Positions 1 to 64,000 of a stretch of DNA of 64,000 nt are shown here, piece after piece. The DNA comes from Arthonia radiata (lineage: Eukaryota > Ascomycota > Arthoniomycetes > Arthoniales > Arthoniaceae): positions 496,001-560,000 of the forward strand of contig PSQN01000004.1 in NCBI GenBank assembly GCA_002989075.1. Direction: 5' to 3'. Within the stretch, counting starts at the first letter, position 1, and the number at the start of each line of letters is the position of its first letter. Made by a program: the position numbers and the translations under genes. Below the pieces are notes generated by a model, which saw nothing but the letters and a program-made list of their open reading frames with translations, was not told where the DNA came from and searched no databases.

Positions 1-369
1 GACGCTGCGGAAACCCAACAGAACGACGAAAACGCCAGAGCGCATACATTGGCAGGGCTGTTCGCGCACCGCCACGGCGGCCACATGGGCGGCGCTGCCG
101 ACGCGTTCAACTCCAACGCGGACGACAGCAACGCCGCAAACCGGCAGATCCAAGCGGACGCGGCGCAGAGAGAAAGAGAGCTGGAGGAGCACCGCCTTGC
201 ACATGGATTGTCCAAGAAAATGAAGAAGGGGGACTTCATGGCGAAGCTGGGGCAACGTGGTCGGGGAGATCGTGGGGGAAGGGGTCACCACTGGTTTGGG
301 AGGGGCAGAGGCGGTGGCAGTGGCGGTGACGACGGTGCTGGAGGATCCGGTAGCAACGTCTCCACATGA
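1..369 (+). CDS. C-terminal part of an RG-rich protein (5' end outside window)
   Basis: The reading frame is open from base 1 and ends at a TGA at 367-369, so the gene starts upstream of the window. The visible 122 residues have a polar, charged stretch (ERELEEHRLAHGLSKKMKKG) and end in a glycine/arginine tail with RGRG and GGRG repeats. RG-rich tails often bind RNA or are arginine-methylated; whether that applies here is inference. No catalytic motif is visible. I do not recognise the family. TTG at 49 is only an internal leucine, not a start. Confidence 0.6.
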   Translation, partial: DAAETQQNDENARAHTLAGLFAHRHGGHMGGAADAFNSNADDSNAANRQIQADAAQRERELEEHRLAHGLSKKMKKGDFMAKLGQRGRGDRGGRGHHWFGRGRGGGSGGDDGAGGSGSNVST

Positions 370-540
370 TGGACGGCTTCGGCTCCGCCTGGCGGTCGAT
401 TGGGGGTTTTGAGCATCTAAAAGCATCATGGTGGTCAGTTCAAGATCATCTGTCGGATCAGGTTTGTGGATTCCGCGGTTTGTAAGGTGTCTACCTATCG
501 ACCGGTTTCCTATGTCGCTCTTTCGTATCTTCCAAGTCGT

Positions 541-610
541 TCCTTCCTTCATCAAGTCGTTCCTTCCTTCATCACGTCGTTCCTTCCTTCATCAAGTCGC
601 TCCTTCCGTC
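541..610 (+). repeat. 20-bp minisatellite, 3.5 copies
   Basis: The unit TCCTTCCTTCATCAAGTCGT occurs three times head to tail with one or two changes per copy, followed by a half copy. It is pyrimidine-rich on the plus strand. It lies about 170 bp downstream of the RG-rich gene, so it may be in its 3' UTR. Confidence 0.85.
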
Positions 611-944
611 GTTGTTTGTGATCTTGCCCCTACTACAATACCCGTCCGACTGCCAATTACGAAACCGCTTCCGCCGCTTTATCTACAAGTTGTGCGCGAT
701 CGCAAGGACAAGTACGGTTCAGTCACGAACACGTCCGGGCCCTCCCAAGACAGGCCTGCAGCATCCGACACATATCACTAACACATATTCAGTGTCCAGC
801 GACACAACGCGTTAGATCGAGCTTGCTTGTCCCTAGAGAAAGATTAGTATTAGATTCCTATTGCCGAATACTGCTTTCCGTCAAGACAAGTAGGCACTGC
901 CAAAGATGACAATAATCTGTCAAATACAGGGATACATCTGATGC

Positions 945-973
945 CACTCTGATTAGGTATGTATTTTTGATGA
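945..973 (+). promoter_or_regulatory. Duplicated upstream block, copy A
   Basis: This 29-bp stretch matches 2325-2353 at 25 of 29 positions, around a shared core AGGTATGTAT. It lies about 400 bp before the start codon of the gene at 1369, and the second copy about 340 bp before the gene at 2689. The two genes also resemble each other, so this is best read as part of a tandem duplication whose 5' flank is partly kept. A regulatory role is inference. Confidence 0.45.
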
Positions 974-1368
974 GTCCACCTCATCCACAGGCTGCTGGCT
1001 ATCCTCGTCAACATCAGGCTCGCAATGAAACCATGACAAGAATCAAGATACGATGGCGCGATCACATTTTCACAGTTATGGCTGTTGTTGACAACCCCCT
1101 CGTACGTGAGCTTTCACAGGAGACTACAACAACGAGGCACTTCCTCATGAATACTTTACGAAGCCTTTCGCACGACATCTGATTGCACAAAGCTCCAATA
1201 AGGATTCGTGGGATCTCCTGCTTTCGTCCCTCTGCCTTCATTCATCACAACTCACTGGACCTTACCACAACTCAAACCCCATATCCTCCCTCTCATAGCT
1301 CGAAGTCCCGCCCACAGTCTCACAGCACCACCCTTTACGAATTCCCATCAAGTCCACACTCCTCGTCC

Positions 1369-2193
1369 ATGTCCGACCACCCCCTCCGCTTCCATGAAAC
1401 CGCCGACCGCATCCGCACCGCGCGCGAACGCGTCGAAGCCCTCGAAGAAAACACCCGCGTAGACCACAACAACGCGTACTACACCCACCGCTTCCGCGGC
1501 CTCCTCGCCAACATGTGGGGCTGCTTCCACCCCTCGCCTCGGCCAGGCGAGACCGAGTATTCCGCGTTTTGCCGGCTTGACAGCGAGGAACGTATGCGGC
1601 GGATGCAGGTGGAAGGGGAAATGCTGCGGCAGGGTGCGGAGCAGCAGTGTTTGCAGACTATACCGGAGCAGCAGTGGTTGCAGGAGCAGCAGCCGTTGCA
1701 GACGTTGCAGGAGCAGCAGCGGTTACAGACGTTACAAGAGCAGCAGAGGAGGCAAGAGGAAGAGTATCGACAATTACAGATGTCACAAGACCGCCAGCGG
1801 AGGCAGGAGGAAGAGCATCGACGGATGGTTAGGGAGCAGGTTAGGGAAATGGAGGAGCTAGAACGAGGCAGAAGGGAGGAGAGGCGGGGAGTGAATCGGC
1901 GGGAGCGGGAGGCGTGGTTGAGGTGGCGGACTGAGGACTTGGAGCGGGAATTGAGGATTGAGCGGGAGAATGAGGAGAGGGCGCCGGGGTTGGCGGGGAT
2001 GAGGGCGGCGCTTCGGCAAGAGTTTCGATGGGGTCGGGGGAGGCAGGGGGCTGGAGGTGGTGAGGGGGGGCGCGGGCAGGAGAGGAGGCTGGGGAAGAGG
2101 CGGAGGGAGGGAGAAGGAGGCCTGTTGGGGAGGGGCGGCCAAGGACGAGATGGCGGCGGTGGGAGGGACGGTGCGGGTGCTAGTGGGGTGTAG
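1369..2193 (+). CDS. Unrecognised Gln/Arg-rich coiled-coil protein, tandem copy 1
   Basis: 274 residues from the ATG at 1369; the frame is open farther upstream but only with non-ATG starts. Residues 35-75 contain a Trp/Cys block (LLANMWGCFHP, then E-x-E-Y/F-x-R-L) also present in the neighbour at 2689. Residues about 95-170 are a long charged, glutamine-rich coiled coil with a 9-residue repeat (LQEQQ-x-LQT). The tail is Gly/Arg-rich and ends ASGV, as the neighbour ends GSGV. No enzyme motif, signal peptide or membrane segment is seen. I do not recognise the family; a lineage-specific gene is likely. The minus strand also carries long open frames here, a side effect of biased base composition. 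Confidence 0.55.
   Translation: MSDHPLRFHETADRIRTARERVEALEENTRVDHNNAYYTHRFRGLLANMWGCFHPSPRPGETEYSAFCRLDSEERMRRMQVEGEMLRQGAEQQCLQTIPEQQWLQEQQPLQTLQEQQRLQTLQEQQRRQEEEYRQLQMSQDRQRRQEEEHRRMVREQVREMEELERGRREERRGVNRREREAWLRWRTEDLERELRIERENEERAPGLAGMRAALRQEFRWGRGRQGAGGGEGGRGQERRLGKRRREGEGGLLGRGGQGRDGGGGRDGAGASGV
1678..1758 (+). repeat. 27-bp in-frame tandem repeat, 3 units
   Basis: Three consecutive 27-bp units encode LQEQQPLQT, LQEQQRLQT and LQEQQRRQE. Units one and two differ at only a few bases, so the expansion is fairly recent. It adds coiled-coil length to the host protein. Confidence 0.75.
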
Positions 2194-2324
2194 ACGCTGG
2201 ACAGGCTGGTCTGGCGGTGGCAGCGGGGCAGGAGGGTGACGACACGGAGATCGAACGACCATCGGAGACAAATCTCCAAACAAAGCCTGTGGGCGAGTAC
2301 TGATACAAGGACAGATATTCTCGA

Positions 2325-2353
2325 CACCCTGATCAGGTATGTATCTGTGATGA
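2325..2353 (+). promoter_or_regulatory. Duplicated upstream block, copy B
   Basis: Partner of the block at 945-973; see that entry. It sits 130 bp after the stop of tandem copy 1 and upstream of tandem copy 2. The centre contains the palindrome TGATCA. Confidence 0.45.
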
Positions 2354-2688
2354 CGCACCTTATCTGTGCTGAGGATCTAAAAGAAGCGTGTTGTCACTAC
2401 TAGCAAGGTCTGCGGTACTCGCCGATCATTTGAGGGACGAAAGAATGCCTGGAGACCGCACACCCGCAAACGCGACCGCTATCGCCTCACGAATACATTG
2501 GAAACACGAGACGTATTACAGACCGCCGTACTAAACACGGTCTCCCTCGACAACCGCTGAGATCCATCAAATAGGCACGACCATCCTCAAACTCGCACTC
2601 GCCCTGTCTCAACGTCGCTACATCGACCTGTCTCCACTCTACAACACCAACACTCGCCACCTCATCCCCACAAAACTCCAGCACCAGC

Positions 2689-3117
2689 ATGACCGCCCCA
2701 AGAGACCCCGCCCCCCTCCCCTCGCACACCCTTCAACACCACCAAGACGCCGACTCCGACGACGCGCAGCACTCGAAGCAAATCGAGCGCGCCAACCGGA
2801 GCTGGGCGGACACGTTTGGGTCATTTCTCGCGGGTCTGTGGAAGTGTCATTCGCCTGCGCATGCGACGAGTAGAGAGGAGGTGGACCATTACGCGAGACT
2901 GCAGGAGAAGCAATTGGAGAGTGAGAGGGTCTTTGAGACTGGGAAGGGTGGGGAGAGTGGGAAGGCGGGGCCGAGTAGAAAGACTTTAGAGAGTGTCAAG
3001 GAAGATGGAGGGGGCTTGGCGAAGAAGTCGAGGGGAAAGAGAAAGAGGAAGAGGGAAAATGATGAAGAAGGCGGAGGTGGTAAAGGTGGTGACGAGGTTC
3101 GGGGCAGTGGGGTGTAG
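2689..3117 (+). CDS. Unrecognised small basic protein, tandem copy 2
   Basis: 142 residues. Residues 40-75 (FLAGLWKCHSP, then REEVDHYARL) align with the Trp/Cys block of the upstream gene (LLANMWGCFHP, then ETEYSAFCRL), and both proteins end G-x-SGV directly before TAG. The long coiled coil of copy 1 is missing. The C-terminus has a lysine/arginine cluster (KKSRGKRKRKRE) that would serve as a nuclear localisation signal. Same strand, 495 bp apart. Function unknown; tandem duplication followed by divergence is the simplest account. Confidence 0.5.
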   Translation: MTAPRDPAPLPSHTLQHHQDADSDDAQHSKQIERANRSWADTFGSFLAGLWKCHSPAHATSREEVDHYARLQEKQLESERVFETGKGGESGKAGPSRKTLESVKEDGGGLAKKSRGKRKRKRENDEEGGGGKGGDEVRGSGV

Positions 3118-4008
3118 GTCTTGAGTTGTAAGAAAGTTATGTCGTCGGCTGCTGCGTCACCGAGCTTTCTAACAGCCGAGCTGGACAGGATCAAGGTATA
3201 CCGAATACAGACACCGCCGCGATGTCGCGAGGTGCTCGTTGAGCGACTCGAGGAGCAGTTGCGGAAGCTCGAAGCCGGCAGCGCTTTCGTAAATCCGAGG
3301 CGTTCTGACAGCTCGAGGATTGCAAGCTTCAGCGCCGACGCTGCAATGGAGCAGACCCAAGAGTAGAAGAAAGAATGGAGAGGCCTGGGCGTGACTATGC
3401 TTTGAAGAGCCTGGGTGCTGTGATACCTCAGGTCTATGAAGTATCAGTATTCGGTACGGTGCTGCTGAAGTGGGTTACGAAGCCTGGAGAGATGTTGCGG
3501 GCACTTGGATGAAGCAATGCTTTCAGACAGCATCGATGCTGCGTTATCCAGCCATACGCCAGTGCAAAGCTTCTCGGCTCGGCTCCGCTGCTGCACACTC
3601 CGGACCGTGAAGAGACGGAATGGAGGCTCGAGTGCCTTCAAGCTTCTAAAGAGCATCGATATTTCATTGCCTGAGGCTTGTCAAAGCGTCCACGCCCCAG
3701 GAGAGCTCTACTCGACCAGGGCCCAGACCTCCGGGGGACTTTGTGGGATGCTTAAGTAATGCGATGCTTTTGTACAATATCTCCACTCACGCTAAACGTG
3801 TTTACAATACCTGCGAGTATCGATGTGCCAGTGCTGCTCAGTTCAGTGCGTCGTCAACCAAACCAGACATGGAACGTAGCCCAACCGGGCCTTTGCGCTC
3901 GAGCAGCACTTACACTCAACATACCTCATCCAATTCAGAGCACCAACACACAGCTCACAACAATCTCCCGCCACCCACCCTCTCTTCAGTCCACCGACCC
4001 TACACCAC
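3118..4008. other. Intergenic, about 0.9 kb
   Basis: Convergent gap between the small basic protein gene and the oxygenase gene. Only short open frames with no family features; I see nothing supportable. Confidence 0.5.
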
Positions 4009-5048
4009 TCACAAACCCCCATCCTCCCTATCCGTCCGCTTATAAAGCAAATCCGTCCTCACAGTAAACTTCACACCCCTCTTCACCTCCTCCCCACTAT
4101 GCATCAACCTCTTATGCTGAAAAATCAACACCCGTCCCTGCACGGCGCTCACATCCACCCGCGGCTCGGGCTCCTTCATCCCCAGCATCCCCCGTACCCC
4201 GCCCTTCGCTCGTCCCCCTCCATATTTCTTCCCCCAAAACGTCGTCTCACCACCCTCCACGCCCTCGCCGTTCAAATACAAATGCAGCGTATACAACGTC
4301 CGCTCATACGGTTTTGTGGCGTCCGCGGCACTCTCGTAGCTGCCGTCGCAGTGGCGGCCGAAGAAGGCGCCGGCGCTGTAGCGGAGGAAGCGCATGCGCT
4401 CGTTGGCGCGCGTGAAGGCCCAGGTTTGGGATTTGGCGGCGTATTCGCCTAGGACGGCTTCGGCGTTGCCGGCGGTTGTGGAGACGGTGGTGAGTTCGGT
4501 GCGGACGGCGCTGGGGTGGGTTAGTATGCCTGCGAAGGGGGTCGGTGCGGTGGATGGGTGGGATGGGATGCATGACCGAAAGAGTGCGTGAAGAGGTACG
4601 GCATGGAGAGGTGAAGCACCGAGGATAGTAGGAGAAACTCTCACCCATCCTCAGCATTCAAACACCGCTCAACAATCCGGTCCACAATCTCCTGGCGGTC
4701 CCAGATGATACGGTCACTCCTCCTATAATCCGTCGCAGCGATCTCAAAGTTGCCGCCCATGTTGACAAGAGCGGGCCGCCATGGGTCATTGCTATTCTCG
4801 CTGCTCTCCTCCGCCAGCTCTATCAGCTTCTTGCACTCGGACGGGCTTAGCACATTCTCCAACACGCGGGCGTAGAGGCCGTCGTAGTCTGGGATGGCGG
4901 AGTTGGCGAAGTCGATGCGATGGGTGGTGATCGGTTGAGAGTCCTCGGCCGGGGTGGTGAGGAAGGTGTCTGGGAGAGGGATCTGACGGCTGGTGTAGTT
5001 TACTTGGACTGGTTGAGAGTGGGAGGGGATGTTGGTGTTGGGTTTCAT
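4009..5048 (-). CDS. 2-oxoglutarate/Fe(II) oxygenase, prolyl 4-hydroxylase type
   Basis: Two exons, 5048-4645 and 4510-4009, with a 134-bp intron (GTGAG donor, TACTAAC branch site, CCCCAG acceptor); product 301 residues. The double-stranded beta-helix core shows the iron site HCD (His188, Asp190) and distal His272 in LMHSGEE. Lys282 in VKFTVRTD fits the 2-oxoglutarate-binding position. The GEGVEGGETTFW stretch is typical of P4H alpha-like domains. No signal peptide is seen, so a cytosolic or nuclear protein hydroxylase is more likely than a collagen-type ER enzyme. Substrate not predictable. The TSR3 gene follows upstream on the same strand. Confidence 0.85.
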
Positions 5049-5794
5049 GGTGATGGCTTGGTAGTGGGAGTCTTTCTGCGTTGGTGGCGAGGGTGTAAAA
5101 AGAGGATACTACTCGAGCACAGAAGACGAGATATGAGAGTAATTAAGAGATGGAAAGAGATGATTGTCTTCACAAACTTGTTTGCAATACTACCGCCTGT
5201 TGCGGTTCACAAGGCGGTCGCTATGCATGAGCCATGTGTATCGTGGCTGCCTCCAGGCAGCTAGCGCTGAGGCTGTGCTTTTAACAGGGGTTCTCTGGAC
5301 TCAAGATCCTCGAATTTTTGTGTTGCTGGCAAAGCGCTCTCATGTCAGGACCGCACGAGCAGTACGGGGCTTTCACTTAGCTGGAGTCAATCATTGAGAG
5401 TCTGTAGACACCGGAACACGCAGGATATTGAACGCCGCGAGTCGGAGGCACGTTTAAGGCTGCCTGCAGTAGTAGTGCTACACACAATCTGGAACCTACT
5501 CGATCCAGTTGAAGCTTTCTTACTGCTGGGCAAAAATTAGCAAGAGGTATCAAGCCATCGGTCGAACACGGTTTGTGCAAGGTCGATTGTGGTCAGCGTT
5601 TGTGAAAGCTGCCAGCGTGAGGCACTTTGCACAGCACCTTCGATAGAGAAGTTTTCTTCGACGCGACCGATCTCTGACATTAATAATGCCATAGTTAATT
5701 AGAATAAAGATAGAGTGTGGGCGCTGTGGGGTTTGGCCAGGTGGGTGAGGCTTCGCTCCGGACCGCCCTACCTCGCTCCGGTGATGAATCGAAG
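5049..5794. other. Intergenic, about 0.75 kb
   Basis: Promoter side of the oxygenase gene and 3' side of TSR3. No gene or RNA recognised. Confidence 0.5.
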
Positions 5795-6973
5795 CTATCG
5801 TTTCTTCGGCGCATTCAGCACCGTCCTTGAGAATGATGCAGTCGCCGAGGCCTTCTGATCGAGCTGCCGTTGGCGCTCTTTCGCTGTGATACCCGTGCGG
5901 TCCGTGGCAGGAGTAGCATTGATAATGTTGTCGAACTCTTCATCGTCGCCGATGTCTGAGCCTGACAGCGCGTCCGAGTCGTCCTGAAGCAGCTGCTCTC
6001 CATTCGTTGGTGGCACAAGAGGCACGCCGCCTCCTTTGTGTATAGGAGCTGGCGCTTTCTCATCGTCACCGTTCGCGAACGTCTTTGACGCCAGGACCTT
6101 TCGTCTTAGCTCAGCCATCTCTTCCTCATTATCCGACAAATCAGGCAACTCAGGCTGTTCCATCTCGCTCTCCCCATTTTCACTCCCCTCCCCATTCCCA
6201 TCTGCATCTTCATTCACCTCCTCATCATCACCCCCATCCTCACTATCCGCCCGTTCCCTCCTATTCCTATTCCCCATCTTCCACGGATCCGCCTCATCCG
6301 CCTCCCGCTCACCCTTCGCATCCTCATACTCCTTCTCAATCTTCTTCAACCACGCCTCCTGCACGCTCTTCACCTCCTCTTCATTCTGACACGCCGCATA
6401 CCGCTTCAACACCGTCTCATTGATCCTTACAAACGCCTCCCCATAGCTGAACGTGCTCAATATCTCTTCCGCCCAGTCCGCATGCCCGCAGATGTAGAAA
6501 CACGCCGCAAGCGCCTCCACGCAGTTCAACCGCCACGGCCGTCCGTAGTTCGTCGGATTCGCGGGCAATAGATACGGCAGCAGCCTCTCGCACTTCCCAC
6601 CAATCCGTGAAAACGGTACCTCCTCCACCCGCTTCCACGAGCACTCGACCACCGCTGCGCCGTACTGCTCCAAAAGCTCTTTGTCACTGGGGTTCAGAAC
6701 CGTCTTGGCTTTCGGCGACACGACCACGCCTGCGAACTTCTGCCCGACGTGCAGCTCGCGCATGAGACCTAGCCGCATCAGCCGCTTGCCGGAACAGCGC
6801 TTGGCGTCGCAGTGCTCGAGGTCCCAGCATGCGGCCGTGAAGGGCGGGCGGCGGGCGGTGGCGTTGCCGAGGTAGTCTGTGCTGTCGTTTTCGGCGGCGC
6901 GACGGTGGGCGGAGTGGCTGTGGAAGCCTTTGCCGCCGCGTGGGCGGGCGTGGTCTTTCTTGTCGCGGACCAT
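5795..6973 (-). CDS. TSR3: 18S rRNA aminocarboxypropyltransferase Tsr3
   Basis: 392 residues, one exon. Tsr3 transfers the 3-amino-3-carboxypropyl group from S-adenosylmethionine to a hypermodified pseudouridine of 18S rRNA during late cytoplasmic 40S maturation. Family blocks are clear: LEHCDAKRCSGKRL near residue 55, VVECSWKRVEEVPF near 110, and LPANPTNYGRPWRLNCVEAL near 140, which forms much of the cofactor pocket in this SPOUT-like fold. The C-terminal 180 residues are acidic and low-complexity, as in other fungal Tsr3 proteins, and make it longer than the yeast protein. The ATG at 6973 precedes the usual basic N-terminus. Confidence 0.93.
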   Translation of the reverse strand: MVRDKKDHARPRGGKGFHSHSAHRRAAENDSTDYLGNATARRPPFTAACWDLEHCDAKRCSGKRLMRLGLMRELHVGQKFAGVVVSPKAKTVLNPSDKELLEQYGAAVVECSWKRVEEVPFSRIGGKCERLLPYLLPANPTNYGRPWRLNCVEALAACFYICGHADWAEEILSTFSYGEAFVRINETVLKRYAACQNEEEVKSVQEAWLKKIEKEYEDAKGEREADEADPWKMGNRNRRERADSEDGGDDEEVNEDADGNGEGSENGESEMEQPELPDLSDNEEEMAELRRKVLASKTFANGDDEKAPAPIHKGGGVPLVPPTNGEQLLQDDSDALSGSDIGDDEEFDNIINATPATDRTGITAKERQRQLDQKASATASFSRTVLNAPKKR

Positions 6974-7356
6974 TGGGTTGGGTGGGTGTGGTGTGAGGAT
7001 AGGTCTTGGGATTGGGAGGTAAACGAGAGGGCTGACTTCTCAGAATGCGAAGAAGAATGAAAGATAATTGCAGTGGGGCAGACGAGGGTATTAGGTGTTT
7101 AGCAAGGGTGAATTAGGTGCAGGAATGGCAGACAACAATGTCAGATCGCTGGCATATGAATACAGCCATTCTAGACGTCATCTGCAAAGCAAAATGTCTA
7201 TCACGAGTTGCTCCAAGTGGTAAGTCGGCGTAGATTCACCGGCAGGGGTGCGGGAAATCAGCGCGTGATCGCCGAGACGCTCGTTTGTAGACAAGGGGAA
7301 GATTTCGGTGCAATATTGATATATCATGTTCATTAATAAGGGTATCTCATAAATGT
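6974..7356. other. Intergenic, about 0.4 kb
   Basis: TSR3 promoter and 3' flank of the ABC transporter gene. Nothing else recognised. Confidence 0.5.
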
Positions 7357-10300
7357 CTATGCGCCGATCCTTGGACTGATCAGTAGCCCACCAAATGCAA
7401 GCACGCGGTATATTATCCCGATCACCAGAAGCATGGCGCTGTCCAAAGCCACCTGATGCAGCGAATACCCCATATTCTTTTGTACACTGTCGAGCTGGTA
7501 GAGCCCTTCCACGGGCGCGATCAGCTTCGTGATGAATGCCTCTGCGACCCAAGTACCCGGCGAGGCTCGCCACAGCCACTCCACGTGCCATCCTTTCACC
7601 TTTGCGAGCTGCGGCGACGCACCGCTGAGCACCCCGACGATAAGACTCGCCATCACTGCAAGTAAGGGTGCGTCCTCACGACGGGTGATCATGGCCACAG
7701 CGGAAGCCAAGCCGTAGATACAGAAGAAGTAGAGGAGATCCAGCCAGTATACCATGCCCCAGCTCATGGGCGGCACAGCGAGAAGGTAGAACGGGATCGT
7801 GAAGTGCAGGCAGCCGATAACCATCCGTGGTATTGTCGATATGACTTTGGCGATATAGTAGGCGAGGCGACTGTGGCCTGACTCTGATTCACGGCGGTAG
7901 ATGAGCTTCTCTTCCGCGAAGATCTTGACAGCGGGCGAGCTCGCAATTAGGCCAATGCCAATGCACACGAGTAGAGCAAGCATCGGCGCTGACCGGTAGT
8001 CGCCTGCAGACGACAGCATCTGGTACGGTTCGTGGTAGACTGAAACAAACATTGCGCCCTTCTTCCCGTTCTGAGCCAGACCGATGAGGAAGCCGCCTAT
8101 GGCTGCGACGCCCATCTCGAACCAGAAGGATGAGCGTTGTCGGTATTGTTGTAGAAGGGAGCGATTGAGGCAATAGTACGTCTGCCTCCATGCTGGCGCT
8201 CCACGTTTCTTAATTGACGCACGTAATGACGCTGTTTCTTGGAGCGAGGAGTTGCGCCTGTCGATCTTGTCCATGCCAGCTGTCGTCTTTTGCCAGTAAC
8301 CGATCAGGGCCTCTTTCGATACTTCGCCGTGAGGCTTGTAATCACGACCATTCCCAGTGATGATATCTGTGACCACATCACCTCTGTTTGCGTGCTCTGG
8401 CGTACGGAAGCCAAATTGCTCAAAGTATGCTTTGACGTCCTCTTCGGGACCTTGGTAGATCGTTTGACCGTTGCCTAGAAGGATGAGGTTGTCAATCATC
8501 TCGAAGATTTCAGCACGAGGCTGATGAATGATGACAATGACCGAAATGCCAAGCTTCGAAAGAGCTTTGAGAGTTCTCATAATCGATCCTGCGGCAGTCG
8601 CATCGAGACCTGACGTTGGCTCGTCTAGAAATACTGCCATTGGTGCTGCTGCCAGCTCCATCCCGATGCTGACACGTTTCCGCTGGCCACCAGAGATGAT
8701 TGGCCTTGCGATTGTACCGACCATCGAGTTGCTCACATGAGACAGCTCCAGACAATCGACAACAGCGTCGACATGGCTGTTGATATCTTTGCGTGACCAC
8801 GTTTTCGGAAGACGAATGCGGGCACTGTGGAGAATGTTCTCGCGGACTGTGAGCTCGGGTAGAACAATATCGTCTTGTGGCACGTAACCAATGATCTTCT
8901 TGTAATTTTTCATCTTACCAGCCACTCCATTGACTGTGACTTGGCCACCAGTGTGCGCTTGCTTGCCCATCAACACGTTCACAAATGTCGACTTCCCAGC
9001 ACCACTTCCGCCCATCACGCCAACGAGGGTTCCGGCTTTGATCTCGCCAGATATGTCCTGCAGAACAGGCCTCTGTGCACCCTTAGGATAAAAGCCTAGT
9101 TCAGCAAAGCCGAACGAAAGACCAAAGTTGGAGCCTTGTATGGCTTTCCGCATAGACTCAACGAATGCTTGCAGCTCCGAACTTGCGTTCAGGTTCATCT
9201 TCATCGTTGACTTCGCATTGCCACTCAAGCTACCCGAGAAGCCGGTCGGCTTTCGGAGAAGCGCAGCCACAGCGTCCGGCGTGATTTCAACCATCTCGGT
9301 GTCCTCCTCAATCTTTCCATATCCCTTTCGCTCCATGAACGCGCCTTTGCCCATTTGAGCAGGGAGATGTACCAATCGATGGCTCCTGTGATCAGCCATT
9401 GAGAAGTACCAGCCTAGGAACAGTATGAGCAGGATCAGGATAATGTCGAGAGCAACGAGCATTCCAAGCGGGAGAATAAAGTATTGCACTGATGCGCCGG
9501 AAGGGCAATATGACCCAATCGTGCACTTAGTAGGTCGCCATGCGCCTTGCGGACAGTATGACCCCGATGGGCACTTGATTTGCTCCTTGCCCCCGGGCGG
9601 ACAGTAATAACCCTGCGTACACGCCGCAGGCTCAAAAGGACCCATGCCAATGTTCATGCCACCAAGCGTGCAGCTGAGGCCAGCTAGCCTCGCCTCTAGG
9701 CAAGCATCTACTGGAGGACAGTATTGTGGCAAGGAGTTGACGGTGTTGTTCGGGCAGTAGAATCCCTCCAGACAACCTTGCTGTTGCCATGAAGTGACAT
9801 TTTGAATCTGAATGGGCATTGCGCCTGGCAAGTAACAAGGGGCTGCGGAGTACGGAGTTTGATTGGCAGCGATGGCTTTTGCTGCTTCATAGTAGGAGGT
9901 CGTCCAGCTTGTCTGATTCTTGCCAGAGCATGCTTGGTCGTAGGGACTCATCTGATCTGGAGGCACGCTTGATAGCGGAGCCAACGGAGCGTTTGTCTGC
10001 TCTGAAGTCTCGATCATGGGACTATCCAGATTTGGCGGGTTGCTTGCATCCTCGATCGGTAGTCCGCGCCAATCCACCTTTGGATCCTTGATGGTGAACC
10101 ACTTTCCGGTGTTACCGGTATATGCGCTCATGCTGTGGTTTCCAAAACATCGCCATGCGGTGGAGATGTCTGGCGCACCTCGTAAAGCGCACAAACAGCC
10201 ACCGTCATCGAGAAAGGTAGGCCCCAGTGGACTGAAGATTAAGTGTCAGCACATTGCGCTCTGAACAGCAATCTCGTCAGGGTCAATATGCGCTTCGTGC

Positions 10301-10683
10301 ATCTTCATCCACAGCGCCGGAGATGACTTCTTGATTGGGCCAAAAACCTCCACAGAACCTAAAGTGTGGACGCTGTAAACTTACGGGTCCGTGGGGTAGA
10401 AAATGTCCGTAGGAACCTTGGCTGGGTCAGTCCCAGGAAGTCCCCTCAGACCTGCAGGGAGCAACGAATTGGAGGGATCTGAGGACTGAGCTGGTGGTGG
10501 TGCAGCACTCGAGGATGGCGCCTGGCTGGGGTTCGATGTCGAGCTCATGGCACTCGTGGGGTTCTTTGACGTCGCGTCACTCCCGGATGGCGCATTGCTT
10601 TGGTCAGAATCGTTGATGTCGTTGGACACATCCGCAGGATCATTTTGTCGTCCCGAAAGAGGTGCACTCTCCACTTGCGCCAT
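7357..10683 (-). CDS. ABCG-type transporter with Cys-rich lumenal domain (Adp1-like)
   Basis: Exons 10683-10385 and 10231-7357, with a 153-bp intron (GTAAGT to CTTCAG), give about 1,057 residues. Order: Ser/Pro-rich N-terminus; Cys-rich EGF-like region (about 250-345, repeated YCP motifs); a membrane helix (about 350-375); an ATP-binding domain with Walker A GGSGAGKST near residue 510, signature ISGGQRKR and Walker B VFLDEPTSGLD; then an ABC2-type membrane domain with about six helices. This half-size layout with an N-terminal Cys-rich part matches yeast Adp1. Substrate unknown. The N-terminus is uncertain: the family normally has a signal peptide, none is visible after the ATG at 10683, and the frame is open upstream to about 10750, so a 5' exon may be missing. 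Confidence 0.88.
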
Positions 10684-11510
10684 GCCTGCTTTGTTCCCCA
10701 GCGTTGTCCAATTTGTCGTGCTTTCTTGGAGCAGACCCAGCGCGACTTGTCACGGTGTTGTGGGAGAGGGCGGACAAGGCATGATAAGGTCGCAGAGGGG
10801 GTCCGCGATGGCTGAGACCCGCCCACGGTAGCCATGTTGAGGCGCAATACATAACATGCAATGTCCTTTGATTGCGGCTTGTCCAGATAGGACGAAAGCT
10901 GGGGCGGAGGACGCAGAGTTTGAAGTTTCTGGCCAACGCACGTGTCGAGAGAGACAAGCGATTGGCGAGGGAACGCAATGGGGCCGCGACCCGCCTCCTC
11001 TGCCGCACTGGTTTGTCACGCTAGATGCAAACTAGCAAACGCCTCTAATGATCAAACAGCAGCGACTTCAACCTTAGCTGAGCCTTTTGCTTTCAAAGGC
11101 GGTATCCTGGCGTCTCCTCGAATGCAGTGTGAACCCAGACGCCCAGGCCGTTGAACGATACCAGCAACCTTTTGAGCATCTCACTTTGGGTCCGAGTCGA
11201 ACCAACAACGGAGTCGGTAAAGTACTGCCGAGGCTTAGTTGTGGTTTATTCAACTTGTTTCAGATTTGCTGGCGCCGCTATTTTGAGCGTAAAATAGATC
11301 AGCTTTGACAGGGGTCAACAGTAATCGACCTATCCATCGTGCAAAGCTCCAATTTGGGTCTGTTCTTACGCTTCCATGCTGCGCGCGCGGTGCAGGCTTT
11401 TTGGGGATCGTCCGCAGCGTCGCGGTTTTCGCGTTACTTCTTGTTGCTGTCATTGCTGTTCTATACTCGTAATCGGTGGCGTATGCGCACTCATGATCGC
11501 CGCTTTCGCT
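10684..11510. other. Intergenic, about 0.8 kb; may hold a 5' exon of the ABC gene
   Basis: The frame of the ABC first exon stays open upstream to about 10750 and reads ESTTNWTTLGNKAG before the ATG, which looks coding. I could not find a signal-peptide exon with a good donor. Otherwise nothing recognised. Confidence 0.35.
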
Positions 11511-14209
11511 TCACTCTTCCTCACCATCCACGTCTGCATCAGCGGGAGGTCTGGTGCCATCGACGAGCGGCTTGCGTTCTTCTTGCTGTCTCCAGATTCC
11601 AGCAAGATAGTCGCTCGTAGTGGCTTCTTCGATGCTCTTGTCTTCTCGAATCTTCAGAAATCTCGGGAAACGCGTGCTCAGCCCACGCTCGTCGCTCACA
11701 AGCCCAATGGCTGCAGTATACGTCGGGCTGAGCGTAATATCCGCGTATTGGATCTCCCAAACTTCTTGCGGCTCAAACCACACATCTGGCTCGCCGGCGT
11801 ATTCGACGTAGCCGGGTCTCGGTATGACGTTGTCACTGTCTTCGCTGTACTTTTCCTTGTTGGCTTTGTAAAAGGCGTCTGTAAAGCCCGATATGCACTT
11901 CGTAACAGCCTCCAAGGAGCCGCTCTCAGGGTTTCGAACTGCTAGAAGGATTGGCGACCACCACGCGTTCTTCCGCCCTTGGCCGTGCCAGCCTCCAATG
12001 GGCACCAAGTCCAGCGTGTCTGATGAAGCAGCGTAGTCTTTCTTGACCTTGAGCCAGCTATCGCTCCGTTTGTCTGGCTCATATGTTGCGAGCAGAGCTT
12101 TGCGGCGGCTGCCTGCTTTCTCCTCGGCATCCACGTTTGTCCCTTCCTTGCTCGCCTTCGATGGTTTTGATTTTGCACCTTTGCGGGTTTTCGTTTTCGA
12201 CGGCGTTGGAGGGGCTGCAACAGCTGCCCCTCCCGTGCCATTGCCATTCGCTTGATGCTCGTCCGTAGGTTCAGTGATAACAAGATTGTCCATAACCTTG
12301 ACCATGATGCCTTCGCATTTGATGTCTGTAGCGCTTTTGAAGAACTCCAGGACTGTCTCCGAGTCATTTGAGGTGGCATCTACGCTCTTCACCCACGTGA
12401 ACTTGTTCGGTATCTGGACGAAAAGGTTGCGCAGTAGCTCCCGTCTGTCACGGAACGATCTGCTCAGCATCTCTTCCCCATTCAAATACATCAAATCGAA
12501 CGCAAACAAACACACACCCACTTTGATGCTTCCAATATCCACGTCTTTGCGCGCACGGTTCGTCAAGGTCTGAAACGTTTTCAGTTCGCCAGTCTCATGA
12601 TCTACAGCCACAACTTCACCCTCTATGATGAAGCTGCTCACACCCTCGCCGCGGATCTGCGGGACAAGCGCTACTAGATCGGGATACTTTTCGGTCATGA
12701 CTTCGAGATGCCGTGAAAAGATCGATACCTTGCCGTTCGAGTCACAATGTACTTGCGCCCGCTGGCCGTCGTACTTGTACTCACAACTAAAATCTCGGCC
12801 CTGTAGTTTCGTGATCATGTCGCCGAGATCTCGAGTGATGTTGCCCAGCATAGGCCGAAGCGGAATGTGGAGGCTCAGACCGCATCGCACCAGCAGCTCA
12901 TCACAGACACCTATCTCAAGCAGAGTCGGCACGAGATCGTTGTAGTTGGGTCGTCGCGCAAAGCAAGCTTTGACAATCTCTTCGCTATGCGACCATACCT
13001 CAGCGAGCTGGTCCTTCTTCATGGTCGCCAGCTGCTTGCGGTCCTTGGTGTCGAAAGATGCATTTTGCGGGTTTGACAAGAGGAAGGCTCTTGAAAGCGC
13101 GATGAGCATCGTCGTTTTGACGGCACCGATGCGCAGATGCTGCACCAACGTGCGGACGATGTATCGACTCTCCTCGGCACCCCGCGCATCTTGTACAAGC
13201 TTCTCGACGATGCGCTGCTTGGCTTCCTGTGACCCTTGACCCTTGCTGTTTGCAATCTTCACCAGTGACTCAAAGACGCCGGGTATGCTCAATGGCTGTG
13301 GCTTGCGCAGAGTCAGGCTCTGTCTTTTCTTTGCTTCGAATGCGACGTCCCCGGCATCACCGTGTTTGTTGTAGAGAGTCTTCAGCCCGCTGCTATCTAG
13401 CCCGCATACTTTCTTCAGAGCTTTTGAGATCGAGGAGCCTCCTAGGCCAAGTTCGAGGTCGATGTAGGGCGGAGAAATTGCGTTTGTCGCTAGCCATACG
13501 GCAGGTAGCAGGCTCTCCGGGTCTGCTTCGATCAGTGTGCGAAGTAGGTTGACGAGATTGTCCACAATCTTGATGCGGCTTTGCGTTTGATTGACAAGAA
13601 CAAAGCAATGTGCAAGGAGGGCGTATGTGGCACGTCCACCTTCTCGGGCCCATTGCTCCTTCAGCTCTGGGATGTACACAGCGGGATCAAACGTGAGCGG
13701 GCTTTGATCGAAGTTAACTGTTGAGGTGATGGTATCTTCAGTGGCTGCGGCAGATTGCAATGACAAAGTATGCTTGCCAAAGGTTGGGTGTCTCGACTGC
13801 TGCTGAACGACCTCTATGCTCGCTTCCGCGCTGCGCTCTGCTGTCGATGCTGGCTCGTACGACGTCTCCCCATCCTGCGATGCCGCAGGTATGGGAATGA
13901 ATGGCTCATCACGTTGTACTCTGTCTTCAATGGGTGCTGGATCCGCATCCAATTGATTCCATTCTAGTTGAAGCCTTCTGGCAAGCTGTTCATCACTCAG
14001 ATCCTCCGCGGCGTCGGCGTCCGCTTGTGACAACGGCTGCCCAATGGAAGGGTTCTCATTGACCTTGGCCTTTGAGCCTGATACGCATCAGCCACTGACA
14101 CCTGAGTTACCATGATCGTATCCCTACCAAAGAAGAAATCCAGACTCTTCGACTGCTTCGAGGGTACGGCATCTTTGTTCGTCTTTCGCCGCTTGGCGGG
14201 ACTGTTCAT
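11511..14209 (-). CDS. CDC9: DNA ligase I (ATP-dependent), with PIP box
   Basis: Exons 14209-14128 and 14077-11511, 50-bp intron (GTAGGG to TATCAG, branch GCTGAT), 882 residues. It seals nicks in Okazaki fragments and excision repair. The first exon encodes a PCNA-binding box, QSKSLDFFF (residues 19-27), after a basic NSPAKRRK stretch that suits nuclear import. Next come the DNA-binding domain (about 150-400), the nucleotidyltransferase domain with the active-site lysine in EYKYDGQR near residue 460, and the OB-fold ending in RFPRFLKIREDK. A Lys-rich insert (TPSKTKTRKGAK) sits inside the catalytic region, as in many filamentous fungi. Without splicing, the PIP box would be lost. No mitochondrial presequence is visible. 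Confidence 0.95.
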
Positions 14210-14849
14210 GTTATCGACTGCGAGGCATATCTGCGCATAGGAACAATGAGTGCTGAGTGGCAGCGTAAGCCAACAGTCAATCCATGGTTCCTACATTGGA
14301 TGCGAAGCAAACAGAGCGACAATCGCGGCACGGTGGCACCTCACCTCAAATGACATATTTTACAACAGCAACGCGTCGAATTCACCACCGATTTCTATCT
14401 CGAGATCGACCGTCTATCCAAATTAGGAAGGAAGATATTTACCTCGGCTCTTGATCAAGCGAGGATTAACCTGCTGCAATGATATTGAAGCCGACACTGC
14501 TGGATTAGACGCCTAATGTGAGGGCAAAGTGCTTCACATATCAATATGTGGCTGAATCGAACCCTAGCTGCAAGCCATGGCGTGAGAGACATCTCATGTG
14601 TTTCTGTGCTAACCTCCATCTGCACATCACACGTCATGCTGAAGATATGGTATCGGTAACCGGCTTCCAAGCATGCTCCGTTCGCACTGCAATACGATGA
14701 ACTGCTGTAATAGCTATCTAGCACACTTGATGTGCATATACTGAGCAACACTGAAGACTCGGTATGGCCTTGAGGAGTACTATCCAGGACCACGCTAGCA
14801 ATATCTGAATCTTAAATTGGCAAGTGAACAAAACCCGGACTTGGCTTCC
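14210..14849. other. Intergenic, about 0.6 kb
   Basis: DNA ligase promoter and 3' flank of the F-box-like gene. No gene recognised. Confidence 0.5.
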
Positions 14850-16019
14850 TCACGGGCCGATGGAATTCTCTAGAATACGCCAAATACGTATCCGATTCCA
14901 CACGCCGTTTGGAAGTTGAAGCGATAGATCGTCATCTAAGAACGGCGATCCGTTCAGAAGCTTTCTCATCAGTAGTTCCCAATTTGGAATCCAACCTTCC
15001 TTTACGCGACTTTCGAGGGCTCTGTTCGAGGGAACATTAGCATGTACACATTCACGTGGAAGGTACTGGCGGACGATGAGCTTTCTCTTGACGGCCTCGC
15101 TGCTCTATCTCTCACTGGTATGCACGGGAAAGTCTTACTTGAGTTTTCTTTGGTCAAGATCCCATAGCCATGGTGGAGGTGTTAGCCCTGTGAGCATGTG
15201 ACGCCATACCGCTTGCGAAAGAGAGGAGTCGCACTTCACAGACATATCATTGGGAGCCTCACACAGCTCTGCGCCGATTTGGCTCTGCAGCTCGAAAGGT
15301 AGATCTTGTGTCCTCCCACAGAAAGGTGATCTGGATGCTGGTGGGCAACAAGCGTACAGATCTCTGTCGACAAGCTCAACGTTGCTCCACAAGAACTGGG
15401 TAAGATCGGACCTCCCCTCAGGACTTGAAAGGTGGCAATTGCCGGCAAAAGTAGGTTGCCTGTCGAGCCGTTGAAACCAATCTGCTAGTAGGAAGGTGTC
15501 GGAGGCGTCTTCGAATATAATTTCATTCCTCTTCACTCTTATAGACCGCTGGACGTAATTTCTTTTCCTTGCGGCTTCGGAAGGACCAAGGTGTTTGTGA
15601 AACCGGCCTGCAAGATCCAAGCAACATTGATGTATAGGCAAGTGGACCTCCATGGAATCTCTGAATCTCAGTGCTGTCAAGTGGCAGCCAGACACCGGTA
15701 CAGAAAAAGTCGTGCCATAGGAAGCTTCAGCGCGAGTGATGCCACCACGACGTGATAAACGATGTCTTTGAGATGTACCACGTTTGCTGTTTTGGAGTTC
15801 TGCAACTTCTAAAGGGTCCCCGTCTATCAACGGGATAGCGAGATCCAGACGAAGATCAGAGCAAGGTGGGGTGGTGAACTTAGGCAAACGTTCGGGGTTC
15901 CATTCGAATGTAAAGAAGCTTGCCTTGCTAAGCCAAGAACGACTGTCAAAGGGCCCGACATTGTTCACGAAGATAGCCCCACAAAGAAAGCACGCGCATT
16001 TCATCGGCGGCTGGGCCAT
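14850..16019 (-). CDS. F-box-like fungal protein, function unknown
   Basis: Exon 1 runs 16019-15139 and begins at a methionine followed by a Cys-rich start (KCACFLCG), typical of a large fungal family with an N-terminal zinc-knuckle-like motif. An F-box-like stretch, DLPFELQSQIGAEL, lies near residue 240. A second coding segment, 15099-14850, clearly continues the protein (NWELLMRKLLNGS, then LPNGVWNRIRIWRIL). The join that keeps phase uses GTAAGA and GAGCAG only 39 bp apart, short for this genome, so the boundary or the gene's integrity is uncertain. With that join the product is 376 residues. Members of this family are expanded in filamentous fungi and poorly characterised; ubiquitin-ligase adaptor is a guess. 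Confidence 0.6.
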
Positions 16020-16809
16020 TTTGTGCAGTGCATACAACGCAGCAGCAGCGCGCCGACCTAGTTTTGGACATCATGATGATGGACGGCTTTGAAAACGTAT
16101 ACTTACGTGGACATTGATTTGAGATATGCCTTATAACACCTCAAGCGCCGTATTGGGATAGCTGCGGACCGCGTTTATGACCAAGTCGAGTTGCCTATTG
16201 CATGGACAGGAGTCATTGTGCGATTATTATTGGCCTCTGGACACAGATACTTGTTAATGCGGCCCTATGGTCATAACAAGTGGTGAGACCCAAGCGACTG
16301 GCAGGCGGTTTCTGCGACGATCCGCACTTGCCGAAGTACACAAGTCAAATCAAAAGCCAAGAATATCATATTGTCCAGCTGGTCTTTCAAATAAGCGCGG
16401 GCCCGTGATGCTGTGCGAGAGTGCGAGGATCGTGGATAGGGGCCAAGAGAAGATGAAACGAAGGAGCCAAGTGATCGTGGAAAAAGGCGTGCCAAGCATC
16501 CTTGTTGCCTGATATCTGAGGCGGGATTTTGAATATCCGTCTCTGAGCCGCTACCACCTCGCTCTGTCTCTCCAAAAGCATCACCCTCACCTCGGCACCT
16601 TCATCGACGGCTTCTTGTATCCAGCCGAGAACAATTGCTATCAGAGCCAACCTTTAGCCGGCGTCATCTCGCGAGCAAAGACGCGCACATCTGCCACTTG
16701 CCGCCTTTGAATAGGTCAACCACAATAGCATTCATATTGGGCCACAGAACCCCGAAAGGGCGTGAGGTGGTTTAAACATATCAGCGAGCTCGCATAGCCG
16801 TCGCGCGCC
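16020..16809. other. Intergenic, about 0.8 kb
   Basis: Divergent promoter region between the F-box-like gene and TAF5. Short open frames only. Confidence 0.5.
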
Positions 16810-19471
16810 ATGTCTGGCACCGCCCAGGCTGGCCCGGCGGCAATGCCCGCCAGGACCAACTCGGGCGTGGCGATGCCGTCGAACGCCTCTTCGACGAGCA
16901 ACGCAGGAGGTCAAGGCGGCCAAGGTCAAAACTTGAATCAGATTGTAGGTACTAGCATCTCATGCATGTGACCAGAAGTTCCCTCCAAGTCTCAAACCCT
17001 GGAAGGTGCGACTGGATGGGAGTTCAAGCGCTTTCCTGACCAACACTTGTCTCTTCGAGCTCTCTAGAGAACTATAGACATGCGCTGTGCTCTTCAGGTA
17101 AAAGTTATAGGCAAGCAGCTTCGCTTGTTACCGCGCCCTTCCGTTCTCGACCAAATAGCTTCTCTTTCCACATCGTAAGCCGCCACGACCATCGTTTCGC
17201 GCGAGTCGTTCCAAGTCGTTCACATCGGGTCACCACGTCTGCACTTGCACGATGGGCAACCTCGGGCACAACCGATCCGACCTCATTGACACGCGCGATA
17301 ATAACGCCGTTGTACGAACTCATCTACTGCATTGAAGACCCAGATCTTAAGCGAGCAAGCTGACTTTTGAGCAACAGGTCATCGACTATCTGTCGAAGAA
17401 GGGATATGCTCAGACAGAAGCAACGCTGCGGCGCGAAATGAGTCGGGTCGACAATCAGGGTCGTCCGCTCATCGAACGCGCAGAGGACCTCGGCGGGAAG
17501 ATGTTCTTCACAGCATTTACGCTCCTCACGCAATGGATCGAAGACAACCTTGAGGTCTACAAAGCCGAACTAGAACGACTGAAATGGCCGGTCTTTGTCT
17601 ACTCCTTTTTGCGTCTTGTTGCAGACAACTTCCCAGAGCTTGCGGACCAATTCTTCAGTACTTACGAGTCGACTTTCCAGAGAGATCATGCTGCCGACGT
17701 TCGTGCACTAAAGTTGGTCAAACATTCAGAACATCTGCAAGACAACGAGACCGCGAAAATATACCGCAACAACCGTTACCGGTTGACCTTTGTGGAGATG
17801 ACGCATTTCTCTTTACTGACATTCCTGGAGAACAAGGCGCGTGCGGGAGGCTCGGTGATCAAGGAATTACTATCAACCCATATGCATATTGTCACAGTGG
17901 ATCGAGCTGCAACAGCCGACCGATCATTCGCATCTGTGCTTGCCCGCCAAGGCATGACCGAAGCACTACCAGAGGAGGATGAGGGCATACCCGGGCACAA
18001 CCCTGGTTCAGCAAACACTGATCGCAGTGCGCCTCCCGTGCTGACTAGGCTGAATCTTGGGCCGCTACCGATGGATTCCGAAGCTGTCGGGGACCTCCGC
18101 GACGAGCTCGAAGATGCTGACGCAAGCGCCCCTCCAGCGCTCGGCCAGCCGTCACTGATCGATGAATTGGACAAGAAGATCAAGCGTGAATCATCAGAAG
18201 ATGCGCCGCAGAGGGACACACTGCCATTACCAAAGCCATTAGCGCGAGATATCTCTGTCGACGTCCAGCGCATCAAGGAGCACCGAGATAGATTCCAACT
18301 GCCGGCGAGAGGCTCTGCGCCCGTAGGGTCGGGACCGGGCGTAAGCGTGACGATGTTCACGTTTCACAACACGTTTGACAGTGTGAACTGCATCAACTTC
18401 AGTTGTGACAACGAACTGGTAGCGGCCGGCACGGCAGAGTCTTATGCTCGAGTATGGACCATGTCGGGTGATCCTCTGCCGTCTCTCGACCCCAACGCGG
18501 AAGTCAAACCTGCAAGTCGGCGACTCATTGGGCACTCCGGTCCGATCTATGATCTGTCATTCTGCCCTAATCCGATGCCGCTGCCTTCGTCGATGGTCAA
18601 CGGCATGAGCAACAGTGTCACATATAACAACCCCGGCGCCCATCACCTATTGCTGACCTGCTCAGCTGACGGCAATATTCGTTTGTGGTCCCTTGCGACG
18701 TACTCGACACTTTGCATCTACGGAGCGCATACACACCCGGTATGGGCGGTCCAGTGGTCGCCTCACGGTCACTACTTTGCCAGTGCTTCCGCAGACCGCA
18801 CTGCCCGATTGTGGTCAACTGAGCATGTCGCTCCTCTGCGTATTTTTGCTGGCCATGATTCGGACGTCGAGTCTCTCGCGTGGCATCCCAATGGCTGCTA
18901 TCTCATCACCGCAAGTGCAGATCGCACTGTGAGGATGTGGGATGTTAGCAAAGGCAGCAGCGTGCGGATGTTTACCGGCCACACTAGTGTCATCACCAGC
19001 ATGAGCGTGAGCCCGTTAGGCAAGGTCGTTGCAAGTGCAGACGATCGTGGCATGATCTTCTTATGGGATCTAGAGACTGGTAGGCGTACGAAGATTCTGA
19101 AAGGGCACGGTCGAGGAGGCATCTGGTCCCTGTCGTGGTCAGTCGAGGGTACCGTTCTCGTCAGCGGCGGTGCAGACGCAACGGTGCGTGTCTGGGATGC
19201 AGTGTCGCCGTCCTCATCAGCAGACGGCACGGGGCCTGGAAGTGGAGGACAGCCAGGAGCGATCAAGTCCGAGAACAAAGAAACGAAGAAGTCCACCGTC
19301 GGGCCCGTGGGAGTTGCGGGTAGTGGCGTGCTCAGCAAGAAAGACGACGCCAAGATCAGCCCCGAGCAGATCAGTGCGTTCCCGACGAAGAAAAGCCCAG
19401 TCTATACGGTACGCTTCACGAGCATGAACTTGATTCTAGCGGCTGGATGCTATCTGCCGAATACGAACTAG
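16810..19471 (+). CDS. TAF5: TFIID subunit TAF5 (WD40)
   Basis: Exons 16810-16944 and 17378-19471, 742 residues; the 433-bp intron (GTAGGT to CAACAG) is long for the window, but the join reads LNQIVIDYLSKKGY, the usual TAF5 LisH motif. TAF5 is a scaffold of TFIID and, in many fungi, of SAGA. The NTD2 domain (about 90-230) includes WIEDNLEVYKAELERLKWPV. The C-terminal half (about 355-640) has WD40 repeats with GH and WD pairs such as SADRTARLWS and SADRTVRMWD. A low-complexity insert precedes the last strand, and the protein ends LILAAGCYL, the normal family end. The first exon is Gly/Gln-rich. Confidence 0.95.
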
Positions 19472-20105
19472 GAGTCCGATTCGAAGATGGCACCGTGGCG
19501 AGTGCCGCCCCCGACGGCTGTGAGGTGGTCATTATTTCCGGAATTTTGATACCCTCTCGTCGTTGAAGGTGAAGTGCATTACTCCCTAGAGTAGTTAATA
19601 GGATGCGGGCTTGGTATCATCCCGTGGTCTTGTACCATATCTAATTAGGCTGGAACGAGGCCAATACGGCTGTCAAGAACACATCGATACAATGCCCACT
19701 TTACTTTCCATACGTCTATCACCTTACGCATTTTGATACACGCAAGGTTCCATTACTCTCCAGATTAATCCGTGCGTCTAGCTTATCCACCATCGACCAT
19801 ATCCACCACCAGTCCATAAGAGCGTTCCGTTTTTGGTCAAGCGTTGCGTCGGTCACATATGACCCGGACTCCGTGCATCGCATCTTCACGCAACGCATCC
19901 ATACAATGAGCGCCTTCCCAATCTTCACACGCCCTCTCTTACTCTGCTATACAAAGAAACAGCGACAGCACCACCACCGTGTGCCACACGCAGTCTGAAC
20001 ATAACCATGACGCCCTAACCCTCCAGATCAACATAAAGCCACCCCTCCTCACTCCCCCTCAAAGCGCGCCCTCAAATCCCACCTCGACAACCACCCACCC
20101 TAACA
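19472..20105. other. Intergenic, about 0.6 kb
   Basis: TAF5 3' flank and VPS51 promoter, the latter strongly C-rich on the plus strand just before the start codon. No gene recognised. Confidence 0.5.
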
Positions 20106-20963
20106 ATGACAACCATCACGCCCCGCTCACCTACCGTCCACTCGCCCCACTCAAGCACCACCCCCTCCACCCGCTCCTCCCTCTCCCTCGACCGCGCGCC
20201 CCGCCGCAACCGCTCAGCGCTGCGAGACTACTACAACCTCCCCATCTTACCCTCCAACTTACCACCCACCAACACCCCCTCCACCCTCTTCAACCCCCCC
20301 ACGCCGCCAACTCCCCACACCCCCACCGCCGCCGAACTCGGGCACAGCCCCTATGACGCCCCCGACTTCAACGCCGAGGCCTATGTCACAACCTTACTGA
20401 AAGAAGAGGGACTAGCGAAGGTTATGAAGACGGAGGCAGAGCTGCTGAGTGAGATCCGCGGGCTAGATGGGGAGCGGAAAGCGCTGGTTTATGATAATTA
20501 TAGTAAGCTCATTGGGGCGACCGCGACGATTGGGAGGGTGAGGGAGATGCTTGAGGTGGAGGCTTTGACGGGGAGGGGAGAGGAGGGGGTTGGGCGGGGT
20601 GTAGGGGATGGGATCATGGGGAGCGAAGGAAAGGGTGCAGTGGATGGAAAGGGGAAATTGGAGGAGCTTGTTGGGAGGGTGGTGAGTGTTGCGATGGAGG
20701 GTCGCGGAGAGAGCTTGACGAGGACCGGGGAGGAGACGCAAACGGGGAAGGATGAGAAGAAAGAAGAGGCGGCGAAACAGAAGGCGAGTGTAAGGTGGGT
20801 GCTCGATACGCCGCGGCGGCTTGAGGAAGCAATGCGAGACGGTAAGAGGGAAGAGGCGCAGTGGGATTGGCAAGAGATTAAGGCTTTGCTCGAGCGCTGG
20901 AGGAACGTCAAGGGTGCAGAAGAGTTGAAGGCGCGGTGTGGAAAGGTTCTTGCTGCTGGGTGA
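20106..20963 (+). CDS. VPS51: GARP complex subunit Vps51
   Basis: 285 residues, one exon. Vps51 is part of the Golgi-associated retrograde tether that receives endosome vesicles. Family blocks: LRDYYNLP at residue 40; DFNAEAYVTTLLKEEGL near 90; then EIRGLDGERKALVYDNYSKL near 120, the Vps51/Exo84-type coiled-coil signature. The start is Ser/Thr/Pro-rich as in other fungi. The middle is Gly/Glu-rich, and the end returns to helix (WQEIKALLERW). The length suits fungal members, which are shorter than the animal protein. The long minus-strand frames here come from its composition. Confidence 0.93.
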   Translation: MTTITPRSPTVHSPHSSTTPSTRSSLSLDRAPRRNRSALRDYYNLPILPSNLPPTNTPSTLFNPPTPPTPHTPTAAELGHSPYDAPDFNAEAYVTTLLKEEGLAKVMKTEAELLSEIRGLDGERKALVYDNYSKLIGATATIGRVREMLEVEALTGRGEEGVGRGVGDGIMGSEGKGAVDGKGKLEELVGRVVSVAMEGRGESLTRTGEETQTGKDEKKEEAAKQKASVRWVLDTPRRLEEAMRDGKREEAQWDWQEIKALLERWRNVKGAEELKARCGKVLAAG

Positions 20964-21262
20964 GAAGAGACTGCTGCCCAACCACATTAACACCATTCAT
21001 ACCAGCACATGGCCCAGGTCTGAGAAAAGCACTTCACGAAAGTGCAGAAAGGCATCACACAATGGCAACACGACCTGTCAGCTACTGTGCAAGTCATTGA
21101 AGAGCTCCAATGGAGCTGTTGTGAGTCAATATAAAATCTATACAACCTTGGACATCCAACTCGCTGGACTTCATCACCCGTACCACGATTTGTGATCAGC
21201 GAACAAACTTATCAACGCCTCAATCGAGAACCGCCATCCCTCCACCCGTCCTGCTGGCGTCC

Positions 21263-22264
21263 TCATCCAAGCATCGGATGATTCTCAATACTATACATCG
21301 AATGCGTCCACGCAGCAGAACCGCACTGCGCCCTCGCCTTCTTCACAAGGCTCCTCCAATCATCCACCTCAATCCCCAGCGCTTCCGGCGCAACCGCCGG
21401 GCCATCTGCGCCCCGCCCAACCCGCAGGCTCACTTGACCAGAAAAGTCTCCATCAATCTCAGCAACATGGCCTAGAATAACGAGCTCCGAAACCTCCTCA
21501 CCCTCCCTACAGAGATGCCAATGCTCACCAGGACCATGGTAATCCGGGATCCCAAAATCGGCCGCGACACGGATCTGGACATTGTGGTTGCACGCATACC
21601 AGCGCAGTGTCTCGATGATCCAGTATATACGGTTGTCTGTCCGGTAGGTGCCCTCGACGTCAACGACGATCTCATCCATCAGGCGGAATGGGAAATGGCG
21701 CATACGCTCCGGTGTCGTTGACACACCACGCGGACCGAACATGGCATCGCGTAGCCGAGCCCTGTGTGTGTTGCTCCCATTGAGCGCGTCAATGATGTGG
21801 CGGGTACCTAGCGGATCGGTGAATTCGACGGCGTCGTAGCCTCTGCGGTGGTTGCGCTTGGGGATGTGAAATGTGACGGATTTTTTGCGGTACAGTAATG
21901 GGTACACTTCATCGCGGATTCTGGTGCTGAGGCAAGGCAGCGTCGCGCGGGCTTGATGGGCGTTAGATGCCGATTGCCAGCCGGGTGGCGGGCGTGATCT
22001 CACCGCGATGGCGGATTGCCAGATATACTCACGAACCTCGGCGGGGAGCGTTCCGAAGATGCCGAGTGGTGTCGGCTTGCGCGAGTGAAGCTTCGGTGCC
22101 GGTGGCGGTGGGTTGAACATTAGCAGTGGCATTGTGATCTGCTGGTCCCGAGCGGGATTCGTGGACTGTCTGACGAGCGACAAACAGCTTTCCATGCCAA
22201 AGGCGAGTGCGCTGCCGAAAGCTGAGGGCATAGCGGACAGAAGAGCCCATGTTTTGATGCGCAT
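21263..22264 (-). CDS. F-box/2EXR-like hypothetical protein
   Basis: 333 residues, one exon. The stretch LGIFGTLPAEVREYIWQSAI near residues 70-90 is the typical start of the fungal F-box/2EXR-like domain, followed by LPCLSTRIRDEVYPLLYRKK, a common continuation (resident alpha-helix, then 'yr.n.f.f'). The rest shows no catalytic motif. The first 60 residues are poorly conserved in such proteins, and the true start could be a later ATG. Genes of this type are numerous and variable in Dothideomycetes and their partners are unknown. It converges on VPS51. Confidence 0.7.
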   Translation of the reverse strand: MRIKTWALLSAMPSAFGSALAFGMESCLSLVRQSTNPARDQQITMPLLMFNPPPPAPKLHSRKPTPLGIFGTLPAEVREYIWQSAIAVRSRPPPGWQSASNAHQARATLPCLSTRIRDEVYPLLYRKKSVTFHIPKRNHRRGYDAVEFTDPLGTRHIIDALNGSNTHRARLRDAMFGPRGVSTTPERMRHFPFRLMDEIVVDVEGTYRTDNRIYWIIETLRWYACNHNVQIRVAADFGIPDYHGPGEHWHLCREGEEVSELVILGHVAEIDGDFSGQVSLRVGRGADGPAVAPEALGIEVDDWRSLVKKARAQCGSAAWTHSMYSIENHPMLG

Positions 22265-22803
22265 GTCTGAGCGGCGTTGTCTGAGCGTTCGTCTCTTGAC
22301 TTCGACTCGACGATTTCGTCTTGTTATAGCGAAACAGACAGAGCAGAGCAGCTATGTGCAGGCGTCGATCAATATTAATCGTGGTTGATGCGGTGTATAT
22401 GAGTCGAGTTGTGAAGGCAACGCGTTTCCGTGGCGACCTCGACACACGACGTGCGAGTCCGTTGTAGGTGACGCACATCAGTAAGAGGCTGTCCAAAGAC
22501 GCAAGGAAAATCTTCTAGAACGGCGCGCTTGCTCGAAGTCCCAGCTGTTCAATTCATCACTTTCTTGAGCATTCAGGTGCTTGGGTTCCCATTTCCCTCA
22601 CCTTTCATTTGCTTGATCCCTCACTTCCTTGACTTCTCAGACTTCGCAGCTTTCCAGTCCTTGGGGATTTCATTTCCTCCATAAAGGTGTCCGTTGAAGA
22701 CACAACAAGCCTGCTTAGAAATCGATGTAGCGCCGCCCATCCATACACTCTGCTATTCGAGTCTCGACAGGCGTCGTACTCAACAACAACCGTCTCAAAA
22801 CAG
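22265..22803. other. Intergenic, about 0.5 kb
   Basis: Between the F-box/2EXR-like gene start and the RMI1 stop, both on the minus strand. Nothing recognised. Confidence 0.5.
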
Positions 22804-23649
22804 TCACCCACCATCCCCACCCTCCGTTTCCCCCTCCCCATCCCCAATCCCCCTCCTCAAATACCCCTTCCGTCCCTCCTTCCACTTCCCATTCCACCCC
22901 TCCACCCTCCCCCCCAACACCCTCACCTTCCCCCCCTCCAACACCACCACCCCCCGACTCACCTCCACCCCCTTCAACAAAATCTTACACCCCACCCCCA
23001 TCCCCAGCCCCACCCCCTCCACAGCCGTCATCTCAAACCCCCAAACCCTCTTCCCCGTGCCATCCTCCAAAAGCAGCTTATGCGGCCCCCGCCCGCTGCC
23101 CTCGTTCTCCGCTGCGTCGTCTGGAGAGCCTAGGTTTGCCTCGCCGGGGACCACGCGGATGACTTCCCGTCCCTTAGTCGTTTCACCTCGCTCGGCCGCC
23201 TCGAGGGCTTCGATCTGGAACCAGCGGGAGCGGCCTATGTCTTCGATTGCGAGGATTTGGACGATGATCTCGCTGGGTAAAGTCCGAAGGGGGATTGTTG
23301 CGTCGAGAATGTCTGCGGGGAATGTGTTGTACGCAGTGGTCAACAGGCAGGTCTTGAGGTCGGTGTGGAGGGTGCGGTAAAGCGCTGAGGCTTTCAGGGC
23401 AGGGAGAGGTTGGGAGGTGTTGAGCGTGGTGAGGAGGTGGGAGAGGTGGGCGGGTGTGGAGGGCAGGGACTTTGCGGTGAGGTGGGATTGGATGGCTGCG
23501 GATTGGGGAGAGGCGTGGGGAGCGTGAGGAGTGGCGAGGGCGGGGGAGGTGGCATTGGTGCTGCTGGAGTTTGGGGGGTTGATGGTTGCGGCAATGGAAG
23601 CAGCCGGGCGGGAGCGGCCGGGCGAGAGCCAGTTGGATGTTGAAGGCAT
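22804..23649 (-). CDS. RMI1: RecQ-mediated genome instability protein 1
   Basis: 281 residues from the ATG at 23649; the frame is open farther upstream but lacks family similarity there. Rmi1 works with the Sgs1/BLM helicase and Top3 to dissolve double Holliday junctions. The three-helix start and the OB-fold are visible: ALYRTLHTDLKTCLLT near residue 80, LLEDGTGKRVWGFEMTAVEG near 200, then MGVGCKILLKGVEVSRGVVV and VLGGRVEGWNGKWKEGRK. The N-terminal 60 residues are Ser/Ala/Pro-rich and disordered, common in filamentous fungi. One exon. Confidence 0.92.
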   Translation of the reverse strand: MPSTSNWLSPGRSRPAASIAATINPPNSSSTNATSPALATPHAPHASPQSAAIQSHLTAKSLPSTPAHLSHLLTTLNTSQPLPALKASALYRTLHTDLKTCLLTTAYNTFPADILDATIPLRTLPSEIIVQILAIEDIGRSRWFQIEALEAAERGETTKGREVIRVVPGEANLGSPDDAAENEGSGRGPHKLLLEDGTGKRVWGFEMTAVEGVGLGMGVGCKILLKGVEVSRGVVVLEGGKVRVLGGRVEGWNGKWKEGRKGYLRRGIGDGEGETEGGDGG

Positions 23650-26387
23650 GGTTGTGATGTGTGGTTGGCTCGATGGTTGAGCTGTGGTCCTGAGGGGGAT
23701 GATAGAAATTGGTCGTCGGTCGTTCGACGTATCCAGCTTCCTCTTTCGTTTCTGGGCACAATATCGATGTTTCGCCTCCTCCACGGCTCTTACGCCGTTA
23801 TATGCCCCAGATGAGGTTCGCGTACGGAATGTTCCTCAAGTCATGCCAGTACTCGCGTCACGCGGGAACAAAATTTGCTCGGATACCTGTTTTCAGCGGT
23901 TACAGGGTTCATGGGCTATCTTGCCCATCAACACTCCCGCATCAGTCACATATTGACCTTGGAGAGCATTCGCTGCGAAGAAGAGGCGTGTTGATATACG
24001 CTAAATCGCTAGCGTCTTCATGCACATCAATAGCTGAAAGTGCGCAATCGTGGGGTCGGGGTGATCCACAGCAGATGAGCCCACTGGTCATGCGCATCCG
24101 TCTGCTCTCAAAGTTGATCGGACGGCTCACATCAAGGTCGAGACTTGGAGATCGTTGCAGAAACGAACTTGGCAGCAACTGCTTTTCGTTGGCACGGCGT
24201 ACGTGAGAATGCTACCTCAGTCGTGGATCACAAGCGCGCAGGAAGGCTTTTCCGCAGTGCAGCACATGGGCAAACTGGGACTCACTCACTGCTGAATGAC
24301 GATTGAACTGACTCAATTTTTGACAATAAGTCTCGAGTCTAAAAAGGGACCTTTGGTAGCGGTACAATTGAAGCTGCTGCAGTCCTTTTCTCAGAGGTGA
24401 TCAGAAGTAGTCTAGCGCGACACTAGACGTCTAGCGCCGGCCTTCGTACCGGCCTTTTAGCGATGGACGCTTCTTCCGCGAAAGAAACCTTTACAGCAAT
24501 TACAACATCTCACTGCCTTGCATTCAAACTTATCCTCTGGCGAAAAGTTGGGATGTGACTGAGAAATTGGTTTGCAGTAGCAACGCGGACGTGTTAGGAG
24601 TAGGTTGGCAGCAACGGATCAGGACTAGTCAGCTTGGCGTTTTCACGCCGCAAAACATTAATAGCACTGCAGTAGTTCTGCATCATCGCTGAGCAATCTC
24701 CATGGGCGACGCCGGCTTCAATGTTGCCGATAACTTGGGCAGTTCCGAATTTCTCTTGACCATCGTCCCCTCGGGAGAATGCAAGTGCTGTCACGTCTTC
24801 GAGTGGGCCTTGCCTTCCCCACAAACGAATGAACCTCGCCTCTCGAAACACGGCTCGTCAATGGAAGATCTAGATGCGATCTGTTATGGAGCGCGAACGT
24901 CAGTGTATTGATTCCGGAGTCGGCAAGCGGTGCTTGTGTCATCCATTGCATGTTTCGACGTTCGTGCTGCCGAGTGGTGAACACCTAACGCAACCAGATG
25001 TCGTGATCCCTGGCTTGTCTTATGGCAATATGTGGGCGGAGCGAGAAAGCCAGTAACACCATGCCGCATGACATATCGCGCGCAAAACGAGCCAGAGTCA
25101 GTCTGTGTGCTTGCATGGACGGCGTTGGACAGATGCGCTCGCCACTGCGAAAAGTACGCGTTGCGCGAGGGTAGTGCACGTGTCGTCTGTCGTTGATTGA
25201 ACGGTAAAGCAACATAGAGCACCAGCAGTCTAGCCGTCAAGGTGCTTGATAGACCCCGCAAGGTCGCAGAGTTGGCAGCTCGTTCTGAGAGGCCCTCGCT
25301 GCGGGCTGGTGCAGACTGTCGTCTTCGGACGACAGCGTATTCATGTTGCAATAGCAAATGAGCCTTCATAGTTCTCATGCTGTCCTCACCTTAGGTGTTT
25401 CCGTGGACTGTGGGACTCCTTGCGCTTCGACAAAATTGCAGACGACGAAAGCATATTGGCATGAGGTGTCGGCCAAACGGCAATGGCCAAGCGAATCATC
25501 ACTTTCGTGGATACTTGCCCAAGAGTTTGGCGCTCTGGAATATTCCAGTTCGAGACTCGGTGATGGTCGTTCATCATGCCGTACCAAGCTCAAGCCACGC
25601 GGCCATGTCCCGGAACATCAAGATGATCTCGCTGCAGCCGGTCGTGTCTCGACTGCCGAGCTCATCTCCATCAAAGCGGTGGCAAGGTCGAGACCCAGAA
25701 GCTACCGCATGTGGGTCATCGCTTGGACGAACGAACTTTGCTACCAAGATCCGCAGCAGCTCCTGTGCGATGTAGAGCCGATAACGGTGAATTCAAGATC
25801 TTCCGCAACATTGAAACCGGTTTCAAGACTCGGAAGCGCGGAACCATGAGGCCCTGCATGTCTGCAGCCCTGAGGTGGCAACGGCTGATAAAACTGTTTA
25901 ATCGCCTATTGCGCGGTGATAATACCAGAATTGTAGACGCGAGACCTCCCAATGGTACATCATGACTCGATCGATCGGCATGATGCGGGAGCATCGCTTC
26001 GGTGCGGTTCGGCTATCGCTTGAGAGATGTGGCGTGTGTGGCGCAGAGAAGTGCCGGGAGGAAGAGAGATAGGAAGCAGAGTGGAAGGAGAGGATGGATC
26101 GTACGTGTGGCAATGACATAAGATTCAAAAAAGATGAGGAAGGCGCGCCCAAAGTGTTAGTTCTCGCGGCGGTTTAAGAGGCAAGAGCAGTAGGTTGCAC
26201 ACCCTTCTTTGTGCGGAACTTCTCTTGGGTCAATATGACTTGTGCTTGGACAACAAATATGTAAAGGACATAGAATATGTACAAGAATGTCAAAATGAGA
26301 GAAGGTGATAGATGTCATAATGTAGTTGTCCCGGTCATACCTCGTGGGGGTCATTGCCGGCTTCAGGCCTCTCTTTGTCCTAATACT
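23650..26387. other. Gene-poor stretch, 2.7 kb
   Basis: Open frames here are short or show no domain, intron pattern or composition I can trust. The least unlikely is a minus-strand frame at 24594-24851 (reads EKFGTAQVIGNIEAG), which might be an exon or a remnant. No tRNA, rRNA or mobile element recognised. The small palindrome/hairpin region at 24423-24461 is listed separately. Confidence 0.4.
24423..24461. other. Perfect 12-bp palindrome followed by a GC hairpin and T-run
   Basis: CTAGACGTCTAG (24423-24434) is a perfect palindrome. Directly after it, GCCGG and CCGGC flank an 8-base loop and are followed by CTTTTAG. The layout resembles a small structured element or terminator, but no RNA gene is recognised next to it. 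Confidence 0.3.
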
Positions 26388-27233
26388 TCAGCGGGCCCAC
26401 CACTGTTGCAAAAATTGAGGCGATGCCATCCAACTGGGATCCTGCGGTGTTGGACTAAAGGCGAAATTTGGGTCGTAGAATGCGTTGCTCCCGGACGGAG
26501 CCCAGTTTGGCACGGGTGGCTTCCCATTCCCATCCTGCGGGTGGCTGTTACTCTCGCATCTTTGCCGTTTGTTGCTCCATTCATCAGAACCTGGCTGAGG
26601 CATGTACATGCTCTGATAATCGAGTGGTGTCCAAGGTGAATAGTAATCGTACGGGCTCCATGGCGAATGGCAATATCCAGGTACCGTATCAGTAATGGAG
26701 GTGTTCAAGCTGAGGCAGCTATATGGCGTCGTTGGTGTCAGTACGCTGGTACATGGTAAACTAGCAGGGGATGTTGTTTGCATGGTAGTCTCCTTGGGAC
26801 TGCTGGAGTCAATGATAGATGGCGGTAGTGCTGTAATGTTGAGTGGTATTCTCGAGTTAGACCTCGCAGCTGATGGCGATGTTGATGACTTGGCTTTCGT
26901 GCCACTGGCAACGCTTCTTGGTCGGTGATAGTAGCTCGGATTGTTTTTGATTGATGGCGAGATCTGTTGAGACTGAGACCTGCGTGTAGAGTTTGCATGG
27001 GGTCTCTTGCGAACTTTACGAGGGGGCTCGCTCTAGCAAATTGTATGTCAGCTCCGCAATGCATCTTACCATTATCGAAGCCTCTTCCGATGATCGAGGT
27101 GCGAACCTACCGCTGGAGGTGTGAGCATGTTCGCCGTTATTGGGCTCGAAGTCGTCGACGAGCACGCATCGGCCACTGCATCTGATCCGATAGAAACGAG
27201 ACGGTTCTGGTGAAGTACAAACGTGTGCTCCAT
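26388..27233 (-). CDS. Unrecognised disordered, probably nuclear protein
   Basis: Two exons, 27233-27111 and 27032-26388, with a 78-bp intron (GTAGGT to TTGCTAG, GCTGAC branch site); 255 residues. The join is in phase and reads MLTPPA then SEPPRKVRKRP, giving a strong basic nuclear localisation signal; a second one, NKRQRCE, lies near residue 205. The remainder is Ser/Pro/Thr/Tyr-rich (SPWSPYDYYSPWTPLDYQ) without a folded domain, ending FLQQWWAR. Proline-directed phosphorylation sites (TPP, SPP, SPW) are frequent. It resembles low-complexity transcription-associated proteins, but I do not recognise a family. The first exon is only 41 codons. Confidence 0.55.
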
Positions 27234-28807
27234 GCTGCCAGTTTGCGTGTGAGATCAGATAGTGGCTGTGCTGAATGAGACAGTACCGAGCGGGCAGGCT
27301 GATCCTGCACAATGAAAGGACTGAACGGGAGCGTATTCTTGATGGGAGAGACACGCAGCATATAAAACTAGGAAGGCTCTTATAACGAGCCACGCATGTC
27401 GACCACGATATCTTGATCGACACCGTACCAGGGCTAAGCCTGCATTTTGGGGCATAAACTAATGCGGCTTTAGCAACGAAAGTAAACCCTGAGTTTGTAG
27501 GGCAAGAAGAAGGAAACAAGGCTTCATGTCGAGTCGTAGGCAGACCTCCCAGAGACTAAGCGAATTTGGAAACACGTACCAAGCGGGCAGATCGACGCGC
27601 ATCTCTTGCGCACAGGTGTCATCACATGGGGTGAAGGGTCGCATAACAGCTCCAGTGCTGTCGGTCGCCGCGCTGTATTGGTGGCTTAGGCCATGATTCG
27701 GCAGGGGACGATCCGCATCGTTCAGAACGGCCGGGACCACACACTGAAGAGCCTAGCTGGCGGGGCATTTGCTGTAAAACTGCCTCACGCAGCAGCCTCG
27801 AAACCGCACACGGACCACAACATGAAAGTATGCCAATGCTTGATTCTTGAGCACCTCGTTAGGCTTGGACGGCATGTTGCGGGTATGTACCGATAGAGTC
27901 TTGTAAAGGTTAGCTTCAAGTAAAGCTTGTCGACGTTTCATCAGGTTCGAATCAATCTTGGGCTCTTCCCGCGCAAGCACGCAAGCCAGGGCTCATACAG
28001 ATGCAGGCTTGCACATCAATAAGCATTCGATCAGCTTTCCAGAAAACACCAAAATAGCAGGACATGTCAATCATCCGGTCATGGTGTCGATCGATGCGCG
28101 AGGGCATGCAACGGCAAAGCCCGAGGATGTCCAAAGAGCCTGATCAGGACAGACGTTCTCAGCGACACAACGTGTCAGTGTGAGCCATTCTCAGGATGAG
28201 TGCATCGAGGTAGTCCCTTCGCATTCACGCTGAAACACATCTGCTGTGGCATGCGCCATTACACGCAAACAGCCACACGGCATCGTTGCGTTAATGAAGG
28301 AGCTCGGGATGGATGCCGCTTTTCGCGCGTCCGCATCGTTTGCGCCTACCTTTTGAGATCTCGTATACGCAGGCGAGCCGTGCTTCCGGTATTGTGCATG
28401 AATTTGAGCCGTGTCGAGAAGCGATCAGCGGGTGAAGTCGTTACAGCCTTTCGAGACGAGTAACGATCGTCCGGGAGCGGCGATGGAATCAATGTCGCCA
28501 TGCAGCTTGTCTCGGTAGGCGACATCTGCTGTTAACAGTGTCATTGCGTGGAGTGGTGGCGAGTGAGGCCGACAAGATTTGGTGAATATTGTTGAAAGGG
28601 AATAACATAAATCAGAAGAGAGGGACAGCCGCGCAGATGTGGCGGCTCCGATCCGGCTTTCAGGGTTAGGAGCCCTAAGCCTTGGTCAGTTTAGCGGCTC
28701 TGGAGTTCGCCGGTAGGCCCGCTGCAACCGGTAGGCGCAGAGAAGTCTCTCCGCAAGTTTTTTGACATCGAAATCAGTCAAATGTCCATCCGATAGCACT
28801 CTCAACC
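27234..28807. other. Intergenic, about 1.6 kb
   Basis: Divergent promoter region between the disordered-protein gene and the prefoldin gene. No gene recognised; a short direct repeat CCGGTAGGC occurs near 28708 and 28729. Confidence 0.45.
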
Positions 28808-29891
28808 ATGGCGGCAAAAGTAGATGGCAGGTAAGCAGCTTTATCTCAACGCACTGCAGCTCTTACTAAGACACTAGGGCCATAGTGCGGATGGTACGAC
28901 AAATCCGCGAGGCATTCCGTTTGCGCCATTCGTGGAGAAGGTCGAGGACTACGTCTCTTCTCAAACAGAGACCGAGACGACTCTCAAGAGTTTTCAGGAG
29001 ATGATCTCGTAGGTTTTCTTCCCACAGTCTGTTCTTGCGCATGGGCATAATTTATGTTGGTCTGGACCTGTGCCCTGATTTCAGGGTCGCAACCTTCCAC
29101 TCTTCAGAAACCCTGTTCTTCGGCAGACCGCTTATCACAGCGCGAAAGACCACGTCTGAGCTATGGCTCAAGCAAAGGTGAGGTTTGGCGAGACCATATT
29201 ATGTCTACTGCAACGGAGAGACGGTGTCGGCGGGAGGATATCGAGGCTCTGGCCCAACGCAGCTGTGGCAATCTGGTATCGCGTATTACACTGACCATCG
29301 ACTAATTTTTTGTTGAACAGAAAGTACCAATTCATGGAGGTAAACACTCAACGGAGGCTTGCTGGGCTGAAGGAGAAAGTCCCCGACATTCAAAAGACTC
29401 TGGAAATGGTCCGTTTCTTGCGAAAGCGCAAGGTAAGCTGCATAGCTGGGTGGAGCGACTACCTGGAAAGCTGAACGACGACTGACCATCAATTACGCCA
29501 GCCCGAGTCGGAGCCAATCGAGACAGCCTTTGAGCTCAACGACACGGTTTACGCAAAAGCGCATGTGCCATACACTGACGAGGTCTATCTATGGCTGGGC
29601 GCGAACGTCATGCTGTCTTACCCGATCCCCGAGGCGCATGAGCTTCTGGAGACGAAGCTGAGCGGTGCTAAGCAAAAGATGGCGGATTGTGAAGAGGATC
29701 TGGACTTCCTGAGGGAACAGATAACGGTAAGCTGAGGTTACAGCGTTCCTTGCATGTAGCATAGGGCTGACTACTAGTATCAGACACTGGAAGTCGCAAC
29801 TGCTCGCGTGTACAATTGGGACGTAAACAAGCGTCGCCTGGAAAAAGCCGAAAAAGGTGAGGATGACGATGACCAGCAAGACAAGGCGTGA
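28808..29891 (+). CDS. PAC10: Prefoldin subunit 3 (Pac10/VBP1)
   Basis: Five exons: 28808-28830, 28886-29008, 29321-29432, 29502-29726 and 29784-29891; 196 residues, close to human VBP1. Introns are 55, 312, 69 and 57 bp. Prefoldin delivers unfolded actin and tubulin to the chaperonin CCT. Recognisable blocks: GIPFAPFVEKVEDYV, KYQFMEVNTQRRLAGLKEKV, DEVYLWLGANVMLSYP, then EEDLDFLREQI and RVYNWDVNKRR, forming the two coiled-coil helices and the beta hairpins of an alpha-class subunit. At the first intron, phase requires the second of two close AG acceptors (CATAG at 28881-28885), not the CACTAG eight bases before it. Start has good context (ACCATGG). Confidence 0.93.
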
Positions 29892-30379
29892 AAAGGTCTT
29901 TGTCGAATCCAGACCGTGGAGGCCTGCAAAAGCCAATGTACCGCTAACCGTAAGCTGATGTTTCACGTGCTTGTGCCGTCAGCGACCCCTGTCACACGTG
30001 GCGGCTCGAGATCGGCCGCTCCAAGGTAAGCTGACTCGCGCATCCTGGTACGCTCGTCGCAAGCGATCTGTGGGCTGTCGTGTTGACAACAAAATTCCCT
30101 GTCGAATGCGAAATTGTCAATGTGGGATACAGGAACACATTCCTGCACGCGGAAGAAACGATTCCACCCGTTGCGATCATGACGAATGCGCCGATTGGGC
30201 CTCACGAGGTTTGCGAGTTCTTTGCACTCTGCGAATCGTCAAGGGTATGCCAGCTTAGAAAACCCAAAGGAAGGAAAGAATGCTCTTGTTCGAGAAGCTA
30301 ATGGTTTCTCAAGTACCGTGCTTTTCATCCGAAGCCTCCATCCGAAGATAAGCAAAGCAGAATGTAAACAGTCGAACGC
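29892..30379. other. Convergent intergenic, about 0.5 kb
   Basis: 3' flanks of the prefoldin and FHA-domain genes. Nothing else recognised. Confidence 0.5.
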
Positions 30380-31216
30380 TCAACCTTTGGGCGGTAACAT
30401 GACGACGTACTCTTGCTTGGAGTCGCCGAATTTGATCACGTCTCCAGACAAACATTGTACATATCTTGAAATAGCAATCTTGTCACCATTGAGGAATGTT
30501 CCATTCGAGCTTTCCAGGTCGAGGACATACAGCCCGACCTTGCTCTTCTTTTCGCCATACTCGTTTGTGGTAGTGGTATGGCGGAACTGAAACACTGCGT
30601 GTTGTTTGCTACAGCTCTTGTGCTCTAGTGGGACGTCCGTGACAGCAGTCTCCCTCCCTAACAGCCAGCAGGATCTGGAGTGCAATGGTATATTGTGGAC
30701 TGGGTCTTTCGAGTCTCCTTCGAATACGTAGAGTACCCATGCTTCACTGGCTGGGGGTTTACGAGCCTCAGGTGGCTCATGATATTTCAGCACGATATCC
30801 TGTGCCTTGCTGCCGCTGCCAATGGTTACTTTGTTGGTTTCTGCTGCGAGGATCCCACTTGGCTTCCAATTGGGCTTCTGTTTTTCAACGGGTCTACCGA
30901 CAGCACCTGCTTCCGGCCCCCCGTTTTGCGCTCGATATGAATCTGCTTGAGGAGGCAGAGCTTGCCGAGGTCGTCGATGTGCAGGTGACCGAGATCTCGA
31001 ACGGTGACGTTTGGGGTGAGCGGGGGACCTCCTCCTTCGAGGCGGTGGACTCGCGGAAGGACTAGAAGGTCGCCGAGGCCGGGAGGCACGGTGACGACGT
31101 CTGGAAGAACTTCGGGAAGAGCTGGAATGTCTCTCTCGCGCCGGTGAATCCAAGGAAGAGCGGCTTCGACGCCGCCGCGAGGGGACTGGGCTTCTTGAGC
31201 GCCGCCTGCTGTCCAT
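30380..31216 (-). CDS. PML1: FHA-domain splicing factor, SNIP1/Pml1 type (RES complex)
   Basis: 278 residues from the ATG at 31216 (CCATGG context; the frame extends upstream only with a GTG). Residues 1-95 are an Arg/Ser-rich domain (RRRSRSP, RHRSRSRSP). A linker holds KPNWKPSGILAAETNKV, the SNIP1/Pml1 segment that inserts into Bud13/Snu17 partners in the spliceosomal RES complex. The FHA domain follows (about 150-278), with the phosphopeptide loop residues in WLLGRE, CSKQHAVFQF and LESSNGTFLNG. It ends EYVVMLPP. Role: pre-mRNA retention and splicing in the nucleus. The RS domain is absent in yeast Pml1 but usual in filamentous fungi and animals. Confidence 0.9.
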   Translation of the reverse strand: MDSRRRSRSPVPSRRRRSRSSLDSPARERHSSSSRSSSRRRHRASRPRRPSSPSASPPPRRRRSPAHPKRHRSRSRSPAHRRPRQALPPQADSYRAQNGGPEAGAVGRPVEKQKPNWKPSGILAAETNKVTIGSGSKAQDIVLKYHEPPEARKPPASEAWVLYVFEGDSKDPVHNIPLHSRSCWLLGRETAVTDVPLEHKSCSKQHAVFQFRHTTTTNEYGEKKSKVGLYVLDLESSNGTFLNGDKIAISRYVQCLSGDVIKFGDSKQEYVVMLPPKG

Positions 31217-32458
31217 GGGTAGAAAGAAAGAAGCTGCACAGCCGCGCACTCAGCGAACAAGGGTGGAAACCTCAGCGAAGAGCTCCGTGGTGATAGTGAC
31301 GAGGAGAGCAAGGTTTCGGGGTGGGCTTAGGGTTGCAATTTGCAAATGGCATGCAGCTGGAGGACGGATGTGAAACGCGCAATCCGGAAGGAGTGAACGA
31401 TGCGTGGAAAGATTTGCAAAAGAAGCCCGGGAGCGCTAAGCCCTGACGCACGTGCGAGCCCTGGGCCACGTGGTTACATCCGTCTGACCACATCTGGGTA
31501 TCCACAGGGCTGCCCCTCCTAACCTCGCTTCAGCCAAATCTCACCGGGCCTGTCCTGGTCTTGCTGCACACAGCCTTCCCTCCAATGCTACTGTCTCCTT
31601 GACTTCTGCTGCAGCCATCGTTCACCTCCATTCCTCAGCGTCCCATTGTACCCTCGTGAATCACATCAACATCGGTCAGCTCTCACAGGAAATGACTGGA
31701 GGTTTGCTCATCCGCCTCGCGAGATCAGCAACGTTTCGGACGAGAGCGCGACCCTTCCACCAGTGCAGATCCAAGGGACAGCCCAAACAACGGCGCCGAA
31801 TTTCCTCACTTCTCCCCGTGTGTGCGCGACGATCGAGCGGATCCATATCCCGCCGGGTCCGTGCGACACGTGGCACGCCCATGCCCTGACTCTCTCCAGC
31901 ATCTCCATGATCCGATTCGGGTAAGGCGTCGCATCTTGCCCGGCCATGTCCACGAGCTTGATTCCTTAGCGTTCTGCCTGCTGGCCGCATCCTGGGAGAA
32001 TTGACCGCTCGCTCGCATGAGGAATCATCCTCCAGCCCTGTCTCTCCCCTGCTGATTGGTAAACACGCAGCATAACATGACTGAAGCTGCGGTATGCGTC
32101 TCGGTACCTTCCTGTCCATCCTGGTTGATGACTCCTTCCGGTCCCGATTCTGTAAGCTTTGGTCCTGGCAATATCACACCCACGCCTTGTCCACGCGGTC
32201 TACCGCGCTGCTTCTCCTTTACCGTCCTATATACTAGGCGGTACCCGAACGCACAATTTCAGTTCTCTCGTGTAATCGATCGCTTGCTACATTCACCGCG
32301 CGCCCACCCCTGTGCTCTCTTGCTGACCGTTGGGGAACTGCTTCGTAATACGCCCTTCAGCACTGGGTTGTCGGATGCCTAATCATCTATAATACGGCGC
32401 ACTTCGCCCTCCAGCTTGCCATTAATTTTCTGTTCGCCCAAGAAGATCTTCGAAGCAG
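31217..32458. other. Intergenic, about 1.2 kb
   Basis: Divergent promoter region between the FHA gene and the coiled-coil gene. Overlapping frames on both strands near 31.6-32.1 kb have no family features. Confidence 0.45.
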
Positions 32459-33484
32459 ATGATTATATCATACGACCGTCAACCTATCACATCTAATCAT
32501 CGATCTCAAACAATGCCAGCTATGTCTATCGCAAACATGTCACACACATCCTCATTCGAATCAATACCCTCAGCGTCCGCCAGCCGGACATCATCACTCC
32601 GCAGCTGCTCTTCCTCTTGCTCAGAAGTCTCTGAGAGCAGCTCATACCTAGACTTGCAACGCGAGAACCATACATTACGGAAGCAGCATCGACAAGACAG
32701 CCAACGCTTTGCCATCGTGCTCGAGCAATTCCGCCAAGACGAGCGCGCCATGCAACGCATGCAGCAGAAGGTACTAGAGCTTCAAGCATCGCTAGAAGAA
32801 GCGAACGCCAAGCTCGTCGATGTCCTCGAAGACAACCACGAGCTCCGACGAAGCGTCGCAGACCTGCGCAAAACCAGGAGTTCCGAGCACGCGACCAGGC
32901 ACAGACACAACTCTCGCCAGCCTGGCGTTGCGCGTGCCGCCACGGAGCCCGTCCTCAAGCGCGAGACATTCTACGAAGACACCAACGAGGAGATCCTCCC
33001 AGAGATCGCAGAGGTCTCACCCACCATTACCTCCATCCCACAATTCCCACAGCTCCCACAACCACTCACAGAAACCCACGACAACGACGAGACTCCCAAG
33101 CCCAAACCACACACCCACGAAGTCCACCACCCCCGAGGCGTCTCACGTTACTCTCTCGACCCGCCCCTCTCACCTCTTTCCTTCGCCTCCGCGCCCGCCC
33201 ACCGCCGCGACGCCATCTCCACCGCACAAGACAGCTACCTCGCGCGCTCCCTCGAGACCATGTCCAAGCAACTCACCACCTCCGCGCAACCTCACCGCCG
33301 CGACACCTACTCCCACCACAAGCGCAGCCCAGCAGTCCTCACACCGCAACCCTCCGCCACCTTCCACGCAGAATCCGAAACGGTACCCCTCATGTTCTCA
33401 ACAGCAAAGCGCCTGCCGCATCCGCGGTCACCGCAACAACTGCTGCCTTGCGCAAGCACCTGGGCGGTGAGCGCCGCGGGTTGA
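32459..33484 (+). CDS. Coiled-coil hypothetical protein
   Basis: 341 residues as one open frame; methionines at residues 1, 19, 22 and 27 are all possible starts. A Ser-rich region (25-62) precedes a leucine-zipper-like coiled coil (65-140: LDLQRENHTLRKQHRQD, VLELQASLEEANAKL, VLEDNHELRRSV). The rest is Pro/His/Ser-rich and probably unstructured, with SRYSLDPPLSP as a phosphorylation-type motif. I do not recognise the family. The C-terminal 30 residues read less like coding, and a late intron could change the end. Confidence 0.65.
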   Translation: MIISYDRQPITSNHRSQTMPAMSIANMSHTSSFESIPSASASRTSSLRSCSSSCSEVSESSSYLDLQRENHTLRKQHRQDSQRFAIVLEQFRQDERAMQRMQQKVLELQASLEEANAKLVDVLEDNHELRRSVADLRKTRSSEHATRHRHNSRQPGVARAATEPVLKRETFYEDTNEEILPEIAEVSPTITSIPQFPQLPQPLTETHDNDETPKPKPHTHEVHHPRGVSRYSLDPPLSPLSFASAPAHRRDAISTAQDSYLARSLETMSKQLTTSAQPHRRDTYSHHKRSPAVLTPQPSATFHAESETVPLMFSTAKRLPHPRSPQQLLPCASTWAVSAAG

Positions 33485-34067
33485 GCTCCGAGCTTGCAGG
33501 GTACGGCGCGCGACCTTTTTCTTACAGGCACTGGGAGACTAATGTATGACTCGATGGCACGGCCGTTCCGATGACAAAAGTTCTATTGTGAATACGTAGA
33601 TAGAGACCGCTCGTAGCTTAATGATGGATGTAATACAAATACAAACACTCTACCAGGATCTCGGGGTTCTTCTCGCAGACGCTGACCGTGCTGCGTGCGA
33701 CGGTGCGACAAATCCGACACGCCCAGATGACGTACGCGGGGCCCTCCCCTCGGTAACGACGCCCCACGGCCCGGTCAACTGCCTACACCAGCGGAGCGCA
33801 AGGCAGCCCTGCGCCCAGGTGTCATCTCGCTTAGGCATGCTTCCATCCCATGCTCGCGTCGGTCGCAACGAGGCGTTTTCGGGACTTGCGTCGAATCCTC
33901 GCGTCTGCCTTTCGCAGCGGTAATACTCGTCGGAGTAGCTCCTCCAGACAAGATAGGAGTAGCGGCTGCCCTTAGAGTATTGCGAGCATTACCCTCTGTC
34001 AGAGTAGCGCCTTCCGTAAAATCGCGCTATCTCTAGGAGTAGCAGTGGTGCCTTGCACTCTCGCGGT
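33485..34067. other. Intergenic, about 0.6 kb, with four GAGTAGC motifs
   Basis: GAGTAGC occurs at about 33933, 33957, 34002 and 34037, all on the plus strand, within the 135 bp before the LACTB2-like start codon. Spacing is irregular. It may be a decayed repeat or a promoter motif. Confidence 0.4.
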
Positions 34068-35248
34068 ATGGCGACCAATCTGCCGCCGCTGGCGGACGTC
34101 ACGGTGCTGTCTGAGAGTCCGCGGATTGTAAGGGTGCTGGGTGGGAATCCGAGCAAGGTGTGCATCACCCACTTTCCACGGAGAGGATGAGTATTGGGTT
34201 GACGGTGATGTAGTTTACATTGCAAGGTACGCATCCACCCACCACCGCCTTTTCGGACCCAGACACCATCTTTCAACGAAGCACCGGTTACTGTCTCCGG
34301 CTTCAATGACCTCCTCCCCACGCGACCACTCCCACCCCGCTCGCCACTCGCCTACAAAACTCCACCAAGCGAAACTAACACCACCAAGGCACAAACACCT
34401 ACCTCATCGGCCCCTCGTCCACCCCAACCCTCATAGACACTGCCCAAGGCCTCCCTCAATGGCCCTCCACTCTCACATCCAGCCTCCCCCCCACCGCCAC
34501 GATCCCGCGCGTCCTCCTCACACACTGGCACGGCGACCACGTCCTCGGCCTGCCTGACCTGCTCGGCCTCCCCGCCGCAAATGGCACGAAAATCCACAAA
34601 TCCCAGCCCAGTTACCTCGGGTACGGCGACCATGCCGATGCGCTCTCCGCTCTCATCAAAGAGGGGAAGGTGCGCCACGGCGAATGGCAGGACATTACCG
34701 AAGGACAAGAGTTCGAGGTAGGACAAGGCTGGAGATTAAGGGCGCTGCACACTCCAGGCCATACGGTCGATCACGTTACCTTTCTGCTTCTCTCCGCAGA
34801 CGGAAAAGTGAAGGGGGCGTTCACAGGCGACAACGTGCTCGGGCATGGTACAGCCGTGTTCGAAGACCTGGGCGCTTATATGGGCACTCTGCAGAAGACG
34901 CTGTCAGCGATCGAGGGCGCGGAGGGGAATGTCGCATTGTATCCTGGACACGGCGATATGGTACAAGACGGGAAGGCGAAGTTGAAGGAGTATATCAGTC
35001 ATAGGGAGATGCGGGAACGGCAGGTGTTGGAGACGTTGAGAGGGGAGAATGGAGGGAGGGGGTTGAGTAGTATGGGCGTTGTGAAGGTTGTGTATCGGGA
35101 TGTTAGGGAGGAGTTGCATGGGCCGGCGGAGGGGGGCGTGAGGTTGGTTTTGCGGAAGTTGGAGGGGGAGGGGAGGGTGGGTTTGCGTGTGGAGGATGGG
35201 GAGGAGATTTGGACAGTGGGTGGGGAGAAGGAGGGGGGGAGGTTGTGA
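34068..35248 (+). CDS. LACTB2-like metallo-beta-lactamase-fold hydrolase
   Basis: Three exons: 34068-34157, 34214-34226 (13 nt) and 34389-35248; 320 residues. Introns 56 and 162 bp. The spliced start reads VRVLGGNPSKFTLQGTNTYL, the normal family N-terminus, so the micro-exon (FTLQ plus one base) is well supported. Metal ligands: HWHGDH (His80, His82, Asp84, His85), then HTPGHT, FTGDNVLG and YPGHGD. Animal LACTB2 is an endoribonuclease of mitochondria; the same subfamily includes ACP thioesterases that release polyketides in fungi. There is no PKS next door, so a housekeeping hydrolase/ribonuclease is more likely. No obvious targeting peptide. Confidence 0.85.
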
Positions 35249-35491
35249 GACATGGGGGGGATGAGATGAGTTCATCTTGGGGTATAGCTCTGAATAGAAT
35301 TTTATGGCATTTTTCGTATTGTCCGAACAAGTACTACAACGTGATAAGGACGATACGCTTAGACAAGCAGAGCTGCAAAAGAGAATTTTGTATAAAGAAT
35401 ATATTTCGCAAAAATTTCCGGCAGCTACGCAAAGTCTGTTGTTGGGTGGGGCATTTGCGTCACGTAGATGTCACATTCGGCTTGAACACAC

Positions 35492-35630
35492 GGCCTGGTG
35501 GCGTAATGGCAGCGCGCCTGACTACGATCCTTACGCTGGTATCAGGAGGTTGTGGGTTCGGTTCGTTCAATCGCCGAATCGCTGCTCTGCGCGCTGTCGC
35601 TAATGCATAACTCAGATCCCCATCCAGGGT
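35492..35630 (+). tRNA. tRNA-Arg(ACG)-like locus, split in the T loop by a 55-bp insert
   Basis: The 5' half folds well: acceptor strand GGCCTGG, D arm GCGT/GCGC, anticodon stem CCTGA/TCAGG with anticodon ACG at 35524-35526 and a 13-nt intron (35528-35540) at the usual 37/38 site. After GTGGGTTCG the expected T arm stops. At 35616 the sequence resumes with ATC, CCCAT and CCAGG, which would finish the T loop, pair with GTGGG (one G-T) and pair with CCTGG of the acceptor. The intervening 35561-35615 starts GT, contains GCTAAT and ends CAG. The last acceptor pair is mismatched. It may be a pseudogene, an inserted intron-like element, or chance in the 3' half. Confidence 0.5.
35561..35615 (+). 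other. 55-bp GT-AG insert inside the tRNA-like locus
   Basis: It begins GTTCGT, carries CGCTAATG about 15 bases before the end, and ends ACTCAG, so it has the boundaries and branch-like motif of a short spliceosomal intron. It lies exactly between T-loop bases 57 and 58. Alternatively it is a random insertion in a dead tRNA. Confidence 0.35.
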
Positions 35631-36840
35631 TAGTACTGACAAGTCTTACACTCTCAACTATGAGACTGACATCGCCCCCAGTCACTCATCAATCACTTCA
35701 TTGAGTTGTCTTTTTGTTGCGTGCTGTGCCATGCTTTAAATACTATTGTGTTCTTTGCAAGCTTGCAGCGAAATTTTTGATATCCTGAAAGAAGGCATCC
35801 TATGCGAACCTCCCTTCGGGACTCCTGTACCTTTCAAGCATACTCACACACCTCTTCCCCTGATCAAAGCAACGGAACCACTATCATTACAGCAATGCCA
35901 CAAGATAAGAGAGCTTGAAAGGCCTGAATTCTCTTACGACGCCAGTGAGTAGACGTCAGTATACCCATTGCTTTAGCACCACGACCGCTGCGGCAATGCT
36001 CTTCTTATCGTTCTTTGCGCATTTAGCCCGGTAGGGTTGCACAAGGTCTTGCTTGCATTTTAATCTTTGTTTCTGATGGGCATCTTTTGCGCATGTACTT
36101 GACATTGGCGTATCCTGAAGAAGCGCAGAAACAGAAAAACACACGGAAAAGAGAGCACGTACCTGACCTCTTTCTGTGTTCCTTTCATCTTCACGCATGG
36201 CAGCGGCTTATCTGCGCGGTACTCACGATACTTGGTCATCGAAGCGCACTCAACAATAGTCCAACGCACCACTCACCCTTTCCCGTAACAGCGCCACCAG
36301 TTGGACGGAGTCGAGTTGTTCAACAGGCCATAGGAGTCAGGCATACAGGCTGCGCATACACGGCATTGTCATGGCAAGCTTGTGAAGAGGAAGAATGCAA
36401 GACAGAGGACGTGAAGTTAAGTCTCGCTCCTGGATTACTAAGCTGGGACTAGTGATGTGAAGAGGCGGTGTGGAAGGTGAGAGGTGGTGTTTGCACCTTT
36501 GGGGGCGCTCACCGCTAATCCGCTCGGTGACTAGAGAGAAAGGCGATGGGAGCAAACGAGTAGCATGTAAGGACAGAGTGCGGATGGGATGATACACGCT
36601 GCTGGAGTGCGCGATGGGAAGACGATTGAAGCTGTGGTTGGAGGCTGAGATGTTTTCATCCCTTGAGCAGCTGCACACATCGTGTGCTGCAAATGCTGCA
36701 AGTGTGGCGCTCAAAATTTGTAATGCTGGAGAGGTGCTACCAGCTCGTAATGCATAGTTATCATACATATCTCATCATCGTCGCTCTTTACTATGCTTGA
36801 TGCAATATCATCTCTACGCCATATCCAATGCTTTTCCAGC
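35631..36840. other. Intergenic, about 1.2 kb
   Basis: Between the tRNA-like locus and the SKI3 stop. A run of five T near 35710 could be a Pol III terminator but is about 80 bp past the tRNA end. No gene recognised. Confidence 0.4.
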
Positions 36841-39800
36841 TCAAGCGCTGACCCCAGCCGCTTCATGCAACACTAGCCATCCTTCCACTCTCCATGGACA
36901 ACAAGCAATCGCCCTCTGCAGCTCACTCACATCCCCACTCTCCGCCAGTGACTCGCTGACCTCCTCTGCACTACCACCTTCCGCAGTAACCAATCCCATC
37001 GTCCTCACACCTTCATTGCCGGTCCACTCGCCCAGTGATCTCCAGCCCACCGCACTCCCTGGATCAACCATGATAGCTCTCTGGCACTCCGCCACCGCGT
37101 CCTCTTCACTTCCCATCAGTCCCGCACTTACCACCACCAACTCATCAATCCTCCGCTTCTGCCCCACACTCAAACCCTCACTCGCTCTCAACGCCGGCAA
37201 ATCCGCCATCACCGCCTCAGCCGTCTCAGCATCTCCATCGACCGCAGCCATGGCTCCCAGAATAGTCGTCGCATCAACATGACCCGGTTCTCGCTCGATG
37301 AGCTCGAAAAGCTGTTCTTTCGCGACGCTCTTCTCCTGTGCGCCGCCCTTCGCATACAGGACTTGTGCGAGCAGGCAGACTACATCGGCGTTATTCTTCG
37401 ATTCAGACAGAGCCGCGCGGAAGGAGTCCAGAGAGACATCGAAGGAATGTAGGAAGTAGGCGGACATGCCAGCGGTCAAGTGCGCGGATAAGCGGGTCTT
37501 CGTACGGACATCTGGAGATAGAGAAGCGTCATCGGTGTGGACGGAGAGGTCAAGCGCGGTATTTGCATTGTCTTGAGCAGAGCTCAAGTCCCGTGCGCCG
37601 AGTTGGACGCGTGCGAGGTCGGCTTTGATACGGATGAACTGGCCCAGGATGTCAGAGGATTCAGAGGATTCGTAGGCGGCTTCGATCTGGTCGGAGAGCG
37701 CGGTGAGGTGGTAGATCGCTGTGTCGAAGTCGCCGGCGCGCTCTAGGAGGATGGCGAGGAGATAGCGGAATGGGAGAAGATCGGTAGTCTGAGATTGGAT
37801 TTGCTGGGAGGCGAAGATGGGCGCTATGAGGGCGTCGAAGGATTGCGCGGTGATTGTTGAGAGGTAGTCGAAAACGATAGATAGGTAATGTTTCTTTGCG
37901 GCCACTTCTGATGAGTCGGCGATGTCGAAGGCATGCTCGAAGTGCGAGCGGGCTTCGTTACTATCCCCAAGCCGGAGCGCGACGAGGCCTTCGCCTATCC
38001 ACGCATTCACATAGTCAGGGTCTGTGGACTGGGCTCGCGAGAAAGCATCGTGAGCAAGCTCGTAGTCTTCGAGCGTGAGATAGAGTGTTCCAAGATTGGC
38101 CCACGTGCGGGCGCTGCGTTCGTTGAGGTGTAAGCTACGAACAAGAGAGTGCTGAGCGATCCGGGGATTGAGTGTAGTAGTAACGACGCCGAGGGCATTC
38201 CAAAAGTCTGCATTGCCAGCTTCAAGCTCGATGGCCCGCTTGAAGCATTTGACAGCTGCTGTTGCGCAAGCTGAGAAGCGGTCGTAGGCTGTAGTGTCTT
38301 TCTCAGTGGTCTCGCTAATGCGGGAGATCTGATATTCAGTCCAGCCCAGATTATACCACGCAATGGCTCTTGCGTGGACGTCATGGGCTGCCGTCTCAAC
38401 TGCTATCTTCTGCGCCAGGAGGCCGAAATCAAATACGACTGCAATACGCACGTCGGTACCGGCTGTCTCTTCTTCCAGCAGTTCAATTTGAGGCGTCTCT
38501 ACACCGTCGAGATCGACGAGCTCTTGCCAGCGGGTTTCATTGCGTTTTGTATTTCGGAAGAGGTCTTTGAGTTGCTGAAGCGGTGCGTGCTGCGCCAGAG
38601 TTGGTATGCTCGCAGATATCATGCATGCGTCGCCTACAGCTCTCCAAAAGTTTACGGCGTTCTTAGACTCGTCAGTCGCTTGCAATGCAAGCAGTAGAGC
38701 TTCCCTCGCACTTCGAGCCGCCACTTGAAAAAACCCTTTCGTGACGGCATCCGTCGCGTGCTCCACAAGAGATTGTAAAAAAGCGATGAACACGCCAAAG
38801 TCATGCGGGCGAGCCTGTAGAATCTCGCGATAGCCTTCAATAGCCTGCTCAAACTCCCCAAGCTCTCGCTGAACATTGGCATACATGTAATCAGCAAACC
38901 ACAGATCAGTCTCCTGCCCTTTGTTCGATGGCATTGATCTAGCATGCTCAAGCGTCTTGCTAGCGGCGTTGTATCGCCCAGAGCTGAGATAACTCTCACC
39001 AAGACCAACCCAAGAGTGATAGTCCTGAGATGAGACACGCAACGCAGCTTGATAGGACTGCACAGCGCCCGGAAAGTCTTGCTTGTTCATCTGAACTATA
39101 CCGAGCGTTGCAAAGGGCCAGCTGACAGCTTTGCGCTTGGCTCCAGGTGTGGGCTTAACAGCACCCGAGTCAATCACACGCTGAGCTACAGCCTCGACAA
39201 TGTCCCAATCGCCCTCCTTGGCAAAGCTTCGTGCTAGCTCTTCGGCCGCAAGAATTTCTGCCGCGGAGAGCTCGAACGCCTTTTGGAAGCACTGTCGGGC
39301 ACGCTTTCGGTCTTTTGTATAGTTTGAGTAGTATGTGCCCAGACTGGTATATGCCGGTGCGTAAGCCGGGTTGGCACGTATCGCTGATATGAAGTACGAG
39401 TACGGTCCTTGACGATCCTTTCGCGATGTCTTATCAGTATGAAGATCCCAGAGGCACCTGCCCACACGGTAGCAGACTTGTGCTCTCAAGTCTCTCGGGC
39501 TGCGTTTATCAGCTTCGAGCTTTGCGAGACAGTCGTTGAGGTCGTTGCAACCTGCCTCAAGCCCGCCATTGAGGGCATTGCACCATGCCGCCTCGGCTGC
39601 GATCCTGATGTTACCAGGGTCACGGCTCAGTGCTCGCTCAAGGAAGCTCGACGCCTTGTCGTAATCTTCTTGCTGTTCATAGATGAGACCAATACCCAGA
39701 AGCGCGGACGTCGACGTAGACCTTCGCTTCAATACGTCGTTGAAGATGCTCTTGGCTTCCGGATGGTTTTTTGGAGCTTGATAATACACGAGCGATGTAC

Positions 39801-41028
39801 CTAAGCAAGACGACATAGCATCCATACTGTTTTCGAAGCGCATGCCGCATTTTTCACCTTCTGCTCTCAGCAGCTTCTGACCCCTTCTGCAGACCTCGAC
39901 ACAGCTCTCGTATTCTTCGTTCCGTAGATAGAAGTCTGCTACGAGACGATGAGCGAAGGCCGACGTCTGGCTGTTGGCAATGCCATCATCGACGTACAAC
40001 AAAGCTTCCTCAGCGTCCAGATTGACGAAGTCTGACTTCGAAGGATCTTCTCCCTCTTGGCTTGCCTTTCCAGGCGCGTACTTCTGCCCCAGAAAGCTTT
40101 GCATGACTTTTGAGAGCCCGACCTTCGGGAAAAATTGGATGTACTCCAGAATGACGTTACGGTCAAGGCTAGTCACATCCTCAACGTCATGCCACTCCAA
40201 CTCAATGTCCCACGCGAGCCGGAAAGGGTGCTTGATAATAACCATGCCATGCGCCGTTTCCTGGACTTGCCTTCGTTTGATGATCTTGTCATCAGAGAGC
40301 AAGACTACCATGTGATCATACTCGTGTTGCAGGAGCTTCTCCTCATATTTTCGCCGTTCTTCGTCGTCATTCGTCCAATCTATGACCTGCCGGTACAAGT
40401 CTTCAAGCTCGCTGTCTTTGAAGACCTCGCGCTTCACGTCGAGTTGCACTTGCGCCAGCTTCGCGCCTAGTCTGGTACGCCGCTGCCCGACTTCCTTGTT
40501 GATGTGTTCTTTCTCGTCAGTCTCTGTGATCTCTGCAAGCCGCGTGAATGTCAACGAAGGATGCTGTATCCGACCTTCAAGGAAATCATGGATCGGACTT
40601 GACGGTAGGTACGTCCTAAGTGCATCCTTGTACTGTGCTCTGGAGCCATGCTCCTTTGCGAAAGAAACAAGCTTGTCAACTGTCGTCTGACACTTATCCA
40701 AGTCCTCATGCTGCTGATAGACTTCGGCCAGTCTCAAGCTCGCCGCCGTGTGCTTGTCAACTCGCTTTGCGCCTTGAGCCTTGTATACGCCACAGAGTCC
40801 TTTCCAAGCCAGTTCATCGCCTTCCTTTACTTTGGTAGCTGAGTCATACGTGCTTGCGGCTTCGTCGAGCTTGCTTTGCTTCTCTAGCGCTCTCCCGAGG
40901 AACAAAATGCCGAAATAGTTGTTAGGGTCCTCTTCAATGGCAATCCTCGCTTGCTTTTCGGCTTCATCAAATGCATTTTTGTCCAATGCGGCCTTGGCAG
41001 CTTTCAATGCCGCCTTTGCCCCTGACAT
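36841..41028 (-). CDS. SKI3: Superkiller complex TPR protein Ski3
   Basis: 1,395 residues in one exon. Ski3 is the TPR scaffold of the Ski complex (Ski2-Ski3-Ski8), which feeds cytoplasmic mRNA into the exosome for 3'-to-5' decay and ribosome rescue. The N-terminus (ALKAAKAALDKNAFDEAEKQ, then PNNYFGILFLGRALEK) is the classical Ski3 start. TPR helices continue almost to the end, for example YYSNYTKDRKRARQCFQKAF and NLGTLYLTLEDYELAHDAF. The size fits yeast Ski3 (1,432) and TTC37. It is divergent from the GH5 gene, with a 504-bp shared upstream region. Confidence 0.93.
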   Translation of the reverse strand: MSGAKAALKAAKAALDKNAFDEAEKQARIAIEEDPNNYFGILFLGRALEKQSKLDEAASTYDSATKVKEGDELAWKGLCGVYKAQGAKRVDKHTAASLRLAEVYQQHEDLDKCQTTVDKLVSFAKEHGSRAQYKDALRTYLPSSPIHDFLEGRIQHPSLTFTRLAEITETDEKEHINKEVGQRRTRLGAKLAQVQLDVKREVFKDSELEDLYRQVIDWTNDDEERRKYEEKLLQHEYDHMVVLLSDDKIIKRRQVQETAHGMVIIKHPFRLAWDIELEWHDVEDVTSLDRNVILEYIQFFPKVGLSKVMQSFLGQKYAPGKASQEGEDPSKSDFVNLDAEEALLYVDDGIANSQTSAFAHRLVADFYLRNEEYESCVEVCRRGQKLLRAEGEKCGMRFENSMDAMSSCLGTSLVYYQAPKNHPEAKSIFNDVLKRRSTSTSALLGIGLIYEQQEDYDKASSFLERALSRDPGNIRIAAEAAWCNALNGGLEAGCNDLNDCLAKLEADKRSPRDLRAQVCYRVGRCLWDLHTDKTSRKDRQGPYSYFISAIRANPAYAPAYTSLGTYYSNYTKDRKRARQCFQKAFELSAAEILAAEELARSFAKEGDWDIVEAVAQRVIDSGAVKPTPGAKRKAVSWPFATLGIVQMNKQDFPGAVQSYQAALRVSSQDYHSWVGLGESYLSSGRYNAASKTLEHARSMPSNKGQETDLWFADYMYANVQRELGEFEQAIEGYREILQARPHDFGVFIAFLQSLVEHATDAVTKGFFQVAARSAREALLLALQATDESKNAVNFWRAVGDACMISASIPTLAQHAPLQQLKDLFRNTKRNETRWQELVDLDGVETPQIELLEEETAGTDVRIAVVFDFGLLAQKIAVETAAHDVHARAIAWYNLGWTEYQISRISETTEKDTTAYDRFSACATAAVKCFKRAIELEAGNADFWNALGVVTTTLNPRIAQHSLVRSLHLNERSARTWANLGTLYLTLEDYELAHDAFSRAQSTDPDYVNAWIGEGLVALRLGDSNEARSHFEHAFDIADSSEVAAKKHYLSIVFDYLSTITAQSFDALIAPIFASQQIQSQTTDLLPFRYLLAILLERAGDFDTAIYHLTALSDQIEAAYESSESSDILGQFIRIKADLARVQLGARDLSSAQDNANTALDLSVHTDDASLSPDVRTKTRLSAHLTAGMSAYFLHSFDVSLDSFRAALSESKNNADVVCLLAQVLYAKGGAQEKSVAKEQLFELIEREPGHVDATTILGAMAAVDGDAETAEAVMADLPALRASEGLSVGQKRRIDELVVVSAGLMGSEEDAVAECQRAIMVDPGSAVGWRSLGEWTGNEGVRTMGLVTAEGGSAEEVSESLAESGDVSELQRAIACCPWRVEGWLVLHEAAGVSA

Positions 41029-41532
41029 TGCGTGATGTTAAAGGATTTTGGACAATGTTGTATCATGATTGAGCGATCGATCCGCACAACACATTCTTAC
41101 TAGAAGTACTTGTTGTCTTTTGCATTGTTTGTGCCGGTTGTTTACATTAAGTGACGAGTAAGGACAGAAGACGTAGTGATATCTGAGTGATTGCAATCTG
41201 ATTCCGATATTATCGTTCGCTGTCATCCCATCCGCCATTGCCACTTTGGTCGAGATGACGGCCTTGCAGATGCTCACGAGGCTTGGAGGCATGGCGTTTG
41301 AAGCTGGGCATTTGTTCCCTCCTTTCACCCTCGCGCTCTCGATGCCACGATTCTAGCACAGTTGTTCTGCTCGAGCTCATGAACACCTAAGAGCAGCATC
41401 CACCTATACCTATACCAGACTTGGCAGTCATACACGAACTTACGTTACTTGGCGGCATAACTCATGATCAATCCCTATCTCTTGCTTGTACGCTCTCAAC
41501 GATTGGCCGAAATCGAGTAGAACAGGCACAGC
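41029..41532. other. Shared divergent promoter region of SKI3 and the GH5 gene
   Basis: 504 bp between two start codons. No gene, and no regulatory motif that I can name with confidence. Confidence 0.5.
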
Positions 41533-43698
41533 ATGGCTTCTAGATTGCGTGTCGACGGCACCTGCTTCCGGGACGGGAAGAATAGAGAAGTAACACTCCA
41601 TGGCATCAATGTCGCTGGCGACAACAAGCTGCCAGCGCATCCATCACAACCGTCTCATGAGCCAAGGGGCTTTCTCGACAGCGGCGACGATGTCTCGTTC
41701 GTCGACAGGCCTTTCCCGCTCAGTGAAGCCTCCAAGCACTTTTCACGGCTGCGGCAATGGGGATACAACACTATCCGCTACATCTTCACTTGGGAGGCAC
41801 TTGAACATGCCGGTCCTGGCAAGTATGACGAAGAGTTCATTTCTTTTACAGTCTCAGTACTACGTAAGGCCAAAGAACATGGCTTCTTCGTAATCATGGA
41901 TCCTCACCAGGACGTTTGGTCACGCTTCACTGGTGGCTCTGGTGCACCCCTCTGGACTATCTATGCATGCGGCTTTGACCCTACCAAATTCAGCATTACC
42001 GAGGCCGCGCTGGTGCAAAACTTCTTGCCTAACCCAGCAGATTTTCCAAAGATGATCTGGGCGACCAACTATTACCGTCTCGCCTGCCAAACCATCTTCG
42101 CGCTGTTCTTCGCCGGCCGCCATTTCGCCCCCAAGGCCGTTATCAACGGCGTCAACATTCAAGACTTACTTCAGGATCATTTTGCGGATGCATGCTCCCG
42201 CCTTGCCACCGCTATTAAAGAAGCGGGCGATCTCGGCGACACCTGCGTCGTAGCCTGGGAGTCCGTCAATGAGCCAAATAAAGGCCTCATTGGCAAGCCC
42301 GACATCTCTATCATTCCTGCTAAGCAGCGCCTCCAAAAGGGAACCTCACCCACCGCCTGGCAAGCCATCCTTACCGGCTCCGGCCGAGCCCAAGAGGAAT
42401 CAACTTGGGAGTTTGGTAACCTCGGACCCTACAAATCCGGCTCTCAGCTGGTCGACCCGCAAGGCCAATCGACATGGCTCGACAACGACACCTTCGACAA
42501 GCGCTACGGATTCAAACGCGACCCCGACTGGAAACTCGGCACCTGCCTCTGGGCACAACATGGCGTCTGGGACCCCGACACAGACACGCTGTTACGAAAA
42601 GACTACTTCGCGCGCGACCCCGAGACAAACGAGAAAATCACCTACGAATACTTTACGAACCACTACTTCATGGACTACTACCGCCGCTACCGCGACGCCA
42701 TCCGCGCCATCTTCCCCAACGCAATCATGCTCTGCCAACCGCCCACGCTCGAGATCCCACCCTCGCTCAAAGGCACAGACAACGACGACCCAAACATGGT
42801 CTACGCACCCCACTGGTACGACGGTGTAACGCTCATGACCAAGAAATGGAACTCCCTCTGGAACGTCGACGTCTTCGGCGTGCTCCGCGGGAAATACCTC
42901 ACCCCTGCCTTCGCCGTTAAGGTCGGCGAGCGCGCGATCCGCAACTGCTTCCGTGACCAGATGCTGGCCATGAAGAAGGAAGGCCTGGATTACATGGGCC
43001 TGCATCCGTGCGTATTCACGGAGTTTGGGATCCCGTATGATATGGACGAGGGGAAGGCGTATGCAGACGGTGACTACAGCAGCCAGATCAGCGCGATGGA
43101 CGCAAACCACTTTGCAGTTGAGGGCGCGAAGGTGGGGTGGACGCTGTGGAATTACACAGTCGCGAATAGTCATCGGTGGGGTGATCAGTGGAATGGGGAG
43201 GATTTGAGTATTGTGTCTGAGGATGACCCGTTGCCGCCGAGTGCAGAGAGTGATACGCAAGCGGACGGCACGCCGGGCCCTAAGACGGCTATGGAGGTCG
43301 CGGGTTCGGCGCAGAGGGGTGAGGGTGATGGGACTGGCTTGCCTGGGGCGGCGAGGGCGGCGAGGGCGTTTATCAGACCCGGGCCGGTGGCGACGCACGG
43401 TGGTATAGTGGGCTACGGGTTTGATCTGAAGACGGTGACCTTCACGCTCGAGGTGGTGGCTTCGACGGATGCGCCAGCAGATGCACCGAGTGAGGTGTTC
43501 TTGCCGACGCTGCACTTTTTGGATGGGACGTTTGAGGTTGACGTGACGGATGGGAAGACGAAACTTACGAGGGAGGAGCACGGAAGGCAGATACTGCAGT
43601 GGTGGAATCCGGATGGGCAGCAGAAGTTGACGGTGAAAGGGGCGAGCGTAGAGATGACCGAGGAGACTTGTGGGGAGAGGAACTGCGCGGTGATGTGA
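41533..43698 (+). CDS. EGH1: GH5 steryl-beta-glucosidase/endoglycoceramidase-related enzyme
   Basis: 721 residues, one exon. It matches the fungal GH5 subfamily that includes yeast Egh1 (YIR007W) and Cryptococcus EGCrP2, which hydrolyse ergosteryl-glucoside. The acid/base is Glu247 in WESVNEPNKG and the nucleophile Glu497 in VFTEFGIPYD. Further family blocks: HGINVAGDNKLPAHPS near the start, FTWEALEHAGPGKYDEEF, VIMDPHQDVWSRFTGG, and YAPHWYDG. There is no signal peptide, which agrees with an intracellular sterol-glucoside hydrolase. A C-terminal beta domain follows a low-complexity linker. The tail CGERNCAVM has cysteines near the end, but membrane anchoring through them is only a guess. Confidence 0.92.
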   Translation: MASRLRVDGTCFRDGKNREVTLHGINVAGDNKLPAHPSQPSHEPRGFLDSGDDVSFVDRPFPLSEASKHFSRLRQWGYNTIRYIFTWEALEHAGPGKYDEEFISFTVSVLRKAKEHGFFVIMDPHQDVWSRFTGGSGAPLWTIYACGFDPTKFSITEAALVQNFLPNPADFPKMIWATNYYRLACQTIFALFFAGRHFAPKAVINGVNIQDLLQDHFADACSRLATAIKEAGDLGDTCVVAWESVNEPNKGLIGKPDISIIPAKQRLQKGTSPTAWQAILTGSGRAQEESTWEFGNLGPYKSGSQLVDPQGQSTWLDNDTFDKRYGFKRDPDWKLGTCLWAQHGVWDPDTDTLLRKDYFARDPETNEKITYEYFTNHYFMDYYRRYRDAIRAIFPNAIMLCQPPTLEIPPSLKGTDNDDPNMVYAPHWYDGVTLMTKKWNSLWNVDVFGVLRGKYLTPAFAVKVGERAIRNCFRDQMLAMKKEGLDYMGLHPCVFTEFGIPYDMDEGKAYADGDYSSQISAMDANHFAVEGAKVGWTLWNYTVANSHRWGDQWNGEDLSIVSEDDPLPPSAESDTQADGTPGPKTAMEVAGSAQRGEGDGTGLPGAARAARAFIRPGPVATHGGIVGYGFDLKTVTFTLEVVASTDAPADAPSEVFLPTLHFLDGTFEVDVTDGKTKLTREEHGRQILQWWNPDGQQKLTVKGASVEMTEETCGERNCAVM

Positions 43699-44397
43699 GC
43701 CGTTCTGGGGAATTTCAACCGGCGTTGCCTATGGCGTTCGCCTGAAAAGCTGGTTTGAACATTGACGAAATGCGAGGGGTCAGCGTACTGGTTGCACTTG
43801 TTCAACCAGAATGAGATGATCCTTGTTGTCATATGTTCAAAACGGACGGGCTTCCTGACCCTCTCCCCACCGTCTGATGTGCTGACAAACCATGCGGATG
43901 CTTTTCTACACATAAGATATTCGATTAGCCTTTGTATGGACTGTGTTTACATTTCCACACTTTGCATTCACGCCGTAGCGGGACGTCAAGCGGTAAGCTG
44001 GTAGAACAACGCCCCTCTTAGTCCAGGGCCATGCTCCCCAATAGCCTGGGAGCTAAGGAAGTATAAGCTTGCCAAAACACGGAACTGTGGTGCTAGCAAG
44101 AATGTGGCGCGGTGCTAGAAGGAACACTTTGCACTGAACTTACCGCCTGTCAGAAAAGATTAACAACGTGATTCTGTACGCGCACATGGTATAGTATGAG
44201 CTGTGGAGGCTTAGGTGCCTGGCTTCTAAGGCATGCAAAATTAGCCCTGCCGAACGCCCTGGGTGGTGCCAAGCCAGCGTGCACCTGGTGTCACCACTTG
44301 TCGTCAGGCTGAAAGCCAGCTTTGGCAGCCTTGTCTCAGCAGCCACGGCTCACCTAGCACTCGTACTCTTCCAAGCTTAGTGCTATATTGGTAGAAG
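43699..44397. other. Intergenic, about 0.7 kb; left border of the putative cluster
   Basis: No gene recognised. It separates the GH5 housekeeping-type gene from the accessory block. Confidence 0.5.
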
Positions 44398-45450
44398 ATG
44401 CGACCTCCGCACTTCGTATGGTTCGTTTCACTGGCCACAACATTCCACGCGAATGCCTCTCCACTCAAGCCAATGCCTCCATTCGTTCCCACTTCAATCT
44501 ACAATTGGACGAATCCTGTTGGAGGCGAGAATTTGATGCAGAGGCCCAACGGCAATCTAGTGGTAATTGTGACTGGAGCGCCAGACTTGTATCAAGTCAA
44601 TCCGTCACGGACCGGCGCTGAAGCTGCATCTGCCATATACAATTTCGCAGGCTACCAAAGTCTGTGGGGCATTGTTCAGCCGCAGCCAGACGTCTTCTAT
44701 GTCATTTCCGCCAATGCTAGCTCACCGCCAACTTATCGCCCGCCGCTCGGTACCAATACTCTTTGGCGTATTGACCTTACAAGTGCTGGCGATAGCTTAT
44801 CGCCAGATCCTTCATCAATCAAGGTCTCCAAGGTCGTAGATATCTGCCAAGCATTCACGCTTGATGGACTATCGGTGGTCAACGCTGAGAGAGGACTTCT
44901 GATCACAGGCGATGCCCACAGCGGTGCGCTTTATGTCATTGATGTCAACAGCCACTCATATGAAATTGTCTTTACAAGCTCTCAATTATATGAAACTGAC
45001 GCCTCCGATTATATTTTGGACCACTTTGGGATAAACGGCCTCAGGTATTTCCATCACGCTGTCTACTATACTAATTCTGCTCTTCAAACATTCGGTAAAA
45101 TCCCCATATCACCTATGACCGGAAGAGTCACGGGAGATCTCGAGGTGTTGACGACCGTGCCACGTCCCGACGACTTTTTCATTGACTCTATACATACGGC
45201 TTTGCTTACCGAACTTGAACATGGACTTTTCAGATATGACATGCGTGGTGGAAAGACATCCAATTCCTCTCTTGACTTATTATTCCCACTTGCCGCGGTG
45301 AACGCGGTTCTTTGGGGCTCAGGGTCTACAGCATGTACGCTTTACTGTCTGTTCAACCAAGGCGCTAGCTTGGAGATGAGATCGGGCCTCGTGCAGGTTG
45401 ACGTCAGTGGTAGTGGCCTCAAAGGTGGCCTTCTGGATGGTAATTGTTAG
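44398..45450 (+). CDS. Secreted SMP-30/gluconolactonase-like beta-propeller (pericyclase-family relative)
   Basis: 350 residues, one exon. Residues 1-20 form a signal peptide (FVWFVSLATTFHANA). The rest has the six-bladed propeller pattern of the fungal SMP-30-like family: FAGYQSLWGI, TNTLWRIDL, ICQAFTLDGLSV, LLITGDAHSGALYVID, INGLRYFHHAVYYTNS, FFIDSIHTALLTE. Fungal relatives include AsR5 and EupF, hetero-Diels-Alderases acting on humulene-derived quinone methides; other members have no known activity. Here it heads a group of oxidative and terpenoid-type genes, so an enzymatic or chaperoning role in late cyclisation is a reasonable inference, but I cannot identify catalytic residues by eye. 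Confidence 0.8.
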   Translation: MRPPHFVWFVSLATTFHANASPLKPMPPFVPTSIYNWTNPVGGENLMQRPNGNLVVIVTGAPDLYQVNPSRTGAEAASAIYNFAGYQSLWGIVQPQPDVFYVISANASSPPTYRPPLGTNTLWRIDLTSAGDSLSPDPSSIKVSKVVDICQAFTLDGLSVVNAERGLLITGDAHSGALYVIDVNSHSYEIVFTSSQLYETDASDYILDHFGINGLRYFHHAVYYTNSALQTFGKIPISPMTGRVTGDLEVLTTVPRPDDFFIDSIHTALLTELEHGLFRYDMRGGKTSNSSLDLLFPLAAVNAVLWGSGSTACTLYCLFNQGASLEMRSGLVQVDVSGSGLKGGLLDGNC

Positions 45451-45586
45451 CAGAACATACTCAACAGTGGACGTCGCTCGCGATTCACTCGACACTGGGG
45501 ATTGAAAGCCATGGATGATAATTGGAGTACGTTGCGATCTCATTTAATTCCCGATACGCGATTACATCATCTCGACGCTGCTGTTG

Positions 45587-47565
45587 TCAAAAGTTGCGGC
45601 TTTGACGTCTCGGGCGAAAATTAAGCCAACATTCGCCTGGGTACGCTGTAACCTCGTCCGTCATATTTTCCAACACACTAGACGGCTCGAATCCTGATGC
45701 AAACTGTATATGGAACTGTTTCAGCAACCGGCCAGTTACCAATTGTATCTCTGAGAGAGCTAAGTTCTTCCCAACGCACGATCGAGTCCCTGGTGATTGC
45801 TCAGCACATATGACGCTCGCTACGGCGATCTAATTAGCACTTACCGGCCCCAAACGGTACAAATGCACGCTTGTCGTAGATCAGCTCCGGCCTGCTATAC
45901 CACCTCTCTGGGATGAATGCCTCAGGGTCTCGAAACGCAGTGGGCACTATGAAGTCAGTGGCAGCTTGGGACAAATGGATGACATTTCTCACAGCGCAAA
46001 AGAGTATATCGTGGGGCGGCGATCTTGACGTTTCCAGGTATCCATGTGTCTGCTATCCGAAGTCCCTGCGGCGGAGTATAACGACTTGCGCCTGACATTG
46101 CTGCAGGACACGGCCGCATGGTTTCGTTGATGAATCCGTTCATGTGCTGCAAAGTTGCCAATTGATTTAGTTCTGTAACGTCGATGTCTTTGATCTCCTC
46201 GAAGACTCTGGCTGCATGTTCTGGATATAGTGCGAGATAGTAAAAAACAGCAATAAGACTCGGTCGCGTGGTGTCGCTATATCGACTCTTCAGTCAAGCT
46301 CAGGCGGAACATGCCGCGGTCACGCTGCTAACGTACCTTCCAGCTATCATGGCCGTCATGGTGTTTCCAAGCAGTATGTGCTGCCTTTCGGAAAAGCGTT
46401 TGGTGGTTGACAGCTGATTATACTCTTTGATAAACCAGGCGGCAATGTCCTTTCGATCTTCAGAAGTAGACTGCCATGTTGGGTCAGTCTGTACTCGGTG
46501 AGAACCCTTGCGAGCCTACTTCCTTTCATTCGCTGTATCATTCGCTGGTTACAGAATGCCTCGACCTGCATCCAGTCCTTGATTATGCCATAAAATGGCA
46601 AAAATGCAAAACCCAGCCTTGCGATCCAAAGCGATTCTGACATCAAGCCGAGAAGCGAGAGCGCATTTCTCTGTTGCAGTACGATTGGATGCCATTTGCT
46701 CGAGGTCATCATATCAAAACTCTTGTCGAACAGGAACTCACCCATAGAGTCGAATGAAAACCATGCGAGGACGTCGTTGACAAGTGCCGGTTTGTCCCCG
46801 TAAGATTCGATCAGCTCCGCCAGAGTATCGACTTGTCTCAGAATCCTGGGAAGGTAGGTCCTGATCGCTACAGGTCTGGTTAAGCAGTGCTTTCTCTGCG
46901 CAGATCTTGACGATCGGATCTCACATACATCTCACAGACATTGCTTGGCTCCAAAGCCGCCTTCGTCGCATATGCTCCAGCTCATCGCGCTCAAATACGG
47001 GAGAGTTCTTGGGATGGAGTACATCATACCACTCTGATCTTGTTGTGCCAGACTTCTCGATCAGCTCAACGGCCTCAGGTCTGTATACGGTGATCTCATT
47101 TGGACCTGCCAACGTTAACGTCATTAGAGATTTCGAAAATTGGGCCTGATTCAGCCGCTCAGATATCTTACCTGTTCGAACTATTTCCCCATGCTTGAGA
47201 TAGATATCGTGGAGCACTTGATAATTCTTGAGCCCACGACATTGCCAAACGTGCCAGAACTTGGTGAGTGCAGCCAATCTTGGCCCGCTGAAACTCGATA
47301 GTCTATGGAAAAACAGCCTGTAGATTGCAATGCTACTGAACAGAGAGCTAAAGTATGAAAGCAGCAGCTTGAGGTGCAGTCCAGATGCGGCGAGCATATC
47401 TTGGTTCCTCGATGCAAGCGCGGCCCAAAGCAATGAACTCAGAATGAGGTGGATTACGACCACTTGAGGCCCGACGAGATGCCACTCTCCTCTTATGAAA
47501 GCTGCATGATGGACGAAGACCCCGCAGCAGATTGCGGCCAATGGTGAGAATATCCAGTCCGTCAT
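45587..47565 (-). CDS. Cytochrome P450 monooxygenase (membrane-anchored)
   Basis: Seven exons: 47565-47172, 47105-46925, 46860-46520, 46457-46337, 46276-45993, 45946-45845, 45789-45587; introns 46-66 bp; 541 residues. All phases close. Motifs: membrane N-terminus ending HHAAFIRGEWHLVGP, FSGPRLAAL, oxygen-binding helix AGSDTT (residues 344-349), ExxR in ETMR, PERW, and the heme loop FVPFGAGTRSCVG with Cys479 as iron ligand. The sequence type is close to fungal benzoate-hydroxylase/tryprostatin-hydroxylase-like P450s in metabolite clusters. An upstream in-frame ATG at 47724 would add 53 residues; I prefer 47565 because it gives the usual anchor. The acceptor of intron 3 is the third AG, chosen by phase. 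Confidence 0.88.
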
Positions 47566-48494
47566 TATGATATTTGATGTCAGGGAAGCCGCAAAGATTG
47601 GTGTTGAGGAAGCAGCATTGATGACTTGACGTAGACAAGAAGCGGGACTATCTATGAGGAAGAGACCTAAATAGGTCACTACAAAGGCAGCGGAAGGCCT
47701 CAGCTGATCGGCGTGTTCATGCATGCGACTTGTTGCCTTAGATCATGTACAAGCAGATTCACAGCAGCAACCCCCATGGACAATGAGGTATAGTGACCCG
47801 CTAGCGTCTAATTTTCACACGGGGCTACATCCCTGCCAGGATCTGCGCCATGCGTTCGGGTCCAGACGCGTATGTGCTCCCTTTCCATGCTGTATGCTTG
47901 CCAAAGCTGTGGATAATCAACTCTGTAGCAGGCAGACGTGTGTTGCAGCTTGCAAGGAAGGGCAAGAGCTCTGGCTGTACCTATCAGCTTTGTGCAAGAA
48001 AGACGCAGATCCTCCCCGCAACTCAGCCAGACCCACTGCTCTGGGACTCAGCCTGACGGGCGATTTCTGCATCAGCGATGGTTTCTAGCTGCGGAAGGTA
48101 GCATTCAGCATTCACCGTATCCGTCTGCAGCCAGGTGGCACAGCAAGGCAGACATATGGCCGCTAGCAAGATGGACAGCAGGCATGCGGCGGTGCGCGGC
48201 GCTGAGAGTACTTCCAAAGATCGCAGCCAGCCATGCGGTTAAGCGGTACTAATGCATTGCCATGTCCTCCAAATAGGTTCGTTCAATATATCGCGATTGG
48301 AAATGTGCTCACTTCGATGTTGAGCTAGAGTGTATCTGCTTCAAGAATTTTGCTTTAGCCCCACTCCGGCCTAAGAGGCTTCAGCATCACCCTCCTCGCT
48401 AAGAGCACAGTAAGAGACAATCGATGAGCAAATCTGCGATCTAATGGTGAAACGGACGAAGTGATAATCCAATCCGGCTTGACCACCCTTGACA
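47566..48494. other. Divergent promoter region of the P450 and UbiA genes
   Basis: About 0.9 kb with no other gene. A bidirectional promoter between two cluster genes is common in fungal metabolite clusters. Confidence 0.45.
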
Positions 48495-49484
48495 ATGAGC
48501 GCTCTTCATTTCAGTCACACTGAGTCGCTTGTTTTTCGCACATGGAAGCTTCTAAGGAATGCTTGCCAAATATTCTGGCTCACTACCATGGATGACTTCG
48601 ACACTTTCGTCATCCCCAACACGGTGTTTGGCATTTTAGCCGCCATGTTAGACCCAAAATTCGCGCAGAAGGATTGGATACAGTCATTTTTTCGCCTAGT
48701 CCTCGTCATATCCTTCAACTGGTCAAATCTACTCATCTTCGACCTTGCAAACCAGCGTCTTCCAGCCTTTGTAGAGGAGGACAAGATTAACAGACCGTGG
48801 CGTCCTATCCCGGCAAAACGCATGTCCATGAAACAGGCTCGACTTTGCCTGCTCATGTGCTTGCCCTTGGTTTGGGCGCTCAACGTGGCCATGGGTACCT
48901 CAAAAGAGGCCAATATGATATTCGGTGGGACGTGGTTGTATAATGATCTCGGCGGAGGAGATAGCAATTGGCTTTTTCGAAACCTCCTCATTGCCTGCGC
49001 CTTTGCCGTTTACAACACCGGAAGCCTAAAGATGGCGGCTGGAGTGAGTGAGTTGAGCCGCTTGCAGAGAGAATGGATTGCTCTCATAAGTTGTATTATC
49101 TTCACTACAATGCACATACAGGACATGAAAGATCAGCCTGGGGATCGGAAGCGCGATCGACGAACTGCACCACTCGTGCTGGGTGACGGAATTGCGCGTT
49201 GGACCATCGCAATTTCAGTAGTAGTCTGGAGTTTCGTTTGCCGCCGTTTCTGGAGAACCTCAATGGCCATTACAACCCCTTCTCTGCTGTTGGGACTTAG
49301 GATAGCGGTGAGGTTGTTGCGCCGAAGGCAACCCAATGAAGACAGAGCGACTTGGAAGTTGTGGTGTGGATGGACCGCTGTGTTGTATTTGCTGCCACTG
49401 CTACAGAAGTTGGAGCAAAATTTCTTGACTCAAAGAATTGGCGGGACACATCTAGCATCTACGAGCTCACAGGCACAGTCGTAG
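48495..49484 (+). CDS. UbiA-superfamily membrane prenyltransferase/terpene cyclase (Fma-TC-like)
   Basis: 329 residues, one exon, with about seven to eight hydrophobic helices. The fungal UbiA-type terpene cyclase pattern is visible: DDFDTFVIPNTVFGILAA (Asp33/34), LLIFDLANQRL (Asp83), EDKINRPWRPIPAKR, YNDLGGGDSNWLFRNLLIA and the second acidic motif DMKDQPGDRKRD (Asp210, 213, 217). Relatives include Fma-TC, the bergamotene cyclase of fumagillin biosynthesis, and other uncharacterised cluster proteins. The reaction is probably on a prenyl diphosphate in the ER membrane: cyclisation, or transfer to an aromatic acceptor. There is no PKS nearby to supply an acceptor, which favours cyclisation. Probable backbone enzyme of the block. 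Confidence 0.85.
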   Translation: MSALHFSHTESLVFRTWKLLRNACQIFWLTTMDDFDTFVIPNTVFGILAAMLDPKFAQKDWIQSFFRLVLVISFNWSNLLIFDLANQRLPAFVEEDKINRPWRPIPAKRMSMKQARLCLLMCLPLVWALNVAMGTSKEANMIFGGTWLYNDLGGGDSNWLFRNLLIACAFAVYNTGSLKMAAGVSELSRLQREWIALISCIIFTTMHIQDMKDQPGDRKRDRRTAPLVLGDGIARWTIAISVVVWSFVCRRFWRTSMAITTPSLLLGLRIAVRLLRRRQPNEDRATWKLWCGWTAVLYLLPLLQKLEQNFLTQRIGGTHLASTSSQAQS

Positions 49485-49635
49485 ACGCGTTCGTTTTACA
49501 ATTGCCGTTGAGGGCACGAGGGGCAGCAGGTCCAAAACATACTTCAAGGTCTTGGAAAAGCTTTAGTTGTTATTTACTTCAGCTACCGAAGGAATTTCAA
49601 AGACCGGCGTCAAGAACGAACTCGAAATTTTCGGA

Positions 49636-50845
49636 TTAGCGATTGAACATCATTGAACTCAACGAGCAATGCTGTTTCAGCGAATTGAGCAAATCATCAT
49701 CTCTGACTGTGGTTGCCTGATCCATTCGTCTTACCTGTGACGGCCCGAATTCGTACGGCCAACCGTTGAAGCTTGACGTCATGACACTGCCTTTCTCAAT
49801 CTCGTTTGCCCTGTCTTTGAGCTCATTGACGTCCCAGTTCGAAAACACAAAGCGACCTTTGAGGAATGCAGCCTCCTTGGAGGACATCCAAACCATGAAG
49901 TGGGCGGCAAGTGTTGCTGAAAGAGTAAAAAAGGTCAGTGGCATTCAGTGTTACAATGTGCACATGCGTGATAGGGAAGAGAACCATACGTGGAGAATAT
50001 GTAGGAAGGAAATAAAAGAGGACAGGGGTTGAAAAGTTGCAGGCAAAACTTACGAGTATCCATTGGCAGCATCTCGGGAGTAGCGCCGGACGCTCGGAAG
50101 ATGGGGGAGTCGATCATGCCAGGCTGAGCGCTGGCGACAAAAAGGTGAGAATATTCCTCCGCAAGATACTCCAGCGTCTTTACTTGGGCCAACTTCGAGC
50201 ACAAGTATGATGAGAGGCCAGGTGTCATTTTCGGGCCGAACACCATGCCGCCTGCCGTATTTCCAATGATGACGGCTCGGTGCTTGTTCGCCGTAGGCAT
50301 GAAGGCTTTGGCTACAACAACGATCGATCGGACATTGACCTTTGCGAAGGTCAGCCTCTGTCATAGTTTTTGGATTGTTTCAGAAAAGTCAAACCTCGTA
50401 ACTTTTCCAGTAGTCGTCGAGGTCCGCCTTGTCGATAGGCGAAGGTGTGGATATGTAGCCGGCGTTCATGATGCGTCCCACGTTCCCACAGCCTCGGCGA
50501 CCTTAGTCATGGACTTCACGTCGCTCACGTCGGCAACGTGAATTGACACATGGCATTGATTCTTGATGAGGGACTTTGTCTTGGCCAGTGAAGCCTCAGT
50601 GCGGCCCACAAGCACGACATGTTTGGCATTGGCCTCAGAGAAGGCAATCGCAATTCTCTGGCCTATTGTACCACCCTAGATTGCATTCAGAACAGCCTTC
50701 TCATAGCAGATTTGAGATGCTTGCATACAGCACCGGTAATGATCACAGTCTTTCCCGACTGACTGAGGGCTTCACGACTTGGCGAGATCGCGCTGTAGGT
50801 GTCGTTGTGCCATGTCGGCGTTGCTGATGGGAAGGGTGGCTTCAT
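49636..50845 (-). CDS. Short-chain dehydrogenase/reductase with an apparent frameshift
   Basis: Exons 50845-50729, 50675-50395, 50339-50054, 49916-49636; introns 53, 55 and 137 bp. The Rossmann start is TVIITGAGGTIGQRIAIAF (across the first intron); NAG motif IMNAGYIS; active-site Tyr and Lys in SSYLCSKLA; then SAQPGMIDSPIF. The fold is complete at about 321 residues. In exon 2, near 50478, the frame breaks between VGTWD and IMNAG: one base seems missing, because frames before and after are both clearly conserved. It may be a pseudogene, a strain-specific loss, or a base-calling error. The last exon may also be spliced once more after GPSQ (63-bp GT-AG). Likely oxidises or reduces a cluster intermediate. 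Confidence 0.75.
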
Positions 50846-52134
50846 TCCTGATGACGATGGTCCCTGCTGCGGTTGCGTTCGCTCTGAAGTCGACTGTGAT
50901 CCTGATTGTGGTTTCTGAGACTTGCGACGGTTTTTGATCTTTCTTGCCCAAGTAAGAAAAGGTTGCATTGTGATAGTGAGAGCGGGTCACCTATCTGAGA
51001 AGATGATTCTGACGTCAGAAGCTCGCTCAACAGCTGCAGTGCTGCCTTCTGTAGCGCGAGTGCTCGTGCGATTGATGAAGGAGATCTTTGCCATAAGGAG
51101 GTTTGTGCAAGCGATAGGGACACCTGTTACGTCTGCACTGGACTCTCATGGCGCCTCATCTGCTGCAACTTTTCTGTACATATTGACCTAGTTGCCGTAC
51201 GCAAGGCTGACTTTGCAGTCCGCATCTGCCTGTGATAGTGTCGACAAGGATCCGCTTGAGTATTCAAAATGGCGAAGCCTCAAGACGGGGACTTTCCAGC
51301 CAGGAGAGTGTGGATACTGTAGGCAGATGCAGGGTTCGTGAGCACGAAATTGAGCCAATTTTCAAGGTGAACGTGACTGCCCCGTACTAATTACAGAGCA
51401 TATCGTCGTACATCGTCCTGCGTCAACGCTATTTGAACGGCACGAGCGCCTGATCGCGGAAGATATCCGGCGGCGCACCGCAACGCATGCCAAACCCTGT
51501 TCAGTTAGCTCCCGCGATCGCTCCCGCACCATTGGATGGACCGGAATCCCCCTGATGTCCTCCGGCTCAAGAGCAGGCTTTGTTTTCTGCATACTCCGGA
51601 AAGGTGAGCCCCCCAAGCGTTTGATGTTTATTGATACAATGCACTCGATCAAAGAACCCAAGACACCACGCCATCTTTGAAGACAACCGACAGAGTAATG
51701 CATGCACTCGTAAAACCATACTCTTTGCGGCCGCGGCGTTGCTGTGCCGCAATGCATACCCTACACGTCACGTCACTAATCTCGGCTCGCTCGATGATTC
51801 GCTTGCCAGTGCTCTTCCACACGCATGCAGTACTCTGCACTTGTGACTGATCACACGCATTCTGACCCCGCTTGCAGAGGATTAAGGAGGCGTAGCAGGT
51901 TGAAACCGCCTCCTTGAAGACATTACATTACGATTGCACAACGAGCCGAGCGCTGCGGCGTTTTAGCGCTAGAACACGCGGATTCTGGCACTCTTATTGG
52001 TGTAGTCGGCTCGATCATCAACAACACTATCAACACGTAGCGCTGGGGAGCTGTAGGCCTCTGCCTGCACTAGCTAGGCAACTATCCCTAACGGCAAGTT
52101 TGCAGAGCTAACCTAACCTTGATAGGGACGTTAT
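50846..52134. other. Intergenic, about 1.3 kb within the cluster
   Basis: No convincing gene. A minus-strand frame around 51362-51757 reads partly like protein (EPEDIRGIPVHPMVRERSRE) but I cannot place it in a family or find clean exons; it may be a remnant. Confidence 0.4.
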
Positions 52135-53980
52135 CTATTCGCGGCACAGCTTGCCATCCAGATGTTCTGCCCATCGTTCACTTCCAACACCGGTCAAGGT
52201 GTAGAACAGATCATTGGGATCGTACTTGGCCTTTATGCTCACCAATCGATTGTAATTATCTCCGTAGAAAACGTGCTGGAACTTCGCCTGCTGGAAGTTC
52301 TCCTCGTTGAGATACGCTGCTCCATGTGGAGTAAGAGACTCTAGTTTGGGGACCAGGACGTTTGTCATTCGGGTCTGAGATGCAAGGTTGTCATCCCAGT
52401 CCCTTTCATTCCACGGCCTATATTTTCGTCAGTGCAACGCTTTCTCTCTGAAGAATTGTTCTCGACTCGTCACTCACGTTCCGATCACAGCACTGTATAG
52501 CGACAGCCGCCAGTACGGATGGACAGAATTGGGACCCGCAAGGTTTGCAGTGCTTGAGACGTTGATACAAGTCCCTGAGAGCACTGCCCCCGTGCTCAAG
52601 ATATAACGGACCGCAGCTGTGAGTTCAGTACTGTTCTCCTCCACGAGGGAGCGGGGTATAAGTCGGCCACCGATCTGGGCCTGGGAGACATTCCACGGAG
52701 TGTTGAAAGCGTCATAGCTATCCAGGTACGAGTCGAATTCTTGACTGTCATACTCTGTGAGCTGAAGTCAGCGTTCACTCATTCTTTACCAGTCTTGCAT
52801 GGTGCTTGAGAATACCGTATGGAATGTCGAGCTCAACTAGCCTTTCGAGTGTCGGCTGCATCAGCTTATCTACCTGGGACTTTCTCAATCCTGGCGCGCT
52901 CAGTGGCATCAAAGTGAAAGATTGACTAGTGACGAAGAAAATAGCCACGGCTCCCGAGTCGACAATCTTCGGCAAGCTACTCTGAAACGTCCGGAATACG
53001 TCCCAAAACTTCTCTTGGTCAGTGCCAGCGTTGGCAAAGGTCAAATTGGCAGCGCTCGTAACCAAGTCTAGATAAACTTTGCTTGTGAGTGATACTACTG
53101 CCCCATACGTACCCCCACCGCCCCCGGAGAGGGCCCAGTAGAGGTCAGAGTTCTCCAAAGGTGTCGCTACTACAATCTCACCATTGCTAGTCACAACCTC
53201 CCATTCAAGCGCTTGGTCCGCTCCCAGCCCAAATCTCGAAGCGAGAGGACCATGGCCACCTCCTTGCGTGTAGCCGCCAGCAAGGCCAACCGTTGGACAG
53301 TTCCCTCCGACGACCACGTACCCGTTTTTCTGTGCGACTCTATAGGCGTCGATGGCCTGGACGCCAGCTCCCAATTTGACGGCTTTCCCGGTGTAATAGG
53401 AACGAGAATAGTCCAGAAATTCGATTGATTTCATGTTGTGTGTCCAAAGAGCTACAGCGCCAGCCCCGGTAGCCTTCCCATTATAGTCGTGGCCAGTGTT
53501 TCGTACGGTAAGACGAATGTCATGCCTGGAAGCAAAGTCGATTGTTTTCTGATAGTCCACAGCGCTACTAGCGTTTACGGAGTACCGTACGTAGTTTCCA
53601 AATGTGCAAGAACCATCGGTTGCGAGGAAAGGGCTGCAGCTGCGATTTGCGAAGTAAGGCGCCATTATCGAAGATGGGGACTCGAAATGAGTTTCTGGAA
53701 GGTACCATCTCGACTGCAACTCTGTGCAGTGAGAAGCTGAAGCGGGCCCAAAGGAGCTGTTGTAACAGGAGCTTGCAATGGGTATCGTGGAGATCAGCTT
53801 GCCTTCTAGAGTCTTATTGAACTCGTCCCAAGCTGAAACATCCGGCCAGCAAGGATCGCCTGGGAAGCAACGACACCTGTTAAGTGCTTGACTGTCTCTA
53901 CGGGGTGAACTGTGTTGTCGAATGTCGACTGCTGATGCTAGATTAGCAAGGAGTGGAATCCAAATCAACTTTACAGCCAT
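52135..53980 (-). CDS. Secreted berberine-bridge-type FAD oxidase
   Basis: Three exons: 53980-52816, 52754-52478 and 52417-52135, introns 61 and 60 bp; 574 residues. The start is the ATG at 53980, which gives a signal peptide (KLIWIPLLANLASA); an earlier in-frame ATG at 54049 has none. FAD-binding PCMH domain: His164 in VRNTGHDYNG and Cys228 in GGNCPTVGLAGG match the two residues that bind the flavin covalently in BBE-type oxidases, followed by YTQGGGHGPLASRFGLGAD. The BBE C-terminal segment is YGDNYNRLVSIKAKYDPNDLFY. N-glycosylation sites (NSS, NRS, NAS) fit secretion. It probably oxidises a C-H, alcohol or phenol of the product. Confidence 0.92.
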
Positions 53981-54548
53981 TGCACTTGTGTTTTTCGACT
54001 GCTTTAGATGTATGGAGTCGGGTTCAGATAACCTATCTTGAATGCCCATCTGCTGATTTGGCGCTGCTTCATCTGTAAGACGAAGATCAAGGTCGACGTT
54101 GCATTTAATGACGCAACGCTACTTTAACGCTCATGCAAGCTAGTCTTTATGTATGACAGGTCCCATGCTGACTGCTGAGCTGCATACCTGCATGAGCGTC
54201 TCAGCCTCCACATTCTCCACCGGGCAGGGATTATCGAAAAACATCAGGCGTTCCAATACGTTTGCTGTGCCGCCGCAAGGCAGATACAAGTCTTTTTGCG
54301 CGCTTGGTGCCCGCCTCATTGATCGACGGCATGTGTCCCATTTTCTCGCCGGAGAAGTTGCCAAATAAGACTTCGTGTTGCCAAGTCGAGGGGATAGGCC
54401 GACAGCTGAGGACTGGTGTTCTATTTTCGAACGACTTCATCATTGGTTTGCCGGCAAATTCTCTTCGGTTTATTGGAGCAGCGGTCGCGAGTGCACCCAT
54501 TCTCTTCTCGAAAATCATTCGCATTACTATCCTTAGAACCGAAGCACC
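53981..54548. other. Divergent promoter region of the FAD oxidase and PTH11-like genes
   Basis: 568 bp between starts; nothing else recognised. Confidence 0.5.
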
Positions 54549-55907
54549 ATGGCTATCAGCGCGAGAGGCCAACAGTTGAACGCCTTGGCGATAGTGTTCA
54601 TCGTCCTCACATCACTTACAATGGCTTTAAGGTTCTGGGCGATGCAAGTTCAGCGGAGGAGATTCCGCGTTGACGACGCCTTCATCATACTAGCTTTTGT
54701 AAGCAGTACAGCGCCGTTGAGTTCTTTTCGATGACGAGAATGAAGCTGACTTCCTTCTCACTCTAGGCAAACATACTCGCTCTACAAGGAGTAGGGTGGT
54801 GGGGTATGGGAAGGGATCGCAGGGTACCTTTGAGCCAAAAAACTGACTACTACTGACAGCCATTGCAAACGGTCTCGGCGCTGAGACAATTGAACTTACA
54901 ATACAGCAAGCCGCTGTGCAACAGAAGGTCAGACTCATTGGATAGAGTGACCTCTGAAAGTTTCAAAAACTTGCTGACAATGGCAGCAGTTGACATTCTC
55001 GTCATTCTTCACCTGGACATTTGGTACTGTGTTCTGCAAGGTCTCCATGCTGTTTCTGTACACAGAAATATTTGCCCACCGTACTTTCCAGCGCGTGGCA
55101 TACGTCATGATAGGCATCCGTATGGCCTACGCGGTCGCTTTTGTCCCAACGTTCGTCACTCATTGCATGCCACCGCAATCAGCCTGGGATCCATCTGTCC
55201 ATGGCGAATGTAGACCGTTCGAATCCCAGGAGTACGCCTCAGTGTCAATCAACATGGTCTTAGACTTGCTGGTGGTGGTGCTCCCCCTTCCGATTATCTG
55301 GAGGCTTCAAATGCCAGTGAGAAAGAAGATTGGCGTGAGTGTTGTATTCAGCCTCGGTCTGGCGTGAGTTGCGGCTTTGTTTCTCAAATGTCATCTCATA
55401 GCTCAGGCCCATGCACTGACGGCAAGCGACAGAATCATAGCGATCATGATCTGGAGAATCCAGTACACCTCCATCTCGATCTCCAACGCGAACTGGAATT
55501 ATAGCCTGTATATCACGTCAATACAGAGCGCACTCGAGTTATGGCTTGGGATAATCGCGACAAATCTTCCAACCATAACACCACTCGCATCCCACAAGTT
55601 GGTACCAGCAATGAAGGGTTATTACAATAGCTTGCAGGTGCGACTGCAAAGTAGTAAACGTCGTCGCCAACCGAAAAATGGCTCATCCGGCCAAGGCATT
55701 CCCAAGTTTGGGAGCCGCACATTCATGCATCTTGATGGGGAGTCAGGTATAGAACTGGCCGAACGACAAGCTGCGCGCAACTACAGAAAGGCTACAACCG
55801 ATGGATACCAACATCAGTATCGCTCAGACAATATCGAGAGGACTGGAATGAGCCGAGACATTGACGTATACGACGAGCCAAGAAGAGCTGCTCACGCTTT
55901 GGTGTAG
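54549..55907 (+). CDS. PTH11-like seven-helix membrane protein (rhodopsin-fold domain)
   Basis: Five exons: 54549-54698, 54767-54803, 54860-54927, 54990-55363 and 55433-55907; introns 68, 56, 62 and 69 bp; 367 residues. Seven hydrophobic helices can be followed, beginning ALAIVFIVLTSLTMALRF and ending ALELWLGIIATNLPTITPL. Family marks: RFRVDDAFI after helix 1, GVGWWAIANGLG, FCKVSMLFLYTEIF, CMPPQSAWDP, and the last helix NLPTITPL. The tail is basic and polar. PTH11-like receptors sense surfaces or small molecules, but many family members in clusters have no known role; sensing or transport of the product is inference. Exon 2 is only 37 nt; its donor was chosen by phase. Confidence 0.85.
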
Positions 55908-57219
55908 GAACATGAGTTGCTCAGATGATCATCGGCCCAGCGGTCCAAAACTTCGGCTGCAGTTTGACGCTCAACATTGTCTCATCCATGAAGCGGCAGT
56001 CATGACGAGTATCGGCTACCAAGCATCGAGCTGATTTATATGACAAGAGAGAACACTGTTGATGTTGGTTTGTTGTCAGTCCTGACGAGTATAGTGCACG
56101 TCAAGATCTCTCAGTATTGCTAAAGTAGTGTTTCGAATGATGCCATGGAATACGGTCGTACCTATGACAAGCATCGCATGATAGGTGTAATTCTGTGTCT
56201 TGGAGTTATGTTCAAGCCAAAATATCAGAGCGAGTGGCGCTGTTGCCATCTGTAAACTTCTTCAATGCAATCACGATATTAACTTGAGCTTCAGCACCCT
56301 CCAAGCCAAGCGCTGCGCGAGGTGGGTATAATCCTAAGTCAGGGTGCAGCGCCTGTCATGGTGAGACGGATAGGCCAAGAGCGTTCAATGTTGTAGCGGC
56401 CGCGAGCCAGTAGCCACATTCCCTCCGTCGCTGTAGCGGAGCTTGCAAATTGAGTAGATTAAATCGTTCTCGACCACGCGGTCTCAAAAACCAGCGCTTT
56501 CATCAAAACTTCCGCCCGCACGCTCAGTGGTGCGGCCATGCAAGACCTATGGAGGTGATATGCTGTGGGTGTGGCCCAGTTCAGACGGCCATGTCAAGAC
56601 AGAATGATTCCATTTGAGGGGGGAGTTATACATCAGAAACGGTCTGTGCGTGTCCAGCAATATCTCTGCCCACCACCGCACGGTACGTTGCCACGAAATG
56701 CGTAATTAAGCAGCCGGAACCCGTATCTGTATATTGGGAACAGAGTCAGAGATTGTATAGATCAAACATTGTCCCCGGAAACTGATAAGGTATATGGCTT
56801 TTATCACATTCCGATTGACATGGTAGGAAGGTGGGAGACATGGCATGAGACTGAAGATATGAAGACGTCTATCACGTGATCTCAATATATGCCTATTCAG
56901 GCAATTTTCCACCAGCCCGTGTCTTGGGTGCTTGGCATGGCCATCTGGACTGGGCGGTCCTGCCCACAACAGAAACGCTCTTGTTCTCGAGATATTTAGC
57001 AGGATTTCTAGATACTCCGTACTATCATTGCCTCTAATACTGTAACACAAGATAGCGTATCTCGGTACCCAGGACCCAGGTGCCAGGGGAGAGAAATCTG
57101 TATGTCAAAGAAGCACGGGCCGTTTCTGATGTTTAATTCCAACCCCAAATTCAATCCCGACCATCGACCATCCTGCCAACCGAGCGGCAGTTTGTGACCG
57201 CCAATCGGATCCTCACACT
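55908..57219. other. Intergenic, about 1.3 kb within the cluster
   Basis: No gene recognised on either strand. Confidence 0.45.
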
Positions 57220-58874
57220 ATGGCATTCATTCGCTACGCTGGTGCGTCCTGAGTCCGTTGAATTGAACTTTGCCAACGGTTCGTGCTAGGCTTTAGCGAA
57301 CGAAGATGCATCGCTCGAGACACATTTGGGCTCTATGGTGCAATCGTCACTCTGGCGACTTACACAACACAAGCATCAAAACTGCCTGAAGCGCTCAGAG
57401 ATGTTATCATCAAGGCTTTGAGGCGCTGCGTAAGCCAGCATCCCGTACTGCGGACCGTGATATGCGATGCCGAATCGGAGCAGCCCAGACTTGAAGCAAT
57501 ACCAAGACTGGATCTGAACAGGCATCTGCTCCTCCTGCCCACCGAGACAGACGATAGCGAGCATGTCCCTCGCAGGCTTTTGGAACGGATACTCAATGAG
57601 CCACTCGGTGATCGTCACACGGTACCGCAGTGGCGACTTTACGTTCTCCCCATTGCAGCGCAGTCGAATGCATCAGTGACAGACTACAAAGTCGCTTTCG
57701 CGGCTTCCCACGCCCTCACAGATGGCATGTCAGGATTGATATTCCACTCTACGTTTCTCGAAGGTATGCAAGAGAGTGACCATGCCACGTCTGACTCGGG
57801 GCATATGTACGAAACCCAACCATCAGACCCGAGCTTGTCTCAGTCCCTGGAGCAAGTCACGCCTCTGTACATCTCATGGTCATACCTGCTGAAGACTCTA
57901 TCGAACGAGTTCCTGCCCAAGAGCATCGTGAGATTCCTGGGGTTAAGCACGAGCGGAACGACCGACCGCTGGCTCGGTGCACCAACCCGACCCAGCAGAC
58001 CCGCGACCCGAGAATTGCTTCAAACAGCCGCCAGAATCACTTCGATCCCTGGAACAACGGTGCAGAAGGTGTTGCAGTCTTGCCGCCGACATGATGCACG
58101 CTTGACCGGCCTGATCACTCGCCTTGCCGGCCACGCACTTGCGCGCGCTCTGGCAGGTCAACAGCTCAACTATTCGTCATTTGCTGTTCAGACGGCGATC
58201 GATCTGCGGCGCTGCATCCCCGGCGCCCAAGCGACTATAGCCAATTATTTCTCGGCCGTGCCCGAATTCGTCGGAGTAGAAATGCCCCAGCACGGAGAAG
58301 CCCGCAATTTTAGCGATGATGACTGGATAGCCGTAGGTCTTGGAGCAGCCACACATTTCGTTCTGTGCCTCCATTGTCATTGTCAGGCAGCTAGCGCGTC
58401 GGCGTTGTCTCAAAACACTTTGTTTCAGCTAGAATCTCAGAAGAGGCTGTGCTGACATCTTCCTTCTAGGTCCGGCGCTCCACAGAGCTTCTCAAACAAA
58501 AGTCAAGCTCGCCAGTCGATCAGCCCATTGCGCTGCTTAAGTATGTCGGCAACATCTCGAACTGGATTCTCCAGAGCAGCAAGAAACCCCCGGCGGACTC
58601 CTATACCGTGAATAACTTAGGAGCTTTCGAGAACGCGGCCGCCGCAGAAGGAGCGAGTAGTTCCCAATGGACGGTGAAGGACATTGCGGCTTCGCAGAGT
58701 GCTAGTGGGGTGGGTGAGCCTCTTTCCATTAACGTTGCGAGCGTGAAAGGGGGGCCGTTGTCGCTGGTCGTATGTTGGGAGCCGGGAGCGCTCGGCGTCA
58801 ACGACGAGGACGTTTTTGTGGCAGACGTATGTGCATTCATTCGGGGCGGTCTTTACTCGATCGGAAATGCGTGA
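57220..58874 (+). CDS. HxxxDG acyltransferase (alcohol acetyltransferase-like)
   Basis: Three exons: 57220-57241 (22 nt), 57290-58332 and 58470-58874; introns 48 and 137 bp; 489 residues. The tiny first exon gives MAFIRYAG before FSERRCIARD. The catalytic motif is SHALTDGMSG (His148, Asp152), as in BAHD, condensation-type and Atf-like acyltransferases using acyl-CoA. The second landmark, near the C-terminus, is PLSLVVCWEPGALG. Relatives include fungal alcohol O-acetyltransferases and cluster acetyltransferases. Likely acylates a hydroxyl group of the cluster product. It is cytosolic; no signal peptide or membrane helix. Confidence 0.85.
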
Positions 58875-59166
58875 GAGGTATTCACAATAATGGCAGTATT
58901 TCAAAAAGTCTCCGCTTCGCAGCGTGCATAGAGGTGTTGTCAGGATGCTAGAATCTAACGAGTGATTCGGTCGTCGCTGAAGTGCTTGGTACAGCGCCTA
59001 TTACACGTGGAAACGAAGCAGGCATGATCCATTGAGAGAAGACGTCAGATTGACTGGTCATCCACAGACTTGCGTCCTCGATGAGCCTGCTTCAAGATCT
59101 AAAGCTAATAGACTCTCGGATATCAGGACTATTATGCTCATTTCTCGTCACCATCAAGTCGTCATC

Positions 59167-62100
59167 TCAAAATACTAGCCACCGCTCCCCTAACCGCCTA
59201 GCGCCCTCGACATTCCCCGAATGCACATAGATACTCTGCAGCGCGAGCGCAGCCTCCATTGTGAAGTCCGGCTCATCCCACAACACACCTTCATCAACAC
59301 CCTCCCCACTTAAGCCATCCTCGCCCTCCGCTACCTCCAGCATCCGCTCGTAACACGGCACAGCCAGGTGCATCAATCCGTAGAAATGCCACATGCGACC
59401 TTCGTTGTACTCCGTCTCCAGCTTGCGTTGTCTCCATAGCCTACCTTTGGATAGTTCATTGCCGTCGCCGCCTTGCATCCTGATCTCCTTGTAGCGCATC
59501 GTCATCGCCATCGCGCTGATCATCTGATGTTGCCTGTTCAGACTGAGTCGTTTCATGCTCATTGCTGCATACGCGCATGCTGCACTCAGCAATGCGAGTG
59601 GATTATCTCGTTGCACCGCATAGGCTCGCATGTAGTAATTCAACGCATTGACCTGGTGACTATTATTCGCCGTAATCATATTGCCGTAAGCAATCAGCAG
59701 CTGCGGATCCAAGACAGAAACGTCCGTCCCACCTTTGTCAGGATCCCGGGTGGGATAGTACGACTCTGTCATCCTGCCATTGGCGAGAGACGCCATGTTG
59801 TATTTCGTGAAGCTCTGCGTACTCTGCTGCTTACTCCGCTGGGCTGTCGACATAGCGAGGTGGTCGTGCGCGCGTATCATTCTGGCGAAGAACTTCTGTT
59901 GAGGACCAGTGGAGTAGTGGTGGATGTCGCCTTTGTACGAGCGGTTCACGATCTGGAATAAGCGGTAGACATCGGGGTCAGGCGCGCACTCGTTGACGAA
60001 ATAGCGGATGATCTCATTTTGTCTCCAGTTATCGTTCAGTGTGATGGCGCAAGCGAGGCAGGCGAGATAGATGTGCTGCTCGGTGCGCTTGTGGTTGGCA
60101 AACAAATTACAGGTCAGTAGGCGGTCGAGAATGGTGTAAGAGGCATGGCAGCCGTTGTGGCGAGCGAGGTTTAGCGAGACCTGCAGGATGATGGAGAGCC
60201 ATCTCGGGTAGGGGATATCTGCGTAGGACATAGGAATGCCTTCGAGATGAGACATCCAATGTTTGGCATCCGGTGGCGCGTCGTCAGAGCGCTGCATGAG
60301 GTGCGCGGCCCATGTCTGCAGGAACTCCTTGGTCTTGGGAAGAATGCTACGGGCGCGAGCGCGGTCAGCGACGCTGAAGCCGCAGAAGGCGACGTTCTTG
60401 TCCGAAGGGAAGAAGGACTTTTGGTCGAAGAACTCAGCACACAGCTCAGTACCGATGTCGGTCCAGTTGTCGCGGGAGGCTGGGTCATCGTCGCGAAGGT
60501 CGAGCTCGGCTTCCTGTAGTTGTGCGTATAGCTCTTTGATGCGGACTTCGGCGTCTTCGAGGTCTTGCAAACCGTTTCTGCGTCGAGTGTGGTATTGGTT
60601 TCTGATAGCTTTAGATGGGCCTTCGATCCTGTCTTCACCTGCTAAGATCTCTGCGAAAGGCGCTAAGCGTCCGTTTCGGAAAACTGAAGCTCTCTTCAAA
60701 TGGGGCGCTTGCGCGAAGCTGTAGTTGGGACGGGACTTCCAGAAAATCCTTGCAAACATCCTGTTAAGCAGTTGCCTCGGCGTAAGCTCTGTACTAGATG
60801 TGCGCGGGCTTATACCTATAGTATCGATTGCTGGAGCATTCGCAACGTCCAGATCATCTTCATCATCCGGGCGCCTGGATAGCGCTCCAAGATTTGCCTC
60901 AAGGTGCCTTACCAGCGCTAAGGCATCTTCATCGTCGACCTCTTTTGTCCGTATGGTATAAATCGTCTCGCGAAGTACGAGACCCTCGATGTGTTCCTGA
61001 ACTCGCTCTTTGTTTCCATGGCGCTCGTGCATAGCAGCAAGTTTGATGCGGGCCTCGGTGTCTCTCGAACTTGCCGTAAGATACTTTTCCAGATACTCAA
61101 TAGCCTTCAACTCATCGCCGATGGCGTATGCAGAAAGACCTGCACGCCGCCACGTCAAGGGTTCATGACCGAGCCAGTCCTCAAGGCTGCGGAAGAATCG
61201 TAGGGAGTCCGCATGATGACCATGGATATGCAGTACCTCTGATATATCGCGTATGAGGTCCGCAAAGTCGATCTTAGCGTCTTCGGGCAGATTGTCCTCG
61301 TCAAATGGTTCGAAGTGATGCTGCGGAATTGTCAGTCGAGAAGTGGCTAGTAACATGCTTGAAGAGGCCTACCAATGCTTCGTTCACATTGTTGGGGCTG
61401 ACATGGAGTCTGAACATGCCCATCTTGACCCGCAAATCGGCCGGCAGCCCCTGCCCATACTGCTCAGGTTGGTACTTATCAGGAATGAAGTCCGGGACCT
61501 CCATCCGCCGAGGCTCGTCTTCGTCATCCCACTCACGGTCGTCGTCCTGCTGCATCTCCCAGATGATGTCGTCTCTGCGTCCCAGCAGCCACCGTGCCAG
61601 CCGCTTCGCTTCTTCCAATCCATTCTGCCAATCTCGAAGGGCCTTCAATAGGTCGAGGTACAGGTTCAAGTCTTCAAAAGTAAATCCATTTGCATCCTCC
61701 ATGTCTTGGGTCCTCACGAAGTGTGGTACTGCAGTTTCCCAAGCGGCCCGGGCGGAAGATGGAGTCCTATGCTTCAGTGATGCATCTACCAACAGCCGGA
61801 GCATGTATAAATCATTGGGGTACGATATAAGCACGCGCCTACATTCTTTGATGATGGCGTGGTGATTGTCGTGTCTGTGAAAGATGTCCAGTCTCTCCTT
61901 TCGAGCTTCGTAGTCGTCTCTGTCGATGCGGACAATGTTGCTGTAAATCTGCAGCAGGCGGGTATCTCGCTCTCTTTCTTCCTCGTCCGGCATTAATGAC
62001 TTCACTCTTTCCGCGACTTCATGCCACGAATCGGTGCCTCGTCGAGTAAGAGCGCCGTTGAATAGCACTTCGATCGAGTCATTTCGTCTGCCTAACTCTG

Positions 62101-62939
62101 CATACGCTTGTGACAGCAGACTATGCGCGACAAACACTTCTGGATTCAACTGTATCGCATCAATGCAATTCTGAGCGCAGTCTTCATACCGCTTATCGAG
62201 AAAGGCGTTAGTAGCCTGGCTCTGTAAAGCCTTGAACGCGTCGCTCGTCGGCGCCATTCGCGGGCCACGCTTGCCTTTGCGCCCAATGCCTCTGCCTTCG
62301 CCTCTTGGCGCACGGCGAGGCGCCCTTGTCTTGTTACCAAACAGATCTCCATCGATTTCACCATCATCTAACGAGGCGGCTCGCGCACCGCGGATACTGC
62401 CTCCTCGCCCTCTAGGTCGACCAACACCGCGACCGCGCCCTCGATCGCCACGTCCTCGACCTCGACCCCTACCCCTAGCGTTTGATCGTCCGCTGCGGAC
62501 CGTACCCTCATCTTCTACTCCCGAGTCAGAGAGCGGATCGTCATCTTCTTCATGGATATTAACATGAGCAGGATCAAAGTCCGTATCATTTTCGGCATCA
62601 CGTAGCTTTTGCTGCTCGACCTTGAAAGCGGCAACACGCTCCTCAGTTGAATCATCAGACGAGGTGTCATCTAATGGCTGAGCGTCACGCTCGTATGCAA
62701 ATCCATCATTTTCATCATAGTCACCATTGGCAAAGTCGTGAGCGAATCGGTCTACGCCGTCCGTGTAAGAACTAATGCCTGGCACAAAGTATGGACCGCC
62801 TTGAGTAAAAGATGGGTTGGCCGAGCCTGGCTCAGGATACTCTGCCGACATCTTGTCTGCAATCAAGCGTGAATCCAATTTACCGAGCGTCTTCACGTGA
62901 GCTCACCATGTCAATATCTTCTTCCTCAAGATCGTCCAT
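59167..62939 (-). CDS. TFC4: TFIIIC subunit Tfc4 (tau131), TPR protein
   Basis: Three exons: 62939-62907 (11 codons), 62851-61373 and 61320-59167; introns 55 and 52 bp; 1,221 residues. Tfc4 is a subunit of the A-box-binding half of TFIIIC and recruits TFIIIB to tRNA and 5S genes. The N-terminus is acidic (DDLEEEDIDM), then an RG-rich block (RGRGRGRGDRGRGRG) near residue 140, then TPRs starting ATNAFLDKRYEDCAQNCIDA. The join at the second intron, NVNEAL/HHFEPF, is in phase. The last TPRs include QVNALNYYMRAYAVQRDNPLA and HLAVPCYERMLEVAE. If the first short exon is wrong, translation would begin at the ATG at 62851, losing 11 residues. Confidence 0.92.
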
Positions 62940-63663
62940 ATTAGCAAAGGGTGTTCGTGAAGGGTGATTACGACCTCGAGTAAGCTTTCATGGCTAATAT
63001 CGCCTTGTCATTCATAATCGCAAGATGATTCGGCTCTTAATGCATTTGCTACGATGGTTCTGGTGATGAAGAAGTGATTGGCTGATTGAGGCAGGGAGAG
63101 GCTGACGATATTGCGCACGTGCCATGCTCCAGCCATCTATTTTAAGCCACCAATGTCCAAATTGCCTGATTGGGCGATACGGACCTGCAAGCAATAATTG
63201 TTCGAAGAAATCGAAACTCTCTCCTCAGACACACCCTCGTCAGCTCAGTCACCCAACTCCCTCTTTGTTCGCTTCGCCAACCCGCTCCTACCCTTCTTAT
63301 CCACTGTCTTCCTACCCCCGATTTCGACATCCCTCTTCGCCAACTTCTTGTCCAGGTCGACTCCGTTTGCATCGACACAAAGTATTCCCCACACGACTCG
63401 CGCAGCATAACGGCTTTCGAGTCGCGCCCGAGTCTGTCCATGTAAGCTGAGCGCCCCAAACTTTCCAATTCACTCCCACTCACGACAGACGCTGACAAAC
63501 CGCTAGCGATAATCGCTCGTTATCAGTACGACTGCATTGTCAGTTGCCAGCTCCTTTGAGGACAGCCCGGACGCTGCAGGAGTCTCGCTTAATCTGACCA
63601 TATCAACACGATCTGTAATTTACCTACTGTTCTACTTTGAACAAACGACACTCAACGGCCATC
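62940..63663. other. Divergent region of TFC4 and VTS1; probably includes a long VTS1 leader
   Basis: 724 bp with pyrimidine-rich plus-strand sequence before the VTS1 start. Short open frames here could be upstream ORFs; no gene recognised. Confidence 0.45.
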
Positions 63664-64000
63664 ATGAATACAATCGGCAACCGTAACTCCACCCCTGAGA
63701 CGGGCAGCTCTGGCCTTCGTCCTCCAGTCTCTCGCTCAGCTTTTGGTGCTGCTCACCAGCTACGCTCCTCGACAGATATGAGCAATCAAAATGGTCCTTT
63801 GTCGGCGCGTGGCATTCGCCCTCAGTCTGACGTCTATCCTGGTCCGCGCGGCCAAGGCAACAATTCTGCCGATGAGGGCGATCAGGCCGTTCAGAAATGG
63901 ATCTCCGAGATCGATTCATACGAGAATACCCTTGAAGAAATGGCAGCTGCAACATTGGACAAGGACTTCAAAGACGAGCTCAGCGCCATTGAAGACTGGT
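63664..64000 (+). CDS. VTS1: Post-transcriptional regulator Vts1, 5' part (3' end outside window)
   Basis: Open from the ATG at 63664 to the end of the window (112 codons). After a disordered Ser/Gly-rich start, the segment VQKWISEIDSYENTLEEMAA followed by ATLDKDFKDELSAIEDW is the conserved helical domain found near the N-terminus of fungal Vts1. The C-terminal SAM domain, which binds Smaug-type RNA hairpins and recruits the Ccr4-Not deadenylase, would lie downstream, out of view. No intron is seen in this part. Confidence 0.88.
   Translation, partial: MNTIGNRNSTPETGSSGLRPPVSRSAFGAAHQLRSSTDMSNQNGPLSARGIRPQSDVYPGPRGQGNNSADEGDQAVQKWISEIDSYENTLEEMAAATLDKDFKDELSAIEDW

Follow-up and report, generated by a model that had tools for sequence, protein, structure and literature searches.

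A candidate terpenoid gene cluster around a UbiA-type protein in Arthonia radiata, and the recurrence of its UbiA, P450 and PTH11-like genes

Introduction

Can a run of accessory genes that contains no polyketide synthase be a terpenoid gene cluster, with a UbiA-type membrane protein supplying the backbone? This is the question raised by positions 44398-58874 of the stretch of Arthonia radiata DNA that we have analysed, which is 64,000 nucleotides long and is referred to here as the window. A sequence-only reading of the window had proposed such a cluster, made of seven consecutive accessory genes that are flanked by housekeeping genes and partly paired, either divergently or across short gaps. 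Here, we examine the gene content of the locus, the motifs of the UbiA protein, the related UbiA loci of the same genome and the likeness of the locus to known systems.

Results

Gene content and layout of the locus

The gene models have been built by hand from splice signals, since a mini gene finder, trained on the long open frames of the window, missed the cluster genes at its threshold; domains have been assigned with Pfam. The content and the coordinates proposed for the seven accessory genes have proved right, with one correction: the SDR, previously taken for an intact gene, has an interrupted frame, so that our models leave six intact genes out of seven. The features are the following:

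44398..45450, + strand: propeller; six-bladed beta-propeller of the EupfF/PycR1 kind, 350 aa, one exon
45586..47724, - strand: P450; 595 aa, 7 exons, intact; PF00067 3e-45; motifs ETMR and FGAGTRSCVG
47725..48494, no strand: P450/UbiA divergent intergenic region, 770 bp
48495..49484, + strand: UbiA-type terpene cyclase candidate; 329 aa, one open frame; PF01040 1.6e-19
~49636..50968, - strand: SDR in two halves, adh_short ~6e-9 each; 3' end uncertain
52138..53980, - strand: BBE oxidase (berberine-bridge-type FAD oxidase); 574 aa, 3 exons; PF01565 7e-19, PF08031 1e-11
53981..54548, no strand: BBE/PTH11-like divergent intergenic region, 568 bp
54549..55907, + strand: PTH11-like membrane protein (fungal rhodopsin domain); 368 aa, 5 exons, intact; PF20684 3e-49
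57220..58874, + strand: AATase (alcohol-acetyltransferase-type acyltransferase); 489 aa, 3 exons; PF07247 2e-20; motif HALTDG

Conserved genes do lie on both sides of the run: on one side, SKI3 (2e-127) and sterylglucosidase A (2e-287), and on the other, a TFIIIC tau131-like gene, the protein of which is without a Pfam family and has TFIIIC tau131 as its best natural match (2e-11), an engineered repeat protein scoring higher. The pairing of the genes is as follows: the P450 and UbiA genes and the BBE and PTH11-like genes diverge from the intergenic regions listed above, while the propeller and P450 genes (135 bp apart) and the UbiA and SDR genes (151 bp apart, the SDR end being unsure) are convergent. 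The cluster holds no transcription factor gene and no transporter gene, which, like the break in the SDR, speaks against a biosynthetic cluster.

Motifs and class of the UbiA protein

The UbiA protein is a member of the UbiA-fold family, with a PF01040 match above the cut-off. Its motif II, QDMKDQPGD (residues 209-217), fits QDXXDXXXD, the published criterion for UbiA-type terpene cyclases (PMC9835599), and differs by one residue from QDMYDQPGD of Pb_BisA, which is one of the cyclases with motifs in print, the others being Tps1A, Fma-TC and EriG. Its motif I, NQRLPAFVEED (residues 86-96), is of equal length to NQRHPGSVAED of Pb_BisA and aligns with it at the N, at the G/A place, where it has A, and at the D; the formula of this motif is printed as NXXX(G/A)XXXD, with a literal spacing that fits neither of the two proteins. 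The Fma-TC-like motif set that had been ascribed to the protein is thus borne out by comparison with the published cyclase motifs.

Three further UbiA genes of this type occur in the genome, making four non-housekeeping ones in total; their loci are called here C11, C13 and C16, and that of the window C14. Motif II is common to all four paralogues, and the G/A place of motif I is occupied by A at C11, T at C16 and D at C13; because C13 and C16 have motif II but lack the G/A of motif I, motif II alone is no proof of cyclisation. The window protein is 31-39% identical to these three paralogues, as opposed to 18% and 16% to the COQ2 and COX10 candidates of the genome, two C12 genes that have been labelled from their sequences; a primary-metabolism role of the COQ2/COX10 type is rejected on these values, and the grouping with ubiquinone or heme-A members that would have spoken against the proposal is not seen. 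The AlphaFold2 model of the protein (pLDDT 58.5) is too poor to confirm the fold, and a fold search with it has given 240 matches at E<=10, none of them at E<=0.001.

Four UbiA loci with a common arrangement

Each of the four non-housekeeping UbiA genes lies no more than 3.1 kb from a P450 and no more than 6.1 kb from a PTH11-like gene, which holds for neither of the two housekeeping ones; among random points, at most ~1.4% are near a P450 (<=3.2 kb) and at most ~4.9% near a PTH11-like gene (<=6.2 kb), with distance limits that were chosen after the data had been seen and with P450 and PTH11 lists that are lower bounds. The proximity of UbiA, P450 and PTH11-like genes at the four loci is more than chance, and, like the gene content and the motifs, this recurring arrangement is directly observed. 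The UbiA and P450 genes are head-to-head at three of the four loci (the window, C11 and C16).

When the P450s of the genome are ranked by summed score against that of the window, the other three UbiA-adjacent ones come out on top. In the P450 tree, the window pairs with C13 (support 92/92); two of the three inner branches are open, and the four UbiA-adjacent P450s do not form one clade apart from the two outgroups. In the UbiA tree, which comprises the genome paralogues and COQ2, the window likewise pairs with C13, through a C11+C16 split of 96/99. The PTH11-like protein of the window is nearest to one on C15, and then to that of C11, on which ground we reject the idea that the UbiA-linked PTH11-like genes form a separate sequence family; their link to UbiA is therefore one of position.

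The other genes recur less: the propeller is found at two of the four loci (the window and C11), the BBE oxidase and the AATase at the window only, and tblastn (E<=0.01) matches neither the SDR pieces nor the BBE oxidase nor the AATase to C11, C13 or C16, so that these three genes could be chance neighbours. The functional unit might then consist only of the UbiA and P450 genes, with or without the PTH11-like gene, the propeller, SDR, BBE and AATase genes being unrelated neighbours in an accessory stretch; we regard this as rather unlikely, though it is the strongest of the alternatives. It agrees with the recurrence of the P450 and PTH11-like genes alone at all four loci, with the fact that 16 of the 59 other P450 loci also have a PTH11-like gene no more than 10 kb away (on lists that are lower bounds), and with the result of a search of five promoter regions, where no shared word has been found (8-mer in >=4; 9- or 10-mer in >=3). 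It is opposed by the contiguity of the genes between conserved ones, with tight convergent and divergent gaps, by the presence of a propeller at C11, and by base composition, as six of the seven cluster genes, the exception being the AATase, have a GC3 below that of all four conserved genes compared; furthermore, diversified clusters are expected to differ in their tailoring genes.

The propeller and the question of a polyketide partner

The propeller, which matches no Pfam family, had been described as SMP-30-like. In phmmer its matches are EupfF (1.6e-7) and PycR1 (3.3e-6), which are fungal hetero-Diels-Alderases; a profile of three propeller paralogues places PycR1 (4e-31) and EupfF (3e-28) ahead of 2p4o (2.5e-22), and Foldseek, run with an AlphaFold2 model (pLDDT 72), returns EupfF and PycR1 as the top four matches (E 7e-14 to 2e-12), again followed by 2p4o (5e-12). 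The latter, annotated as a putative SMP-30-type lactonase, ranks ahead of Drp35 and SMP30; the earlier label leaves out the first-ranking EupfF and PycR1. Judged by profile and by predicted structure, no solved protein is closer to the propeller than these two, which are of the same six-bladed family; at ~20% identity, the likeness is one of profile and fold. A simple hydropathy measure shows a hydrophobic N terminus, which may be a signal peptide. A propeller paralogue on C1 adjoins a gene that we have read by eye as ribosome-associated, and for this reason the family is probably wider than the cycloaddition enzymes.

EupfF and its homologue AsR5 act on a tropolone-type polyketide and a humulene-type terpene, whereas the window locus is without a PKS: the sole ketosynthase hit on this contig, out of 25 in the genome, is 489 kb away, in agreement with the initial description of a cluster that lacks one. 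These observations bear on a second alternative, that the UbiA protein is a prenyltransferase whose acceptor, aromatic or not, is made elsewhere, and that the cluster makes a meroterpenoid. The UbiA superfamily consists mostly of prenyltransferases, the window protein has weak matches to prenyltransferase models of NCBIfam, all far below the cut-off, and an EupfF/PycR1-like propeller recalls meroterpenoid pathways that join a terpene to a polyketide tropolone. Apart from the distance of the ketosynthase, the motifs weigh against it: published fungal UbiA prenyltransferases have NDxxDxxxD as motif I together with DxxxD (PMC9835599, PMC12790560), and the window protein, with NQRLPAFVEED at that place and motif II in its cyclase form, lacks the NDxxDxxxD. 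We consider this alternative unlikely.

The predicted oxidative and acylating enzymes

The P450 has a long, hydrophobic N terminus; its exon ends are uncertain because one acceptor is AAG and one intron is only 46 bp long. The BBE oxidase, also with a hydrophobic N terminus, has MtVAO615 as its closest solved protein (3e-136) and carries NTGHDYNG and GGNCPTVG, the His and the Cys of which we take to be FAD attachment sites; their positions suggest a bicovalently bound FAD. The AATase is the only PF07247 match of the genome at E<=0.001. In the SDR, the reading frame breaks down between 50460 and 50505, directly ahead of the MNAG motif, owing either to a pseudogene mutation or to an assembly error. 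That the locus is a decaying cluster, no longer functional, as this break might indicate, is improbable, given that the six remaining models are all intact and carry their catalytic motifs wherever these are known, and that a single break may come from the assembly.

Comparison with known systems

The terpene branch of fumagillin in Aspergillus fumigatus has the same pair of genes side by side: Fma-TC (Afu8g00520) and Fma-P450 (Afu8g00510) have adjacent locus tags and act in succession, and the window likewise has its UbiA gene beside a P450. Enzymes of the types of Fma-KR (keto-reductase), Fma-C6H (dioxygenase) and Fma-MT (methyltransferase) occur among the window and its sister loci. Fumagillin has an ester-joined polyketide branch and the window no PKS; conversely, BBE, propeller and PTH11-like genes set the window apart from fumagillin, and the likeness to Fma-TC is one of printed motifs and gene arrangement.

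In the tps1 and tps2 bisabolene clusters of Antrodia cinnamomea, the available part of the published account describes UbiA-type cyclases (Tps1A, Tps2A) with QDXXDXXXD, as in the window, and, for tps1, a P450 that oxidises the UbiA product; the same part names, for this basidiomycete cluster, three P450s, reductases and a methyltransferase, and makes no mention of propeller, BBE or PTH11-like genes. UbiA-type sesquiterpene cyclases are also represented by Pb_BisA and BibS (Penicillium, Stachybotrys, Fusarium); Pb_BisA has been compared by its printed motifs, and its role, in the excerpt available, rests on transcription and phylogeny.

The sole strong bacterial relative of the UbiA protein that we have found is from Trinickia terrae, where a P450 lies 49 bp upstream on the same strand; this P450 is distantly related (25% over 169 residues). 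At E<=1e-10 the bacterial UbiA gene is found in one of 398 genomes of its family, the query's own, and it is not a common trait of that family. In the open literature searched, we have found no paper on Trinickia, UbiA and terpene, nor one that brings together UbiA, PTH11, gene cluster and terpene.

Discussion

We judge it probable that the cluster makes an oxidised, probably acylated terpenoid, and that its backbone enzyme is a UbiA-type membrane terpene cyclase; the substrate, every reaction, the order of the steps and the joint action of the cluster genes are what we infer. The UbiA protein would ionise farnesyl diphosphate, or possibly another prenyl diphosphate, by means of its Asp-rich motifs, and then cyclise it, and the divergent P450, in the same membrane, would oxidise the hydrocarbon. 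In strains with a working SDR, should these exist, that enzyme could adjust a ketone or an alcohol; the BBE oxidase, possibly routed into secretion, would oxidise an alcohol or form a ring, and the AATase would acylate an alcohol. The propeller might serve a late step, perhaps as a lyase, lactonase or pericyclase, and for the PTH11-like protein we envisage the part of a sensor or of a self-recognition receptor, not that of an enzyme.

A more elaborate, polyketide-free route can be conceived, to which we give little credence, less than to any alternative above: the UbiA cyclase would make the terpene, the P450 and the BBE oxidase would oxidise it, and a secreted EupfF-like propeller would then carry out a step of the pericyclic or quinone-methide type with the terpene itself as its substrate. 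The genome would encode two pathways of this sort, at the propeller-bearing loci C14 and C11, and these would belong to a family of four UbiA-P450-PTH11 loci whose PTH11-like receptors detect what the pathway makes.

Returning to the UbiA-type cyclase cluster as the preferred reading, its main implication is that UbiA-type cyclases are easily overlooked. According to a published survey, the SMURF tool left UbiA-like genes out of consideration, which supports the earlier remark that cluster-finding rules could miss a cluster of this kind. In the genome, four UbiA-type candidates stand against one terpene synthase hit of PF19086, the classical family searched, and a tool confined to classical enzymes could therefore underestimate its capacity for terpenes. 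The arrangement of UbiA, P450 and PTH11-like genes that recurs here provides a simple search rule for such clusters, and the PTH11-like neighbours suggest a connection, open to testing, between terpene biosynthesis and a receptor-like gene.

Gene content and flanks of the block

The genome that we have searched comprises 33.5 Mb on 16 contigs, in which the window corresponds to C14:496001-560000, and its accessory genes lie in a single block:

44398-58874: EupfF-like propeller, P450, UbiA protein (48495-49484, + strand), SDR, BBE oxidase, PTH11-like membrane protein and AATase

The sequence-only reading had described seven consecutive accessory genes with housekeeping genes on both sides. All of these gene types have been found in the block and six of the seven gene models are intact, with plausible introns, while the SDR is interrupted: both of its halves match adh_short and the frame is broken within window 50460-50505, which points to a pseudogene or an assembly error, the rest of the gene being recognisable. 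The block is flanked by sterylglucosidase A (E=2e-287 to 8exd) and SKI3 (2e-127) on the left, and by a protein that has TFIIIC tau131 as its best natural match (2e-11) on the right. Six genes of the block have a GC3 of 0.49-0.58 and the AATase one of 0.60; the four conserved window genes used for comparison have values of 0.59-0.70.

Motifs of the UbiA protein

The UbiA protein matches PF01040 (1.6e-19) and carries motif I as NQRLPAFVEED and motif II as QDMKDQPGD, close to NQRHPGSVAED and QDMYDQPGD as printed for Pb_BisA, a Penicillium UbiA-type sesquiterpene cyclase (accessible text of PMC11745945), and unlike the fungal prenyltransferase motifs NDxxDxxxD, YxxxK and DxxxD (Laetiporus; accessible text of PMC12790560). 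Because of this resemblance to published proteins, the protein is, by motif, predicted to be of the cyclase type, in agreement with the motif set first recognised in it. Motif II is common to all four UbiA paralogues of the genome, two of which have T or D at the G/A place of motif I, and it is thus a family mark which alone does not prove cyclisation.

Recurrence of the locus within the genome

The PF01040 search of the genome has returned six UbiA genes. Two of them, on contig C12, are interpreted as COX10 and COQ2; the other four are mutually related, the three sister proteins being 32-39% identical to the window protein. The sister loci are the following:

C11, 1095766-1105957: propeller (34% identical), PTH11-like, alpha/beta hydrolase, methyltransferase, UbiA, P450
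C13, 1501381-1512619: 2OG-Fe(II) oxygenase, UbiA, P450, PTH11-like, MFS fragment just under the Pfam cut-off
C16, 1630787-1639584: PTH11-like, MFS, UbiA, P450

The window SDR pieces, BBE and AATase have no tblastn match (E<=0.01) at these three loci. UbiA and P450 have a head-to-head arrangement at three of the loci (C11, C14 and C16) and share a strand at C13. In fumagillin biosynthesis, according to the accessible text of PMC7020470, Fma-P450 and Fma-TC have adjoining locus tags and are consecutive enzymes, and the P450, keto-reductase, dioxygenase and methyltransferase types of that pathway all appear among the four Arthonia radiata loci.

In all four related loci, the UbiA gene has a P450 at a distance of 1.8-3.1 kb, and its distance to a PTH11-like gene is 3.7-6.1 kb. 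Among the matches listed (99 P450 pieces merged to at least 63 loci; the best 150 of 158 PTH11-like pieces, giving at least 126 loci), a random point has a P450 within 3.2 kb in about 1.4% of cases at most and a PTH11-like gene within 6.2 kb in about 4.9% at most, and neither housekeeping UbiA gene has either type inside 150 kb. In a stricter control on the same matches, a PTH11-like gene lies <=10 kb from 16 of 59 non-UbiA P450 loci, compared with 4/4 at UbiA (Fisher p=0.008); the same distance holds for two of the 15 ketosynthase places used from 25 pieces, among the matches listed. Since the distances were picked after the data had been seen and the lists are lower bounds, these statistics serve as guides. 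The recurrence of UbiA, P450 and PTH11-like genes within one genome is new support for the cluster reading.

The sole PF19086 terpene synthase match of the genome (C1:2169511, region C1:2164785-2171399) lies 1.6 kb from P450 pieces and 1.2 kb from a PTH11-like gene, so that all five terpene-type loci seen in the genome carry both.

Relationships of the P450s and bacterial relatives

The window P450 has 70 matching pieces in the genome, its own included; ranked by summed bits per locus, the best three other loci are the UbiA-adjacent ones (C16 about 336, C13 about 329, C11 about 269), followed by C14:114363 (about 219) and C15:1261627 (about 204), and a direct comparison of these five with the window P450 gives the same split (395, 369 and 326 versus 240 and 225). 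Two of the three inner branches of the six-sequence P450 tree are open, and therefore no clade is established for the four UbiA-adjacent P450s. This tree pairs the window with C13 (92/92, not starred), and the UbiA tree splits off C11 and C16 (96/99), leaving the same pair; the agreement, which with four loci has a chance of one in three, fits duplication of a UbiA-P450 pair, without proving it.

Scanning prokaryote genomes with the four-paralogue UbiA alignment has confirmed three loci of 156 candidate stretches, two of them weak. The strong match, from Trinickia terrae (NZ_SWJE01000011.1), is a UbiA protein with 31% identity over 213 residues, encoded 49 bp behind a P450 on one strand (both genes at L020 2293-4648). 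When 398 genomes of its bacterial family were searched at E<=1e-10, this UbiA gene turned up once, in the genome it came from. This P450 is only distantly like that of the window (25% over 169 residues), so the UbiA-P450 pairing is present in a separate lineage with a P450 of a different kind. A Candidatus Sumerlaeota MAG contains a distant UbiA-like open frame (L021 3764-4618) that carries DSINKPWRPLP and KDLSDLKGD; the motif II glutamine (Q) is missing.

Proposed pathway and the propeller

The locus is quite probably a UbiA-type terpene cluster, a credible one of a known kind. Gene content, motifs and recurrence are observed, and every reaction proposed from them is conditional: the UbiA protein would act at the membrane and turn FPP into a cyclic sesquiterpene, the P450 might oxidise this product on the model of Fma-P450 and Tps1H, the AATase may acylate, and the PTH11-like protein may be a sensor. 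The BBE oxidase, whose closest solved protein is MtVAO615, and the propeller may act in the secretory path; a simple measure of a hydrophobic start gives 1.99 and 1.75, respectively, and this reading is weak because the AATase start also scores (1.81).

The propeller, which falls in no Pfam family, had been called SMP-30-like. In a single-sequence search, the solved fungal hetero-Diels-Alderase EupfF matches it at 1.6e-7; a profile of three paralogues ranks PycR1, a second such enzyme (4e-31), and EupfF (3e-28), both matched along almost their whole length, before 2p4o (2.5e-22), and a fold search with its AlphaFold2 model (pLDDT 72) places EupfF and PycR1 first, then 2p4o. 2p4o is annotated as a putative SMP-30-type lactonase. 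The family also occurs at C1 and C5, away from the UbiA loci. EupfF and its homologue AsR5 couple a tropolone-type polyketide with a humulene-type sesquiterpene (accessible text of PMC8902786); a polyketide synthase is absent from the window cluster. We regard the window propeller as EupfF-like and as a possible candidate for a cycloaddition enzyme; it is the most interesting part of the cluster.
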